Source: Serpentinicella alkaliphila
Lineage (GTDB): Bacteria > Bacillota > Clostridia > Peptostreptococcales > Natronincolaceae
Direction of reading: 5' to 3'
Assembly (NCBI RefSeq): GCF_018141405.1
Contig: NZ_CP058648.1
Span: 325,001 to 389,000 of the forward strand
Length of the DNA stretch: 64,000 nucleotides
Shown here: positions 1 to 64,000 of the stretch, in pieces
Layout: every line of letters starts with the position of its first letter
How positions within the stretch are numbered: the first letter of the stretch is position 1
Translations under genes and position numbers: made by a program
The notes under the pieces: generated by a model
What the model saw: the letters and a program-made list of their open reading frames with translations, nothing else
Databases searched by the model: none
Told to the model about the DNA's origin: nothing

Positions 1-568
1 GTAAATTAAAGGCAGGCCCAACTATGGTTTCAAAACCCCTATTTAGAGCTGATAGAATTCCACAGGTTTGTATTTCATTACAAGCAGTTTCACATCTTCT
101 ACATAAAATACACTTATTTTGATTTCTAACTAATGACTGGCTAGAAGTGTCCAGATGTGTAGTCATAGCCGTCCCTGTATATTTAATTTCTCTTACACTT
201 AAACGTTGTGCTAGTTCCTGCAACTCACAATGTAGATTTTTAGGACAAATTAAACAATCAGTAGGATGATTAGAAAGTAAAAATTCCACAGCCATCCTCC
301 TCGCAGTGATTGCCTTCAGTGTATCTGTCTTAATTACCATACCATCTCTAATTGGTGTAGCACAGGCTGGTGCTAGGTTTGGCTGTCCTTCTACCTCTAC
401 CATACATACACGACATGATGCAGTTCTATTTACAAACTTTAAATCGTGTAAATCTAGATGACAAAGGGTAGGTATCATAACTCCAGCCTCTTTGGCTGCA
501 TCTAATACAGTATACTCCCTAGGAACCTTTACTTCCGTTTCGTTAATTTTTATCTTTACTTTACTCAT
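1..568 (-). CDS. hydA: [FeFe] hydrogenase catalytic subunit HydA, N-terminal part
   Basis: This is the first ~189 residues of the hydrogenase large subunit; the rest lies beyond the window edge. The enzyme reduces protons or oxidises H2 in the cytosol. An N-terminal plant-type [2Fe-2S] domain carries the cysteine pattern CHLDLHD, then CRVC, then a fourth Cys (PACATP). It is followed by the His-Cys3 [4Fe-4S] motif HPTDCLIC..C and the beginning of a two-cluster ferredoxin domain (KCILCRRCETACN). The H-cluster domain is not visible. It starts 15 bases after hydB ends, as the last visible gene of the hydC-hydD-hydB-hydA operon. Together with NADH/FMN-binding HydB and HydC it should form a ferredoxin/NAD-dependent, possibly electron-bifurcating, hydrogenase; bifurcation is inferred from family context only. 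Confidence 0.93.
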   Translation of the reverse strand, partial: MSKVKIKINETEVKVPREYTVLDAAKEAGVMIPTLCHLDLHDLKFVNRTASCRVCMVEVEGQPNLAPACATPIRDGMVIKTDTLKAITARRMAVEFLLSNHPTDCLICPKNLHCELQELAQRLSVREIKYTGTAMTTHLDTSSQSLVRNQNKCILCRRCETACNEIQTCGILSALNRGFETIVGPAFNL

Positions 569-583
569 TCGTTCACCACCTTA

Positions 584-2374
584 TTATTTTGCAATAGCAT
601 TAAATTTACAGGCTTCAAAACACGCTCCACATTTAATACATTTTTCCGGATCTATTTTATGGGCCTCTTTCGTATTTCCCTCTATACATTCAACTGGACA
701 AACCTTCTTACATAGTGTACAACCTTTACAATTATCAGACATTATTTCATACTTTTTAAGTGCTGTGCATACCCCCGCAGGACAATGCTTATTAAATACA
801 TGTTGCTCATATTCATTATAGAAATACTTTAGAGTGCTTAGAACTGGATTCGGCGAGCTTTGTCCTAGGCCACAAAGGGAGCTTATTTTAATCATTTCAC
901 CAAGACGTTTTAAATCCTCTAAATCCTCTTTAGTACCTTTGCCTTCAGTTATCTTTATTAAGATTTCATGTAATCTTCGATTACCTATTCTACATGGTGT
1001 ACATTTACCACAGGACTCTTCCTCTGTAAATTCAAGATAAAACTTAGCTATATTTACCATGCAATCATCTTCATCCATTACAATCATTCCACCAGACCCC
1101 ATCATAGAACCAATTTCCTTTAAGCTTTCAAAGTCAATGGCAGTATCTAAAAGCTCTTCAGGAATACAACCACCTGAGGGCCCGCCTGTTTGCACAGCTT
1201 TAAATTTCTTACCATCTCTTATGCCACCGCCTATATCAAATATAACCTCTCGCATCTTAATTCCCATCGGCACTTCAATAAGTCCAACATTGTTTACTTT
1301 CCCAGCCAGCGCAAATACCTTTGTACCTCTGCTCTTCTCCGTACCAATCTTATTAAACCATTCAGGTCCATTTAAAAGAATTGGTGGAACATTCGCAAAG
1401 GTTTCCACGTTATTAACACAGGTTGGCCTATTCCACAGCCCACTTTCTGCAGGGAATGGTGGTTTTGCATTAGGTTCCCCTCTTCCCCCTTCTATAGAAT
1501 TTAGCAGTGCGGTTTCTTCACCGCAAACAAAGGCTCCTGCACCATATTTAAGCTCTATATCAAAATTGAATTTTGTCCCAAAAACCCCTTCTCCTAGGAA
1601 TCCATATTTTCTAGCCTGTTCTATAGCAATCTTTAATCTATGTATAGCCAATGGATACTCTGCCCTAATATAGACATATCCTTTTTCTGCGCCAATAGCA
1701 TATGCTCCAATTGCCATAGCCTCAAGTACACTATGAGGATCCCCTTCTAAAATACTTCTATCCATAAATGCACCAGGGTCCCCTTCATCTGCATTGCAAA
1801 TAATAAACTTTAAGTCATTTTTATTATTATATGTCAGCTCCCACTTGTAGCCAGTTGAGAAACCACCACCGCCTCTTCCCCTAAGTCCGCTATCTTTAAC
1901 AAGCTTTATTACTTCTTCCTGCTTCATTTCTGTTAATGCCTTACCAAGAGCTAAATATCCATCAACAGCAATATACTCCCTTATGTCCTCTGGGTTAATT
2001 AACCCACAATTTCTAAGGGCAATTCTAATTTGCTTTTTGTAGAAGGGTATATCATGCTGCTCTTCTAGTCGCTTCTGTATATTAGGCTCCTCATATAATA
2101 ACCTCTCAACTCGTCTACCTTTAACTATATGCTCCTCAACTATTTCTTTTGCATCCGATGGCTTTACTTCAATATAGAAGACATCTTCCGGCAATATTTT
2201 AATAATTGGTCCCTTTTCGCAAAAACCAAAACATCCTGTTTTGACTACTTGTATTTCTTCTTCATATCCTCTTGATTTAAGCTCATGCTTTAATTGTTCT
2301 ATTAGGTCGTTACTTTCTTGTGACTGGCACCCTGTACCAACACAAACTAGTATATGTGAGCGATATTTACTCAT
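584..2374 (-). CDS. hydB: NADH-dependent [FeFe] hydrogenase subunit HydB (NuoF-like)
   Basis: NuoF-like flavoprotein of about 596 residues that exchanges electrons between NAD(H) and the Fe-S chain of the hydrogenase. In order: a thioredoxin-like [2Fe-2S] domain (CVGTGC and CFGFC), the FMN/NADH-binding NuoF core (GRGGGGFSTGYKWE), the [4Fe-4S] site ESCGKCTPCR with a later SLCGLG cysteine, and a C-terminal 2[4Fe-4S] ferredoxin domain (CKGCTLCKKVCP, CIKCGACFEAC). I chose the ATG at 2374 because an AGGAGG lies six bases upstream of it. An earlier in-frame ATG at 2392 overlaps the upstream stop but would place that Shine-Dalgarno inside the coding region. It lies between the HydD-like gene and hydA in one operon. 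Confidence 0.94.
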   Translation of the reverse strand: MSKYRSHILVCVGTGCQSQESNDLIEQLKHELKSRGYEEEIQVVKTGCFGFCEKGPIIKILPEDVFYIEVKPSDAKEIVEEHIVKGRRVERLLYEEPNIQKRLEEQHDIPFYKKQIRIALRNCGLINPEDIREYIAVDGYLALGKALTEMKQEEVIKLVKDSGLRGRGGGGFSTGYKWELTYNNKNDLKFIICNADEGDPGAFMDRSILEGDPHSVLEAMAIGAYAIGAEKGYVYIRAEYPLAIHRLKIAIEQARKYGFLGEGVFGTKFNFDIELKYGAGAFVCGEETALLNSIEGGRGEPNAKPPFPAESGLWNRPTCVNNVETFANVPPILLNGPEWFNKIGTEKSRGTKVFALAGKVNNVGLIEVPMGIKMREVIFDIGGGIRDGKKFKAVQTGGPSGGCIPEELLDTAIDFESLKEIGSMMGSGGMIVMDEDDCMVNIAKFYLEFTEEESCGKCTPCRIGNRRLHEILIKITEGKGTKEDLEDLKRLGEMIKISSLCGLGQSSPNPVLSTLKYFYNEYEQHVFNKHCPAGVCTALKKYEIMSDNCKGCTLCKKVCPVECIEGNTKEAHKIDPEKCIKCGACFEACKFNAIAK

Positions 2375-2388
2375 TTTCTTCCTCCTCA

Positions 2389-2781
2389 TCAAACCCTATG
2401 AAAAGATTTAGATATAATTAAATCTTCTAAAAGTTCTCCTTTTTGAATATGTTTATTTATTATTTCTCTTCCTTTTTTAGCATCAATATTTCCGTATACT
2501 ATAGGCTCCTTACCTGGCATATTTACCTGTACTACTGGCTCAGCATAGCAATAACCCATACAACCTACTTGAACTACATAGACATTATCTAGATTCTGTT
2601 TGTCTATTTCATCTAAAATTCCACTTAAAGTATCCCTTGCCCCGGCTGCTATACCACATGTTGCCATACCTATTAATATTTTTATGCTATCTTTTTCGGC
2701 ACCAACAGTTCTTAATTCCATCTTTTTTAAAGACTGCTCCCTTATTTTCTTAAGTTCATCTAAGGATTTTATAGTTGACAT
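2389..2781 (-). CDS. HydD-like thioredoxin-fold [2Fe-2S] hydrogenase subunit
   Basis: A 130-residue (2Fe-2S) ferredoxin-domain protein between hydC and hydB. Clostridial NADH-dependent hydrogenases often carry such a small extra subunit (HydD in four-subunit enzymes). The C-terminal pair of ligands is present (GCMGYC), but the first motif reads CGIAAGARD. The second cysteine expected four residues after the first, present in HydC (CTGTAC), is missing. The protein therefore has three of the four usual cluster ligands and may bind no cluster or an altered one. It has a good AGGAGG seven bases before the ATG and ends within a few bases of hydB, consistent with translational coupling. Role in the complex is inferred from position. 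Confidence 0.85.
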   Translation of the reverse strand: MSTIKSLDELKKIREQSLKKMELRTVGAEKDSIKILIGMATCGIAAGARDTLSGILDEIDKQNLDNVYVVQVGCMGYCYAEPVVQVNMPGKEPIVYGNIDAKKGREIINKHIQKGELLEDLIISKSFHRV

Positions 2782-2792
2782 TAAACTACCTC

Positions 2793-3305
2793 CTATTGAT
2801 ACTTGCTTAATATTTCATCAACTTCATCTAGCTTTACTCGTCCATATACCTTCTCATCTACTATAACAACAGGAGCTAATCCACAAGCTCCAACACATCT
2901 TAACCCATTAAGTGTAAACTTGCCATCCTTAGATGTCTCACCTAGCTTTACATTTAATTTTCTTTCTATTCTATCTACAATTTTATTTGCACCTTTAACA
3001 AAACAAGCTGTCCCAGTACACACATTAATACTATGCTCTCCCTTTGGTGTTTCAACAAAATATGAATAGAAGGTAACTACACCGTTCACTTCCGCTCCAG
3101 ATAGTCCTAATCTCCTAGCAACAAATAGCTGCACATCCCTAGGAAGATATCCAAAAATACGCTGGGCTTCATATAGCACCTGTATTAACTTACCTTCTAA
3201 ACTATCGAGGCTTCTAATGTAATCCGCTAACTCATCATACTTTTCCTTTGGAAGTACTTGCTCTAAATCGTTTTTTTGCTGTAACTTAAAATGTTGTTCT
3301 CCCAT
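2793..3305 (-). CDS. hydC: NADH-dependent [FeFe] hydrogenase subunit HydC (NuoE-like)
   Basis: 170-residue NuoE family protein, the thioredoxin-like [2Fe-2S] subunit that partners HydB in NADH oxidation or NAD reduction. The N-terminal helical bundle (about residues 15-85, with the NuoE-type GYLP segment) is followed by the [2Fe-2S] motifs CTGTACFVKGA and CVGACGLAP, all four ligands present. Length fits the family. A GGAGG six bases before the ATG supports the start. It is the first gene of the hydrogenase operon. The 3305-3444 gap upstream holds the terminator of the preceding divergent-function gene, so the operon promoter should lie just upstream of 3305. Confidence 0.94.
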   Translation of the reverse strand: MGEQHFKLQQKNDLEQVLPKEKYDELADYIRSLDSLEGKLIQVLYEAQRIFGYLPRDVQLFVARRLGLSGAEVNGVVTFYSYFVETPKGEHSINVCTGTACFVKGANKIVDRIERKLNVKLGETSKDGKFTLNGLRCVGACGLAPVVIVDEKVYGRVKLDEVDEILSKYQ

Positions 3306-3376
3306 ATATAACCTCCAATAACTTTGTCTTGAAATAAAACTATGCTTTATTATTTCACTAGTTAAGTTTCATATAC

Positions 3377-3408
3377 AAAAAAAATACTATCTTTAACAGA
3401 TAGTATTT
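3377..3408 (-). terminator. Intrinsic terminator after the threonine dehydrogenase gene
   Basis: Nine-base perfect stem (3383-3391 with 3399-3407, AATACTATC arm) followed on the minus strand by a run of eight T. It lies 37 bases beyond the stop of the gene at 3445-4392 and separates it from hydC. Confidence 0.85.
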
Positions 3409-3444
3409 CTAATTGAATATTTTTTATTTTAATTATTTTTTTAT

Positions 3445-4392
3445 TTATACTTTTTTTGATAATTTTTCTAACATATCCTTAGTCATTAAGCTTAAATCGT
3501 ATTTAGGCTTCCATCCCCATTGCTCTCTGGCCTCATTATCATTTAATGAGTTCGGCCATGAATTTGCAATCTCTTGTCTTACAGGGTCTATGCTATAGTC
3601 CATCTCAAATTCAGGTATATGTTTTTTTATTTCTTCAAATACATGCTCAGGAGCAAAACTCATAGCTGTTACATTAAAAGCATTTCTATGTTTAAGCTTA
3701 TTAGTATCAGACTCCATCAATGAGATTATACCATTTATCGCATCAGGCATATACATCATATCCATATATGTACCTTGATTTAAATAGCAAGTATACTTTT
3801 TATTTTTAATTGCTTCATGGTAAATATGTACTGCGTAATCAGTCGTTCCTCCACCAGGTAGAGCCATATAAGAAATTAATCCAGGGAAGCGTAATCCTCT
3901 ACAATCTACATTATACTTTTTATAATAGTAATCGCATAGAAGTTCCCCAGCTACTTTAGAAACACCGTACATTGTAGAAGGCCTTTGCAGTGTATCCTGT
4001 GGGGTACTATCCTTTGGAGTATCATTACCAAATACAGCTATAGAACTAGGTACAAAAACGGAGCAATTATGTTCTCTAGCCATCTCTAATACATTAAAAA
4101 GACCATTCATATTTATGTCCCAAGCTAAAGTCGGATTACTCTCACCAACTGCAGATAAAATAGCAGCTAAATGTATAACAGAGTCCACCTTATATTTCTG
4201 CCCAACCTCTTTTAATCTATCTTTATCCATAACATCTAATATTTCAAATGGACCAGAATTGATTACTTCTTCAGAGCCATTCATCCTTATATTACTGGCG
4301 ATAATATTATCACTTCCATAGATGTCACGCATAGCTAAAACTAACTCAGTTCCTATTTGTCCTAAAGCCCCAGTTATAAGTATCTTTTTCAT
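3445..4392 (-). CDS. L-threonine 3-dehydrogenase, SDR (GalE-like) type
   Basis: 315-residue NAD-dependent extended short-chain dehydrogenase. It is probably the non-zinc threonine dehydrogenase that oxidises threonine to 2-amino-3-ketobutyrate in amino-acid degradation. Seen: the N-terminal Rossmann motif GALGQIG, catalytic YGVSK (Tyr-x3-Lys), an upstream VPSSIAVFG serine, and the family-typical RFPGLISY and GGTTDYAVHIYHEA segments. These segments point to this subfamily rather than to UDP-glucose epimerases. A GGAGGAG precedes the ATG. It is monocistronic with its own terminator at 3377-3408. No kbl (2-amino-3-ketobutyrate ligase) gene is present in the window. Other nucleotide-sugar epimerase activity is less likely. 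Confidence 0.86.
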   Translation of the reverse strand: MKKILITGALGQIGTELVLAMRDIYGSDNIIASNIRMNGSEEVINSGPFEILDVMDKDRLKEVGQKYKVDSVIHLAAILSAVGESNPTLAWDINMNGLFNVLEMAREHNCSVFVPSSIAVFGNDTPKDSTPQDTLQRPSTMYGVSKVAGELLCDYYYKKYNVDCRGLRFPGLISYMALPGGGTTDYAVHIYHEAIKNKKYTCYLNQGTYMDMMYMPDAINGIISLMESDTNKLKHRNAFNVTAMSFAPEHVFEEIKKHIPEFEMDYSIDPVRQEIANSWPNSLNDNEAREQWGWKPKYDLSLMTKDMLEKLSKKV

Positions 4393-4518
4393 AATACTCC
4401 TCCAATGCTCATTTTATTAGTTAATCATATTGCTACTTAAACCCATTTATTCAACAAATCAAATGCAATTATATTATAACCTAATTTTTCTATTAATAGA
4501 ATAATTATGTGTTGTTAA

Positions 4519-4548
4519 TTGGACAATATATATTATGTTTGATATTAT
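4519..4548 (+). promoter_or_regulatory. Candidate sigma-A promoter for the parvulin gene
   Basis: TTGGAC (4519-4524) and TATTAT (4543-4548) separated by 18 bases, just upstream of the Shine-Dalgarno and ATG at 4581. The match is fair in an AT-rich region. Confidence 0.4.
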
Positions 4549-4580
4549 ATAAATAATTACATATAAAGGAGTGTTAAATT

Positions 4581-5330
4581 ATGTCTAATAGTCAAGTTGT
4601 AGCAACAGTCGGTGGAAGAGAAATTACCAGATTAGATGTTGAACTACTATTGAGAAGTATGGACCCTCAAAAAGCTGCACAATTCAAATCACCAGAGGGA
4701 ATAAATAGAGTAATAGAAGAGCTGGTTAATCAAGAATTATTTTATTTATATGCTAAAGAGAACAATATTGAAGAGGAAGAGCAATATAAGTTAGAGCTTG
4801 AAAAAATAATTTCAACTTTCCTTAAGCAATATACTATAAGTAAAGTAGTAGGCCAAGCCACCGTAGCTGGTTCAGAAATAGAAGCCTTCTATAATGAGAA
4901 TAAAGAGAAATTTGTAAATCCAGAAAGTGTTGAGGCTAGTCATATTTTAGTTGAAGATGAAGATAAAGCTTTAGAAATTCTTAAAGAAATAAATGACGGA
5001 CTTTCTTTCGAAGAGGCTGCCACTCAATATTCATCTTGTCCTTCAAGTGCACAAGGAGGGAATCTTGGAGTATTTGGCAGAGGTAGAATGGTTCCAGAAT
5101 TCGAAGAAGCTGCATTCAATATGGAAAAAAATGCTGTTAGCGCGCCTGTTCAAACTCAATTTGGATTTCACTTAATCAAAGTAGTGGAAAAGAATGAAAA
5201 AACTGAAAGGCCTCTTGAGGAAGTTAAAAATCAAATTAGACAACACTTGGTAGCCGAAAAACAACAAACTATTTACTATGATACAGTTGAAAGTTTAAAA
5301 GAAAAATATAGCGTTAAAATCTTTGAATAA
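4581..5330 (+). CDS. Cytosolic parvulin-type peptidyl-prolyl cis-trans isomerase
   Basis: 249-residue protein with a SurA/PrsA-type N-terminal helical chaperone region (about 1-110) and a PpiC rotamase domain (about 115-210). Hallmarks are EASHILVEDE, GGNLGVFGRGRMVPEFE and TQFGFHLIKV. Unlike PrsA it has no signal peptide or lipobox, so it should act in the cytoplasm as a foldase. A GGAG stands about nine bases before the ATG. It faces the convergent amino-acid ABC operon and shares the bidirectional terminator at 5339-5380 with it. Confidence 0.92.
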   Translation: MSNSQVVATVGGREITRLDVELLLRSMDPQKAAQFKSPEGINRVIEELVNQELFYLYAKENNIEEEEQYKLELEKIISTFLKQYTISKVVGQATVAGSEIEAFYNENKEKFVNPESVEASHILVEDEDKALEILKEINDGLSFEEAATQYSSCPSSAQGGNLGVFGRGRMVPEFEEAAFNMEKNAVSAPVQTQFGFHLIKVVEKNEKTERPLEEVKNQIRQHLVAEKQQTIYYDTVESLKEKYSVKIFE

Positions 5331-5338
5331 TAAAATAA

Positions 5339-5380
5339 TACAGCCTTTGGAAGTAACTTCTTTCCCAAAGGCTGTTATTT
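5339..5380. terminator. Bidirectional intrinsic terminator
   Basis: Ten-base perfect stem (5341-5350 with 5365-5374, CAGCCTTTGG arm), T-rich on the plus side and AT-rich with T runs on the minus side. It lies between the convergent parvulin and ABC ATPase genes. Confidence 0.85.
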
Positions 5381-5383
5381 TCT

Positions 5384-6106
5384 CTATAATACTTTATTTA
5401 AGAATGATTGAGTTCTTTCGTTTTTAGGATTAGTAAAGATGTCTACTGGTTTACCTTCTTCGACTATCATTCCCTCATCCATAAACAATACTCTATCCCC
5501 TACTTCTCTAGCAAAGCCCATTTCATGAGTAACAACTACCATAGTCATACCTTCTTTAGCTAGGCTTTTCATTACTTCAAGAACTTCCCCAACCATTTCT
5601 GGGTCTAAGGCAGAAGTTGGCTCATCAAACAACATAACCTTAGGTTTCATAGCTAGAGCTCTAGCAATAGCTACCCTCTGTCTTTGTCCACCAGAAAGTG
5701 TACCTGGGTATACATTAGCTTTATCTTTTAAGCCTACTCTATCTAGTAGCTGTAGGGCTGTTTTTTCTGCTTCATCTTTTGGTATATTTCTTACCTTCAT
5801 CGGAGCTAACATAATGTTTTCCAACACTGTCTTATGAGGAAAAAGGTTAAACAACTGAAATACCATACCTACTTCCTGTCTTACCTCGTTAATATTAGTA
5901 GATTTATCTAGAAGATTAACACCATCAATTAAAATTTCACCTTCACTTGCTTCCTCAAGTTGATTAATACATCTTAAAAATGTACTTTTTCCAGAGCCTG
6001 AAGGACCAATAACTACTACTACTTCACCGTGTTTTATCTCTGCATTAATTCCCTTTAAAACTTCTAACTTTCCAAATCTTTTTCTGAGGTCATTTACTTT
6101 AATCAC
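5384..6106 (-). CDS. Polar amino-acid ABC transporter ATP-binding protein (GlnQ-like)
   Basis: About 240-residue ATPase that energises uptake with the adjacent permease and binding protein. Seen: Walker [11 protein letters not shown]-loop [11 protein letters not shown], signature [16 protein letters not shown], Walker [15 protein letters not shown] and H-loop [12 protein letters not shown]. These are the classic features of the GlnQ/HisP subfamily. I prefer the GTG at 6106: an AGGAGG lies ten bases upstream and it overlaps the permease stop (GTGATTAA). The in-frame TTG at 6127 would overlap the permease by 29 bases and lacks its own ribosome site. It is the last gene of the operon. Confidence 0.95.
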
Positions 6107-6761
6107 TCTTACTAAACCTCCTCTCAAGATATGCTACAAATTGAGATAATGTTAAAGTCATAACTAAATATAGAAGTGAAACAACTAGCCATGTTTCAAC
6201 AAATCGGAATGTTCTACCTTGCATAATTCTTCCTGCCATCATTAAATCTTGAAGTGATATAACCGAAACTAAAGAAGAGTCTTTTAAAATTGCTATAAAC
6301 TCATTTCCTAGAGGTGGTATAGCACGTTTAAAAGCTTGGGGGATAATAATATATCTCATTGCTTGTGGATATGTCATCCCTAAAGATCTAGCTGCTTCCA
6401 TTTGCCCCTTATCAATAGATTGTATAGCACCTCTAAAAATCTCTGCTACATAGGCACCACTATTTAAGCTTAGAGCTATTGTTCCAGATATTAATGGGTT
6501 AAAGGCACTAATCCCTAAAAATTGTGGAGTACCAAAGTGTATAAGAAATATCTGAGCCATTAATGGAGTTCCTCTTAAAAACTCTACATATCCTTTTGCA
6601 AACCATCTTAATGGTGGAATACTAGATAATCTTAATAAACTAATAACAAGTCCGATTATTGTTCCAACAGCAACTGAAACAACAGATAATTGTATGGTTA
6701 ATCTAACTCCTTGCATTAACAAAGGTAGATAATCAACAATTACATTAAAACGAAAATCCAT
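6099..6761 (-). CDS. Polar amino-acid ABC transporter permease (His/Glu/Gln/Arg family)
   Basis: 220-residue inner-membrane permease of the HisM/GlnP type. Several hydrophobic helices run from about residue 10 to 210. The conserved cytoplasmic EAA loop ([20 protein letters not shown]) contacts the ATPase. The start is placed at the ATG at 6761, because AGGAGG lies six bases upstream. The next in-frame upstream ATG (6779) sits before that Shine-Dalgarno. It probably works as a homodimer, since only one permease gene is present. It follows the binding-protein gene after a terminator-like hairpin and overlaps the ATPase gene by 8 bases. Confidence 0.94.
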
Positions 6762-6859
6762 AGAAATCCTCCTTTTCATTTGGATAAAAACATTATAACA
6801 TGATTTCTACTTAAAACGTATTTAACAATCAATATAAATATGTTAATTATTGGTGACAT

Positions 6860-6894
6860 TAAAAAGTAGGTGTTACCTTGGCACCACCTACTTT
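6860..6894 (-). terminator. Intraoperonic terminator-like hairpin
   Basis: Nine-base stem (6864-6872 with 6885-6893, AAGTAGGTG arm) followed on the minus strand by TTTTT. It lies between the substrate-binding-protein gene and the permease. Such hairpins often let the binding protein be made in excess over the membrane parts. Confidence 0.75.
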
Positions 6895-6914
6895 AGTTTA
6901 AAGGATACTAGCCT

Positions 6915-7745
6915 TTATTTTTGACCTTCTAAATAGTTTGTAATTGCGATATCTCCAGTTGTACCATTTTGAACACCGATTTTTTTACCTTTTAGGTCTT
7001 CTAAGCTTTTGATTGTAGATCCTTCTTTAACCGCGATATATTGTGTAGCTTCAAAATATGGGTTAGAGAAAGTAACTGTTTCTTGTCTTTTCTCTGTAAT
7101 TGTCATTGCAGAAATAATTAGATCTATATTTCCAGCTATTAATGAAGGAATTATTCCATCCCAGTTTGTATTTATTAATTCAACTTTAAAGCCCATCTCA
7201 GCTCCAATAGCTCTTATTAAGTCCATATCAAAACCTTCTGGTTGACCTTTGTCATTAACATACTCAAATGGAGCATAAGCCATATCAGCACCAGCTTTTA
7301 TTGTAATCCCTAATGTATTCTCTCCTTCTTCAACTACATACTCAGTTCCATCTCCGAAGTAGTTGTTAAAGATTTTGTCATAAACTCCATTAGCGATTAC
7401 TCTTTCTAATCCTTCATTTATTAATTCATGAATTTCTGTATCTTGTTGTCTCATTGCAATACCATAAAACTCTTTTTCAAAGCTTTCATCTCCAAATGCA
7501 GTTAATCCTGTACTCGGGTTGTTTGCTAAAAACTCTAAAACTACTGGTGAATCCGCAACTACTGCATCTACTCCACCGTTAATTAACTCTGTTAAAGCTG
7601 CTGGTATATCACCATATCTTTGAATGGTTCCAGCGTTGTTATTGTTGTTAGTAGTATCTGCAGGTTTGCTAGAACATCCAGCTAAAAGTGCAATTGTTAG
7701 AATAATTATTAGAACAGTTGAATATTTTTTCATAATTTTATTCAA
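6915..7745 (-). CDS. Circularly permuted amino-acid-binding lipoprotein (SBP_bac_3)
   Basis: 276-residue solute-binding lipoprotein for the neighbouring ABC transporter. Its signal peptide ends in LLAGC (Cys24), followed by an Asn-rich linker. The binding domain is in swapped order compared with GlnH-type proteins. Residues 40-131 match the usual C-terminal part (RYGDIPAALTELINGGVDAV to YDKIFNNYFGD). A short acidic linker then leads into residues 144-276, which match the usual N-terminal part (AYAPFEYV, GFDMDLIRAIG, AMTITEKR, TFSNPY, GVQNGTTGD). The protein stops at NYLEGQK, exactly where the first part would normally follow. Ligand residues (Arg220, the GTTGD loop, Asp66) are all present. 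The TTG start is supported by a GGGGAG seven bases upstream. See findings. Confidence 0.9.
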   Translation of the reverse strand: MNKIMKKYSTVLIIILTIALLAGCSSKPADTTNNNNNAGTIQRYGDIPAALTELINGGVDAVVADSPVVLEFLANNPSTGLTAFGDESFEKEFYGIAMRQQDTEIHELINEGLERVIANGVYDKIFNNYFGDGTEYVVEEGENTLGITIKAGADMAYAPFEYVNDKGQPEGFDMDLIRAIGAEMGFKVELINTNWDGIIPSLIAGNIDLIISAMTITEKRQETVTFSNPYFEATQYIAVKEGSTIKSLEDLKGKKIGVQNGTTGDIAITNYLEGQK

Positions 7746-7907
7746 TTTAAATCTCCCCTTTTTTAAATAATTGATTTGTCCTACGAATATATTTTAATAC
7801 ATTTTTGAATTTTTTCAATACTTTTTTTAATAAATATTAAAAAATATTTAAAAATATACATAAAAAATTTCAAAATTAAAAGTTTTTATTTTAAGTATAT
7901 TTATAAG

Positions 7908-10508
7908 TTAATCTAAATAGCAAAGTACCTTTTGAGATATTAAATCCGCTCTAAATCTTACAATGTTATCATTAAAGTTGTATACACCTATAATATTTTG
8001 GAATTGAGTAAAATTAGGAAGTACAGTTGAAAAATGATTTTTACCAAATGTATTACTATTAAATAATACACCTTTTGTTTGAGGGAAAATAGCTATATAA
8101 AATATATCTGTTTCGACTAAATCCTGAAAGAAGTGGGTACCAAAGGAGAGTTCTGGCATAAGTCCGCCGCTACTAAATGCAACCTCACCCAATATTGTTA
8201 CATTACTTATTTCAGAAAAAGTTACCGGAACACCTAAGGACGGGGTGCTCGTTCCCCATCTACCAGGGCCTAGTAGCATTACTCTATCGTTATTAGGGTC
8301 TATATACTCCTTATTTAATCTACCTATTATTCTAGCTATTTCATATTTTTTTGTATTATCCAGTTTGCTATAGCCCTCAGGATTAACATATATAATCTTA
8401 TTTATATTAGAATCAATGCTTCCCCCCATAAAATTACCATTCGTTTTTACTATAATTTTGTCTTGTGAAATATTTTGAGGGAACCTCACTTTTACCCCTT
8501 TTCCCTTTGTCTGTAATGGTCTACACTGTAATAAATTAATTTGAGGTGTCCTATTAGTAAAGTTTACTGCAAATTCTATATCAACTGGATATTCATATAC
8601 TTTTTCGATTATTTTAAGTATATGCCTCATTATTTTTACAAAGGGAGTTTCAGTAAAAAGCTTGTCAAAAGTAATAATCCATGCCTCTTCATCATTGATT
8701 CCAAATTCCCTTAGCTTTCTATTAATTTCATGATCTCTTATCCCAAATAAGTCCATATCCATATTAAGCTTCTGTCCTATTAATTTCTTTACAGATATAG
8801 TTTGAATACTGTTTTCCTCTATATTTAATACATCCACATCTTGCTGAGAAAATCTTCTCAAATCCTCCTTATGAGAATGAGTTTTAAGCATTGGCTTATC
8901 TAAAGATACTATCCTTGGATAATCAGTTTCCACTCTATCCACAGCCCTAGTACCTAAACCGAAGACTAATCTCAGCATTCCTGCATCTGGATTTATATCA
9001 TTTTTCCATGTATATGTATTATATGAGAAGCCTACACCTGCCATCTGTGGAAAGAAATACTTTTTATTATATGAACCGGATACCCTTTGAACTAATAGGG
9101 CCATCTGTTCGTCCTTGTGCTGAAGTCCTCTTTTAAGCCTATAAGTTAAAGCGTCCTCATTTAGAACACTGGAATATACAATTTTAACTGCTTTTTCAAA
9201 ACATTCATATCGTTCTTCTGGACTTCCTTGATTTACACAAAACACACTTTCATACTTTCCTGCAAAGGCATTTCCAAAACCGTCCTCTAACAAACTACTA
9301 GATCTAACAATTATAGGAGATTGCCCAAAATATTCAAGCATCTGAATAAATTGCTCCTTTATAGCCGGTGGGAAAGTACCCTTTAGCATCTTTTCTCGTA
9401 AATCTTTGGCTATCTCAAAATATCCTTCATCTGTTTTTTGTTTAACCCTTTCTCTCCACCAACCATTTTGAACAATATATGTATAGAACACATCAGAACC
9501 TATATAAAATGAATCATGTGGCTCTAAATAAGTCTTCCAATCAAATTCCTTATCTTTTAAAATAATATTTCTCGCTAATAACATCCCTAAGGATTTACCC
9601 CCAACAAAACCAGTCCCAATTAACCTAGATTTAATCTTTATTAAATCCTCTAAAGTAAAATATTTTTCTACTAGCTCTAGAACTCTCGCATCCTTCGTTA
9701 ACATCATTTTAGATAGTAGGGTAGTCGTCTCCTTAACCTCTGGTAGAAAATCTGAACCATCATTCTTTGACATATTATAAATATGTTCAGCCTTTTCATA
9801 CACTTTATCCCAGTAGTCTAAATATTTTTGTTTACTACCTAGTTTCCTGTCTTGTAACGCACAAAATAGTGTTGCTGACTGAATTGAATTTACTATTGGT
9901 ATAAAATTTCCATGTTCTAGGACATGAAGTAAGAACATTGTATAGGAATATCTTTTAAATACTTTAAGGGGATGTAAATAATAGGTTTTTATATCAGTTT
10001 GATAACAATATAAATCTAGTAGTAGCTGTGTAGTTCCTCTTATTCTAGAGATTAAATCATAGGAGTGCCTATCTCTTATTATCGCAAAGTATGCTATTGT
10101 ATCAAGTTCGAAAAGAAATGGACAGGTTATGTAGAAGAAATTTCCGATCATTAAATCTGTTGCCCATACAGATAAAAGATCCGATAAGCTATCAAAAATG
10201 TAATAAACCCCTAGACCCTCTCTGGCAATAATATTATGTACTGTAGTAGAAAATGACTCAAAACCATCTTGAGCATCTAGTTCATAGGTTATTACTGATG
10301 AATTATTCCTTATAATTGACTCATGGTCTGCAAAGCGCATATAAACTATTCTTCGTCCATTGTTTATTGCTTCATATACAAAAGGTCTTGCGAATTCTAT
10401 ATAGTCATCAACGCTATCTACTTGCCATACAACATTATCCCCTAGCCTTAAATAGTCTAAGACCTTATCTAGACTTTCTATGCCAGTACTTCGTTTATCT
10501 GAACTCAT
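7908..10508 (-). CDS. Degenerate KaiC-like domain fused to PEP/pyruvate-binding domain
   Basis: Large (about 866 aa) cytosolic protein. Residues ~1-200 resemble a RecA/KaiC domain: a Walker-B-like YYIFDSLSDLL and a RIRGTTQLLLDLY segment. The Walker A position reads VWQVDSVDDYIEF with no GxxxxGK, so ATP binding there is probably lost. Residues ~285-680 form a PPDK/PEP-synthase N-terminal nucleotide-binding domain (TGFVGGKSLGML, VRSSSLLEDGFGNAFAGKYE, LLQCRPLQ). There is no phospho-His mobile domain and no PEP-binding barrel, so it cannot be a complete PEP synthase. A C-terminal region (~700-866) contains LLGPGRWGTSTPSLGVPV and is of unknown function. The ATG at 10508 has GGGGG seven bases upstream. 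The gene appears monocistronic; its role is unknown. Confidence 0.8.
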   Translation of the reverse strand: MSSDKRSTGIESLDKVLDYLRLGDNVVWQVDSVDDYIEFARPFVYEAINNGRRIVYMRFADHESIIRNNSSVITYELDAQDGFESFSTTVHNIIAREGLGVYYIFDSLSDLLSVWATDLMIGNFFYITCPFLFELDTIAYFAIIRDRHSYDLISRIRGTTQLLLDLYCYQTDIKTYYLHPLKVFKRYSYTMFLLHVLEHGNFIPIVNSIQSATLFCALQDRKLGSKQKYLDYWDKVYEKAEHIYNMSKNDGSDFLPEVKETTTLLSKMMLTKDARVLELVEKYFTLEDLIKIKSRLIGTGFVGGKSLGMLLARNIILKDKEFDWKTYLEPHDSFYIGSDVFYTYIVQNGWWRERVKQKTDEGYFEIAKDLREKMLKGTFPPAIKEQFIQMLEYFGQSPIIVRSSSLLEDGFGNAFAGKYESVFCVNQGSPEERYECFEKAVKIVYSSVLNEDALTYRLKRGLQHKDEQMALLVQRVSGSYNKKYFFPQMAGVGFSYNTYTWKNDINPDAGMLRLVFGLGTRAVDRVETDYPRIVSLDKPMLKTHSHKEDLRRFSQQDVDVLNIEENSIQTISVKKLIGQKLNMDMDLFGIRDHEINRKLREFGINDEEAWIITFDKLFTETPFVKIMRHILKIIEKVYEYPVDIEFAVNFTNRTPQINLLQCRPLQTKGKGVKVRFPQNISQDKIIVKTNGNFMGGSIDSNINKIIYVNPEGYSKLDNTKKYEIARIIGRLNKEYIDPNNDRVMLLGPGRWGTSTPSLGVPVTFSEISNVTILGEVAFSSGGLMPELSFGTHFFQDLVETDIFYIAIFPQTKGVLFNSNTFGKNHFSTVLPNFTQFQNIIGVYNFNDNIVRFRADLISQKVLCYLD

Positions 10509-10590
10509 CACTTTTCCCCCTAAATGATTACAGATTATATATACCCTTAAATATTCAATTCATTTTCAAAAGAAAATAAAAATTTTAATA

Positions 10591-10633
10591 AAAGCTAATT
10601 CTTAAGAAGTTAGACTTCCTTAGAATTAGCTTT
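10591..10633 (-). terminator. Intrinsic terminator after gdhA
   Basis: Long imperfect stem with AAAGCTAATTCT and AGAATTAGCTTT arms (10591-10602, 10622-10633), followed on the minus strand by a T-rich tail. It lies just past the glutamate dehydrogenase stop and may work in both directions. Confidence 0.75.
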
Positions 10634-10649
10634 ATATCTTTAGTATTTA

Positions 10650-11996
<1,347 letters not shown>

Positions 11997-12443
11997 TTAC
12001 ACAAGCCCCCTAAAACTATTTTTATTTAATAATATATAACAAGAAAAATCTTGTATAATTATAAATTTCAGAATCTTCTATAAAATAATTTATTTATTAT
12101 TATACAACAAATAAGAAACAATTCAACTATTTTATTTAAAAATTGTTCGTAGCAACATGTTCTTTTTTCATAAATAGTCTATTATTGTCGTTAGAATAAA
12201 TTGTAACGCATCTACTTTTTTTGAAATTTGAATAATCTCATTTTTCCTCCCTGTATATAATACTTACTTTTATGTAATTTATTGGCTATTGCCTTTGTAA
12301 TTATTCCTTAATTTTAATAAATTTTGTACAGAGAACATAATAATGCTAATTAATCAATATTGATTTATCTTAGTTTCACTGTAAAATAGTAATAGGATTT
12401 AAGTTTATTTCATTACCATATTATAAATTGAAAGAGGATTATT
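11997..12443. other. Intergenic region between divergent gdhA and MATE genes
   Basis: 447 AT-rich bases between two divergent starts. They contain the gdhA promoter and the ACAAGA inverted repeat described above. Near 12430 is the AAAGAGGA ribosome site of the MATE gene. I see no open reading frame of substance and no recognisable riboswitch. Confidence 0.6.
12099..12126 (-). promoter_or_regulatory. Candidate gdhA promoter
   Basis: On the minus strand TTGAAT (12126-12121), 16 bases, then TATAAT (12104-12099). It gives a leader of about 95 bases before the gdhA ATG. Within that leader is a perfect inverted repeat ACAAGA-AAAA-TCTTGT (12039-12054), a possible operator or hairpin. Confidence 0.5.
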
Positions 12444-13808
12444 ATGCTTTTAACAAAACATTTAAAAGATAGACAATTTTATAACACTCTTATGAGTATT
12501 GCAATTCCAATTACATTGCAAAACCTTATATCTTCATCGCTTAATTTAGTTGATACTATAATGGTTGGAAAACTTGGAGAAGTAGAAATAGCTTCTGTTG
12601 GTCTTGCTAATCAATTTTTCTTTATATTCATCCTTATATTATTCGGTTTAAATAGTGGTGCATCCATATTCTTTTCTCAGTTTTGGGGAAAAAATGACAT
12701 AGTTAGTATTCGAAAAATTTTAGGCATAGCACTATTCTTTGGAGGAATAATAAGTTTTATTTTTGGTAGCTTTTCATTTTTTATACCACAAAAAGTTTTA
12801 AGCTTATTCACAAGTGATATTTCAACACTGGAATTAGGCAGTTCATATTTATCTATTGTAGGACTAAGTTATCTTACCACAGCCATTAGTTTTTCATACT
12901 CTTTTGGTTCGAGAAGTATTGGAGAAGCAAAACTCCCTATGCTCATTAGTAGTATATCCTTACTACTAAATACAGTATTAAACTATATTCTAATATTTGG
13001 TATGGGATTTATCCCAGCTATGGGAGTTAAGGGAGCAGCATTAGCAACCCTATTTTCTAGATATTTAGAAATGTTTTTACTATTGGGATTAATATATTAT
13101 AAAGGGCATCCTTTGGCAGGTAATTTCAAGGAAATGTTTAGCTTTTCAACTGACTTTTTAAAAAGCTTCTTTAAAACTGCAGCACCAGTTATTTTAAATG
13201 AAGGCTTATGGTCTGTAGGCGTAACGATGTATTTAGCTGCATATGCAAGAATCGGGACAGAAGCAATTGCGGCTATTCATATCTCAAATACAGTACAGAA
13301 CTTTTTTATGGTTATCGCTTTTGGTGTTGCAAATGCATCTACTGTAATGATAGGTAATGAGATCGGAGCTAATAAAAATGATACAGCTATTTCCTATGCT
13401 AAAAAGTTTTCAATTATCGGCTTTATTATTGGTTTTATAATAGGGTTAACCTTATTTGTGTCCGCCCCATTTGTTGTATCATTTTTTAATATATCAGAAG
13501 AAGTCCGCTATAATACAATAAGGATTTTAATGGTTCTTTCAGTAGTTATGAGTGCAAAGGTCTTTAACACAATATTAATTGTAGGTATTCTTAGGGGTGG
13601 TGGAGACACAAAGTATTCCTTACTTTTAGATATGGGTAGTGTATGGCTAATTGGTGTTCCTTTAGCATTTATAGGTGCTCTAATATGGAAATTACCTATT
13701 TACTGGGTTGTAGCCTTCGTATCCTTCGAGGAAATCCTAAAAGCATTTTTTGGTATCCCTAGAGTAATCTCTAAAAAATGGGTACGAAATATAATTGAAG
13801 AAATGTAA
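12444..13808 (+). CDS. MATE family efflux transporter
   Basis: 454-residue polytopic membrane protein with about twelve predicted helices and two homologous halves. The N-terminal signature IAIPITLQNLISSSLNLVDT with VGKLGEVEIASVGLANQ, and the second-half counterparts PVILNEGLWSVGVTMYLAAY and FGVANASTVMIGNEIGA, are typical of MATE (NorM/DinF-like) Na+- or H+-coupled multidrug exporters. Substrate unknown. AAAGAGGA precedes the ATG. Monocistronic, ending at the shared terminator 13810-13848. Confidence 0.93.
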   Translation: MLLTKHLKDRQFYNTLMSIAIPITLQNLISSSLNLVDTIMVGKLGEVEIASVGLANQFFFIFILILFGLNSGASIFFSQFWGKNDIVSIRKILGIALFFGGIISFIFGSFSFFIPQKVLSLFTSDISTLELGSSYLSIVGLSYLTTAISFSYSFGSRSIGEAKLPMLISSISLLLNTVLNYILIFGMGFIPAMGVKGAALATLFSRYLEMFLLLGLIYYKGHPLAGNFKEMFSFSTDFLKSFFKTAAPVILNEGLWSVGVTMYLAAYARIGTEAIAAIHISNTVQNFFMVIAFGVANASTVMIGNEIGANKNDTAISYAKKFSIIGFIIGFIIGLTLFVSAPFVVSFFNISEEVRYNTIRILMVLSVVMSAKVFNTILIVGILRGGGDTKYSLLLDMGSVWLIGVPLAFIGALIWKLPIYWVVAFVSFEEILKAFFGIPRVISKKWVRNIIEEM

Positions 13809-13809
13809 A

Positions 13810-13848
13810 TAAAGAGCCTATTCCTTAAAATTCAGGATTAGGCTCTTA
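13810..13848. terminator. Bidirectional intrinsic terminator
   Basis: Near-perfect 13-base stem (13812-13824 with 13834-13846, AAGAGCCTA arm) between the convergent MATE gene and the phosphodiester glycosidase gene. Confidence 0.85.
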
Positions 13849-13857
13849 TTAGGTATT

Positions 13858-14934
13858 TTATTTACTTATTAAAATATTAGTTACAACAAGTCTTTCCTTT
13901 CCATCGGAAGGTCTATTAACTATTTTATCTTTAAATACCATAGTAGTTGACCCACCACCATCTAAATTATATGCAGATATAGCACCTAGCTGCTTGAGCT
14001 TTCTTTGCATTTCTTCTAGAGTAGCACCGTTACTCCATCCTGGTTGTCTACCATCTATAACCATAAAAAATAGATCACCATTGTGTAAGTTCCCTACTAT
14101 AGTTCTTGGTTGTCTTGAATTCCTCCATTTTCCAGGTATTGTCTGAGTTTGTCTGTCCTGTATTAATATAGGTACAAAGCTTGTGCCCCAATAAGCACCT
14201 GAACGAAGTAGTTCTTCATGTGAATTATATATTCCACCAACTAATCTACCATCTCTTGTAAATCCACTAAAGAACAAACCTTCTTCCGAAGGAATTTTAA
14301 AGTTTTCTATTAACCTTCCATCTAGCATTGTATTACCAACAGGATAATATAATCCAGTTCCTGAATGGTTAGAGAAGAAGAAGCCTCCAGCATTAACTCC
14401 AAATATAGCATTCTCTCTTTTTACAGCAGCACTTGTAGTCTCTGCTTTCCCTAATTCACCCTCTCCTAGACTAACATTTAAGGCAGAAGGGTTAAATAGT
14501 TTTACCTTGGCAATATACCCTCTATAATTAGATTCCACAACCTCATATAATTTAATCTCAGCTTTGCTAGAAACGTGGCTATCTATTACTCTTCCTAACG
14601 GAGCATAAATATATTTTTCATAGGTTTGACTATAAAGGGCCTTTTGTTTATTACTATTTGAGATCATTTCATTTAGCAATTGATCTTGTCTAATAACATT
14701 TGCACTTTGGCCATCTATCGAAGCCTTCATTTGATTTGCTTTTTCAAGTAAATCTACACTATTACTCAGGAGCCTATTTATACTTTCCCTGGATTTATCA
14801 ATTTCAATCATAAATCTATCCTTATCTACATAAGGCGTTAAATCCTCGGCATTAGATTTAAAATAATAAAGGGTTCCAAAGAGCGGACAAAGAGCAATAA
14901 TTAAAAATATTGCAATCGTTCTAACGAATCGCAT
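13858..14934 (-). CDS. Membrane-anchored phosphodiester glycosidase family protein
   Basis: 358-residue protein with one N-terminal membrane segment (residues ~5-25), a coiled-coil stretch (~45-100) and a C-terminal NAGPA/DUF2233 domain (~120-358). The hallmark AYNLDGGGSTTMVF is present, with FGVNAGGFFF and QPRTIVG. Family members cleave phosphodiester-linked sugars, for example in envelope polymers; the substrate here is unknown. It should face the outside of the cell. The first 14 bases overlap the upstream coiled-coil gene (14921-15337), suggesting a two-gene envelope unit. Confidence 0.87.
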   Translation of the reverse strand: MRFVRTIAIFLIIALCPLFGTLYYFKSNAEDLTPYVDKDRFMIEIDKSRESINRLLSNSVDLLEKANQMKASIDGQSANVIRQDQLLNEMISNSNKQKALYSQTYEKYIYAPLGRVIDSHVSSKAEIKLYEVVESNYRGYIAKVKLFNPSALNVSLGEGELGKAETTSAAVKRENAIFGVNAGGFFFSNHSGTGLYYPVGNTMLDGRLIENFKIPSEEGLFFSGFTRDGRLVGGIYNSHEELLRSGAYWGTSFVPILIQDRQTQTIPGKWRNSRQPRTIVGNLHNGDLFFMVIDGRQPGWSNGATLEEMQRKLKQLGAISAYNLDGGGSTTMVFKDKIVNRPSDGKERLVVTNILISK

Positions 14935-15337
14935 CTTTAAGCAACTCCATTCCTTTTTGTAAATCCTTCAATTGTTTTTCTAAGTTTTGAATTTTATCAG
15001 TTAAACTCTGTTGAGCTGCAGAAGTAGATGTAACACTTTTGTCCGCATCAGATACTACTTTCTTTAATTCTTCCATTTCTAAAATCATTTGATTTAAAGA
15101 CTCTTCCATGGACTTAATATTGTTGGTATTTATACTTTGTATTTCATTTAAAACACTGGCTAAGTTTTCTTCAACATCCTGTTGAATTAGCTTAAACTTA
15201 CCATCAATATATTTATATCCAAAGTAACTAAACCCTACAGCACTCCCTATAAGCGCTATCAATAACACAGCAATAACTACAACTGATGTTCCATTTCTTT
15301 TTTTATCAGTTCTTGATGAAGAAATATTGTCTTTCAT
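14921..15337 (-). CDS. Single-pass membrane coiled-coil protein, unknown function
   Basis: 138-residue protein with a basic N-terminus, one hydrophobic helix (SVVVIAVLLIALIGSAVGFS) and a long heptad-rich coiled coil (about residues 55-138), probably extracytoplasmic. No enzymatic motif seen. I start it at the ATG at 15337, which has GGGGG eight bases upstream; an in-frame TTG further upstream (15352) lies before that site. It is translationally coupled by overlap to the downstream glycosidase-family gene, whose own coiled coil may pair with this one (inference). Confidence 0.75.
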   Translation of the reverse strand: MKDNISSSRTDKKRNGTSVVVIAVLLIALIGSAVGFSYFGYKYIDGKFKLIQQDVEENLASVLNEIQSINTNNIKSMEESLNQMILEMEELKKVVSDADKSVTSTSAAQQSLTDKIQNLEKQLKDLQKGMELLKDAIR

Positions 15338-15368
15338 TTTATTAACCCCCAATTCTATACTTACAAAA

Positions 15369-15410
15369 TAAAATAAAGGAAGCTATATTAAACTTCCTTT
15401 ATTTTAAACT
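15369..15410 (-). terminator. Terminator of the thiamine operon
   Basis: Perfect 14-base stem (15369-15382 with 15393-15406, AAATAAAGGAAG arm) followed on the minus strand by a T-rich tail. It is 32 bases past the tenI stop and marks the end of the thi operon. Confidence 0.85.
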
Positions 15411-15441
15411 ACAGTTTGATTTTATCATATTAAAAGCACTT

Positions 15442-16056
15442 TTATATTACAATTTTATTAAATTTAGTGTTAGTTAATTGCTTAAATTTTCCAACCCTCT
15501 TAAAGCAGTCCTCTGCTTCCATGATCAATGACATTAGGGCTACCCCTTGAGCACCACTTTCGTAAACATCATCAATGTTATTCTCATTGATACCGCCTAT
15601 TGCAACTAAAGGAATAGTAGTTTTTGCCTTTATATCTTTAATAAAACTTATCCCTCTAGGCTCAATACCTTTTTTACATTCAGTAGTATATATATGACCG
15701 GCTAATAAATAGCTTGCTCCTAGATCCTCTGCCCTTACAGCTTCCTCTACAGAATGTACTGAAACTCCAATCAAACCATTAAACTGTTTTTTCATGTTAG
15801 TAAATGGCTCAAAGCTCAATTGAACACCAGCAGCTTCTACCTCAATAGCTATATCTATAGATTGACTAATAATAAGCTTAGTTGCAGAACCTTCAGTTAT
15901 AGCCTTAACTTTCTTAGCAAGTAAGAGTAGTTCATCAAATGGTAAGTCCTTTTCTCTTAAAATAATCCCACCTGCCCCACCAGCTACTATCTGCTCAATT
16001 TTATTTAAAAAATTACCAGTTTCAACTAATTTCCTATTTGTAACAACAAATAACAT
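15442..16056 (-). CDS. tenI: Thiazole tautomerase TenI (ThiE paralogue)
   Basis: 204-residue TIM-barrel protein of the ThiE/TenI superfamily. The motif GHIYTTECKKGIEPRG closely follows the TenI signature GH-[IV]-[FY]-x-T-[DE]-CKKG, unlike the ThiE barrel GPVFETKTK seen in the gene at 17370. TenI aromatises the thiazole tautomer produced by ThiG into the form used for thiamine phosphate synthesis. The N-terminal diphosphate/pyrimidine-binding features of true ThiE are weak (IILREKDL instead of VQYREK). Its ATG shares one base with the thiC stop (TAATG), indicating translational coupling. Last gene of the thiamine operon. Confidence 0.85.
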   Translation of the reverse strand: MLFVVTNRKLVETGNFLNKIEQIVAGGAGGIILREKDLPFDELLLLAKKVKAITEGSATKLIISQSIDIAIEVEAAGVQLSFEPFTNMKKQFNGLIGVSVHSVEEAVRAEDLGASYLLAGHIYTTECKKGIEPRGISFIKDIKAKTTIPLVAIGGINENNIDDVYESGAQGVALMSLIMEAEDCFKRVGKFKQLTNTKFNKIVI

Positions 16057-17369
16057 TAGTCATCCTCTCTTAAAATGTTAATATTTTTTCCTTCCATGAC
16101 CTTATTCATATTTCTCATAGAGCACATTTTACCGCACATTGTACAGCTATCTTCATGCTCTGGACTAGACTCTTTTCTATATCTTCTTGCCTTTTCTGGG
16201 TCAATGGCTAATTCAAACATTCTTTCCCAATTTAACTGTTGTCTGGCCTTACTCATTTCATAATCCCAACTTATAGCCCCTGGTATATTTTTCGCTATAT
16301 CCGCAGCATGAGCAGCGATTTTAGAAGCAATAATACCTTCTCTCATATCCTCTATTGTTGGTAGCCTTAAATGCTCCGCTGGAGTAACATAACATAGGAA
16401 GTCAGCACCATAACTAGCTGCTATGGCACCACCAATTGCACTAGTAATATGATCATAACCCGGTGCTACATCTGTAACTAAAGGTCCAAGAACATAGAAT
16501 GGTGCCCCATGACAAAGTTTTTTCTCAATAATCATATTAGCTACAATTTCGTTTAATGGCATATGACCAGGGCCTTCAATCATAACTTGTACATTCTTCT
16601 CCCATGCCCTTAGAGTAAGTTCTCCTAATATCATAAGCTCCTTTATCTGGCTAGCGTCAGTTGCATCGTTTATGCTTCCAGGTCTACATGCATCCCCTAA
16701 ACTAATTGTAATATCATATTTTGCACAAATTTCTAATAATTCATCATAATACTCAAAGAATGGGTTCTCTTTATTATTTAATTCCATCCATGCATAAATT
16801 AAAGATCCGCCTCGGGATACGATATTAGTTAGTCTTTTATTTCTTTTAAATACAGCAGCCGTCTCTTTATTAATACCAGCATGGATAGTTACGAAGTCCA
16901 CACCATCTCTACCATGTTTTTCAACAACATCTAAAAATTCTTTTTCAGTTATATCACTTAATTCTTTATCGTAGAATCCAACTGCATCGTAAATTGGAAC
17001 TGTGCCTATCATGGCCGGAGACATTCCGATAAGCTCTTTTCTGAATTCTTCAGTTTTACCAAAAGAACTTAAATCCATTATTGCTTCTGCTTTCATATCT
17101 AATGCCATTCTTACTTTCTCTAGCTCAGAATCAAAGTTAGGGCAATCCTTTGAAATACCTAAGTTAACATTAATTTTTGTTCTAAGACCTTCCCCTACTC
17201 CTTCAGGGTCTAAGGAATGGTGATTTTTATTTGCAGGAATAACAACCTTACCCTCTGCTATTTTTTTCATAAGTACATTAACATCCATTTTTTCTTTCTC
17301 TGCAACTATAGTCATTTCTTTTGTTATAATCCCTTTTCTTGCCGCATCCATCTGTGTTGTATAACTCAT
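16056..17369 (-). CDS. thiC: Phosphomethylpyrimidine synthase ThiC
   Basis: 437-residue radical SAM enzyme that converts aminoimidazole ribotide to HMP phosphate. Seen: the conserved [13 protein letters not shown] segment, the [16 protein letters not shown] segment and the C-terminal [4Fe-4S] motif CTMCGKMC (Cx2Cx3-4C class typical of ThiC). It lacks the long N-terminal extension of proteobacterial ThiC, as usual for clostridia. The start follows the thiD2-thiE stop directly. Fifth or sixth gene of the TPP-riboswitch-controlled operon. Confidence 0.97.
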
Positions 17370-18398
17370 TTAACTCATCTCCCCTATATTTAATTTAGCT
17401 CTAATACTTTTAATCTTATGTTTAATATCCTTTGATCCTACGATGTCAGAAATCATAGCAAAGCTCTTTCCACCATTTCTTTGTACTAACAGAATATTTT
17501 CTTCATTAATACCCCCTATGGCAACGTAGGGTATAGTAATGTTTTCTGAAACCCACTTAATATAATCTAACCCAGCAGAGGCTTCAACATTAGATTTTGT
17601 TTTTGTTTCGAAAACTGGACCTACACCAATATAATCCGCTCCATCTCTAACTGCCTTCATAGCTTGATCAGGGTTATGGGTAGATACCCCTATAATCCTC
17701 TTACCTACAAGCCTTCTTACTTCACTAATTGGCATATCACCCTGTCCAATATGTATTCCATCCGCTTTAATTGCCATGGCAATATCTACATCGTCGTTTA
17801 TTATGAAGGTCACTCCAGCTTTATCAGTAATTTGTTTTATTTCGGTACATTCCTTTAACTTCTCACTCTTACTTTTATTTTTTTCTCTGTATTGAATTAC
17901 TTTAATGTCTGCATCAATCAATTCTTTAACTACACTTAAATTGTCTCTTCCAAGAGAAAATTCCTCGCCTGTAATACAGTAAATATCAGTATCTATAGCC
18001 ACATCTCTTTTTTGAAACTCTTTCTCTAGATTATATGAGCTATATCTTATGTTTTCATAAACTTTAGATATTTCATAATAACCTAGTATTTTTAAGCTTT
18101 CTTCAATACATCTAAGTCCCTCTTGAACCCTTTTAAAATTTGCATCAATCAAATTTTCAATAGATTCTTTTTTGTCTAGACTACTATTAGCCGAAATTTC
18201 AAAGCCTATATCTCCTATGGAATCTCTAAATTTAATCATATTATCATCTTTAAAGCTTTTTCTAGTAATATGCCTTAAATTTCTAAGCTCTTTAGTTATA
18301 GCTTTATTTTCAAATATAAATCTAGAAATATCCTCTAAAACCCGAATCCCCTCGGACACCCTATTAATATTCGCATCTATTATACGATAAGCATTCAT
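17370..18398 (-). CDS. ThiD2-ThiE fusion: HMP-P kinase and thiamine phosphate synthase
   Basis: 342-residue bifunctional protein. Residues ~1-130 form a helical ThiD2-type domain (YRIIDANINRVSEGIRVLED and a second similar NFKRVQEGLRCIEE). This family was reported as a monofunctional HMP-phosphate kinase that is often fused to ThiE. Residues ~135-342 are a ThiE barrel with VIQYREK, HIGQGDMP, GVSTHNPDQA, GVGPVFETKTK and VAIGGINEENI. No classical thiD exists in the window, so this domain probably supplies the pyrimidine diphosphate. ThiE then joins it to the thiazole. GAGGTG lies six bases before the ATG. The gene abuts thiC with no gap. Confidence 0.88.
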   Translation of the reverse strand: MNAYRIIDANINRVSEGIRVLEDISRFIFENKAITKELRNLRHITRKSFKDDNMIKFRDSIGDIGFEISANSSLDKKESIENLIDANFKRVQEGLRCIEESLKILGYYEISKVYENIRYSSYNLEKEFQKRDVAIDTDIYCITGEEFSLGRDNLSVVKELIDADIKVIQYREKNKSKSEKLKECTEIKQITDKAGVTFIINDDVDIAMAIKADGIHIGQGDMPISEVRRLVGKRIIGVSTHNPDQAMKAVRDGADYIGVGPVFETKTKSNVEASAGLDYIKWVSENITIPYVAIGGINEENILLVQRNGGKSFAMISDIVGSKDIKHKIKSIRAKLNIGEMS

Positions 18399-18419
18399 TG
18401 GCTACACCTCAAATATAAT

Positions 18420-19523
18420 TTATATATGCATCCAATCTTTTAAAATTGGTTGATAACCTTTAGAAAGTAACATTTGCTTCATCTCAGCTACAGTTCTTGT
18501 ATCAGAAATATCAAACTGACTTTCTGTCTTCTCTGTTGAACTGTGGCCCCCTACTTCTGTAGATACTCCCGCAGACATTTTAGTTACACCTAAACCAACT
18601 AAGTTATCTCTCAATTCTTTTCGTTCCCTAGTGGATATAGTAATTCCTGCCCTAGGTAAAAAGATTCTAGTTGCTAGCATTATTTGTACTAAGTTTTTAT
18701 CCTCTACTACATCATAATTACTCACCATACCCACATGGGGTCTAATTCTTGGTAGAGAAACACTAACTTCTACTTCCGGATACTTATTTTGCAAATAATC
18801 TGCATGTACCCCAGTCATAAAGGCCTCTTTTCTCCAATCGTTTAAACCTAGAAGAGCACCAATATTCACACCTCTAATTTTTGCTCTACATGCCCTTTCA
18901 GGAGCCTCCAAACGAAAGCTGTATTCTTTTTTAGGCCCTGCTATATGTACTTTATTATAGACCTTTTCATCATATACCTCTTGATATATAGTTAGTCCAT
19001 CTACACCTACCTCAATTAACCTTGCATACTCATCTTCCTTTAGAGGATATACTTCTATTGATATAGAATCAAAATATTTTTTAAGAACTTCAACTGCCTC
19101 TATAATATACTCCACTGGGGTTTCTTTTCTAGATTCGCCGGTTAATATAAGAATATGTTTAAGTCCTAAAGCCGAAATCTCCTTAGCCTCGGTCTCTATT
19201 TCGTCCATATTCAATTTTTTTCTTTTTATTTTATTTCTACTATGAAAGCTACAGTAGGAGCATAAGTTAACACAATAATTCGATAAATATAATGGTGTGT
19301 ATAACAAGACTGATTTCCCAAAATTCTGTAGAGAAATTGTATGGGCTCTTTGGGCCATTTCCTCAAGGAAATCTCCCGCTATAGGAGATAATAGGGTTAA
19401 ATAGTCAATAATACTTGGTTTTCTTGAGCTTATTGCTCTTTTTACATCCTCTTTTGTTAATTGAGAGAAATAACTGTACAAATCAATGTTTTTGTATTTC
19501 TCCATATAGTTTAATAATTCCAT
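18420..19523 (-). CDS. thiH: 2-Iminoacetate synthase ThiH
   Basis: 367-residue radical SAM enzyme that cleaves tyrosine to give dehydroglycine (2-iminoacetate) for thiazole formation. It is the oxygen-independent counterpart of ThiO, which fits an anaerobe. Seen: the radical SAM cluster motif [10 protein letters not shown] (Cx3Cx2C), [23 protein letters not shown] with conserved tyrosine residues, and the C-terminal BATS-type region. Its ATG shares one base with the thiG stop. Sits between thiG and the thiD2-thiE fusion. Confidence 0.96.
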
Positions 19524-20299
19524 TACTTATCACCTTCTCCTAGAAATCCAGTTAAAGGTGACGAAGCTTTAGCTAGACTACCCGTAGCTCCTAACTTCGC
19601 ATTATATGCAATTCTTCCAGCTTCAACGGCTAATGAAAAGGCTTTAGCCATTTGAATAGGGTTACCTGAAGTTGCTATAGCTGTATTAACTAAAACTGCT
19701 GCAGCTCCCATTTCCATCGCCTCGGCTGCCTCTGAAGGTCTACCTATACCAGCATCTACGATTATTGGGGCATTTATCTCGTCAATCATTATTTGAACTA
19801 ATTCCTTAGTTCTAATACCTCTATTGGTCCCAATAGGTGATCCTAAGGGCATAACCGCAGCTGCCCCTACATCAACTAACATCTTACCAGCCATTAAATC
19901 CGGACTCATGTAAGGTAATACAATAAAACCTTCCTTAGCTAATATTTCCGTGGCCTTAATTGTCTCATAATTATCAGGCAATAAATATTTGTTATCACTT
20001 ATCACCTCAATTTTAATCCAATTTCCACATCCCATAGCTTTTGCTAATCTCGCTATTCTTACTGCTTCTTCAGCGTTTCTTGCTCCAGATGTATTTGGTA
20101 ATAAAATACAATCCTTAGGTATAAATTCTATTATATTATCCTCTTTACTATCTAAATCAACTCTTCTTAAAGCCATTGTTACAACTTGAGTACCACAGCT
20201 TTCAATTGCTTCATACATAGATTTATGGTTAGGATATTTACCAGTACCAATAAATAATCTACTTTTAAGTTCAATACCTCCAATAATTAAATTATCCAT
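19523..20299 (-). CDS. thiG: Thiazole synthase ThiG
   Basis: 258-residue TIM-barrel enzyme that builds the thiazole ring from 1-deoxyxylulose phosphate, 2-iminoacetate and ThiS thiocarboxylate. Seen: [16 protein letters not shown] near the N-terminus, [15 protein letters not shown], the Schiff-base lysine segment [24 protein letters not shown] and [18 protein letters not shown]. Length is typical. It lies between thiF and thiH, in the order expected for cooperating thiazole genes. Confidence 0.97.
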
Positions 20300-20315
20300 T
20301 CTAACATCTCCTAAA

Positions 20316-21122
20316 TTATATTTCTCGTTCTCCTAGTAATATCCTAAGTACCATATTAGCCTGATGATTGGCAGCGATTGCAACTCTTGGTGCCATTAGT
20401 CCGCTTCCAGGTTTGGCCTCAGAAATATCATCTCCTACTAAATAAAAGTTGTCTCTAATCTTCTTTGTCTGTATTAAGTTGTTTGAAAAATATCCAGCTA
20501 GTCCTGAGGCGGCAACAATTGGCTTGTCTTTTAACATATTTAGTGTAGTTGTTACTAACTCCGCCTTACAAATAGGATTATCGAACGCCTCTACAATAAC
20601 ATCCACATCTTTAAAAGATTCCACAATGTTTGATTTATCCAAATATATGTTTTTAGTTTCAATCTCCACAAAAGGGTTTATCTCTTTGATTAAATCCTTT
20701 AAGGCATCTGTCTTATGCATTCCTATATGCTTAATGAAATATTGCTGTCTATTTAGATTACTAGGCTCAACTACATCAAAATCTATTAATAATAGCTTAC
20801 CTATACCTATTCTAGCTAAGGAAATAGCAATATTTGATCCTAAGCCCCCTAGACCTGCAATACCTACTGTAGCTTTTTTTACATTTTCGTGAACACCTGG
20901 TGTATGTCTAGATACTAGTAGACTTTCCAGCTCCTGTTCAGTAGGTATTTCACCACGTTTAATAAAAGATAGTTTATCCCCGTCATTTAAAGTATAATCT
21001 TCCTTAATTATAAAACCGTTTAGTATCACTATATCCGCTTCAGGTTTAATACTGTCCCTTATCCCAAAGGCAGTAGTATTATTTGTAATTTCATAAAATT
21101 TTTCATTTGCTTGAATTTTCAC
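20316..21122 (-). CDS. thiF: ThiS adenylyltransferase ThiF with N-terminal ThiS-like domain
   Basis: About 268-residue E1-like enzyme that adenylates the ThiS C-terminus for sulfur transfer. An N-terminal ubiquitin-like segment of ~65 residues resembling ThiS precedes the ThiF core ([41 protein letters not shown]). This arrangement occurs in clostridial ThiF proteins. The start is the GTG at 21122: a GGAGG (inside the end of thiS) lies eight bases upstream. The TTG at 21140 would overlap thiS and lacks a ribosome site. It begins one base after the thiS stop, so the two are probably coupled. Confidence 0.93.
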
Positions 21123-21123
21123 T

Positions 21124-21318
21124 TCATCCGCCTCCAACAAATCTGACTATTTCTACTCGGTCTCCCTTATTTAAAGCAGTTGAAGAATATGTAGATACAT
21201 CAATGATATTAAGATTAACTTCAACTACAACCTTTTCCTTAGGTAGATTTAGCTCGTTTAATAGTTGCTCAACAGTTATTCCTTCTTGAAAGTCCATTTC
21301 TTTTCCATTAACAATCAT
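21124..21318 (-). CDS. thiS: Sulfur carrier protein ThiS
   Basis: 64-residue ubiquitin-like sulfur carrier. The C-terminal tail VRFVGGG ends in the Gly-Gly that becomes the thiocarboxylate donating sulfur to ThiG. An AGGAGG seven to eight bases before the ATG at 21318 sets the start; the in-frame upstream ATG at 21342 lies before that site. First gene of the eight-gene thiamine operon, directly behind the riboswitch and its terminators. Confidence 0.95.
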   Translation of the reverse strand: MIVNGKEMDFQEGITVEQLLNELNLPKEKVVVEVNLNIIDVSTYSSTALNKGDRVEIVRFVGGG

Positions 21319-21340
21319 ACTTTCACCTCCTAATAATGAC

Positions 21341-21375
21341 AAAAAATAAAAAAATACAAACCCCTAGGTTTGTAT
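21341..21375 (-). terminator. Second terminator hairpin downstream of the TPP riboswitch
   Basis: Perfect nine-base stem (21354-21362 with 21367-21375, ATACAAACC arm, CCTA loop) followed on the minus strand by a long T-rich run. It sits between the riboswitch terminator and thiS. Confidence 0.8.
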
Positions 21376-21383
21376 ATTATTTT

Positions 21384-21413
21384 TAAAAAAACACTTGCCT
21401 TTACAGCAAGCGT
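21384..21413 (-). terminator. TPP riboswitch expression-platform terminator
   Basis: Eight-base stem (21391-21398 with 21406-21413, one G-U pair) followed on the minus strand by seven T. It lies 19 bases after the aptamer, where TPP binding would favour its formation and stop transcription. Confidence 0.82.
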
Positions 21414-21431
21414 AATAAATTCAAATTTACA

Positions 21432-21518
21432 TATACGCTTCCCTACGGTAGATTTACCTACATCAGGTTCAAAGGGTTAGGATTTTTCCTTCTCAGCTTA
21501 AGCACCCCCAGCAAAACT
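21432..21518 (-). promoter_or_regulatory. TPP riboswitch (THI element)
   Basis: On the minus strand the conserved THI-box segments appear in order: GGGGGTGC near 21510, GCTGAGA near 21495, CCCTTTGAACCTGAT near 21470, then GGTA and CCGTAGGGAAGC near 21440. It controls the downstream thiSFGH-(thiD2-thiE)-thiC-tenI operon by transcription termination. It starts about 17 bases after the predicted transcription start. Confidence 0.96.
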
Positions 21519-21541
21519 ATTTTATTTTTTTCATTAAGGTA

Positions 21542-21570
21542 ATTATATGCTAGTAGTAATTTTTTGTAAA
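21542..21570 (-). promoter_or_regulatory. Promoter of the thiamine operon
   Basis: On the minus strand TTTACA (21570-21565), exactly 17 bases, then TATAAT (21547-21542). The predicted start near 21535 places the TPP aptamer at the very 5' end of the transcript. Confidence 0.75.
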
Positions 21571-21597
21571 GCTATTTACACCAATTTATATACCATT

Positions 21598-21726
21598 TTA
21601 TTCCTCATCATAATTTTCACTTCTAAAGTCAATATTCTTTATACTAGCTTCTAACCATATTATTTGATTGGCAATTTCTTTAATTTCTACATATAGTCTA
21701 TCCAAAGCATTTTCATAATTATTCAT
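21598..21726 (-). CDS. Small acidic protein, 42 residues, unknown
   Basis: A short reading frame starting MNNYENALDR and ending in an acidic NYDEE tail. It is preceded by a clear AGGAGG nine bases before its ATG. The translation is mostly helical and charged (YVEIKEIANQIIWLEAS), with no membrane segment and no cysteine. It lies alone between threonine synthase and the thi promoter. The good ribosome site and absence of another explanation for this gap make it a plausible small gene, but I recognise no family and it could be chance. Confidence 0.5.
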   Translation of the reverse strand: MNNYENALDRLYVEIKEIANQIIWLEASIKNIDFRSENYDEE

Positions 21727-21847
21727 CTTTCTTTGCCTCCTGAAAATATAATAGCTAAAGTAGTTATTACCCTACAGCTAGACTAGTTAAACTTTATTAT
21801 TAAAATTATCGAAAGCTATATTATAAGGAGATTTATGTATATTCTAT

Positions 21848-21876
21848 TTAAAAGAACCATCATATTGATGGTTCCT
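21848..21876 (-). terminator. Terminator after threonine synthase
   Basis: Perfect nine-base stem (21854-21862 with 21866-21874, GAACCATCA arm) followed on the minus strand by TTTTAAA. It is four bases past the thrC stop. Confidence 0.8.
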
Positions 21877-21879
21877 TAA

Positions 21880-23370
21880 TTATATATTTAATATTTTTTC
21901 AACCTGTTGTTTCATTTCATCCTTTGCACATATAGTTGTATGCAATATAGGCTTAGTATTTAAATCTCTTATTGATTCTGGAATAATAACCTTAGAAAGT
22001 GTTTCCATCTCATTCATAAGCTCAAACTCATCTTGTCCGTCATATTTTGAATCTATAGCTTTCATTACATTTGCTGTAAATTTATATGGACTAGCAGTTG
22101 AAACAATTACTGTTTTTCTATCATCTCCACTACTATCCTTATATTCTTTATACACTGAATATGCAACAGCAGTATGTGTATCCATTAAATAATCTGAGTT
22201 TTCAAATACATCTTTTATTGCCTTAGTTGTATTCTCCTCTGAAGCATATCCACCTACAAAGTCCTTTAGAGCTTGTTTCATATCATCACTAATATTATAT
22301 ACTCCATTACTATTTAATTTATCCATTAGGTCCTTAACTTTACTAGAATCCTGTCCACTTAAAGTATACAATAACCTTTCAAGATTACTTGAGATTAGTA
22401 TATCCATTGAAGGTGACATTGTCAGAATAAAGGCTCTCTTCTTATCGTAGGTTCCTGTAGCCATAAAATCAAATAGAACCTTATTTTCATTAGATGCACA
22501 GATTAATTTCCCTACAGGTAAACCCAACTCTTTTGCATAATAACCTGCTAATATATTCCCAAAGTTTCCTGTTGGAACAACGAAATTAATTTCATCACCA
22601 ACTTTAATATCACCTGATTTACACATTTGTGCATATGCATAGAAATAATATACAACCTGTGGGACTAATCTACCTATATTAATGGAGTTAGCAGAGGAAA
22701 ACATAAATCCTTTTTCTTTTAACTTCCCATTAAAATCTTCATCTGTAAAGATGTTTTTAACTCCACTTTGGGCATCGTCGAAGTTACCTTCTATACCTAC
22801 TACATATGTATTAAACCCTTCTTGTGTAATCATTTGTTTTTTCTGTACTTCACTAACCCCATTTTGAGGGAAATAAACAATTATTTTAATTCCATCTATG
22901 TTAGCAAAACCTTCTAAGGCTGCCTTTCCAGTATCCCCTGAAGTTGCAGTTAGAATAACTATTTCACTGTCAATATTTAATTTTTTAGCTGAAGTCTTTA
23001 ATAAATATGGTAGTATTGTTAAAGCCATATCTTTAAATGCTAAAGTTGGACCATGAAATAATTCTAAAAAATAATTATCCTTTGCTTTGGCAATAGGGGC
23101 AATTACAGGAGTGTCAAACTTCTCATCATAAGCACTATTAATACAATACTTTAATTCTTCCTCGGTAAAATCAGTAAGAAATAATTTTAATATCTCATAG
23201 GCTAAATCCCTATAGTTTAGTTCAATTAGTGTATTTAAATCACTTGATAATTTAGGCATTTCTGTAGGAACAAATAGGCCTCCATCTTCCGCAATACCTC
23301 TTACAATTGCCTGGGAAGAAGAAAAAACACTTTTATCTCCTCTAGTACTTATATAGCATATCTCTTTCAT
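21880..23370 (-). CDS. thrC: Threonine synthase
   Basis: 496-residue PLP enzyme converting O-phosphohomoserine to threonine. It belongs to the longer ThrC class (E. coli/yeast-like): N-terminal YISTRGDKSVFSSSQAI, PLP lysine in HGPTLAFKDMAL, phosphate-binding LTATSGDTGKAALEG and VVPTGNFGNILAGYYAKELG. It follows the probable homoserine kinase gene by 14 bases. The pair would therefore carry out the last two steps from homoserine to threonine. Confidence 0.95.
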   Translation of the reverse strand: MKEICYISTRGDKSVFSSSQAIVRGIAEDGGLFVPTEMPKLSSDLNTLIELNYRDLAYEILKLFLTDFTEEELKYCINSAYDEKFDTPVIAPIAKAKDNYFLELFHGPTLAFKDMALTILPYLLKTSAKKLNIDSEIVILTATSGDTGKAALEGFANIDGIKIIVYFPQNGVSEVQKKQMITQEGFNTYVVGIEGNFDDAQSGVKNIFTDEDFNGKLKEKGFMFSSANSINIGRLVPQVVYYFYAYAQMCKSGDIKVGDEINFVVPTGNFGNILAGYYAKELGLPVGKLICASNENKVLFDFMATGTYDKKRAFILTMSPSMDILISSNLERLLYTLSGQDSSKVKDLMDKLNSNGVYNISDDMKQALKDFVGGYASEENTTKAIKDVFENSDYLMDTHTAVAYSVYKEYKDSSGDDRKTVIVSTASPYKFTANVMKAIDSKYDGQDEFELMNEMETLSKVIIPESIRDLNTKPILHTTICAKDEMKQQVEKILNI

Positions 23371-23384
23371 ATTAATTAAGCCTC

Positions 23385-24608
23385 CTAATCTTCTTTTGTT
23401 CCTAAAATAAAGTAATCCATTAGCTTATATCCTTCATCTATATAAACGCCTGTTTCTTGAGCACTAAATTCATCATATGTTTGATTCAGTAAATTTTTTT
23501 CATTATTTTTTTCATAAATTAAAAATGGTACCGGGTCACTAGTATGTGTTCGAAGTACAAGTGGAGTAGGGTGATCTGGTAAAATCATAATTTTATAGTC
23601 TTCACCAAGCTCATCTAACCCGTCCTTAACTATCTTTACTACCTTACTATCTATATATTCAATTGATTTAACTTTATTATCTAACTCTTGTCTATGTCCA
23701 CACTCATCTGGAGCTTCTATATGAATATATACAAAATCCTTACCATTTTTCAGCTCATTAATTGCAGCCTCAGCCTTTCCTCTAAAGTTAGTATGAATAT
23801 TTCCAGTAGCTCCCTCTACATCAATAGAATCCAAACCAGCGCATATTCCCAAACCTTTTATTAAATCTACTGCAGAAATAACTGAACCTTTTATTTTATA
23901 TTTATTATAGAAGCTTGACAATAAAGGTTTTTTTCCCTCACCCCAAATCCATAAGGAGTTTGCAGGCTTTAATCCATTCTCAACCCTCTTTACATTGATT
24001 GGATGATTAAGTAAAAACTCAGTACTCTTTTTCATCATAGCTTCTATTATTTCTGCCTGATTTCCTTTGGGCATATAATCCTTAACCTTTTTACCGATAA
24101 TATCATGGGGAGGTGTTAAATCCCACTCATAGGGTCCATTGTCCCATACCATTAAATGCCTATAGCTAACCCCAGCATAAAATCTGTTTTGTTCTGTACC
24201 CAAATGTTCTATGACTGAATCAATAAGTATTCTAGCTTCATCTGTTGTTATTTCATCAGCACTATGGTCAAGCATAATTTTTTCTTCATAAATCGCCTCA
24301 TCAGACAAGGTAACTAAATTACACCTGAAAGTAACATCCGTATCCTTCATTTCTACACCCATACTTGCAGCTTCAAAGGGTGATCTACCACTATAAAATT
24401 TAAATGGGTCATACCCCATTACAGAAAGGTTTGCCGTATCACTACCAGGAGCCATTCCAGTTGGAACAGTTTTAACCATCCCAACAGTGCCATACTTAGC
24501 TAAGAAATCAATTGTAGGTATATTTGCGTATTGAAGTGGAGTTTTATTATCTAATGCTTCAATAGGAAAATCCGACATACCATCTCCAAGTATTACAACA
24601 AATTTCAT
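23385..24608 (-). CDS. ApgM-family protein, probable homoserine kinase
   Basis: 407-residue alkaline-phosphatase-superfamily protein of the archaeal-type cofactor-independent phosphoglycerate mutase family. Seen: N-terminal metal site VILGDGMSDFP, PTGMAPGSDTANLSVMGYDP with the presumed nucleophile serine, and C-terminal metal ligands HIEAPDECGHRQE and ILPDHPTP. One branch of this family has been proposed to act as a non-orthologous homoserine kinase when next to threonine genes. Here it stands 14 bases upstream of thrC with no thrB in sight. I infer homoserine kinase activity, with phosphoglycerate mutase as the alternative. Confidence 0.83.
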   Translation of the reverse strand: MKFVVILGDGMSDFPIEALDNKTPLQYANIPTIDFLAKYGTVGMVKTVPTGMAPGSDTANLSVMGYDPFKFYSGRSPFEAASMGVEMKDTDVTFRCNLVTLSDEAIYEEKIMLDHSADEITTDEARILIDSVIEHLGTEQNRFYAGVSYRHLMVWDNGPYEWDLTPPHDIIGKKVKDYMPKGNQAEIIEAMMKKSTEFLLNHPINVKRVENGLKPANSLWIWGEGKKPLLSSFYNKYKIKGSVISAVDLIKGLGICAGLDSIDVEGATGNIHTNFRGKAEAAINELKNGKDFVYIHIEAPDECGHRQELDNKVKSIEYIDSKVVKIVKDGLDELGEDYKIMILPDHPTPLVLRTHTSDPVPFLIYEKNNEKNLLNQTYDEFSAQETGVYIDEGYKLMDYFILGTKED

Positions 24609-24636
24609 TAATTCATCCCCTTTTTCAATGTTTCAT

Positions 24637-25986
24637 TTATCTTTCGTTTAAAGGAATATATCTTTGCTTCGCTGCAACATTTTTATATGCAGGACGAATA
24701 ATTTTACCACCACTAACTATTTCTTCAATTCTATGGGCACACCAGCCTGGGATTCTAGCAATAGCGAAAAGTGGTGTATATAATTCCCTTGGAATATTTA
24801 GCATATCATAAACGAAGCCAGAGTAAAAGTCCACATTAGCAGTTCTTACATCTGTAATACCTCTAACCTCAGCTAATATATTAGGTGCTAATTTCTCTAT
24901 ATCAAAGTATAGATTAAGCTCTTCTTCCATGCCTTTCTCTTTAGCAAGCTCTGTTGCTTTTTCCTTTAGTAGTACTGATCTTGGATCAGATAAAGTATAT
25001 ACAGCATGACCAATTCCATATATTAAGCCTGATTTATCGTAGGCTTCCTTTTTAACTATCTTAACCAAATAATCCTCTAACAGCCTCCCATTCGACCAAT
25101 CCTTAACATTTCTTTTAATATCATCCATCATATTCATTACTTTAATATTTGCTCCACCATGCTTAGGCCCTTTTAAAGCCCCTACTGCGGCTGCGATAGC
25201 AGAATATGTGTCTGTGTCTGTAGATGATACTACATGAGTTGTAAAGGCTGAGTTGTTTCCGCCCCCATGCTCCGCATGAATAATTAAGTTTAAATCCAGA
25301 ATTTCTGCCTCTAATTCCGTATATTGATTATCTGGCCTTATCATATATAAAAAGTTTTCAGCTGTACTTAAATGCTCCTGTGGCAAATGGATATATAGGC
25401 TTTTATTATCATAAAAATGGGCTTTTGCTTGATAACCATAGGCCGCCATAATTGGAAATCTTGAAGTCAACTCTATACTTTGTCTTAATACATTAGTAAT
25501 TTCGATGTCATCCGGATTATTATCATATGAATAGCAGGTTAAAACGCTTCTCGCAAGTTTATTCATTATATCTGAGCTTGGGGCTTTTAGAATCATATCC
25601 TCTGTAAACCCATGGGGCAATGTCCGGTATTGACCTAGTATTTCATTGAAAGTTTTTAATTTACTCTCATTAGGTAATTCACCAAAGATTAATAAATATG
25701 CTACCTCTTCAAACCCAAAACGTTTCTCTTGTTTATACCCCTTAACTAGCTCACTCACTTCATAGCCACGATAAAAAAGTTTTCCTTGCTGGGGTATTTT
25801 TTCTCCATCCACCATTATGTAGGCATGTACTTCCCCTATTTCCGTTAAACCAATTAATACACCAGTTCCATCTTCATTTCTTAATCCTCTTTTTGTATTA
25901 TATCTTCTATGAAGTTCCGGAGCAATTGTGTTATTTATCTCCACAATAGAATACTGCTCATCTATGAATTTCTGTAAATCTACCAT
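24637..25986 (-). CDS. Citrate synthase (or 2-methylcitrate synthase)
   Basis: 449-residue Si-type citrate synthase condensing acetyl-CoA (or propionyl-CoA) with oxaloacetate. Active-site signatures are present: LIIHAEHGGGNNSAFTTHV (His), GPKHGGANIKVMN (His), YGIGHAVYTLSDPR and the Asp region NVDFYSGFVYDML. The N-terminal region (~1-45) is an extension seen in clostridial forms. AGGGGGT precedes the ATG. It precedes the threonine pair by 28 bases and might be co-transcribed with it. Citrate versus methylcitrate preference cannot be told from sequence. Confidence 0.92.
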   Translation of the reverse strand: MVDLQKFIDEQYSIVEINNTIAPELHRRYNTKRGLRNEDGTGVLIGLTEIGEVHAYIMVDGEKIPQQGKLFYRGYEVSELVKGYKQEKRFGFEEVAYLLIFGELPNESKLKTFNEILGQYRTLPHGFTEDMILKAPSSDIMNKLARSVLTCYSYDNNPDDIEITNVLRQSIELTSRFPIMAAYGYQAKAHFYDNKSLYIHLPQEHLSTAENFLYMIRPDNQYTELEAEILDLNLIIHAEHGGGNNSAFTTHVVSSTDTDTYSAIAAAVGALKGPKHGGANIKVMNMMDDIKRNVKDWSNGRLLEDYLVKIVKKEAYDKSGLIYGIGHAVYTLSDPRSVLLKEKATELAKEKGMEEELNLYFDIEKLAPNILAEVRGITDVRTANVDFYSGFVYDMLNIPRELYTPLFAIARIPGWCAHRIEEIVSGGKIIRPAYKNVAAKQRYIPLNER

Positions 25987-26372
25987 ATAAATTTACCCCC
26001 TAAATAAATTCTTTATATTCTAAATTCCTTATATTTATTTATATATATGCTTGACCTCATTATAAAAATGAAATAATTTATACATTAACTTCTATATTTA
26101 TATCTAAACACATATCAACTCAAAAAATGTTTGTTGTTGTATTTATTGATATTTTAACATTAAAGTCCTTTTGAACAAATTATTAAAATATTGTATTAAC
26201 TGAAATTTTTATAATTGTAAATTTCATTTTATTATAATCTATTAAACTATAGTAATCAAGTCTTTTATTAAACTAAATGTAGTTGCTATATAAAGGTTAC
26301 TATCACATTTTTTTCTTACACATATTATTACCAAATACATATAATAGTACTTACCACGCTATAAAAGACTTT
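25987..26372. other. AT-rich intergenic region upstream of citrate synthase
   Basis: About 385 very AT-rich bases. Several weak promoter-like hexamers occur on the minus strand, for example TTGATA with TATAGA near 26120-26090, but none stands out. I see no reading frame with a ribosome site and no riboswitch consensus. Confidence 0.5.
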
Positions 26373-26400
26373 AAAAAAAAAACAACTTCGAAAAGTTGCT
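26373..26400 (-). terminator. Terminator after the nucleotidyltransferase gene
   Basis: Six-base stem with CGAA loop (26383-26388 with 26393-26398, CAACTT arm) followed on the minus strand by ten T. It is nine bases past the stop of the gene at 26409-26957. Confidence 0.8.
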
Positions 26401-26408
26401 TTTATAAA

Positions 26409-26957
26409 TTATTCTTTAATTAGACTCACTATTCTTTCTTTCACTTTACTTGGCAGATTATACTCAAGATAATTACCTAACACATTTTTATTAACATTAC
26501 CTACACTATTAAAGTATTGTTCAATTAGTTCTACCTTTTCATCTCTATTAGGAATTAATTGGTATATAACAAACCAGTCTTCTAAAGAAGTTAATGGGAT
26601 GTTAACTTCTCTGTATTTTATCCTATCCACTATGGATGTCTCATCAAAATTATAATTAAAAATCCCTGCTTCATGTCTAATACCAAAACCACTCATTATA
26701 TCTACATTTACGTTGTTGACAACATACTTATAAAAATATTTTGTAGTGTATAGACCCTTCCCTAAAACTTCTGTATTCTCACCCATAGTTTCCATGACTT
26801 TAATTACAGAATCTAAATCTTTTTCATGAACAAAGATATCAATGTCCTTAGGAGCTCCTACAAGATTATAGTGCTTTAAAACTAAGGATCCACCTAAAGC
26901 CCATAATATTTGTTTTTCATTTAGTTCTTTAGCTATTTTAATTAGTGCCCCTTTCAT
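26409..26957 (-). CDS. Nucleotidyltransferase-fold protein
   Basis: 182-residue protein with a nucleotidyltransferase-type active site: LGGSLVLKHY followed by PKDIDIFVHE (G-[GS] then D-x-D) and VDIMSGF as the likely third carboxylate. This resembles the AbiEii/MNT-like or aminoglycoside-type NTase fold. No substrate can be named. The ATG at 26957 is five bases after GGTGG; a GTG three codons upstream is possible. It follows the DUF4153 membrane gene by 13 bases, so co-transcription is likely. There is no adjacent HEPN or toxin gene. Confidence 0.72.
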   Translation of the reverse strand: MKGALIKIAKELNEKQILWALGGSLVLKHYNLVGAPKDIDIFVHEKDLDSVIKVMETMGENTEVLGKGLYTTKYFYKYVVNNVNVDIMSGFGIRHEAGIFNYNFDETSIVDRIKYREVNIPLTSLEDWFVIYQLIPNRDEKVELIEQYFNSVGNVNKNVLGNYLEYNLPSKVKERIVSLIKE

Positions 26958-26970
26958 TATAACCACCCAA

Positions 26971-28722
26971 CTAATTATTATCTATTTTAATTAAAACCTT
27001 GAAGTCAATATAATCAATCGTAATAGTATTAGATGACTTATCTCTGTAACCACTTACATTATTAATTAAATACTTCACAGTGATATTATTAAGCTTATCT
27101 TCGAACATCATTTCATTACTATCTAACTCATACTTATCTCCTGCTATAATTGCAAAGTTTTTAGCTATATCATCTAAGGCCTTAGTATATACGTCTACAT
27201 TACCCTTTCTTAGTTTAAAAATTCTATTTTCATTGTTATATGAAACAAACATATTTTCCTCTAGCATTTCCATATTAACTACCCTATATGATGGTATTTC
27301 TATAAAATAGTTATAGTCCGAAACATTAATAATTCTTCCTTCTTCCTTCATATGATATCTAAAATATTCCCTTTGATCGTATGGTCCACCCCAATGATAT
27401 GTTATCTGAAAACCTAATGCATCTTCAATATCCTTGATTTCATAACTATCTGGTATTACCCTCATATCTTTGAGTCTATGCATACTATTAAAATATATAA
27501 CAATTGAGCTTATTTGTTGTTTATCCTCTTGTGATATTTCTGAAGATCCCTGAGTAATTTGACCTTGACTAATCATATCATATTTACTCAGTAATTTCTC
27601 AAACCTATTATTCTGACTAATCTTTGAAATAGAATAGCTACTTATAGGGCCATATACTGATATGATAGAGACTACAATTAACGCCATAACTATATACACA
27701 TTTCTTGTTTTATTTCTAAAAGCAAAATAAATCATAGTACCAGCTATCCAAATGCCCGTAACAAAAACATAATATCTGTTCTCTGTAATTCCATATGCAT
27801 TAATACGAATACTAATAGATATAAACATCATAAGTAGTATTGGTATTATGGTCTTTGGAAAATATGATACAAATGTATTCACCCATCTATTTGAATTTCT
27901 TAATGGATAAACCAATATAATAACCGCTGCACTAACAATCGAATACCATAATACAAGATGTGATACTAGCCCCTCAGGCCACTGTCTTTGAACTAATATC
28001 TTTAAGAAATATACATACAAGATAGAAGTGTAAATAACTATTATAGGCATAACAATGTATAATAGTAAGGCCCTTAATATTTTTGAATAATCATCATATA
28101 TTTGGTCTTCTTCATAATTAGGAATATCAGCCAAAAAGTATGCAGGTGCAAATATACCAACGACTATAAGCCATATATCAAAATATAATTCATACGATAA
28201 ATTAAGATTAAATAACGTATTTATTGTGAATAAAGTAAACGCAAGGCCTAAAAAAAGTATGACACCGTATAAATAGGTAATAAATAATCTAGTAAGTAAA
28301 TTTACTAAATAGAGCTCATAGTGTTTTTTTCTATTATAATAAGGTATTACAGTAAATAATAAATATAAAGCTAAGGTTGTTCCTATATACCTTGTACCAG
28401 TAACTAAATTAAATTCAGAAAGTAAAAATTTATAATATAGCCCTAAAGCCCCAACAATGCCTGCTAAAAATATAATTCTTTTACTAAGGATACCATTCAC
28501 CCTCTCTATGTATACCTTCATACTTAAGGAAGATGGTATTCCTAGGGCAAAAACCATAGCTATACGTCTAAAAGACTCATGATTAGAATAGTTTGTATGA
28601 TTTAAGGCTATCAATGTAAATACTGTCGCTGTTGCAAAAACCAAGGCTTCAGGAAAACGTTTTAAACTCATTGATAATTTTATTATTAAAGATTTAAAAA
28701 GCATACTTATTTTATTCTTCAT
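26971..28722 (-). CDS. DUF4153-family integral membrane protein
   Basis: 583-residue protein. The first ~375 residues contain about eleven hydrophobic helices. The C-terminal ~200 residues (from SQNNRFEKLLSKYD onward) are soluble, with a repeated beta-rich pattern, probably extracytoplasmic. The N-terminal block with ALNHTNYSNHESFRRIAMVF resembles DUF4153 proteins of clostridia, whose function is unknown. GGAGGTG precedes the ATG. It is likely co-transcribed with the HD-domain gene upstream and the nucleotidyltransferase downstream. Confidence 0.78.
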   Translation of the reverse strand: MKNKISMLFKSLIIKLSMSLKRFPEALVFATATVFTLIALNHTNYSNHESFRRIAMVFALGIPSSLSMKVYIERVNGILSKRIIFLAGIVGALGLYYKFLLSEFNLVTGTRYIGTTLALYLLFTVIPYYNRKKHYELYLVNLLTRLFITYLYGVILFLGLAFTLFTINTLFNLNLSYELYFDIWLIVVGIFAPAYFLADIPNYEEDQIYDDYSKILRALLLYIVMPIIVIYTSILYVYFLKILVQRQWPEGLVSHLVLWYSIVSAAVIILVYPLRNSNRWVNTFVSYFPKTIIPILLMMFISISIRINAYGITENRYYVFVTGIWIAGTMIYFAFRNKTRNVYIVMALIVVSIISVYGPISSYSISKISQNNRFEKLLSKYDMISQGQITQGSSEISQEDKQQISSIVIYFNSMHRLKDMRVIPDSYEIKDIEDALGFQITYHWGGPYDQREYFRYHMKEEGRIINVSDYNYFIEIPSYRVVNMEMLEENMFVSYNNENRIFKLRKGNVDVYTKALDDIAKNFAIIAGDKYELDSNEMMFEDKLNNITVKYLINNVSGYRDKSSNTITIDYIDFKVLIKIDNN

Positions 28723-28745
28723 TATTACACACCTCCATTTTTTTG

Positions 28746-29342
28746 CTAATCCCGCTGTAGATAACCTTTTTCCACGGCATCATTTATTAATTTCAAAGCA
28801 AAGTCCCATAACAATGGAGAACCTTCTTTTATATGTTTATTTCTCTCTATAACCTTACTGACTTTAATCCCATGCTTATTCCATGAAATTCCTTCTGTAT
28901 AGTAGTTATTTAGCATAGGCTGTAGCCTATCCAAAGACGCTGCAAATTTAGCTTCAGATGTTTGCATTTCTTCAAACTCTTCCCATAAATCTAGCATTTC
29001 CTTAGCTTGTTTTTCTGGCAATATATTAAATATGCGTTTCGCTGCTTTTTCCTCTCTTACCCTTTTATCCTTATTACCAATCACATCATAACAATATGTA
29101 TCTCCCGCATCAATTTCGACAATATCATGTATTAGTACCATCTTTATAACCTTTAAAATATCAACATTAGGATCATTAGCAAAATCTTTAAGTAAAAAAG
29201 CCATAGTAGCTAAATGCCACGAATGCTCCGCATCCCCTTCATATCTAGATTTGTCAGTCAAAAGAGTCTGCCTATATACACTTTTTAATTTATCTATCTC
29301 TACTATAAATTTAATATTGCTTTGCAACTCATCTATTGTCAA
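28746..29342 (-). CDS. HD-domain phosphohydrolase (YfbR/HDDC2-like)
   Basis: 198-residue HD-superfamily protein. The metal ligands are visible: EHSWHLATM (His), LIHDIVEIDAGD (His-Asp) and a later Asp in AASLDRLQP. The pattern matches YfbR/HDDC2-type 5'-deoxynucleotidases that dephosphorylate nucleoside monophosphates. The TTG start is supported by AAAGGGG seven bases upstream. Located just before the DUF4153 gene, with 23 bases between. Confidence 0.85.
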   Translation of the reverse strand: MTIDELQSNIKFIVEIDKLKSVYRQTLLTDKSRYEGDAEHSWHLATMAFLLKDFANDPNVDILKVIKMVLIHDIVEIDAGDTYCYDVIGNKDKRVREEKAAKRIFNILPEKQAKEMLDLWEEFEEMQTSEAKFAASLDRLQPMLNNYYTEGISWNKHGIKVSKVIERNKHIKEGSPLLWDFALKLINDAVEKGYLQRD

Positions 29343-29416
29343 ATTACCAACCCCTTTCTAAACTATAAAATTCTACAATATAATTCTACTCCTATTTTTA
29401 AAAGTTGTAAAACAAT

Positions 29417-29446
29417 AGAAAAAGTGTAGGGTGTGCCTACACTTAA
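29417..29446 (-). terminator. Intrinsic terminator
   Basis: Perfect nine-base stem (29422-29430 with 29436-29444, AAGTGTAGG arm) followed on the minus strand by TTTTTC. It lies ~100 bases beyond the stop of the membrane protein gene 29542-30105. Confidence 0.75.
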
Positions 29447-29541
29447 CAATTTTTACTTCTAAACTATTATTTATTTGATTTTCAATATATTTTAAAACCA
29501 TAATTTTCTATAAGTGGAAATAAATTATCGAATATAAACTA

Positions 29542-30105
29542 CTAAAAATTATATGAGCACTTCTTCATAAACTTCATAAATGCAACCATCAATGCTATAG
29601 ATGCTATTAAAATTCCCATAATGTAAAATAGATTTATTACAGGAATAAACATAACAACAAAGCCAGCTAGGGAGGCTATGCTTAAAACTAAATACTGATT
29701 CCATCTTTTATCGGCCTCAGCATATATATCATCAAAAACACTTTCTTCTCCTGCTTGCTCAGCCATTTCTTTAATACCCATAAATAAGTGATATATAGTC
29801 AATAGACCTAACACAAAAGCCCCTATACCTACAATAATTCCAAAAGCCCCGTAGTACCCCAAATTAATCCCCGTCTGTTGTTGAACCTGGGGTTCATAAA
29901 TTTGGAACAATGATAAAAATATTAAAATAAAATTATATTTTTTTGCCTTACTAAACTGAAAACTACTTTCTATTAAAAGGCCAAAACCCATGGCAAATAA
30001 AATATATCCTACTATATCAGGTAAAATATCAAAACCTGCTAATCTAAAATCAAACATTATAAATAGAAAACCCCAATACAATTTATTAAAACCCTCTTTA
30101 TTCAA
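29542..30105 (-). CDS. Four- to six-pass membrane protein, unknown
   Basis: 187-residue hydrophobic protein with an N-terminal FNKLYWGFLFIMFDFRLAGFD segment and about five to six membrane helices. A hydrophilic loop (~115-140) holds several acidic residues. I do not recognise a named family with confidence. The TTG start follows GGGGGAG by five bases. It follows the alpha/beta hydrolase gene by 37 bases and ends at the terminator 29417-29446. Confidence 0.7.
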   Translation of the reverse strand: MNKEGFNKLYWGFLFIMFDFRLAGFDILPDIVGYILFAMGFGLLIESSFQFSKAKKYNFILIFLSLFQIYEPQVQQQTGINLGYYGAFGIIVGIGAFVLGLLTIYHLFMGIKEMAEQAGEESVFDDIYAEADKRWNQYLVLSIASLAGFVVMFIPVINLFYIMGILIASIALMVAFMKFMKKCSYNF

Positions 30106-30142
30106 AGCTACTCCCCCTTTTTAGTCATTCTACTAAAAAATG

Positions 30143-30904
30143 CTATAGAAATTTCTGAAGCCAACAAATACTATCCTCTAACATTTTAACAGTTTTATAG
30201 TGGTCTAAGCCAGGTGATTCTATTAATTGGATATTATTGCTACTTCCATAGCTATTTCTAACTTCCTTGTAAAAATATCTTTGGGTTTCTATAGAAACTT
30301 GAGTGTCACTGTCCCCATGTAAAAGTAATATTCCTCTTGGATAAAACTTATCCTTATTTTTTATCGGATCATTTTCCTTAATATACTTCATCTGCTCTTC
30401 AGTTGTAAATTCAATATTATGTAGCTTTCTAAAACAATACTCTGCATTCTCCCAAGCACATGCGCCATTCATATTAATAATACACTTAATATTGCTATTA
30501 TTTGAAAATATTCCACTACTTATAAATCCACCCATAGAGCTCCCAATAACCGCAATTCTATTCTCATGAACCCCAAAGTGTTTAATTGCCTTATCAATTA
30601 GACCTTTAGATTCTTCTACTGTTTCAAAAACAACTCTCCAAAAGTTATCTCTAAAAGCTTCAATCTTTTCATAATCTAATAAGCCTCTTTCCCCATGATC
30701 TACAGCATCGGGTACTATAACCCTGTATCCATGGTATGCTAAAACAGTTGCTATAAATTTAAAATTTTCTTTGTTTGATGACCAACCGTGATATAAAAAA
30801 ACCGTTGATAGATCCCCTTCTTCAAAACTAGGTTTAATATGTATACAAGGTACACCATTTATATTTACTTTCGAAATGTCAATTAAAGATTTCATGTCCA
30901 CCAT
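30143..30904 (-). CDS. Alpha/beta hydrolase (prolyl-oligopeptidase-like)
   Basis: 253-residue serine hydrolase. Oxyanion-side motif VFLYHGWSSNKENF, nucleophile elbow GSSMGGF (Ser), acid LLLHGDSDTQVS (Asp) and a C-terminal His in SPGLDHYKTV complete the catalytic triad. There is no signal peptide, so it is cytosolic; the substrate is unknown (esterase or peptidase). AGGAGG lies immediately upstream of two close in-frame starts (30904 and 30895), so the exact start is uncertain by three codons. Confidence 0.88.
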   Translation of the reverse strand: MVDMKSLIDISKVNINGVPCIHIKPSFEEGDLSTVFLYHGWSSNKENFKFIATVLAYHGYRVIVPDAVDHGERGLLDYEKIEAFRDNFWRVVFETVEESKGLIDKAIKHFGVHENRIAVIGSSMGGFISSGIFSNNSNIKCIINMNGACAWENAEYCFRKLHNIEFTTEEQMKYIKENDPIKNKDKFYPRGILLLHGDSDTQVSIETQRYFYKEVRNSYGSSNNIQLIESPGLDHYKTVKMLEDSICWLQKFL

Positions 30905-31126
30905 CCAACCTCCTTTTTTATACTTTTATATTTTAACATATATAGATATTTTCAACAAAGTACTTGTAGGATTGATATCTTTTAATAGGTTTCACTATTT
31001 AATTTTCCATTAGACTATATTTTTTAAAAATAATTTTTAAATTTTAAATATCATATATATTAATTTAATAATTAACCATAATAAATTATAAGTTGTATTA
31101 CAATATTATGTTAAAGGGTGATATAG

Positions 31127-31690
31127 TTGAAACGTATTTTCATATATGTAAGTTGCTTTATAATGTTTGCATCAATATTTTCAGGATGTAGTAGTAAACC
31201 AACATATTCAACATTAGAAGAAGCAGTTAAGAGCAACATTTCCTCCCATCAAATTGAAATTCTTAACGTGTGTAAAGAAACTAATCTAGTGTTATGCTAC
31301 AATAAGTACCACTACATTTTAGGGGGATATAATTATAATAATGGGAACTATGATAACTTTAAATTAATTAACAAAATAGATACTTGTAATTCTGAAATAG
31401 TCGTTGAGACTGAGTATATTAAAGAAGTTGGAAACGTTATCTGGGGAATACTTAACACTGAAGATCAAGTAGAAAAGTTTATAATAGAATATTTAAACGG
31501 CGATACAGAGCAGGTTACTGCCATTAATAATACATTTATTTCCTCTATGCCAGATTCTCTTCAGGATACGGATCCAAATAAATTAAGAACTCAAATTCTT
31601 AACGTATATGCAGTAAATGAGTCAAATAATATTCTAGGGAAGCTTAAAACTTATAATATAGCAGATCCTATTATTGTAATGGTTAATTAG
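31127..31690 (+). CDS. Lipoprotein of unknown function
   Basis: 187-residue secreted lipoprotein with signal peptide ending in the lipobox IFSGC (Cys21). The mature part is Asn/Tyr-rich (GGYNYNNGNYDN) and has no motif I recognise. The TTG start has AAAGGGTGA five bases upstream. It is alone on the plus strand and has no clear terminator of its own; the hairpin at 31694-31718 has its T tract on the opposite strand. Confidence 0.75.
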   Translation: MKRIFIYVSCFIMFASIFSGCSSKPTYSTLEEAVKSNISSHQIEILNVCKETNLVLCYNKYHYILGGYNYNNGNYDNFKLINKIDTCNSEIVVETEYIKEVGNVIWGILNTEDQVEKFIIEYLNGDTEQVTAINNTFISSMPDSLQDTDPNKLRTQILNVYAVNESNNILGKLKTYNIADPIIVMVN

Positions 31691-31693
31691 ACC

Positions 31694-31718
31694 AAAAAGA
31701 GAGACCTCGGTCTCTCTC
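31694..31718 (-). terminator. Terminator of the pantothenate operon
   Basis: Stem of nine pairs (31698-31706 with 31709-31717, GAGAGACC arm) followed on the minus strand by TTTTT. It lies 18 bases beyond the panD stop. Confidence 0.8.
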
Positions 31719-31735
31719 GAATACAAATTATAATA

Positions 31736-32119
31736 TTATAATTTAGTACTATGGAATTCTTTATAATCTACTGATTCAACCTCGTTATTTTCACCAAGTA
31801 TTACAACTCTAGGTTCATGCTTTCTTGCTTCTTCCTCACTTAACCAAGTGTAAGCAAGAATGATTACTTTATCTCCAGGTTGAACTAATCTTGCTGCAGC
31901 CCCATTTAGGCAAACCATTTTGCTTCCTCTAGGTCCCTTAATAACATATGTTTCAAGTCTTGCACCATTGTTATTATTTACAATTTGAACTTTTTCATTA
32001 GGCAAAATATTTGCCAAGTCCATTAAATCTTCATCAATCGTAACACTACCTACATAGTTCAGGTCTGCTTGTGTAACTGTAGCTCTGTGAAGTTTAGATT
32101 TAAACATATTTAATAGCAT
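31736..32119 (-). CDS. panD: Aspartate 1-decarboxylase proenzyme PanD
   Basis: 127-residue pyruvoyl enzyme making beta-alanine from aspartate. The self-cleavage site NYVGSVTID places Gly24-Ser25 at the same positions as in E. coli PanD, which supports the ATG at 32119 (with GGAGGG nine bases upstream). Also seen are the N-terminal [14 protein letters not shown] and the substrate-binding [14 protein letters not shown]. Last gene of panG-panB-panC-panD, providing one of the two halves joined by PanC. Confidence 0.97.
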
Positions 32120-32124
32120 TTTGA

Positions 32125-32973
32125 TTATCCCTCCATTATAACGTTATCTATTAGTCTAACTTTCCCTACCTTAGCCGCTAAAGCAATTAACACTTTTCCA
32201 TTTACTGCTTCAATTGGTTCTAGCGTGTATCCATCAACAATTTCTATATAATCTATAGCTACTAGTGGCTCTTCTTCAATAATAGATTTAATCAATGATT
32301 GTATTGTACCAACATTTTTTTCACCTTGCAATATTTTTTCTTTAGCAGTCCTCAAACTTCTTGATAATACAAGAGCTGCCTTTCTGTCCTCAGAAGTTAA
32401 ATTAACGTTTCTAGAACTCATTGCCAGGCCATCTTCTTCACGTACAATTGGACACGGTACAATTTCAATATCTACGTTTAAATCCTTCACCATCTTTTGT
32501 AGTACAGTAAGCTGTTGTGCATCCTTTTCACCAAAATATGCTCTATGAGGCGCAACTATGTTAAATAATTTTGTAACAACAGTTGTAACGCCTTTAAAAT
32601 GTCCTGGTCTCGATGCACCACATAGTCTTTCAGTAATATCACTAACTTCAACAGTAGTTTTTGACCCCTTCGGATACATTATATCTACCGTTGGATGAAA
32701 TATTAAATCTGCTCCACCATGTTCAGATAGTTTCGAATCTCTATCTAAATCTCTTGGATAAATACTATAATCTTCATTTGGACCAAATTGAGTTGGATTT
32801 ACAAAAATACTAACTACAACGAAGTCATTTTCTTCTTTCGCCTTTTTAATTAGTGAAACATGACCTTCATGTAAAAATCCCATTGTTGGTACAAATCCGA
32901 TTGACTTACCTTTAGCTTTTTCAGCTTTTACAATATTACGTACTTCTTCTACTGTAGAAACTATCTGAATCAT
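32125..32973 (-). CDS. panC: Pantoate-beta-alanine ligase PanC
   Basis: 282-residue ATP-dependent ligase forming pantothenate from pantoate and beta-alanine. Nucleotidyltransferase motifs [18 protein letters not shown] (with HxGH) and the downstream [14 protein letters not shown] (KMSKS-like) are present, plus [20 protein letters not shown]. It sits five bases upstream of panD. Confidence 0.97.
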
Positions 32974-33004
32974 TAATCTCCCTGCCTTTGATTTAAATTA
33001 TTTA

Positions 33005-33835
33005 TTAGTAAAGTTTTTTTAGAGTTTCTTCATCTATAGCAAACGTGTGTTTTTCCTCTGGGAATAAGCCTTTTTTCATTTCATCTATATAAGATTGAAC
33101 TCCACCTTTAATACTCGCTCCTACTTCACTGTATTTCTTTACAAATTTCGGAGTAAAATCAGTGAACATTCCTAACATATCTTGAGTTACAAGAACTTGT
33201 CCATCGCAATACTTTCCTGCACCAATACCTATTGTTGGTATGTTAACACTTTCCGTAACTATTTTCGCAAGCCTTTCAGGAACACATTCTAATACTATAG
33301 CAAAAGCTCCAGCCTTTTCAAGTAATTTTGCATCTTCTATTATTTTTTTAGCCTGAGCCTCATCCTTACCCTGAACTTTGAATCCACCCATAACATTTAC
33401 GGATTGCGGGGTTAATCCAAGATGCCCTATTACAGGGATTTGTGCTTTAACGATAGCTTCAACCTTATCAATTACTTCTAAACCACCTTCAAGTTTTACT
33501 GCATGAGCATTTCCCTCTTGAATCATTCTACCTGCATTTCTAACAGAATCTTCAACGCTAATATGATAGGATAAAAATGGCATATCAGCTATAACCAACG
33601 CTCTTTTTGCTCCTCTTGCAACAGCTTTAGTATGATGTATTATATCATCAACTGTGACTTGCAGAGTATTTTCATATCCAAGTACAACCATACCCATAGA
33701 GTCTCCTACAAGGATACTATCCACCCCTGCTTCGTCTATAAGCTTGGCCATTGAATAATCATAAGCTGTTAACATAGATATCTTATCACCATCTTTTTTT
33801 GCCTTTATAAAAGAAGCCGTTGTAAATCTGTTCAT
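33005..33835 (-). CDS. panB: 3-Methyl-2-oxobutanoate hydroxymethyltransferase PanB
   Basis: 276-residue enzyme forming ketopantoate from ketoisovalerate and methylene-tetrahydrofolate. Seen: [69 protein letters not shown] and [14 protein letters not shown]. Length is typical. It begins one base after the panG stop and precedes panC by 31 bases. Confidence 0.97.
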
Positions 33836-33836
33836 T

Positions 33837-34703
33837 TTATCCCTCTTTCCAAATATTTTTCATTTTTTCAATAGTTTTAATATCTTTTATTTTCTCTTTA
33901 CTAGCTAAATCTACAGTCGCTTTTCCAAGCACACTATAAATTTTTAAGAGCTCAGGTAACTTATTTTCAATTTCCTCTAAATGATGCTCTACTGTTTTCA
34001 AATCACCTCTTGCTATAGGTCCAGTCAAAGCACTTGCTGCTCCAAGTTTTCTTACATTCTGCAAACTACCAGATACTAAAGGATATAAAGCTTCAAAGCC
34101 CTTCTTTTCATCTATACCAACAGCTTTCATAAATGATACTCCAACATCCATTAATGTAACTAAATAGTTTGAAACAATGCATGCTGCTGCATGATATAGT
34201 ACTTTGTCTTCCTTACTGATTATAAAGTATTCATTACCGCATTTTTGAATTAAATTAATTACATCATTTAACTTTCCTTCATCACCTTCAATGCCAAAAG
34301 GAGTTTTATTTAGATCTTCTACTGCCTTATTTACGTCAGCAAATGCCTGTAGGGGATGAATCGAGTAAGTAAAACACTCTTGGTCCCTCGCGCTCTTTAA
34401 TATATTAGAGCTTGCAGCTCCACTCATATGAGCTACTATTTGTCCCTTTTTAAAGCCCACATCTTTTGCAATGTGATTGCATACTTCTTCAATAGCATCG
34501 TCTGGAGTAGTAATAAATACCAATTCACATTCCTTTATTAAGTTTTTAACACTATCGAAAGCAACTGAATTAGTAAGCTCTGCTGCTTCCTGAGCAGAAG
34601 ACAAACTTCTACTGTAATACCCTCTTACAGATATTTCGTTTTTTGCTAAATACTTCCCAAAGCTTTTAGCAACTTTACCTGCTCCGACAAACCCAATAAC
34701 CAT
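33837..34703 (-). CDS. panG: PanG-type ketopantoate reductase (Rossmann-like, DUF2520)
   Basis: 288-residue protein with an N-terminal NAD(P)-binding Rossmann motif ([14 protein letters not shown]) and a C-terminal helical DUF2520 domain ([30 protein letters not shown]). This is the architecture of PanG, an alternative ketopantoate reductase described in Francisella and also noted in clostridia. It heads the panG-panB-panC-panD operon, and no panE or ilvC is present, so reduction of ketopantoate to pantoate is the natural assignment. AAGGAG precedes the ATG. Activity is inferred from family and context. Confidence 0.85.
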
Positions 34704-34773
34704 GAACGTTCTCCTTTTGCTTATATATTATTAAATGTCTAGTTGCTCCACTGGTCTAACCAATCAAAAGTGC

Positions 34774-34900
34774 AAAAAAAATTATACCCTTTCTGAGCAT
34801 TACAGAAGAGGGCATGAGAATTTATATTTATGGTGACTTTGTCTCGGTCCTTCAAGGCTCAGAGCAATACCTATTAAGTTATAATTACATTTTCATAATA
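34774..34900 (-). promoter_or_regulatory. Attenuator-like leader of the pantothenate operon
   Basis: Upstream of panG the minus-strand leader contains a terminator hairpin: CAGAAGAGGGCAT (34803-34815) with ATACCCTTTCTG (34784-34795), one bulge, followed by eight T (34781-34774). This is 70 bases before the panG start, so transcription could be stopped before the operon. Just 5' of it (34820-34885) is a folded-looking stretch with GCTCTGAGC and CCTTGAAGG inverted repeats. A pan-motif RNA is known upstream of pan operons in Firmicutes; whether this leader matches it was not tested. Confidence 0.6.
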
Positions 34901-35159
34901 ATGGTATAGTTCTACGATACTATCCAAAAACATATTAACACAAGTTTATTTTAAAAACAATAACCTTATAACTAAATTTTCATCAACATTTTTCCTCTTT
35001 TTTCTTCATTTTTTTCATTTAATATATAATTAAATATGAGCCCTTTTATATGAGCAACTCGAACTACTTCAAACAAAAAATATTTGCTTCTAGTATTAGT
35101 ATCTGGTATTATAATCTTATAATATATCTTATTAAATCTAATATAAGGGGTGTAATTAA

Positions 35160-35987
35160 ATGTCTAATATTCAAATTATTACCGACAGTACATCTTACAT
35201 AAATAAGTCCTTTGTTGAGGATAAAGGTATTGTAGTGGTTCCTCTATCTGTGCATTTCGAAGGAGAAATTGAAACAGAAGGTTTTGTTGGAGAGTATGAA
35301 AGCTTCTTTAATAGATTAGCTAATGCAAAGGACTTTCCTACAACATCACAGCCTTCAATAGGTGCTTTTGTACAGGAATATGAAAAAGCAATTGAAGAAA
35401 ATAAAGAGATTATTGTTATTACAATTTCATCTAAATTAAGCGGAACTTTTAATAGTGCTAATTCTGCTGCTAAAATAGTTGATGAAAGTAAAATTTCAGT
35501 TATTGATTCAGAATCAACTGCATCAAATCTTAAGGCCTTTGTTGAAATCGCATTAAACATGATACAAAAAGGCCATACTAGAGCTGAAATAGTAAGTAAA
35601 ATAGAAGAACAAAAGAAAAAGTCCAGCATATGCCTTACGGTAGACACACTAGACTATCTACAAAAAGGTGGTCGTCTTTCTAATACGGGAGCATTCTTTG
35701 CTAACCTACTAAATATTAGACCTATTATTGCTTTAGTAGATGGTAAACTTGAGGGCGTTGCTAAAACCCGCGGAAAGAAAAAGGCAATGGAAAAAATGAT
35801 AGAGCTTATTCCTCAAGATGCTTTTAGAATAAGTGTCGCTCATATATATGCATTGGATGAGGCACAAGCTGTAAAAGAGACTTTACAAGAAAAGTTTCCT
35901 AACGCAGTAGTTACTATTGATGATTTAGGTCCAGTTGTTGGAGCCCATTTAGGTCCAAAGGCATTAGGTCTCTGTTATCTTTATTAA
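35160..35987 (+). CDS. DegV family fatty-acid-binding protein
   Basis: 275-residue DegV-fold protein. Seen: N-terminal IITDSTSYINKSFVED, GVVPLSVHFEGE-like VVVPLSVHFEG, the ligand loop TTSQPSIGAF, ITISSKLSGTFNSA, and LDYLQKGGRLSNTGAF. Family members (FakB) bind a fatty acid and present it to the kinase FakA; whether this copy serves that role is unknown since fakA is not in the window. AAGGGGTG lies before the ATG. Monocistronic with the terminator at 36012-36065. Confidence 0.92.
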   Translation: MSNIQIITDSTSYINKSFVEDKGIVVVPLSVHFEGEIETEGFVGEYESFFNRLANAKDFPTTSQPSIGAFVQEYEKAIEENKEIIVITISSKLSGTFNSANSAAKIVDESKISVIDSESTASNLKAFVEIALNMIQKGHTRAEIVSKIEEQKKKSSICLTVDTLDYLQKGGRLSNTGAFFANLLNIRPIIALVDGKLEGVAKTRGKKKAMEKMIELIPQDAFRISVAHIYALDEAQAVKETLQEKFPNAVVTIDDLGPVVGAHLGPKALGLCYLY

Positions 35988-36011
35988 AGATCATTTATAA
36001 TAAAACCCTAA

Positions 36012-36065
36012 AAAAAATCTATTCAGTTTTCTTCAGCAATTTGAAGAAATTGAATAGATTTTTCC
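36012..36065. terminator. Bidirectional terminator overlapping the DUF881 gene end
   Basis: Long imperfect stem (AAAAATCTATTCA...TTCTTC arm at ~36014-36034, GAAGAAATTGAATAGATTTTT arm at ~36043-36063) with T runs on both sides. It includes the last ~14 codons and stop of the DUF881 gene (36023 onward), so that coding region doubles as the stem. Confidence 0.75.
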
Positions 36066-36736
36066 CTTGTTATAGGTTGTATTTCCACATCATCAGTAAA
36101 TTTTATATCATAATTAATATTGTCACGCTGCATTAGCTCAAATAAAACAGTCCTATAATCTATATATCTTCTTAAATTCTGTGTATCCCCAATAACTCTA
36201 ATTACATATGGCGGTGCAATTGGTGTTGCATTAACATTAATATGGTTTCCTGCTAAAACAATATCACTTCTATTAATGATTCTATGATTATTAATAGAAA
36301 TAACCTCCGCCCCAAATACCTTAAGTTCATTAACAAGATTTAATAAATATCTTCTTTGTTCAACAATGTATGCAATATTATCATCGGTTGAACCTTCAAT
36401 TGTTATAATGACTCCAGGGCCCTTTACATTTACATTTCCAGCTATTAATCTATATCCTCTTACTTGAGCCTTTAAATTCGATAGAATTAAGTTCTCTGAA
36501 CTGCTCTCTTCCTCATATTCATCTACTTGCTGTCTTAGTTGAACTATTCGAGTACGCATGTCCTCATTTACTTTACGCAAATCTATTATTTCCTGATCTT
36601 GAATTCTATTTAAAGGTGACCCCGGTTCATCAGGTACATTAAAATCCTGCTCTAACTGTAGAACTAAGGCAACCCCAACAATTATAAAGGACAAAAGTAT
36701 AATAATATGCATCCTTATATTATTCAACTTTATCAC
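36023..36736 (-). CDS. DUF881 family membrane-anchored protein
   Basis: 237-residue protein: one N-terminal membrane helix (IIILLSFIIVGVALVLQL), a coiled-coil stretch (~45-80) and a DUF881 domain (GPGVIITIEGS, LVNELKVFGAEVISINNHRI, PPYVIRVIGD). DUF881 proteins occur near division and sporulation genes in Firmicutes and Actinobacteria; the function is not established. Its 3' end forms part of the terminator shared with degV. The next gene upstream on the minus strand is the SASP. Confidence 0.88.
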   Translation of the reverse strand: MIKLNNIRMHIIILLSFIIVGVALVLQLEQDFNVPDEPGSPLNRIQDQEIIDLRKVNEDMRTRIVQLRQQVDEYEEESSSENLILSNLKAQVRGYRLIAGNVNVKGPGVIITIEGSTDDNIAYIVEQRRYLLNLVNELKVFGAEVISINNHRIINRSDIVLAGNHINVNATPIAPPYVIRVIGDTQNLRRYIDYRTVLFELMQRDNINYDIKFTDDVEIQPITREKSIQFLQIAEEN

Positions 36737-36823
36737 TTCCCCTAGTTAAAAATAAATTTATAATATTAATTCAATAATAAGCTCTAATATAAAATTAGTC
36801 AATGTAACAATATAACAGACTTT

Positions 36824-36853
36824 AAAAATTTGGAAGGTCCTAAGACCTTCCAA
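36824..36853 (-). terminator. Terminator overlapping the SASP gene end
   Basis: Ten-base perfect stem (36830-36839 with 36844-36853, TTGGAAGGTC arm) followed on the minus strand by ATTTTT. The hairpin contains the last four codons and stop of the SASP gene. Confidence 0.8.
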
Positions 36854-37022
36854 GATGAGTTAAAGATTTTTCAGCTTCTTCAATCATTTTCTTTACCATA
36901 TGTCCACCAACATAACCAGCATAGGTTTGATTTTCTAGACCTAGTTCTTTGGCCATTTCATACTTAAAGGACATTAGTGCCTGTTTAGCTTCTGGTACTA
37001 CTGGGTTTTTTCTAGTTGACAT
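36840..37022 (-). CDS. Alpha/beta-type small acid-soluble spore protein
   Basis: 60-residue DNA-binding spore protein. The family signatures are visible: LMSFKYEMAKELGL and GYVGGHMVKKMIEEAE, including the Glu-Leu region cut by the germination protease. Such proteins coat and protect spore DNA and are made in the forespore under sigma G. Their presence shows that the organism sporulates. A GAGGTG stands before the ATG. It has its own overlapping terminator. Confidence 0.95.
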   Translation of the reverse strand: MSTRKNPVVPEAKQALMSFKYEMAKELGLENQTYAGYVGGHMVKKMIEEAEKSLTHLGRS

Positions 37023-37083
37023 TTATATCACCTCAGTAGTATTCTAACTCGCAATTTTTTATTTATGTTGGAATATTATGTAT

Positions 37084-38079
37084 TTATAACTTAACTAAAC
37101 CTAATTTCTCTCTTACTTCCACCATAGTTCTCTCTGCTATTTCTCTCGCTCTTTCTGCTCCGCTTTTATATATTTTTTCTAAGTAATCACTATTATTCAT
37201 GTACTCTTCATATTTTTGCTTAAACGGACTAATATAATCAACGATTAGTTCCCCAACGTCTGTTTTAAATGCTCCATACCCTTTGCCCTGGTATTTTGCT
37301 TCAACCTCTTCTAATGTAAGATTTCCTAGCTTTGAATATATAGTCATTAAATTTTTAATACCTGGTTGTTCATCCCTGAACACTACTTTATTTTCGTTAT
37401 CAGTTACTGCCCTTTTAAATTTTTTAATTATAACATCATTAGGGTCTAGTAGATATATGGTACCGTTTACATCATCATCAGATTTAGACATTTTTTTAGT
37501 AGGCTCTTGTAAACTCATTATTCTAGCCCCTACTTTAGGTATGTATACTTCTGGAATTTCAAATATATCACCATAAACATTGTTTAATCTCAAAGCAATA
37601 TCTCTAGTTAACTCTAAATGCTGTTTTTGATCTTCCCCAACCGGAACAAGATTTGTTTTATATAATAATATATCTGCTGCCATAAGTGCTGGGTATGTAA
37701 ATAACCCTGCATTTATGTTATCCTTGTGTTTATCAGATTTTTCTTTAAACTGAGTCATACGATTTAGCTCACCCATATATGTATTACAGCTTAAAATCCA
37801 ACTCAATTCAGCATGCTGAGGCACATGGGATTGAAAGAAGATGATATTTTTTTCAGGATCTAAACCACTAGCTAAATATTGTGCTAAGAAAGATAGATTG
37901 GCTTGCATAAAAGCTTTCGGGTCATGTCTTACTGTTAATGAATGTAAATCTACAATAGAGTATAGACAATTATAGTCTTTTTCTAAGGCCTTCCAATTTT
38001 GTATAGCTCCTATATAATTACCTAGAGTTAAACTCCCTGTTGGTTGAGCACCACTAAATATTACTTTTTGTTTTTCCAT
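37084..38079 (-). CDS. trpS: Tryptophanyl-tRNA synthetase
   Basis: 331-residue class I aminoacyl-tRNA synthetase charging tRNA-Trp. Seen: FSGAQPTGSLTLGNYIGAI (with the HIGH-like TLGN), YPALMAADILLYK, VPVGEDQKQHLELTRDI and the KMSKS motif KKMSKSDDDVNGTI. Length is typical of bacterial TrpS. It follows a 64-residue membrane protein gene by 16 bases. Confidence 0.97.
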   Translation of the reverse strand: MEKQKVIFSGAQPTGSLTLGNYIGAIQNWKALEKDYNCLYSIVDLHSLTVRHDPKAFMQANLSFLAQYLASGLDPEKNIIFFQSHVPQHAELSWILSCNTYMGELNRMTQFKEKSDKHKDNINAGLFTYPALMAADILLYKTNLVPVGEDQKQHLELTRDIALRLNNVYGDIFEIPEVYIPKVGARIMSLQEPTKKMSKSDDDVNGTIYLLDPNDVIIKKFKRAVTDNENKVVFRDEQPGIKNLMTIYSKLGNLTLEEVEAKYQGKGYGAFKTDVGELIVDYISPFKQKYEEYMNNSDYLEKIYKSGAERAREIAERTMVEVREKLGLVKL

Positions 38080-38095
38080 TTCTCTTCATCCTTCC

Positions 38096-38290
38096 CTATA
38101 GTCGTTCTTCTAATTCTTCAATGCGTTTTTCTAGTTCTCTTATTTTTTGAATAAGGTAGTCCTCATGTTGGATAGCTGGTTTATCTTTTCTGCTAAAATG
38201 GCGAAGTAACAGTACAGTTATTACAACTGGTACAGTTAATAAAGCCAAAACTAATATTAAATTAAACATTTGAAACAATATGGCTGACAA
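38096..38290 (-). CDS. Small membrane protein with coiled-coil tail
   Basis: 64-residue protein: one hydrophobic helix (LILVLALLTVPVVITVLLL) followed by basic residues and a short heptad coiled coil ending KIRELEKRIEELEERL. No family recognised. The start is uncertain: TTG at 38290 has only a weak GTGAG upstream, while an ATG at 38269 would give 57 residues. It lies 16 bases upstream of trpS and is probably co-transcribed. Confidence 0.6.
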   Translation of the reverse strand: MSAILFQMFNLILVLALLTVPVVITVLLLRHFSRKDKPAIQHEDYLIQKIRELEKRIEELEERL

Positions 38291-38479
38291 TTAAGTCTCA
38301 CATCCTTAAGTAAGATAATAAACATATTATAACATAACTTATACAAATTTTCTGGAAATATAATCTATTCAGCAACTAAATTTCTTTTTTATTAATATTT
38401 TATTTGATATAATTTGTATTAATAGAATTGTCTAATTTTAATATAATATGTATTTTTAAGTCTACTAAGGGGTGAATTT

Positions 38480-40294
38480 ATGAAGGGAACAGTGGTTACA
38501 ACTTGGCTAAACAGCTTAAAAGCAATTTATGGTAACGAAACTTTTGAAAAAGCATTACTAGCAGTAAACTGGGATAAAGATAGGATTATAACACCACTAG
38601 AGGATATTCCAGATAATGAAATTTTCAAAGTATTTGATTCTATTTCAAAAACAATTAATAAGCCAGTTAATCAAATTTGGCGAGAAGTCGGTAGGCAAAA
38701 CATTAGTTCTTTTCAAAAATGGTTTCCATCATACTTTGAAAGATATAGCTTAAAAGGCTTTCTAATGATGATGGATGATGTACATAAACAATTGACTAAG
38801 ATGGTTAAGGGCGCTAACCCTCCAGGCCTTATTGCAAAGGAAATTAACAATAAAGAAATAGAAATAAGATATGTTTCATCAAGAGGATTATTTGATTATT
38901 TTTATGGCCTATTAGAAGGCAGTGCTGCTTATTTTAACGAAAAGTTTGAATATAAGGTTATAGATTCTGGAAAAACAACTGACAACAAACATTATGCGGT
39001 AGTAAATATAAAGTTAGAAAAATCCCCGGATAAAATCGTAAATATCTCAACTTCATCAATCTTAGGCTTAGGGGTTATTGAAAGTATTCCTTTTAAAATA
39101 AGTTTTATACCTTCATTATTTTTGTTTGCAATGTTAATGTTAGTAGACAATCCATTAAATATTGGGTTTAAACTTGCAATACCAGTAAGCTCCTTTATTC
39201 TCACATATATTGTTGGTATGATAGCTACAAAACCTAATGATGTTGTAAAAGATGAAATAAATAAATTTAAATCTTTGGATTTGGGTAGCAAAACTACATT
39301 GACTACTAAAGACTCATATTCAGCTCTGCTTGATGTGTTAAATGAAGCAAAACACACTATAAAAACAGATTTTCTTTTCCTCAAGGGTGGAACTGATGAT
39401 ATGAGTAGTTTTGTTCACGAATTCTCATTAATAGCAAATAATATGAAGGAATTATCAGATTCCATTTCAGGTGTGGTACACGAAGTAGCCATGAGCGCAA
39501 CTCATCAAGCAGAGGAAACAGAAAGATCTGTTGCTACACTTGATCAATATATAACTACATTGAATAAAATAGTTGAAGAAGAAACAGATAGTAAAAATCA
39601 ACTAGAAAGTTCAATTGAAAATCTTGAAATGTCCTTTAGAGATGTACAGTCAGTAACTAAAATGATAAATGATGTAAAAAACAACTTTGCAAATGTTAAT
39701 CGCCAAGGAAAAGACTTATCTTCTCAAGCATCTAAAATTATGCATATTAGCTCAACAGTAGAAGCCATTGCAGATCAAACTAACCTTCTAGCACTAAATG
39801 CTGCTATTGAAGCTGCTAGTGCCGGAGATGCAGGTAGAGGATTTACTGTTGTTGCTCAAGAAATTAGGAAACTAGCTGAAGATTCGAAAGATGCAGTAAG
39901 TGAAATAAATAAAAATCTTGTATTTTTCATTAAACAAATTGAAGGGTTTGTTAATGAAATTCAAACACAATATAATAACTTAGAAAGCAGTAATGCCACT
40001 TTAGATAAAGTAACAATAAACAATCAGAACTCTACAAATCAAATAGTTGGAGTTTCAAATATTATTGTAAAACTTATAGACCAATTGTCTACAGAGACAA
40101 ATAAATTGACAAATGTTATAGAGAACATTCACTCCTTAGCAGCTATTTCAGAGGAAAACTCAGCTGCATCTGAAGAAATGAGTGCAACAGTAACTCAATA
40201 TTCGGAAAAGGTTAAGGATTTGACTGATAATGTATCTATGCTTGAAACCTTAACTAATAACTTTAGATTAGAATTAAAAAAATATAAGATTTAA
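38480..40294 (+). CDS. H-NOX methyl-accepting chemotaxis protein, predicted O2 sensor
   Basis: 604-residue chemoreceptor. Residues 1-~185 are a heme H-NOX domain closely resembling the Caldanaerobacter Tar4H sensor. The proximal heme ligand is His102 ([12 protein letters not shown]), with Pro115 and the heme-propionate motif Tyr131-Ser133-Arg135. The distal residues Trp9, Asn74 and Tyr140, which stabilise bound O2 in that protein, are all present. Two membrane helices (~205-223 and ~231-250) are joined by a very short external loop, so the sensor is cytoplasmic. The C-terminus is an MCP signalling domain with the hairpin [29 protein letters not shown] precedes the ATG. It probably steers motility in response to O2 or NO through CheA/CheW encoded elsewhere. 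Confidence 0.93.
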
Positions 40295-40302
40295 TAAAAA
40301 AG

Positions 40303-40338
40303 ATTAGACAGCAGGTTAACTGCTGTCTTGTTGTTTTT
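40303..40338. terminator. Bidirectional intrinsic terminator
   Basis: Perfect eight-base stem (40307-40314 with 40320-40327, GACAGCAG arm) followed by TTGTTGTTTTT on the plus strand. It lies between the convergent chemoreceptor and glutaredoxin genes. Confidence 0.8.
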
Positions 40339-40569
40339 CTAGCCTAATAAACTATCAATTTTTGCTTTATCAAAACCTAGTACCATTTCTCCATCGATTT
40401 TGATAACTGGAACTGCCATAATACCTTTTTGCATTAACTCTTTTCTTGCCTCAGGGTCTTTTTGAACATTTTTCTCTACGAACTCTACCCCTTTTTCTGC
40501 AAGGTAATCTTTAGCTGTATAACAGTGGGGACATGTAGTACTTGTGAAAACAACAACTTCTTTTGCCAT
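40339..40569 (-). CDS. Glutaredoxin-like protein (NrdH/YruB type)
   Basis: 76-residue thioredoxin-fold redox protein with the active site [13 protein letters not shown] (CPHC) and cis-Pro region [17 protein letters not shown]. It matches the short clostridial glutaredoxin family that passes electrons from thioredoxin-reductase-like enzymes. GGAGG stands before the ATG. It is alone and convergent with the chemoreceptor. Confidence 0.93.
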
Positions 40570-40688
40570 AATTTATTTCCTCCTTAATAATAACTAAGTT
40601 TTTAATATCGTATTTTTTTATGCCTTTTAATATTATATTAGTATCACTAATAAATATATCATATTTTACCATATCATACCTAAATGTA

Positions 40689-41225
40689 TTACCCTATTTC
40701 AATAATTTTTTCAACAATTGCTTCTAAATCCACTTTCCTATTTTTAAGTCTGCTTTCTAAAGCCATTTCATTAATGTTCGCTCTTGGGTCTAGTTTACCA
40801 ACTTTAGCTGTTTTACACCCAACACTAATTCCAGCAGTTATATCTGTTTCCATATCTCCTACCATCCAGCTATTTTTAAAATCTATATTGTACTTTTCAA
40901 TTAAATATAGTATCATTCCTGGTTCTGGTTTTCTGAACTTACTCGGTTTTTTAAAATCTGGACAATAAACTATCTCCCTAATTTTACAATACCCTATTAA
41001 TTGTTCCTCTAAACAGTCGTGAATCTCTTTTAATTTTTCATGAGTAAGATGTCCAAGCTCAATACCACCTTGATTTGTAACAACGAAAACTTCATATCCC
41101 ACATCAAAAGCTTTTTTCAATGCTTCCTTAACTCCATCATACAACATAAGCTGTTCAGGTTTATTAACATGCTGCTTATTTACATTCAAAACTCCATCTC
41201 GATCAAAGAAAATAGCTTTTTTCAT
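40689..41225 (-). CDS. HAD-IIIA phosphatase (GmhB/histidinol-phosphatase-like)
   Basis: 178-residue HAD hydrolase. Motif I FFDRDGVLN with the nucleophile Asp, motif II VVTNQGG, Lys in the KPEPGM segment and motif IV MVGDMETDI place it in the GmhB (heptose bisphosphate phosphatase) subfamily. The three cysteines that usually bind zinc in GmhB are not all visible (only one near IVYCPDFKKP), so the substrate is open. A Gram-positive clostridium would not make LPS heptose, so another phosphate ester is likely. Confidence 0.85.
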   Translation of the reverse strand: MKKAIFFDRDGVLNVNKQHVNKPEQLMLYDGVKEALKKAFDVGYEVFVVTNQGGIELGHLTHEKLKEIHDCLEEQLIGYCKIREIVYCPDFKKPSKFRKPEPGMILYLIEKYNIDFKNSWMVGDMETDITAGISVGCKTAKVGKLDPRANINEMALESRLKNRKVDLEAIVEKIIEIG

Positions 41226-41292
41226 TTGTTCCTCCTAAAAATATATCTATTATATTATTTTCAATAATACTAATAAATATGTCATTTTCAAT

Positions 41293-41709
41293 TTAAGAGT
41301 TTAAATTTATTTCACCACTTTCAATTCTTCTAACTAAATCTTTTACCTTCTCTTCAATTATTTTAGCCGTATTAATAAATTCCTCATCACTTTTTCCAGA
41401 TGGATCATCTAATCCCCAATCTTCCGAATGTCTAGATGGTAGAAATGGACAAGCAACATTACAGCCCATTGTAACGATAATATCTACTTCTGGTATATCA
41501 TTTAGTAGCTTTGAATATTGGGTTTCATTCATATCAATACTATATAAGTCCTTAATTGTTCTAACCGCATCTTGATTTATCTGGGGCCTTAATTCCGTAC
41601 CTGCTGAATATGATTCGAAAACTTCTCCTGCAAAATGCTTTCCTAAAGCTTCTGCCATCTGTGATCTACAAGAATTATGCACACATATAAAGCCTACCTT
41701 TGGTTTCAT
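41293..41709 (-). CDS. arsC: Arsenate reductase, thioredoxin-coupled
   Basis: 138-residue LMW-phosphatase-type arsenate reductase. The P-loop CVHNSCRSQMAEA (Cx5R) and the later catalytic cysteine in VTMGCNVACPFLP are present, plus WGLDDPSGKSDEEF. It reduces arsenate to arsenite for export by Acr3. Last gene of arsR-acr3-arsC, 36 bases after acr3. Confidence 0.96.
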   Translation of the reverse strand: MKPKVGFICVHNSCRSQMAEALGKHFAGEVFESYSAGTELRPQINQDAVRTIKDLYSIDMNETQYSKLLNDIPEVDIIVTMGCNVACPFLPSRHSEDWGLDDPSGKSDEEFINTAKIIEEKVKDLVRRIESGEINLNS

Positions 41710-41745
41710 AAAAAATCTCCTCTCTATTCTATATACTTAATATAT

Positions 41746-42813
41746 TTATATTGATGTTGGTTCTTTAAACCAATGTCTCGTTCGATTTGCAATTCTAACT
41801 AATGCAAGCATTACTGGAACTTCTACTAACACTCCAACAACTGTGGCCAATGTCGCACCAGACTCTAACCCAAACAAAGATATTGCAACAGCTACGGCTA
41901 ATTCAAAGAAATTACTAGCTCCTATCATTCCAGCTGGGGATGCTATATTATGAGGTAACTTCCAAGCTTTAGCCCAGCCATAGGCAAGAGCAAATATAAA
42001 GAAGGTTTGTATAGTTAGAGGTATTGCTATTAATAAAATGTGTAATGGATTACGTAAAATAACTTCACCTTGGAAAGTAAATATAATAATTAGGGTTAAT
42101 AATAAACCTACTATAGTAACATTATCAAATTTCTTTAAAAACACGTTTTCAAAATAATCTAATCCTTTATGTTTAATAATGTACTTTCTAGAAATATATC
42201 CACCTGCTAAAGGGATTACTATAAATAGAAAAACCGATAAGAACAAGGTTTCATATGGTACTACTACATTGGTAATTCCTAATAAAAAAGCAACAATCGG
42301 AGTAAATGCTACTAGTAAAATAAGGTCATTAACTGCTACTTGAACTAATGTATAGGCAGGATCTCCTTTTGTTAAATGACTCCAAACAAATACCATAGCT
42401 GTACATGGTGCAGCTCCAAGTAAAACTGCCCCCGCTAAATAATCATCTGCTAATCCAGTTGGTATTAGGTGACTAAAAACTACTTTGAAGAAAAAGGCAG
42501 CAATTATATACATAGTAAAAGGTTTAATAAGCCAGTTAGTTACACAGGTTACAATGAGTCCCTTTGGTTTTTTAGTTGCTTCTACTATACTTGAAAAATC
42601 AATCTTTAGCATCATAGGATATATCATTAGCCATATAAGTATAGCCACAGGTATTGATACATTTGCTCTTTCAAACTGACTTAAGGTTTCTGGAACAACC
42701 GGAAGAAATTGTCCAACAGCTACACCTATAACAATACACAGGGCTACCCATAGTGTTAAATACCTTCCAAAGAAACCTAATTCTGCACCTGTATTTTCTT
42801 GTTTCTTAGCCAT
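41746..42813 (-). CDS. acr3: Arsenite efflux permease Acr3
   Basis: 355-residue ten-helix exporter of the ACR3/BART family that removes As(III) from the cytosol. The conserved catalytic cysteine lies in LLGAAPCTAMVFVWS, with conserved IGASNFFELAVAVAI in the second half. The ATG at 42813 is used: AAGGAG is ten bases upstream, whereas the GTG at 42822 lies only one base after that site. It starts one base after the arsR stop, so translation is probably coupled. Confidence 0.96.
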   Translation of the reverse strand: MAKKQENTGAELGFFGRYLTLWVALCIVIGVAVGQFLPVVPETLSQFERANVSIPVAILIWLMIYPMMLKIDFSSIVEATKKPKGLIVTCVTNWLIKPFTMYIIAAFFFKVVFSHLIPTGLADDYLAGAVLLGAAPCTAMVFVWSHLTKGDPAYTLVQVAVNDLILLVAFTPIVAFLLGITNVVVPYETLFLSVFLFIVIPLAGGYISRKYIIKHKGLDYFENVFLKKFDNVTIVGLLLTLIIIFTFQGEVILRNPLHILLIAIPLTIQTFFIFALAYGWAKAWKLPHNIASPAGMIGASNFFELAVAVAISLFGLESGATLATVVGVLVEVPVMLALVRIANRTRHWFKEPTSI

Positions 42814-42814
42814 T

Positions 42815-43120
42815 TTAGTCACACTCCTTAAAATTATTTATAATTGTATCATCACTGCATACAACGACACTTTGTATGAACTCTGAAACCTCTAACATTT
42901 TTTCTTTATTAACGGAATAGTGCATCCATCTTCCCTTTTTTTCGCAATTAACTATTCCTGCTTGTGTAAGTATTTTCATATGATGAGATATAGTAGGCTG
43001 TGTCAAATCTAGTTGCTCTTGTACTTCACAGGCACATCTTTCACAACCTGAAATAAATTTTAATATTTTTAAACGTCCTTCATCCGATAACGCTTTAAAT
43101 ATCTCTGCATAGTCTTTCAT
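42815..43120 (-). CDS. arsR: Arsenic-responsive repressor ArsR
   Basis: 101-residue winged-helix repressor of the ArsR/SmtB family. The metal site is the cysteine cluster ISGCERCACEVQ, directly before the recognition helix QPTISHHMKIL. As(III) binding should release it from the operator at 43171-43194. First gene of the operon, so the repressor controls its own transcription and that of acr3 and arsC. Confidence 0.95.
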   Translation of the reverse strand: MKDYAEIFKALSDEGRLKILKFISGCERCACEVQEQLDLTQPTISHHMKILTQAGIVNCEKKGRWMHYSVNKEKMLEVSEFIQSVVVCSDDTIINNFKECD

Positions 43121-43170
43121 TTCATATACGTCCTTCCTTATATTTAATTTTATTCCTATTTGAGTATTTT

Positions 43171-43227
43171 ATAGACACATTTAAATGTATCTATGTATAG
43201 AATATAAAAAACATAGATAGTTGTCAA
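43171..43227 (-). promoter_or_regulatory. arsR promoter with overlapping ArsR operator
   Basis: On the minus strand TTGACA (43227-43222), exactly 17 bases, then TATTCT (43204-43199). Just downstream, around the expected transcription start, is a 24-base palindrome (43171-43194, ATAGACACATTT arm) with a single mismatched pair. The position is ideal for repression of the ars operon. Confidence 0.82.
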
Positions 43228-43308
43228 TATATATTCTGTTAAATTATTGCTTATAATAAAATTTATTATATGTCTTATATATTAATTTATGTATACATAC
43301 CATCTAAA

Positions 43309-43343
43309 GTAAAAGTGCCTCAATAGTATTGAGCCACTTTTAT
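43309..43343 (-). terminator. Terminator after the SLH protein gene
   Basis: Fifteen-base arms (43311-43325 with 43327-43341) forming an almost perfect stem with one C-C mismatch, followed on the minus strand by TTTTACTTT. It lies about 12 bases past the SLH gene stop. Confidence 0.8.
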
Positions 43344-43354
43344 TATTTATAGAT

Positions 43355-44299
43355 TTAGTTTTCTGGATTCTCAGGGTTTTCTGGGTTCTCAGGATATTCT
43401 GGAGTCTCTGGGTCTTCTGGAGTCTCTGGGTCTTCTGGAGTCTCTGGGTCTTCTGGAGTCTCTGGGTCTTCTGGAGTCTCTGGATCTTCTGGAGTCTCTA
43501 GATCTTCTTCAACTATGTCTAACAACCTTTTTGCAATAGTTACTGACTCTGCTCTAGTAATGTTATCCGTAGGTCTTAATAAATTATTATATCCTACAAC
43601 AATTTCATTTTCTATACAGAAAGCAACTGTATTCTTAGCCCATGTACTTACTTGATTTCTATCTGTAAATTTGCTTAATCGTGCTTCTTTAGCTTCCGCT
43701 GATATTTCTGTATCCATTCCAGCAAATTTCGCAGCATTTGTAATTATTGTAAATGCCTCTTGTCTAGTAATTGTTTGGTTAGGCTTAAATACGTCTCCAT
43801 AACCTGCTACAAGTCCATAATGATAAGCACTAACTATATTTTCATAGTACCAACTTCCTGTAGCTACATCTTTAAATGGAATCTCGCTTGTATGAGGTTC
43901 TAAATCTAAAGATTTAAGAACAATAGTAGCAAACTCAGCTCTTGTAATATTTCTATTAGGCTCAAAACTTCCGTTTCCTACACCATTAACAATATTTCTA
44001 GCTGCCATTTCTTCAATAACATCTTTAGCCCAATGGTTATTAATATCATTAAACACTACTACTTCTTCTGTTTCTTCTTCATCTGCTTCTTCTTCACCTT
44101 CTTCATCTTCTTCGTCTGTTTCTTGTTCTTCGTCTATTTCTTCCTCTGTTTCTTCTTCTTCAACGGTTCCTTCTTGCTCAGTTACTTCTACAGGCTCATT
44201 TCCTGTTTCTCCTGCTTCAGCAAAGGAGAATACTGATACACCTGGTACCATTAAAGCTAGAACTAATAACAACACTAATGCTTTTTTAATAGAGGGCAT
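43355..44299 (-). CDS. Secreted S-layer homology protein with Pro/Glu repeat tail
   Basis: 314-residue exported protein. A signal peptide (~1-28) is followed by a very acidic, low-complexity segment rich in Glu, Thr and Asp (~33-90). Three SLH domains come next (~92-270; INNHWAKDVIEEMAARNIVNG, TGSWYYENIVSAYHYGLVAG, STWAKNTVAFCIENEIVVG), each with an ITRAE- or ITRQE-type segment. These anchor proteins to pyruvylated secondary wall polymer. The tail (~272-314) is a tandem repeat of PEDPET units ending in PENPEN. There is no enzymatic domain; it may be a structural or adhesive wall protein. Confidence 0.9.
   Translation of the reverse strand: MPSIKKALVLLLVLALMVPGVSVFSFAEAGETGNEPVEVTEQEGTVEEEETEEEIDEEQETDEEDEEGEEEADEEETEEVVVFNDINNHWAKDVIEEMAARNIVNGVGNGSFEPNRNITRAEFATIVLKSLDLEPHTSEIPFKDVATGSWYYENIVSAYHYGLVAGYGDVFKPNQTITRQEAFTIITNAAKFAGMDTEISAEAKEARLSKFTDRNQVSTWAKNTVAFCIENEIVVGYNNLLRPTDNITRAESVTIAKRLLDIVEEDLETPEDPETPEDPETPEDPETPEDPETPEDPETPEYPENPENPENPEN
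43360..43500 (-). repeat. 18-bp tandem repeat encoding PEDPET units
   Basis: About six near-identical copies of an 18-base unit (TCTGGAGTCTCTGGGTCT on the plus strand) followed by degenerate copies, inside the 3' end of the SLH gene. Such near-identical units are prone to slippage, so copy number may vary between strains. Confidence 0.85.
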
Positions 44300-44851
44300 A
44301 ATCCCTCCTCCTTTCTTTTTTGTGATAGTAGTTTTTTAGTTAATCTATAACAAAATCCTAAGGATTAATGTTATCAACTTGATAATAATGCTCAATATTA
44401 AGGATTCAGATTTATATATGTATTAGAGACTATTTTGATATATGCATCTTGAGTTTGCGAGCATCATTTCTAGACTCAATTGTATAATACATTATCCTAT
44501 TGTTCTATTTGTAATATATGGGCCAATTAGTAATTAATTAAATTAGAGTATATATATACTTTTTATGTAATAATATTTACTCCTTTACCACTCTTTTCTC
44601 TCCAAGATGTTGGATGTAAAATTAAGTATTTTGCAAGTACGGGTTTTAACCAAATAAGATCACCTACTTTTTTGAAACCATGTTAAATACAGAACCAAAT
44701 CTCCTGGAATTTTATTCTTTAGTTTTAATTAAACTGTTTTTACATTTAAAAAATCTTATGTAATATAATAACTGTTGTATTCTAATAGGATTTATATTAA
44801 AATATTCCAGTTGCATAAATACAATCTACACAAAAGGAGACAAAGAATAAA
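44300..44851. other. Intergenic region between SLH and YjiH-like genes
   Basis: 552 bases between divergent genes. The SLH ribosome site and presumed promoter are near the left end, and AAAGGAGA for the YjiH-like gene near the right end. In the middle (about 44580-44690, minus strand) is a ~38-codon open stretch reading KVGDLIWLKPVLAKY and HPTSWREKSGKG, without a good start. It could be a gene remnant but is too short to name. Confidence 0.45.
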
Positions 44852-46207
44852 ATGATAAAACAAAATTCTAAATTTAGTACTGGAAATTTGTTAAGATTTC
44901 TTATACCTTCAATTATAGGTGTAATTCTTTTCATGACTCCAATTTCATATTTAGGTGAAATTACTATTCCTGTCGCTATTTTTTCAAAATACGTCCAAAA
45001 TTTATTAGCAGACATATTACCAACAATCATTACAATATTAATATGTTCAACAGCAATTATCAGCTTAATAACTAGTATCTTTAAACCATCATATACATTA
45101 AATAAATCTTTTTTAAAAGGATTATTTCATGTAACTACTTTTTGGTTAATGATGAGGGTATTCGGTGCATTATTTGCAATCTCTACACTATTAGAAATTG
45201 GACCGGAATTTATTTGGTTTGAGTACACTGGTGGGTTATTGTTATTAGATTTACTACCAATACTATTTGCTGTATTTTTATTCGCAGGTCTTTTCTTACC
45301 TTTACTATTAGAGTTTGGGTTATTAGAATTTTTCGGTGCTTTACTAACTAAAATAATGCGTCCTATTTTTACACTCCCAGGTCGCTCTTCGATTGACTGT
45401 GTAGCTTCATGGCTAGGAGATGGGACTATTGGAGTTATTTTGACTAGTAAGCAATATGAAGAGGGTTACTATTCAGAAAGAGAAGCTGCTGTTATAGGGA
45501 CAACCTTCTCTGCAGTATCTATTACATTCAGTTTAGTTGTAATTTCTCAAGTAAACTTAGCACATTTGTTTGTTCCATACTATTTAACTATTATTATTGC
45601 TGGTATCGTAGCAGGAATCATTATTCCTAGAATACCACCCTTATCTAAAAAGCCTAATAACTACTATGAGAATACAAGTAACAATATTAATGAAACGATC
45701 CCTAAAGGATTTACCTCATTCCAATGGGGATTAAATCAAGCTATTGAAAAGGCAAGTGAAGGAATGTCTCTAAAGCAATTCATGAAGGGTGGAATGAAAA
45801 ACGTTTTTGAAATGTGGTTTGGAGTTATGCCTGTTGTAATGGCATTAGGTACAATAGCTCTAATTATCGCTGAATTTACTCCATTGTTTACATGGTTAGG
45901 TATGCCTTTTATTCCCATTCTAAATCTGTTACGTATACCTGAGGCCACAGAAGCTTCACAAACATTAGTTGTAGGATTTGCAGATATGTTTCTTCCCTCA
46001 GTAATTGGTGCTAGAATAGAAAGTGAGTTAACTCGTTTTGTTATTGCTACAGTTTCTGTAACCCAATTAATTTATATGTCAGAAGTTGGTGGATTACTAT
46101 TAGGTTCTAAGATTCCGGTTTCAATCAAAGACTTAATACTTATATTCATACAACGTACTTTAATTACTTTACCAATCGTTGCTTTAGCTGCTCATATTAT
46201 ATTTTAA
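44852..46207 (+). CDS. YjiH family membrane protein (nucleoside-recognition/Gate domains)
   Basis: 451-residue polytopic membrane protein with about ten to eleven helices and two Gate-type segments (SSIDCVASWLGDGTIGVIL and the related FADMFLPSVIGARIESELT). It matches the YjiH family, distantly related to the spore maturation proteins SpmA/SpmB and nucleoside transporters. Substrate unknown. AAAGGAGA lies eleven bases before the ATG. Monocistronic with the terminator at 46247-46277. Confidence 0.87.
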   Translation: MIKQNSKFSTGNLLRFLIPSIIGVILFMTPISYLGEITIPVAIFSKYVQNLLADILPTIITILICSTAIISLITSIFKPSYTLNKSFLKGLFHVTTFWLMMRVFGALFAISTLLEIGPEFIWFEYTGGLLLLDLLPILFAVFLFAGLFLPLLLEFGLLEFFGALLTKIMRPIFTLPGRSSIDCVASWLGDGTIGVILTSKQYEEGYYSEREAAVIGTTFSAVSITFSLVVISQVNLAHLFVPYYLTIIIAGIVAGIIIPRIPPLSKKPNNYYENTSNNINETIPKGFTSFQWGLNQAIEKASEGMSLKQFMKGGMKNVFEMWFGVMPVVMALGTIALIIAEFTPLFTWLGMPFIPILNLLRIPEATEASQTLVVGFADMFLPSVIGARIESELTRFVIATVSVTQLIYMSEVGGLLLGSKIPVSIKDLILIFIQRTLITLPIVALAAHIIF

Positions 46208-46246
46208 ATAATTAAATTATTTAAATGAATGCAAATTTCTATGCAC

Positions 46247-46277
46247 AAAAGGTAGATCCAGGAGATCTACCTTTTTT
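46247..46277 (+). terminator. Terminator after the YjiH-like gene
   Basis: Perfect twelve-base stem (46247-46258 with 46264-46275, AAAAGGTAGATC arm) ending in a run of T. Confidence 0.85.
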
Positions 46278-46307
46278 ATATGTAATACATATTAAATACA
46301 AATAAAC

Positions 46308-46336
46308 GTAAAAATCGAGGGAATTTAACCCTCGAT
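46308..46336 (-). terminator. Terminator after the NhaC/LysW gene
   Basis: Perfect eight-base stem (46314-46321 with 46329-46336, ATCGAGGG arm) followed on the minus strand by TTTTA. It lies 18 bases past the transporter stop. Confidence 0.8.
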
Positions 46337-46353
46337 AATTTAATTATTTATTT

Positions 46354-48066
46354 CTAAGCTGTAGCCTTTTCTAGATCTTTTTCCTTAACCGATTTACCGA
46401 ATACATGAATAATACCAGCAATAACAACTATAGCTACTGGAAGAACTAGTATTACAGGTAAACCTAATCCAACTGGAATATATCCAAATACTACTGTAAC
46501 AAGCGCTACCGTTAAAGCATACACTATTTGAGTTTTTACGTGATCCATATGATCACAGGCAGCCCCCATAGAAGATAGAATTGTTGTATCGGATATTGGT
46601 GAACAATGATCTCCGAAAATTGCTCCTGTTAAAACCGCCCCAACACACATAATTATAAAGTTTTGATCTGGATTTATTGCAAAAGCTAATGGAATTGTTA
46701 ATGGCATTAAAATACCCATAGTTCCATAAGACGTTCCTGTCGCAAATGAAATAGCAGACCCTAAAATAAATATTAACGATGGTAAAATAAACGCTGGCAA
46801 TGCATCTCCTAGTTTAGAAACTAAATACCAGTTAGTACCTAATTCTTTAATTACACCAGACAATGACCAAGCTAGTAATAATATAACTCCTGTAATTACA
46901 AGGGATTTCATACCTGTAATCCAAGTTTCAATTCCTTCAGAAATAGTAAATATTTTTTGCCTTATACCCATTACTAGGGCAACTATACTTCCAAATAACG
47001 CAGCCTGGAATAATACTATACTCGCATCAGACGCCCCAAAAGTTTCTCTAATAGCAGCCATTGAAAGTGGCGCGTTTTTAATCATCTCAATCATTTCTGG
47101 ATCTTCAAGCAATTCTAAATAACCGTTATAATAGAATCCAGCAAAAGCAGATATTATTAATACACCAATAGGTATAATAGCATTCCAAACACTAAGCTTT
47201 GTGCCTGGTTTTGGCTCAAGGTCTGTGGCTTCTTCTGTTGCCATAGGCTTTGCACCATCGGCTAAAACCTTACCTGTTGTTCTTGCACGTTTTTCTGCAT
47301 TATACATTGGACCAAATTCTTTTAAAAGCACAGCTGATATTACTATAAATGCTAAAATTAATATGTTGTAGAAACGATATGGAATTGTTGAAATAAACAC
47401 TCCATATGCATTAACCTCTTGCCCTATACTTCCATATGCATCCTTTATTAATCCAATCTCATAACCTATCCACGTAGATATTAATGCAAGTCCAGCAATT
47501 GGGGCCGCAGTAGCATCAATAATAAAAGCTAGACGTTCTCTAGAAATTTTCATTTTATCTGTAACTGGTCTCATAATTGGACCAACGATTAATGCATTTG
47601 CATAATCATCAAAGAAAATAAATAAACCTAATACCCAAGTTACTAATTGAGCACTAATAGGTGATTTTGCTCTTTTAGCTAAGGCCTCAGCTACGGCCCT
47701 TGCACCACCCATTTTAGAAATTAATGCTATAAGTCCTCCAATAGTTAAACACTGAAGTATAATACCCGCATTCCAAGAATCCGCTAAAGAATCAATAATA
47801 TAACCAATAATACCTAAAAATCCTTGAACAAAAGCTCCGCCAACACCATAATCATTTAATCCTAAAATAAATGCACCTGAAAATACCCCAATAAATAATG
47901 AAATTACAACATTTTTAGTTGCAAATGCTAAAACGATAGCTACTCACGGGGGAATTAATGTCCATATACCAAATTTGTCAGCATTCATTTGAGCATCAGA
48001 AGCATAACTAGTTGCAGATGATAAAAGTATCATTAAAACAGTTATAAATAATGCTTTTCTCTTCAC
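46354..48066 (-). pseudogene. NhaC-family lysine transporter (LysW type) with in-frame TGA
   Basis: A 571-codon frame for an NhaC-family transporter, broken only by TGA at codon 41 (47944-47946). The GTG start at 48066 has AGGAGG seven bases upstream, followed by a signal-like helix (LFITVLMILLSSATSYA). Coding continues without other damage through WTLIPP-stop-VAIVLAFATKNVV and SDTTILSSMGAACDHMDHV to 46354. Family members read PP-[hydrophobic]-VAI here, so one base change (for example TTA to TGA) explains the stop. A lysine riboswitch directly upstream identifies it as the predicted lysine importer LysW rather than a Na+/H+ antiporter. Without readthrough, only a re-initiated product lacking about one sixth could be made. 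Confidence 0.85.
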
Positions 48067-48120
48067 TCTGTTTCCTCCTTTGTTTTATATAAATAACCTA
48101 TCCACTTCCAATCGTAAAAA

Positions 48121-48152
48121 TAAAAAAAACCTTATGCTATTGCAAAAGGTTT
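48121..48152 (-). terminator. Lysine riboswitch expression-platform terminator
   Basis: Ten-base stem with one mismatch (48128-48137 with 48142-48151, AACCTTATGC arm) followed on the minus strand by eight T. It lies between the lysine aptamer and the transporter start. Confidence 0.8.
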
Positions 48153-48195
48153 AGAGCGCAAAGGGTATGTTGTAAATCCTCTATGCATCCTTATT

Positions 48196-48368
48196 AATTC
48201 AATAGCGCCCCACAAATAACATTGTGACAGTTTTACACATATTTTGAGTAAAACCAATATATAGCCTTAAAGCAATCAACTATATATTTCGGCAACATTT
48301 CCTTTCTTTAAGCTTCACAGTCGCTTCACTCCACTTAAATACTATTAAATATTGCACCTCTATTTAGA
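48196..48368 (-). promoter_or_regulatory. Lysine riboswitch (L box)
   Basis: On the minus strand the L-box landmarks appear in order: GAGGTGCAATA near 48360, GTGAAGCGACTGTGAAG near 48325, AAAGGAAATGTTGCCGAAA near 48295, and the closing GGGGCGCTATTG near 48205. It is followed by a terminator and then the NhaC/LysW gene, so high lysine should shut off the transporter. Confidence 0.92.
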
Positions 48369-48395
48369 AATGGAAATAAATTTTATACTTATAAT

Positions 48396-48425
48396 ATTTT
48401 ATCATTGTTAGAAAGTTAGTGTCAA
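48396..48425 (-). promoter_or_regulatory. Promoter upstream of the lysine riboswitch
   Basis: On the minus strand a consensus TTGACA (48425-48420), 18 bases, then TAAAAT (48401-48396). It places the aptamer about 20 bases into the transcript. Confidence 0.65.
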
Positions 48426-48469
48426 TCAACCAAGAAATACACGAAATAGTCAGAATATTTTAGTAATAT

Positions 48470-48503
48470 AAAAAGGAAACCTAGCCCAATTAGATTTCCT
48501 TTA
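48470..48503 (-). terminator. Terminator after the DEAD-box helicase gene
   Basis: Stem of ~12 pairs with one mismatch (AAAGGAAACCTA at 48472-48483 with TAGATTTCCTTT at 48491-48502), followed on the minus strand by TTATATT. Ten bases past the helicase stop. Confidence 0.7.
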
Positions 48504-48512
48504 ATATTTATA

Positions 48513-50069
48513 TTATTTTTTCTTCTTCTTAGGGAAGTTTCCTTTGTTTCCGAAATTTTCATTGGAACCACCGCGAGGCTTCTTGTTACGATCATTTCTA
48601 TCACCGCGGTCGTTTCTATCGCCACGGTCATTTCTATCGCCACGGTCATTTCTATCATTTCTATCATTTCTATCGGACTTATTATCAGATCGACCTTTAT
48701 TTGATCTATGTCGTCCGCCACCACTACCTTCTGGTCTTGGCTTCTTAGTTCTAAGAGGGGCCTCTTCGGTAATCATTACCGCTGCTGTATTCGGTTCCTT
48801 TGTCATCATTTTTAATGCAGCTGACACTAAGGTTACAGAATCAGTTTCTTCAAGTAATTGTTCAGCTATAGCTTTGTATGCTTTAAGAGAATTCTCTCTT
48901 ACAATTTGAAGTAATTTTTCTACAGCTAATCTTTGTTGACCTTCTATAGCCTCAGCGAAAGAAGGAATAGGCTTTTTATCAATCTTTCTTTTAGCAACTC
49001 TTTCAATAGTTTTTAGGAAGCTAATCTCTCTAGGAGAAACAAAAGTTGTTGCTAAACCTGTATTACCAGCTCTACCAGTTCTCCCTACCCTATGAACATA
49101 ACTCTCAGGATCTTGAGGTATATCAAAGTTATATACGTGAGTTACTCCAGAAATATCCAGACCTCTTGCAGCCACATCTGTTGCTACCAGCACTTCTATC
49201 GTTCCCTCTTTAAACTTACGCAATACGCTATCTCTCTTACTCTGTGTTAAATCCCCATGTATACCTTCTGCACCATATCCTCTTTTAGATAAAGCTTCTG
49301 ATAGTTCGTCAACTCTTCTTTTAGTTCTTCCAAAGACAATTGCAAGCTCTGGACCTTGAATATCTAGCAAACGACAAAGAACATCGAATTTTTGTTTCTC
49401 TGGCACTTCTATATATTCTTGTACTATGTTCGGTACAGTTATCTCTGAAGATTTTACAGCAATAAATTCAGGCTCACTCATAAATTTATGCGCTAATGCT
49501 TGAATTGGTTTTGGCATTGTTGCTGAGAATAGTAAGGTTTGTCTTTCTGTTGGCACTTCTTTTAATATTGTCTCTATGTCTTCAACAAAACCCATATTTA
49601 ACATTTCATCAGCCTCATCTAATACAACTAAGTTGATTCCTTTAAGCTGGACAGTTTTTCTTCTCATATGGTCCATAAATCTACCAGGTGTTGCAACAAT
49701 AATCTGTGGGTTCTTTTTTAAAGCCTTCATCTGCCTATTTATGTCTTGTCCACCATAAATAGGCAGTGCACGAATTCCTTTTATATTTCCAATTTTGTTT
49801 AGCTCCTCTGCAACCTGCATAGCTAACTCTCTAGTCGGCGTTAAAACCAATCCTTGTATTTGTGGATTATTACTATCTGCCTTCTCAACAAGTGGAATTC
49901 CAAAGGCTGCAGTTTTTCCAGTTCCTGTTTGTGCCTGCCCAATAACATCTTTTCCTTCTAGTGCAGTAGGAATAGTCTGTTGTTGAATAGGTGTTGCTTC
50001 TTCAAAGCCCATATCTGTAATGGCTTTAAGTATTTCTTTACTAATTTCAAACTCTGCAAATGTTTTCAA
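48513..50069 (-). CDS. DEAD-box RNA helicase (CshA-like)
   Basis: 518-residue ATP-dependent RNA helicase. Q-motif [14 protein letters not shown], motif [12 protein letters not shown], motif [11 protein letters not shown], motif III SATMP and motif [12 protein letters not shown] are all present. A C-terminal extension begins at about residue 445. It is Arg/Asn/Asp-rich with repeated NDRNDR and GDRNDR units and a basic PKKKKK end, which probably binds RNA non-specifically. CshA-like helicases help ribosome assembly and mRNA decay, especially in the cold; the cold-shock gene is the next gene upstream. Confidence 0.95.
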
Positions 50070-50135
50070 TAATTATCAATCTCCTTTTATTTCAATAAAA
50101 CTAAACTAGTACAGTTTATTCTATATTAATGATAC

Positions 50136-50182
50136 CCAGAAAAAAAGGTCATTATTCCAAATGACTGGGATAAAGACCTTTT
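50136..50182 (-). terminator. Terminator after the cold-shock gene
   Basis: Imperfect long stem (AAAAGGTC at 50143-50150 with GACCTTTT at 50175-50182, extended by inner pairs) followed on the minus strand by seven T counting the stem end. About 30 bases past the csp stop. Confidence 0.75.
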
Positions 50183-50212
50183 AATGTTAGCTTATTTATA
50201 TATATAATTAAA

Positions 50213-50410
50213 CTATTTCGCTGTTACGTTAGCAGCTTGTGGTCCACGGTTTCCATCAACGATATCAAACTCAACTTGTTGACCTTCTTGAAGAGTTTTG
50301 AATCCTGATCCTTGGATTGCTGTGAAATGTACGAATACGTCATCTCCATCTTCACGCTCGATGAATCCAAAACCTTTTTCTGCATTAAACCATTTTACTT
50401 TTCCTACCAT
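50213..50410 (-). CDS. Cold-shock protein (CspA family)
   Basis: 65-residue single-OB-fold RNA chaperone. RNA-binding motifs KGFGFIE (RNP1) and VFVHF (RNP2) are intact, with the N-terminal [18 protein letters not shown] precedes the ATG. A leader of about 127 bases from the predicted promoter (50544-50572) is typical of cold-shock genes whose 5' UTR regulates translation. Monocistronic. Confidence 0.97.
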
Positions 50411-50543
50411 ATTTTATGGCCTCCTTAAAAATAATATTCGATAAAAAGTAGAAAACTTACTAAACTAATTTAAACCTAAAGCCAACAATAAGAGGCCGTC
50501 AAACTGTTTTTCTTAGCTTTCATGACTTTTTAACACCAAAGTA

Positions 50544-50572
50544 ATTGTATCACGTTAATTATAATAAAGCAA
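50544..50572 (-). promoter_or_regulatory. Candidate csp promoter
   Basis: On the minus strand TTGCTT (50572-50567), 17 bases, then TACAAT (50549-50544). Transcription from here would give a long structured leader, which includes the inverted-repeat-like stretch around 50480-50510. Confidence 0.5.
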
Positions 50573-50734
50573 ACAAAATTAACATTATTTTTTTCTTTTA
50601 AATTTTTTTTATCTCATATATAATCTATTATGTATGCAAATTTTATTTTTTATTCTTATTTGGAAAAATTATTAATGAATTTTAATTACAAAATAAATAA
50701 ATTATAATGTTTACAATTTAGAGAGGGGAAACCA

Positions 50735-52291
50735 ATGAGTATTTTAACTGTAAAAAACTTGAGTCACGGGTTCGGAGATAGGGCAATTTTTAATAATGTA
50801 TCCTTCCGATTATTAAAAGGAGAGCACATAGGATTAATTGGTGCTAACGGTGAAGGTAAATCTACCTTTATGAATATAATTACTAGAAAGCTAGAGCCAG
50901 ATGAAGGAAATATTGAATGGGCAAAAAATGTTAGAATAGGATATTTAGACCAACATACAGTACTTGAGAAAGGTAAAAGCATCAGGGACGTTTTAAGAAC
51001 AGCATTTCAATATCTTTTTGATATGGAAATCGAAATGAACAATATATGTGACAAAATGGCTGATGCATCACCAGAAGAATTAGAAAAGTTACTTGAAGAA
51101 TTAGGTACACTTCAAGATACTCTAACCAACAATGATTTCTATATTATAGATGCTAAAATCGATGAAATTGGTCGAGGTTTGGGATTAGAAGACATTGGTC
51201 TAGATAAGGACGTTCATGATTTAAGTGGTGGACAAAGGACAAAAGTTTTACTTGCAAAGCTTCTATTAGAAAAACCTGATATTCTTCTTCTAGATGAACC
51301 TACAAACTACCTAGATGAACAACATATTGAATGGCTTAAGAGATATTTACAAGAATATGAAAACGCATTTATATTAATATCCCATGAAATCCCATTCCTT
51401 AATAGTGTAATAAATCTAATATACCATATGGAAAATCAGGAGCTTAACAGATATGTGGGTGACTACAATAACTTTATGCAGGTCTATGAAGCAAAAAAAC
51501 AACAACTTGAGTCTGCATATAAAAGACAACAACAGGAAATTGCTGATTTAAAGGATTTTGTTGCTAGAAACAAAGCTAGAGTTTCTACAAGAAACATGGC
51601 AATGTCTAGACAGAAAAAACTTGATAATATGGACGTTATAGAGCTTGCTAAAGAAAAACCTAAACCAGAGTTTAGCTTTAAAGAAGCTAGAACTTCTGGC
51701 AAACTAATTTTTGAGACTAGAGATTTAGTTATAGGGTATACTGAACCACTTTCTAAGCCTCTAAACCTTAGAATGGAAAGAGGTCAAAAAATTGCACTTA
51801 TAGGTGCTAATGGTTTAGGGAAAACAACACTTTTAAAGAGTATTCTAGGACAAATACCTTCAATTACTGGTTCTGTAGAATTAGGTGATTATCTGCATAT
51901 TGGATATTTTGAACAGGAAATAAAGGAAGCAAATTATAAAACATGTATAGATGAAGTTTGGCAGGACTTCCCTTCCTATACTCAATATGAAGTTAGAGCT
52001 GCTCTTGCTAAATGTGGTTTAACGACAAAGCATATCGAAAGCAAAGTAGTTGTACTAAGTGGTGGAGAGCAGGCAAAAGTTAGACTTTGCAAATTAATAA
52101 ATAGAGAATCTAATATTCTAATATTAGATGAGCCTACTAACCATTTAGATGTTGATGCTAAAGAAGAACTCAAAAGAGCCCTTAAAGCATATAAAGGTAG
52201 TCTATTAATTATCTGTCATGAACCTGATTTTTATCATGATATTGTTACTGACGTTTGGAATTGCGAAAATTGGACAACTAAAATAGTTTAA
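50735..52291 (+). CDS. ABC-F family ATPase (ribosome-associated type)
   Basis: 518-residue protein with two ABC cassettes and no membrane segment. Cassette 1: Walker A GANGEGKST, signature LSGGQRTKVLLA, Walker B LLLDEPTNYLDEQH. Cassette 2: Walker A GANGLGKTT, signature LSGGEQAKVRLC, Walker B LILDEPTNHLDVD. The linker between them (~245-320) is charged and helical, as in ABC-F factors that act at the ribosomal E site. Whether it is a housekeeping translation factor or confers antibiotic resistance cannot be told. GAGAGGGG lies upstream of the ATG. Confidence 0.93.
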   Translation: MSILTVKNLSHGFGDRAIFNNVSFRLLKGEHIGLIGANGEGKSTFMNIITRKLEPDEGNIEWAKNVRIGYLDQHTVLEKGKSIRDVLRTAFQYLFDMEIEMNNICDKMADASPEELEKLLEELGTLQDTLTNNDFYIIDAKIDEIGRGLGLEDIGLDKDVHDLSGGQRTKVLLAKLLLEKPDILLLDEPTNYLDEQHIEWLKRYLQEYENAFILISHEIPFLNSVINLIYHMENQELNRYVGDYNNFMQVYEAKKQQLESAYKRQQQEIADLKDFVARNKARVSTRNMAMSRQKKLDNMDVIELAKEKPKPEFSFKEARTSGKLIFETRDLVIGYTEPLSKPLNLRMERGQKIALIGANGLGKTTLLKSILGQIPSITGSVELGDYLHIGYFEQEIKEANYKTCIDEVWQDFPSYTQYEVRAALAKCGLTTKHIESKVVVLSGGEQAKVRLCKLINRESNILILDEPTNHLDVDAKEELKRALKAYKGSLLIICHEPDFYHDIVTDVWNCENWTTKIV

Positions 52292-52301
52292 TATTATATA
52301 G

Positions 52302-52339
52302 ATAAAAAAGAGATAGAAAAAAGTCTATCTCTTTTTTAT
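52302..52339. terminator. Bidirectional intrinsic terminator
   Basis: Perfect fourteen-base stem (52304-52317 with 52324-52337, AAAAAAGAGATAGA arm) between the convergent ABC-F and exonuclease III genes. Confidence 0.87.
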
Positions 52340-52368
52340 GTTAATAATGAAAAGTAAATTAAATCATA

Positions 52369-53121
52369 CTAAAAAATTTCTATTCCAACAGGACAATGAT
52401 CTGAGCCAAAAACATCACTATAGATAATAGCATCCTTTAAATCATCTTTAAGTTTGTCAGATGTACAAAAATAATCAATTCTCCAACCAATATTTCTTTC
52501 TCTAGCTTTACTGAAATAGGACCACCATGTATATGCATCTTCTTTATCCGGATAAATGTACCTAAATGTATCAATGAAATTATTTTCAATTAATTTATCG
52601 AAGCAACCTCTTTCCTCATCTGTAAACCCTGCACTCTTCCTATTGCTTTTGGGGTTCTTAAGATCTATTTCCTTATGGGAAACATTTAAATCTCCACAAA
52701 ATATAACTGGTTTGTGTTGTTCAATTGTTTTTAAGTATTTAATAAACTCATCTTCCCACTTCATCCTATATCCTAACCGAGCAAGTCCCCTTTGAGAATT
52801 GGGGCTATATACAGTGATTAAGTAGAAGCTTTCGAACTCTAAAGTTATAACTCTTCCTTCATTATCAAGTTCATTAACACCTATTCCATACTTGACACTT
52901 ATAGGTTCTATTTTTGAAAATATGGCAGTACCTGAATAACCCTTTTTTTCAGCATAGTTCCAATATTGATAGTAATCTTTTAACTCTAGTATTATTTGGC
53001 CCTCTTGCACTTTAGTTTCCTGAATACAAAATATATCTGCGTCTTCTCTTTCAAAGAAGCCTAAAAAATCTTTTTCTACACATGCTCTAATACCATTTAC
53101 ATTCCAAGAAATTAATTTCAA
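52369..53121 (-). CDS. xth: Exodeoxyribonuclease III / AP endonuclease
   Basis: 250-residue EEP-superfamily nuclease for base-excision repair. Seen: SWNVNGIRAC, FCIQETKVQ (metal Glu), YSPNSQ, CGDLNVSHKEIDL (Asp/Asn) and C-terminal GSDHCPVGIEIF (Asp-His). Length fits the ExoA/XthA family. The start is a TTG with GGAG eight bases upstream. Monocistronic. Confidence 0.96.
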   Translation of the reverse strand: MKLISWNVNGIRACVEKDFLGFFEREDADIFCIQETKVQEGQIILELKDYYQYWNYAEKKGYSGTAIFSKIEPISVKYGIGVNELDNEGRVITLEFESFYLITVYSPNSQRGLARLGYRMKWEDEFIKYLKTIEQHKPVIFCGDLNVSHKEIDLKNPKSNRKSAGFTDEERGCFDKLIENNFIDTFRYIYPDKEDAYTWWSYFSKARERNIGWRIDYFCTSDKLKDDLKDAIIYSDVFGSDHCPVGIEIF

Positions 53122-53320
53122 AACCGTCTCTCCTTAAGTAATATTTTCGTATTTATACAAGTAGCTTTATTCTATAATATAAGTATAATATAATGCTCCT
53201 AATGATAATACCCTTCTATATACTCTTTAATCAAACAAAACTATCTGAAAGTATAGAATTATGGCCCTTTTGTATACTTGATGACATGAAAATGTAAATT
53301 TGACTGATTATGCTTTTTAA

Positions 53321-53600
53321 ATGATGAAGCTCGAGAAGAAAGAAAAATCTCCATCTGAAAATTTATACATTATTGACAGATATGATAGAGTTAGATCTAC
53401 TAGTGGTGGAACCACTTGCCAGAATATTCTTGGTACTGTTCTAAAAATATAGCGGAAAGTATGGAATACACTATTTTTGATGTTAGGGGTTTAAGTGAAC
53501 AAGATATAAGTAATATACAAAATCAATGGTCTATATAGTATATAATTTTAAAAGTGGAGAATTAGTGTTAGAAAACATTTCCATTGGTGACAACTTTTAA
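53321..53600 (+). pseudogene. Decayed remnant of an unknown gene
   Basis: Three consecutive reading segments in different frames read like one protein. Segment one (53321-53449) contains LYIIDRYDRVRSTSGGTTC and QNILGTVLK. Segment two (53452-53529) contains AESMEYTIFDVRGLSEQD and IQNQWSIY. Segment three (to the TAA at 53598-53600) contains YNFKSGELVLENISIGDNF. Two single-base shifts separate them. The C-terminal style resembles small toxin or immunity proteins of polymorphic systems, but I cannot name the family. It lies in an otherwise empty 530-base gap. Confidence 0.55.
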
Positions 53601-53654
53601 TTAGAACTTTATATTATTTGGTTAGATGAAAAATTATGAAATAAAGGTGAAAAA

Positions 53655-54278
53655 ATGAAGCATGAGTGGAGAAAGCAACAAAAAAATTTATATATATCAG
53701 GGCAAAAACCAGAATTAATAACAGTTCCAGAGCAAAAATTCTTAATGATAAAAGGCAACAGAAATCCAAATAGTGAAGACTTTTCAAACAGAATCGAAGT
53801 TCTTTATTCATTATCTTATGCCATAAGAATGATGCCAAAGCAAGGATACACCCCTGAAGGTTATTTTGAATATACAGTATATCCATTAGAAGGACTATGG
53901 GATTTAACAGAAAAGGGGAGGAAATTGGATACCCTCGATAAAGATGAATTATTATATACTATTATGATTAGGCAACCTGATTTTGTAACGAAAGAAATAG
54001 TAGATAGGGCTTTTGAAAACGTAAGAAAAAAGAAACCTAATCCACTACTTGATGAGGTATCATTTGATACGATTAAAGATGGTTTATCAGTTCAAATCCT
54101 TCACATGGGGCCCTATGATGATGAACCACGAAGTTTTAAAAAAATGAAAGAATTTATTGAAGAAAACCAACTTCAAATAGTAACCCTTATACATAGAGAA
54201 ATTTATCTTTCGGATGCTAGAAAAGTTGAACCTGATAAATTGAAGACAGTTTTAAGGTATAATGTAAAAAGAATATAG
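53655..54278 (+). CDS. GyrI-like small-molecule-binding domain protein
   Basis: 207-residue soluble protein resembling the GyrI-like (SHS2/BmrR effector) domain family: PELITVPEQKFLMIKG near the N-terminus, EYTVYPLEGLW in the middle and the typical LSVQILHMGPYDDEPRSF and LIHREIYLSD segments. Such proteins bind small hydrophobic or cationic ligands; no DNA-binding domain is present. AAAGGTG lies upstream of the ATG. Ends at the terminator 54297-54329. Confidence 0.85.
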   Translation: MKHEWRKQQKNLYISGQKPELITVPEQKFLMIKGNRNPNSEDFSNRIEVLYSLSYAIRMMPKQGYTPEGYFEYTVYPLEGLWDLTEKGRKLDTLDKDELLYTIMIRQPDFVTKEIVDRAFENVRKKKPNPLLDEVSFDTIKDGLSVQILHMGPYDDEPRSFKKMKEFIEENQLQIVTLIHREIYLSDARKVEPDKLKTVLRYNVKRI

Positions 54279-54296
54279 TGAAAAAAATTTTTATAT

Positions 54297-54329
54297 AAAA
54301 ATAAGGTCTTCGTCGAAGACCTTATTTTT
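54297..54329. terminator. Bidirectional intrinsic terminator
   Basis: Perfect ~15-base stem (AAAATAAGGTCTTCG arm, 54298-54312, with its complement to ~54328), followed by a T run, between convergent genes. Confidence 0.87.
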
Positions 54330-54346
54330 GAGTGGGTAAATTGAAT

Positions 54347-55090
54347 TTAATATGAATACTCTGCAATAACTGATGCTTTAACTTCAAGCATTCCTGCTGA
54401 AATGGCTGTTGCTGTTTCTAACTTTGCATCCATTAAAGCTCTAGTATTGTATAACACTGGCTCTGATTGACCAGCCTCTATTATTTTTGTAGGTTTAGAA
54501 ATTTTAACATCTACAGATTTGGCTATAACCTCTGCTTTTGCCTTAGCATCTTTAGTTGCCTTCGTTAATGCTTCAGCATAGTATTTACTTGAATCACTTA
54601 TTGAAAACTCTATACTATTTAAAATATTACTATCATTTTTTGCTACAGCATCAATTACAGTACCTACTGAATTTATATCTCTAATTATAACTCTTACTGT
54701 ATTTTGCACTACATATCCATCTACCGTCGATTGCCCTGTATTAGGATTATATCTATGATTCGGATATATATTGTACTGAATTGTCTGAATATCTTCATCC
54801 TTAATGCCCTGTTGTTTTAGAGCAGCCATTACGTTATTCATTTTTGTTGCATTATCCGATTGTGCAACTTTTGCATTTGAATTTTGTGTTTGTACCCCCA
54901 ATGAAATATAAGCAATATCAGGCTTTACCTTAATAACCCCTTCACCACTAACAGTAATTACACCATTTTGTTCTTTGCTAGTAGCATTTGCTATGCTTGT
55001 ATTATTCTGACTACCTAAAACAAACGAAGCTATTAGAAGTATTGAAACTACTACTACTGTTAAAAATTTAAAAAACTTAATTTTATTCAT
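54347..55090 (-). CDS. SIMPL (DUF541) domain secreted or membrane-anchored protein
   Basis: 247-residue protein with an N-terminal signal/anchor helix (FLTVVVVSILLIASFVLG) and a SIMPL domain. The domain starts at ITVSGEGVIKVKPDIAYISL and includes IQTIQYNIYPNHRYNP and the AKAKAEVIAKS helix. Family members are oxidative-stress- or envelope-related proteins of unclear function. GGAGG precedes the ATG. Monocistronic. Confidence 0.92.
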   Translation of the reverse strand: MNKIKFFKFLTVVVVSILLIASFVLGSQNNTSIANATSKEQNGVITVSGEGVIKVKPDIAYISLGVQTQNSNAKVAQSDNATKMNNVMAALKQQGIKDEDIQTIQYNIYPNHRYNPNTGQSTVDGYVVQNTVRVIIRDINSVGTVIDAVAKNDSNILNSIEFSISDSSKYYAEALTKATKDAKAKAEVIAKSVDVKISKPTKIIEAGQSEPVLYNTRALMDAKLETATAISAGMLEVKASVIAEYSY

Positions 55091-55165
55091 TTTTTTACCT
55101 CCTTCAAGTATTTATTTCATTTGACGAGTATAAACTTAAATAAGTTCCAAATTAATTCCATGTTT

Positions 55166-56341
55166 TTACTTAATATAGCATACTGAATTTTTCCCTTTTC
55201 TTTTGGATGCATACAATCCCTTGTCCGCCTTTTCAATTAGCTCAGTGGTCTTATTACCATCCTCTGGATAACAAGCTATTCCAACAGAAATAGTAATATT
55301 ATAATCACTTTGCTGGATAATTTTTGTCCTAAGTTTTTCAGCAATACTTTTAGCTTCGTCACTACTAGTGTTAGGTAAAACTACTAAAAATTCATCTCCT
55401 CCATATCTTCCAATATAATCAGCCTTTCTTACACTATTTTGCATAATATCAACCACATTCTTAATGCAATTATCCCCAACAATATGTCCATACGTATCAT
55501 TTATCTGTTTAAAATTATCTATATCTATCATTAATACAGACATTGGTTTTTTTACTAAGGAAAGCAAACTATTTAAAACTTCTAGAATTGCCTTCTTATT
55601 ATATGCCGTAGTCATAGTATCATATTGATTTGATACAATAATACTCTCCTGTTTCAGCTGCATATTTGATAACTGCTTCTCCATTTTTTGATTATATTCC
55701 TCGATTAAAGATGCTTTTAAAGAATCTGCTTCAGTCCTATTAATGACTATTTTTTTCTTAATACCCTTTAGGAAGTGACAATATATGGATAAATAGCTTA
55801 TACCTCTTAAAGGAATACCGCCATATTTAAATAATTCATGAGTTACTAATAAAATAAATAAATTACTTAACAATAACCATAGTAATCCATTTATTAATCC
55901 TCTTTCATTATTTTTTCTCAACCACAATATTAAAATATTAAGTATTGATGTACCAACTAAGATTATGCTTATAAATAACCCATTTTGATAAATTCCTACT
56001 AAACCATATATACCAAAAATTCCTGTTAATAAAATAAAAATACTACAAATCAACACTGGATTCAGTACATTATTACTATTAGGCCTTTTCACAAGACAGA
56101 ATAAAAAGGTCAACATATGGACCATTTCAATAAATAGTATATCTTTTATCGATGGAATCTCATTAAAATAAAGAAAAAAGAAAATAGCAAAATAGAGAGG
56201 TATAAAGAAAGTATGTCCTATATTTCTAAGAAGACTGTTCTTTCTAACTAAAGAAAAGTTAAAAGTGACTATTAAAAACGAAAAGCAAACTATAATAATA
56301 AAATTATAATTATTTAACATTGTCTCAGAACACACCCCCAT
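55166..56341 (-). CDS. Membrane diguanylate cyclase (GGDEF)
   Basis: 391-residue protein: about seven or eight membrane helices (~10-195), a helical linker and a GGDEF domain (~240-391). The active site GRYGGDEF and substrate segment IDIDNFKQINDTYGHIVGD are intact, so it should make c-di-GMP from GTP. The inhibitory I-site RKAD lies five residues before GGDEF, allowing product feedback. The start may instead be the ATG at 56320, since the ATG at 56341 lacks a Shine-Dalgarno and GGGGG falls between them. No PilZ or EAL partner is adjacent. Confidence 0.93.
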   Translation of the reverse strand: MGVCSETMLNNYNFIIIVCFSFLIVTFNFSLVRKNSLLRNIGHTFFIPLYFAIFFFLYFNEIPSIKDILFIEMVHMLTFLFCLVKRPNSNNVLNPVLICSIFILLTGIFGIYGLVGIYQNGLFISIILVGTSILNILILWLRKNNERGLINGLLWLLLSNLFILLVTHELFKYGGIPLRGISYLSIYCHFLKGIKKKIVINRTEADSLKASLIEEYNQKMEKQLSNMQLKQESIIVSNQYDTMTTAYNKKAILEVLNSLLSLVKKPMSVLMIDIDNFKQINDTYGHIVGDNCIKNVVDIMQNSVRKADYIGRYGGDEFLVVLPNTSSDEAKSIAEKLRTKIIQQSDYNITISVGIACYPEDGNKTTELIEKADKGLYASKRKGKNSVCYIK

Positions 56342-56426
56342 ATCGTAGCAGTATTTTCCAAAAACTTTGTCTTAATTATAACATCTACATAATTCCCCTT
56401 CAATGTGTATTTAATATATATATCGA

Positions 56427-56452
56427 CAAAAATAGACACTCAAAAGAGTGCC
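56427..56452 (-). terminator. Terminator after the FAD-dependent protein gene
   Basis: Seven-base stem with AAAA loop (56435-56441 with 56446-56452, GACACTC arm) followed on the minus strand by TATTTTTG. It lies 20 bases past the stop of the gene 56472-57878. Confidence 0.7.
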
Positions 56453-56471
56453 TAAAATAATTTACTTTATT

Positions 56472-57878
56472 TTATGAATTTATTAGGTTCCTTCCCATTA
56501 TTACTCCCATAACAGAAGCCATCATAAGACCCCTAGTCCATCCACTGGAATCCCCTAGACAATATAGTCCTTCAATATTTGTCTGAAAATCATTTTTATC
56601 AACATTTATTTTGTTGCTATAAAACTTTATTTCTGGTCCATATAATAAAGTTTCTCTACTAGCAAAACCAGGTACTACTACATTCATAGCTTCAATAAAG
56701 TTTAATATATTCATCATTGGGCGGTAAGGTATAGCAGATGTAATATCTCCTGCTACAGCATCCGGTAATGTAGGCTCCACATTTGATTGATCTAATTCCT
56801 TTTGCCATGTTCTTTTACCGTCTAATATATCCCCATATCTTTGTACTAAAATGTTTCCATTACCTAGCATATTCACTAATTCTGCAACCTTTTTACCGTA
56901 TTCAATTGGTTGATTAAAGGGCTCTAGAAAATTATGTGAACTTAAAATAGCTAAATTAGTATTATTTGATTTTCTATCCTTATATGAATGTCCATTAACT
57001 ATAGCTAAATCGTTATCATAGTTTTCTTGACTTACAAATCCACCTGGGTTTTGACAGAAAGTTCTAACCTTATTTCTAAAAGGTGCTGGATAACCAATAA
57101 GCTTTGATTCATAAAGAACACTATTTACTTTTTCCATTACTTCATTTCTAACCTCTACTCTAACACCTATATCCACCGTACCAGCACAATGACTTATATC
57201 ATGCTTTAAACACATATCCTTAAGCCAATCTGCACCCTTTCTTCCAGCAGCAACAATTATGTTTTCACCTAAAATAGTGTAATCTTCTTCCTTCTTCTTT
57301 AAATCAGAAGCTATTACTCCATTAATTGCTCCATTTTCAATAACTAAATCTTTTACTATTGTACCAAACCTTATTTCCACACCATTATCCATAAGATAGT
57401 TCTGTATTCTAAAGTAAAGGTCTTGAGCTTTTTCGGTTCCTAGATGTCTTATAGGACAATCTACAAGCTTTAACCCAGCCTCTATAGCCTTTAATCTTAT
57501 TTCCTTAATAGCTTCTGTATTTTCTAGCCCTTCTACTTTTGTATCAGCACCAAATTCTAAATAAATATTATCAGTATATTTTATAAACTCATCAGCTTTT
57601 TTATTACCTATAAGTTCTGGTAGCTCGCCACCTACTTCATAGCTTAAGGATAGTTTTCCATCTGAAAATGCACCTGCACCTGAAAAACCTGTAGTTATAT
57701 GACAGTAAGGCTTACAGAATACACATGTCTTAGTTATCTCTTTAGGACAACTTCTTTTTTCTATACTAGCTCCCTTTTCAACGATAATAATCTTTTTATC
57801 ACTTTTTTGTTTAACAAGCTCTAGGGCAGTAAAAATACCTGCAGGCCCCGCCCCAACAATAACTATATCGAAATTCAT
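56472..57878 (-). CDS. FAD-dependent oxidoreductase (COG2509-like)
   Basis: 468-residue flavoprotein. N-terminal FAD-binding motif IVGAGPAGIFTALEL with the ribose-binding Glu in IIVEKG, the cysteine-containing segment CVFCKPYCHITTGFSGAGAF, and C-terminal YCLGDSSGWTRGLMMASVMG completing the FAD site. This matches the family of uncharacterised FAD-dependent dehydrogenases common in clostridia. The substrate is unknown. Monocistronic. Confidence 0.9.
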   Translation of the reverse strand: MNFDIVIVGAGPAGIFTALELVKQKSDKKIIIVEKGASIEKRSCPKEITKTCVFCKPYCHITTGFSGAGAFSDGKLSLSYEVGGELPELIGNKKADEFIKYTDNIYLEFGADTKVEGLENTEAIKEIRLKAIEAGLKLVDCPIRHLGTEKAQDLYFRIQNYLMDNGVEIRFGTIVKDLVIENGAINGVIASDLKKKEEDYTILGENIIVAAGRKGADWLKDMCLKHDISHCAGTVDIGVRVEVRNEVMEKVNSVLYESKLIGYPAPFRNKVRTFCQNPGGFVSQENYDNDLAIVNGHSYKDRKSNNTNLAILSSHNFLEPFNQPIEYGKKVAELVNMLGNGNILVQRYGDILDGKRTWQKELDQSNVEPTLPDAVAGDITSAIPYRPMMNILNFIEAMNVVVPGFASRETLLYGPEIKFYSNKINVDKNDFQTNIEGLYCLGDSSGWTRGLMMASVMGVIMGRNLINS

Positions 57879-58091
57879 ATAACCATCTCCCTTTTGTATA
57901 GTAGAGCATAGATAATGTATGCTAGTTTTTCTAGAAGTAAAAAAAACAAGAGTATAGTTTATACATCTTTTTTATATTAAACCGAATATTAAAATACAGT
58001 TCAAGTTTAAAATACGTTTTTCACATACATATTGTAACGTATATTAACAAATAATTCAATGAAATAAAAGTTTTTATTTTTATAACAATAA

Positions 58092-58125
58092 AGAGAAAAT
58101 ACCCCAAGCCACTGCTTGAGGTATA
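58092..58125 (-). terminator. Terminator after the MBL-fold gene
   Basis: Eleven-base stem with one mismatch (58099-58109 with 58114-58124, ATACCCCAAGC arm), followed on the minus strand by TTTCTCTTT, directly past the stop. Confidence 0.75.
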
Positions 58126-58128
58126 CGT

Positions 58129-59103
58129 TTATATTGCTCTATAATAAATTACTTTATCTTCTATACTTTTTTCTGCCTTGCCAATCGAAACTAAATGCTC
58201 TAAATGAGACATAGCCTCACCTGATGCGAACCATTTTTGAGGTATAGGAAACTCATCCCAATTTTTCGCTCTAAGCTCCCACTTCATTTTAGCTGCTGTA
58301 TCCCTAACAGATAGCTTTTTATCTGTAATTATAGTAATAACTTCATTTAAGCGGACTCTATGATGCTCCATAAGTTCATCAATTCTTGTTCTATGGTCAC
58401 GAACAATAAATCTATGAGCTGTGAAAACATATTCTAAATCATATGCATAAACCTTCTTTAAACTTTCAAAGTAAACTGCTAAGTAGTCAGTATCAAAACT
58501 CCAGAAAGTAATGTTTGGAGTAATTTTTCCTAAAATATGATCACCGCAAAATAAAAGCTTATGGTTTTCTTCATGTAAACCTATATGCCCCGGAGTATGT
58601 CCAGGGATATCAATAACTCGTAAAGAGTAATCTCCGATATTTATAACATCATTTTCTTTAACGTAAATAAAGTCTAATTGCTCTTTTGGACAATATTTAT
58701 AACCTGGATGATTAGTAAAGCTTACATTGTCTCGTTTTAAATCAAACATTATCTCATAGTCATTAAATTTTTGCCAATACTCATCTGTAGTCATCTGATT
58801 TATCATTACTCCATCTATAACCCCAGCATACACTTTACTTATTCCTTTTTTATGTAATGTACCAGCTAATCCCGAATGATCAGAATGTAAATGTGTTATA
58901 AACAAATCCGTTTTATTCAAATCTATACCTAGCTCTTCAATGGCATTCATCATAGCTTCTTCGCATTCTGGTATATTAAATCCTGTATCTATTATAAGAT
59001 TTCTTTCTTCGGATGTAATTATGTATGTATTTGTAGATTTTAATGGGTTATTTGGTAATGGTATTTCATACTGATAAATGTTTTTGTATACTTCATTTTT
59101 CAT
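58129..59103 (-). CDS. Metallo-beta-lactamase-fold hydrolase
   Basis: 324-residue MBL protein. Metal ligands FITHLHSDHSG (HxHxDH), DIPGHTPGHIGLHE (His), LLFCGDHIL (Asp) and a later His in FTAHRF are visible. The C-terminal ~70 residues form a winged-helix-like extension (RVRLNEVITII, LSVRDTAAKMKWE), seen in LACTB2/ribonuclease-like MBL proteins. Substrate unknown (RNA, thioester or lactone possible). GGAGAAGGTG precedes the ATG. It follows the YczE-like gene by 78 bases. Confidence 0.92.
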   Translation of the reverse strand: MKNEVYKNIYQYEIPLPNNPLKSTNTYIITSEERNLIIDTGFNIPECEEAMMNAIEELGIDLNKTDLFITHLHSDHSGLAGTLHKKGISKVYAGVIDGVMINQMTTDEYWQKFNDYEIMFDLKRDNVSFTNHPGYKYCPKEQLDFIYVKENDVINIGDYSLRVIDIPGHTPGHIGLHEENHKLLFCGDHILGKITPNITFWSFDTDYLAVYFESLKKVYAYDLEYVFTAHRFIVRDHRTRIDELMEHHRVRLNEVITIITDKKLSVRDTAAKMKWELRAKNWDEFPIPQKWFASGEAMSHLEHLVSIGKAEKSIEDKVIYYRAI

Positions 59104-59181
59104 TGTATCACCTTCTCCTCATTTTTTTTTATTTTTTTCAGACCCTTTAATAAAGGGTCTTGTTTATATTCGTGTACCTAT

Positions 59182-59853
59182 CTACATTTTCTGTTCTTTA
59201 GGTTTTATCAATAGATTTTTTAATAATACTATATCATCATCTATAAATCTATGTTTAAGCTCATTGACATCAAATTTCATCATTTTAAATGCTAGTTGAA
59301 CGAAGTAACCGATTCCAACTGCTGTAATAATCGTTCCTATTCCGATAGTCCCACCTAAAATAAATCCTAATATTGATACAGAAATTTCCATTGTATTTCT
59401 GACAAATCTAACTGACTTATTAGTTTTTTTAGTTAAATAAATCATTAGCCCATCCCTTGGACCAGAACCTAAGCCTGTTCCAATATAGAAATAGCTTGCA
59501 AAACCAAACACAAACATCCCTAAAATCATCATGCCTAATCTTAGTAGAAGACTATCAAAAGTTGGTATCAAATCGCTAATCATAAGTAAATCAATGAAAA
59601 CACCTACAAAAATCATATTACATATTGTAGCCCAACCTATCCTCTCCCCAAGAAGAAAATTTATTAGAACTAGTATTAATCCAACAGTTATACTTGCTTG
59701 TCCTATTGTAATATTCGTTATTTTTGAGATGCCTTGATGAAAAACATCCCAAGGTGCAAGTCCTAAATTAGCTTTAATTGTTATAACTACTCCGAGTGCT
59801 ACCAAAAATAATCCAAAGAATAGTCTGCAAAGAAGTACGAAAGCCTTTTTCAT
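59182..59853 (-). CDS. YczE/YyaS/YitT family membrane protein
   Basis: 223-residue protein with about five membrane helices. The signature GVVITIKANLGLAPWDVFHQG and GTGLGSGPRDGLMIYLTKK are typical of the YczE/YyaS family of uncharacterised Gram-positive membrane proteins. The C-terminus is a charged tail. Located upstream of the MBL-fold gene on the same strand; co-transcription possible. Confidence 0.88.
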   Translation of the reverse strand: MKKAFVLLCRLFFGLFLVALGVVITIKANLGLAPWDVFHQGISKITNITIGQASITVGLILVLINFLLGERIGWATICNMIFVGVFIDLLMISDLIPTFDSLLLRLGMMILGMFVFGFASYFYIGTGLGSGPRDGLMIYLTKKTNKSVRFVRNTMEISVSILGFILGGTIGIGTIITAVGIGYFVQLAFKMMKFDVNELKHRFIDDDIVLLKNLLIKPKEQKM

Positions 59854-59927
59854 TATAATTCCTCTTTTCTTTTACTAAATCGTGCAAATTTAATTATATC
59901 ATATTATAATTACAAAAATTGCAATAC

Positions 59928-59968
59928 AAAAAATAAAATAGAGGCTTAATTAATTTAAGCCTCTATTT
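59928..59968 (-). terminator. Terminator after the DUF4179 gene
   Basis: Perfect ~12-base stem (ATAGAGGCTTAA arm, 59938-59949, with its complement to ~59966), followed on the minus strand by TTTATTTTTTG. About 75 bases past the stop at 60041. Confidence 0.8.
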
Positions 59969-60040
59969 ATACTAAGTTATTTTACAAATTAATATTCTTT
60001 TAATTTATGAACACATCAGATTTTCTAAACCAAGCCTCTT

Positions 60041-61339
60041 TTATTTAACATCAATAACTTCATTGTACTTTTCTGAAAAGCTCATTCTTTCGATAGATAA
60101 TTGGTAATTTAATCCACTACTATTAAAATGCATAGTTCTTCTATGCATAACTCTTCCATCATAAAGCTTATCGTATTCACTATTTAGGGTTTCCTTTAAA
60201 TTAATTTTTTCTCCATCAATAATTAAATAAACCCCAGTTAATACTACATCTTCAACGGTACTAAAAGTAATATACGTACTTCCATTTATTTCTTTGATTT
60301 CGTCAATTAATATATTCTGTCCTTCTATTTCAATATTAATTTCTCTGTCATCTTTATTTAATTCAATGAATTTATTTACATCCTTATCAATAGATAAACT
60401 TTCTAGGTGGATTTGTACACTTTCTAAGTTGGATGGTAGAGCATCAAACTCTTTTGTAAACCTAATTCCATTTATATCAGTTGACATACTTCCACCTCTC
60501 TTTTCAACTTCCTCACCATTTGCAATTAATTTCATTTCTAATTTATTAGGTCTAATTCTCTCTCCACTAATTTTATCAATAGCTAATTGTAATATATTTT
60601 GAATTGAACCCTCTATAACTGTCGACGTAGGGGAAGCATGGATTGAGCTAAGTTTTAAATTAACACCATCATTTTTGAAAGTTTTATTAATAACCTGCTT
60701 TAATGTACTTTTCATCGCTTTATTCCTATCTAACTTAAAGGGTATTTCCCCCTCCTCCATCATCCCATCTATATTCATATATACATTTAAATAGAGAGTT
60801 CGTTCATAGAAAGCAGGAGGGTCGAAACTCATAACCCACTTAGTTTGATTACTCTCTCCAAGTATTTCACCATGCCCACTTCTCATGAAATACCTTTTGT
60901 ATAGCCCCTTTAGGTTTAAGCTTGGATCTAATGAAATAAAGTCATTTTCTCCCGTATTATCTGTAACAGTATAAAATGCTAATAACTGATTATCATCTAT
61001 CATTATGCCATCTAATGTAAAAAGAACACCATTACTAAAAGTATGGCTCTCCCCTATAATTTGACCCATACCTAAATCATTAAGATTTTTTAACGTTGTG
61101 TTCATAAGTTGATCGTAGCCAATGAGCTTTTTACTATAGTATGCGAGTGTATTAAAATTAAAAGTAATTAAAAACATTAAAATGCAAGCTACTATAATTC
61201 GATTTGCTTTAATAAATCTTTTCTTAGGAAATTCTTTATCTTTCAATGCATTTGATAGTCTCTCTTCTAGCTCTTTTGGTACAACTATATTATCTAAATC
61301 TTCCTTCTTATCCATAAGTAGTTTATCAATATCTCTCAT
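60041..61339 (-). CDS. DUF4179 membrane protein, putative anti-sigma partner
   Basis: 432-residue protein. A cytosolic N-terminus (~1-50) with the helical IVVPKELEERLSNALKD is followed by one membrane helix (ANRIIVACILMFLITFNF). A large extracytoplasmic part with DUF4179/DUF5643-type beta-rich repeats follows. Such proteins are usually encoded right after ECF sigma factors in clostridia and bacilli and probably restrain them. The ATG at 61339 has GGAGG eight bases upstream and overlaps the end of the sigma gene (stop at 61326) by 14 bases. The IS insertion in that sigma gene may abolish transcription from the common promoter. Confidence 0.85.
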   Translation of the reverse strand: MRDIDKLLMDKKEDLDNIVVPKELEERLSNALKDKEFPKKRFIKANRIIVACILMFLITFNFNTLAYYSKKLIGYDQLMNTTLKNLNDLGMGQIIGESHTFSNGVLFTLDGIMIDDNQLLAFYTVTDNTGENDFISLDPSLNLKGLYKRYFMRSGHGEILGESNQTKWVMSFDPPAFYERTLYLNVYMNIDGMMEEGEIPFKLDRNKAMKSTLKQVINKTFKNDGVNLKLSSIHASPTSTVIEGSIQNILQLAIDKISGERIRPNKLEMKLIANGEEVEKRGGSMSTDINGIRFTKEFDALPSNLESVQIHLESLSIDKDVNKFIELNKDDREINIEIEGQNILIDEIKEINGSTYITFSTVEDVVLTGVYLIIDGEKINLKETLNSEYDKLYDGRVMHRRTMHFNSSGLNYQLSIERMSFSEKYNEVIDVK

Positions 61340-61471
61340 TAATATCACCTCCAAGACTTTCTTTTAATTTATTAATTCCAACAGAAATTCGGGATTTCAC
61401 AGTCCCTATAGGAATTTTAAGTATTCTCCCTATTGTTTCATAATCTAAATCCAAAAAATACCTTAGCTTAA

Positions 61472-61478
61472 TAACTTC
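61472..61478. repeat. Target-site duplication, left copy (TAACTTC)
   Basis: Seven bases TAACTTC immediately left of the element, identical to 63163-63169 on its right. Confidence 0.9.
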
Positions 61479-61494
61479 CATGAGTTATGCAGTT
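61479..61494. repeat. Left terminal inverted repeat of the IS
   Basis: CATGAGTTATGCAGTT, identical to the reverse complement of 63147-63162. Confidence 0.92.
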
Positions 61495-61623
61495 CGTGTA
61501 AATAAATGTAAATAAGACTGATGTATCGTATATTATAATATACTAAAAAATATTTTTGTTTTATATGTCTTGAAATAGCAAAAAAGACTTGACTTTTTAA
61601 ACCCGCCCCAATAATCAAAGTGA

Positions 61624-63156
61624 ATGGTATTAATAGCCATTACTCTTGATGAATGGGTGATAAATATGACTCTTGGGAAACCGAAATATAGAAATTTACA
61701 ACAAGGAAATGGGGGCGGAACGCCAGTTTTAAAAGCAATTTGGGATAAATTTGATTTTTCACTTCTGCTTACGCAATCGGGTATTGTAAAACGTAATGGT
61801 GTACCCACTTGGCTTATTGCTTTTGCTTATGTGGTAGGACTTATTGCTAATAAAAATTCTGTCTCACGTATTTCTGATTATGCTACTAAGGATAGCTTAT
61901 TACAACAGATGTTTCGGAATCTTAAAATGGCTCAATATACCTTTAGCCGCTTTTTTACAACTGATTATAATTGGGGTTTATTTAGTTTTAAAAGAGTACA
62001 AAGACTACAACAAGAAGAAGAAACTGCATTTACTGAAGGAGATGTTATTGTACTTGATGATACAAAGGTGGCTCATGCCCATGGAAAGAAAATCCCTTTC
62101 CTTTGTTGGTTATATGATAGCTCCATTAAAATAAATATCTGGTGTATGAATATAGTTGCTACAACTGTTGTATTAAAGAACGGACTTAAATATCCATTGT
62201 TTTGGCGTATTTGGCGTAAGGTAGAAAATAGCGATGAAAAACAGACAAAAATAGATCTTTCAAAAGAAATGCTAATGGATATTCGCCGGATTTACACAGG
62301 GGTACTATGGGTTGCCATGGACCGCCGGTTTTTATGCAAAGACTTTTTAATTGGCTCACAGATCATCAATATGATTGGGTTACTAAGGCAAAACGTAATA
62401 CAAAGACACTTTATCGAAAAGAAATTGAGAATATTACAGGCCGAGAACGCTTTATCCCTGTAAAGCCTTCAATGCTTATTAAAGAAGTTTTTTCAAACTT
62501 CTTATTAGTGGTCTAAAGATAAAGTAAGTGCTATATCCATACCTAATATTTATATCAAGTTACCCTACCGTTTAGTTGGAAAGCAGGGTAAAGTAGTAAC
62601 TAAGTATCGTTATACGCCTATTGCAGCAGTTGTAGCTACAAGACTCAAAGAAGATACTGAAATGATGAAGGATGAATTTGAGAAAAACAAAGAGGTTGCA
62701 GCTACATATCGTGGGGCTTACCTTTTGATTAGTAATAGGGTCGATAATCCTGAAGAAGCTTTAGATGCATATATTAAGCGTTGGAGCATTGAGGTTTTTT
62801 TTAGAACTGCAAAACAAGAACTGGGGTTGAATTCTTGCCACTCAACGTCGGAAAGTCATCATTACGCCCATATTGAGCTCATTTTTACAGCAGAAACTTT
62901 ACTTGTCTATGCAAGATGGGAACTCAATAATAAAGGCGCTGAAGAAGGCTTCACCCACGGCGAAATGGTCCGAAACTTTTTCAACGCCACATACCGTATC
63001 GTTATAAAAGCACAGCAATGCTTTCAAACTATACAAGTACATTTTGACACAGAAGTTAGGCAATTTGCAAGACTTATTGATAAATTTTGGCCGAAGAATT
63101 TATTGTTAGGTTGGTTTACTGTGCAAAATTCCCAGTATATGGAGTCAACTGCATAA
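61624..63156 (+). pseudogene. IS4-like DDE transposase with two compensating frameshifts
   Basis: A frame of about 510 residues. The first part (61624 to ~62345) includes the first catalytic Asp (VIVLDDTKVAHAHGKK, Asp145/146) and the second (VAMDRRF, Asp233). Near 62342-62347 a T-run appears one base short: adding one T restores DFFNWLTDHQYDWVTKAKRN. Near 62490-62510 the reading returns to the first frame after an apparent extra base. The last part carries YIKRWSIEVFFRTAK, the Tyr-x2-Arg-x3-Glu-x6-Lys motif of IS4 transposases with the third catalytic residue. As written the protein is not continuous, so the copy is probably inactive unless the shifts are sequencing errors in homopolymers. 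Confidence 0.88.
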
Positions 63157-63162
63157 CTCATG
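63147..63162. repeat. Right terminal inverted repeat of the IS
   Basis: AACTGCATAACTCATG, perfect reverse complement of 61479-61494. Confidence 0.92.
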
Positions 63163-63169
63163 TAACTTC
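63163..63169. repeat. Target-site duplication, right copy (TAACTTC)
   Basis: Matches the left copy at 61472-61478; deleting one copy plus the element restores the sigma reading frame. Confidence 0.9.
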
Positions 63170-63605
63170 CTTATGCTTTTCACTAAGCTTTGACAATTCC
63201 TCTTCTAAAAGAAGCTGATCATCTTTTTGGTTTATATCTGATTCACAACCTTTTTCTTGAAATTTCTCTACTAGAATTACCTTGCTCTTTTCCTTAAGAA
63301 TTTTTTTACATCTATTTACTAGAATAGTTTTGCTCCAGCTATAAAAGGACCCCTCATTCTTTAGATTTGAGATATTTTCATATAAGATAACTATCATATC
63401 TTCAAGTGCATCTAAAGCATCTGCTTCATTTTTCATATATACATATGCCAATTTATAGTATTCCTGTTGTTTTAACATAATTAGTTTAATTAAAGCTTCC
63501 TTATCCCCTAGTTTAGCCCTACTTATAAGTACCTCCGTCTGCATTTTTGCACCTCACTTTCATACATAAGAGTATCTATATACTAAAAAAGTTCATTTTA
63601 TAAAA

Positions 63606-63640
63606 TAAATAAAGTAGTACTATTTTAATATAGCACTACT
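63606..63640 (-). terminator. Terminator after the nitroreductase gene
   Basis: Stem of about 11 pairs with one mismatch (AAGTAGTACTAT arm with ATAGCACTACTT), followed on the minus strand by a T-rich stretch. It lies about 20 bases past the nitroreductase stop. Confidence 0.65.
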
Positions 63641-63657
63641 TATATTAGAGAACAGTT

Positions 63658-64000
63658 CTATTCTATTATAAATGATATTATATATTCACAGGACTCCTTA
63701 TCTTTTTTAGGATTATCCTCTTTCCACTTCCCTTTAAAGCCTAATTCCTGCATTGTAAGTTCAAAATGGCACATAGCTATACCAATATCAATTTTTTGTA
63801 CATCATAGCCTAGTCCCTCTCCATACCCTTTATTTCTAGCAAGATAGAAATGAAATTTTTCATTATCCACTAAAACTCTCCAAGGTTGTTTATTTGATGC
63901 AGATGGGGCAAGTCTAAGCATTTCAAGTGCTTGTATATACTTTTTATCCTTTTGATTTACTTCATTATTCCAACTGCCTTCAAAAAATAATTCTTTAAAG
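63658..64000 (-). CDS. Nitroreductase family protein, C-terminal part
   Basis: The last ~114 residues of an FMN-dependent nitroreductase; the start lies beyond the window. Reading from the edge it contains FKELFFEGSWNN, ALEMLRLAPSASNKQPWRV (FMN-binding), YDVQKIDIGIAMCHFELTM and EYIISFIIE at the end. This matches the clostridial TM-nitroreductase group, which reduces nitro compounds or quinones with NAD(P)H. The physiological substrate is unknown. Confidence 0.88.
   Translation of the reverse strand, partial: FKELFFEGSWNNEVNQKDKKYIQALEMLRLAPSASNKQPWRVLVDNEKFHFYLARNKGYGEGLGYDVQKIDIGIAMCHFELTMQELGFKGKWKEDNPKKDKESCEYIISFIIE

Follow-up and report, generated by a model that had tools for sequence, protein, structure and literature searches.

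A circularly permuted SBP_bac_3 lipoprotein in a predicted amino acid ABC importer operon of Serpentinicella alkaliphila, and other permuted members of the family in its phylum

Can a substrate-binding protein (SBP) carry the two parts of its domain in exchanged order and still serve an ABC importer? The question is raised by ORF 6915-7745 in the window, by which we mean the whole 64,000-nucleotide stretch of Serpentinicella alkaliphila DNA that was analyzed (Table 1). Its TTG start has GGGGAG 7 nt upstream. In a whole-genome search, the Pfam model PF00497 (SBP_bac_3) gave two same-frame matches in this ORF, one near the N-terminus to model positions 97-131 (8e-5) and one near the C-terminus to positions 1-97 (1e-33), so that the N-to-C order of the profile is reversed; the two other SBP_bac_3 genes of the genome are both in normal order. 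Together the two stretches score 137.6 bits by hmmscan, above the Pfam cut-off of 26.4 and similar to the 140.6 bits that a conventional relative, L037, reaches in a single stretch. Our own HMM, built from conventional-order relatives and describing the domain in 222 positions, likewise does not run through the protein in normal order: residues 30-131 correspond to positions 123-222 and residues 148-273 to positions 5-130, and most members of the clade described below read 131-222 and then 5-130. The block that now comes first consists of the rest of lobe 2, the second hinge strand, and the last lobe-1 helices, and the block that now comes last consists of the start of lobe 1, the first hinge strand, and the GTTGD loop and helix of lobe 2. 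The two blocks are essentially complementary, with the whole domain present once and nothing substantial lost or repeated. The ORF thus encodes a complete SBP_bac_3 lipoprotein in circularly permuted order, as an earlier note made from the letters of the window had claimed; the block borders it drew, and the new termini it placed between the helix after GTTGD and the lobe-2 strand IQRYGD, agree with ours within a few residues.

Table 1. Features of the permuted SBP gene and its operon in the window
Feature	Position	Strand	Basis or remark
Permuted SBP_bac_3 lipoprotein gene	6915..7745	-	276 aa, TTG start, stop codon included
Signal peptide with lipobox LAGC, residues 1-24; Cys24 likely lipidation site	7674..7745	-	translation; model
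C-terminal domain block, now first, residues 40-131	7353..7628	-	PF00497 97-131; own HMM 123-222
Linker from old C-terminus to old N-terminus, residues 132-147, DGTEYVVEEGENTLGI	7305..7352	-	alignments
N-terminal domain block, now last, residues 148-276	6918..7304	-	PF00497 1-97; own HMM 5-130
Hairpin and T-run between SBP stop and permease	6863..6894	-	fold -16.2 kcal/mol, z -1.9
GlnP/cystine-permease-like permease, HEQRo family	6099..6779	-	NCBIfam TIGR01726 above cut-off
GlnQ-like ATPase	5384..6127	-	NCBIfam PRK09493 352.6 bits, below cut-off 379

The same block order is found in 13 other full-length homologues, which are 56-67% identical to the window protein, and in 2 more that are cut by contig ends; chance is excluded by the scores together with the conservation of the whole permuted order in the full-length set. 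A scan of genome contigs yielded two genes of metagenome-assembled genomes in this order (L035, 64% identical; L036, 61%), and a profile built from these two and the window protein detected it in 15 of the 100 genomes of a set around that of L035. The order is concentrated in family f158, where 11 of 20 genomes and 8 of 12 genera carry it. Within the window's own class it occurs in one genome of 391, namely the window's own, and none of 60 near relatives scanned for a colinear match showed one. The linker is also conserved across the clade and reads DGxxYxVxESDNRLxxT in the alignments, or, in its longer form, YFG-DGxxYxVxESDNRLxxTYxVAxDMAYAPFE.

For phylogenetic analysis, the permuted sequences were turned back to conventional order. 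The 14 permuted proteins form one clade (100/98) that adjoins two conventional proteins, L187 and L188 (88/94); an EamA gene likewise neighbors the operons of these two. When trees of the N-half and the C-half were run separately, the permuted rows stayed together in both, and the C-half tree left the sister of the group unresolved; a derivation of the two halves from different paralogues is rejected by this result. Permease and ATPase sequences also group the permuted operons, weakly (75/86). L188 is uncut in the cut region, with the sequence TTGDMAITKFLGKNYDGIKRFGG; in the permuted clade the corresponding stretch is split between the C-terminus (TTGDIAITKYLG...) and the beginning of the domain behind the lipobox (...VKRF), so the cut lies within one short loop of lobe 2. 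These comparisons show a single origin of the permuted order in this clade. Since the order is present in one of the 391 genomes of the window's class and the clade is centered on f158, horizontal gain is likely, and the window's species probably acquired the operon in this way. The direction of transfer is weakly supported, because the window protein branches first within the clade in one full tree and in the N-half tree, and is nested in the other trees.

How such an order arises is a separate matter. Circular permutation is usually proposed to arise by duplication followed by trimming. Applied here, this would mean that a conventional gene of the GlnH type, in an operon like the present one, was duplicated in tandem and the outer halves were then lost, and we regard this as the most likely origin. 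Tandem forms exist in relatives: a fused two-domain SBP (L270 1088-2638), adjacent SBP genes at L041, and two adjacent SBP genes at L271 878-2497 that share a frame, with a single stop codon between them. L270 and L271 may represent stages of the route. The fused domains SBD1-SBD2 of GlnP (6h30) align colinearly across the C1-N2 junction. The alternative is a real and functional permutation that came about without tandem duplication, for instance by cutting and rejoining through circular DNA. It concerns the origin only and is compatible with the main reading of the protein. The blocks are complementary without a large leftover overlap, and no remnants of lost duplicate copies were seen in the flanks of the gene, both of which speak for such a route; the fused and adjacent tandem SBPs of relatives, and the general precedent for duplication with trimming, speak against it. 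We consider it the less probable of the two, though a serious possibility. Tandem duplication with loss of the outer halves, which the earlier note had suggested, thus keeps its place as a proposal: duplicates of the right kind exist, but no tandem intermediate was found in the window's clade.

AlphaFold predicts an intact two-lobed fold for the window protein (pLDDT 91.6, pTM 0.80); the model has the strands and helices that both lobes should contain, a helix at residues 2-22, and low confidence from residue 23. Fragments of conventional proteins, placed in permuted register, were part of the input alignment and may have aided the prediction. Aligned sequentially by structure, residues 144-276 match ArtJ, ArgBP, LAO, and GlnP domains, with Z up to 11.9. 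Such alignments (Foldseek, VIA-align) to conventional SBPs cover only about half of the chain, because a permuted protein is being aligned sequentially. The cut spares both hinge strands (around residues 91-100 and 231-241). Asp154, Phe160, Thr215, Arg220, Thr262/263, and Asp65, which we take to be the counterparts of the GlnBP/LAO ligand-contact positions, are invariant in the alignment of the three permuted sequences from the window, L035, and L036. In the model, the chain would begin within a lobe-2 surface loop and end at the helix that directly precedes it, with the old ends, both in lobe 1, joined by the linker of about 16 residues. Because both hinge strands are uncut, the protein would be expected to close around an amino acid as other class II binding proteins do, and would then pass it on to the permease and ATPase encoded downstream. 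What visibly differs is the lipid tether, which would leave from lobe 2 instead of lobe 1. From the fold model, the uncut hinges, and the kept pocket residues, we infer a working amino acid receptor tethered by lobe 2.

The operon is consistent with such a role. The permuted gene comes first in its operon, followed by genes for a GlnP-type permease and a GlnQ-type ATPase, and this is the context of polar amino acid ABC importers of the GlnHPQ/ArtJ type, where the SBP lies beside a HEQRo-type permease and a GlnQ-type ATPase. Within the permuted clade the permease is 63-72% identical and the ATPase 69-74%, the SBP-permease-ATPase order holds at every locus with enough flanking sequence, and at several loci an EamA transporter and a small upstream ORF are present as well. 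The nearest NCBIfam equivalogs for the SBP (lysine/arginine/ornithine, glutamine, and cystine) all score below their cut-offs. Very probably, then, the protein serves a polar amino acid ABC importer as its substrate-binding lipoprotein and has a circularly permuted SBP_bac_3 domain, with ligand binding and transport as the inferred part of this reading. The hairpin between the SBP and permease genes, which is not among the results of a scan for the terminator consensus, is a possible attenuating terminator and could allow more receptor than permease to be produced; such an excess is common for SBP genes. In several f158 genomes, a conserved ORF of 131 aa (MKKNSVSQFQTKVSELL...) lies directly upstream of the permuted SBP (L036 2459-2854; L035 282-677); it was not found beside the window's gene.

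With the tether moved to lobe 2, the protein might instead be a sensor or scavenger and not a transport subunit. The anchor geometry read from sequence and model, which is unlike that of conventional SBPs, would fit this, but a permease and ATPase of matching type are adjacent wherever the flank is present, and we consider the idea very unlikely. A decaying or non-binding by-product of rearrangement has an even smaller chance of being the explanation. In its favor, the cut lies near the GTTG ligand loop; against it, the ligand motifs are invariant, the signal peptide and operon are retained, the predicted fold is confident, and dN/dS is 0.05-0.14 across the seven pairs with measurable dS (simple Nei-Gojobori), values that are rough because dS is high and that argue for purifying selection on the permuted clade. 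The earlier suggestion that the protein is probably functional, with all ligand motifs kept, is thus borne out by conservation. An assembly or binning artefact, in which a collapsed tandem repeat gives a false permuted ORF, is conceivable since tandem SBP duplicates occur in related genomes, but its probability is negligible given a window from a one-contig genome, a conserved linker, purifying selection, and the same order, signal peptide, and operon in the 13 other full-length genes, which come from independent assemblies of many species and answer the concern over misassembly voiced in the earlier note.

Conventional proteins of the GlnH/ArtJ type (AncQR, 4zv1; ArtJ, 2pvu; the GlnP SBDs, 6h30; L187, L188, and Desulfosporosinus L037) share the family, motifs, and operon type of the window protein and, going by the model, probably its fold, and are up to 58% identical to it in the N block, but differ in block order and in having the anchor on lobe 1. 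A natural circularly permuted ABC ligand-binding lipoprotein has been described in Treponema pallidum, namely the sugar-binding TpMglB-2 (Tp0684), designated “Type Ic / Cluster Bc,” for which binding and closure were demonstrated (PMC4990184). It resembles the window protein in being such a lipoprotein; however, it is of Type I (Cluster B), with a changed N-lobe strand order and a fourth hinge crossing, and the window protein is set apart by its membership of PF00497. A circular-permutation relation among glycine betaine-binding proteins, including Bacillus subtilis OpuAC versus ProX, was found with CPSARST (PMC2395249), and here, as for the window protein, class II binding proteins are involved. 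OpuAC and EgtUC align sequentially with the window model over most of its length; however, OpuAC belongs to PF04069, binds other ligands, and is 11-16% identical, and PF04069 scores 19.5 bits on the window protein, below its cut-off of 21.2. We found no report of permuted amino acid- or glutamine-binding SBPs, or of permuted SBP_bac_3 proteins, among the open papers searched. The statement in the earlier note that few permuted SBPs are known is thus true of the accessible literature but not of genomes, as described below. Permuted SBPs are already known as a kind; as far as we have seen, the SBP_bac_3 family, the recurrence, and a close natural pair are new.

Three further cut positions occur among SBP_bac_3 proteins of the phylum, at about 98, 109/110, and 167/168 of 222, compared with 130/131 in the window's clade. 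Genome G615 encodes a permutant cut at the hinge (L230 2458-3261; pLDDT of its model 91.8), and G651 encodes a conventional orthologue of the same family (L226 2264-3028). These orthologues are 76-79% identical and occupy the same comFA-comFC-SBP-permease locus, and the pair captures a permutation in place. Family f103 has the third cut position (L227, L228, L262-L264), and a lipoprotein of the window's own class (G244, L276 1438-2295) has the fourth, 167/168, just before the second hinge strand. The hinge-cut domain is fused to a permease in L233 (Pfam), and the ORFs of L265, L268, L269, L274, and L277 are, by length, long enough for the same fusion. L229 2029-4293 encodes 754 aa in the block order C-N-C-N followed by a permease, that is, two permuted binding domains and a membrane part. 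The hinge-cut permutants (G615 L230; f103 L227/L263/L264; L267; L163) and the fusions L233 and L229 show the same swap in the same domain family, but differ from the window's clade in cut points and tree places.

Matches of this survey were checked with conventional-order HMMs, and L270, L271, and L272 were rejected as permutants, being conventional tandem domains or adjacent genes, and left out of the count. Among the matches listed, permuted SBP_bac_3 proteins, one or more per genome, occur in at least 20 of the 396 genomes sampled from the phylum (~5%). A tree of all permutants implies six order changes, which may include reversals, at least five of them forced by well-supported branches. 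Considering these changes, the four cut positions, the number of genomes, the G615/G651 pair, and the permease fusions, permutation is likely to be a recurring and ongoing mode of evolution of the phylum's SBP_bac_3 proteins. Many natural circular permutants are recognized only through deep relationships at the level of structure. With permuted and unpermuted orthologues in the same neighborhood, some 76-79% identical, what a permutation costs or gains can be tested one protein at a time. For sensor design, a two-lobed scaffold with four natural cut points is a ready map, and the shift of the anchor from lobe 1 to lobe 2 offers a test of whether ABC import depends on tether geometry. Annotation of domains without regard to order hides such permutants as plain SBP_bac_3.

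Permutants that arose separately (L230, L276, and the window's clade) have similar linkers, with the elements GTDF-V--ESD and YFGDGT, and that of L276 also begins YFGDGT. The likeness may reflect chance, convergence, or recombination. A permuted ancestor common to the window's clade and the G615 protein, considered because of their similar linkers (SGTDFKVEPVESDK vs DGTDFTVQESDN), is rejected by an AU test of one clade (p 0.0017). The ATPases of hinge-cut systems carry an extra C-terminal domain of ~110 residues (L163 3809-4915, L229 4290-5372, and L233 3571-4650), possibly HATPase-like.
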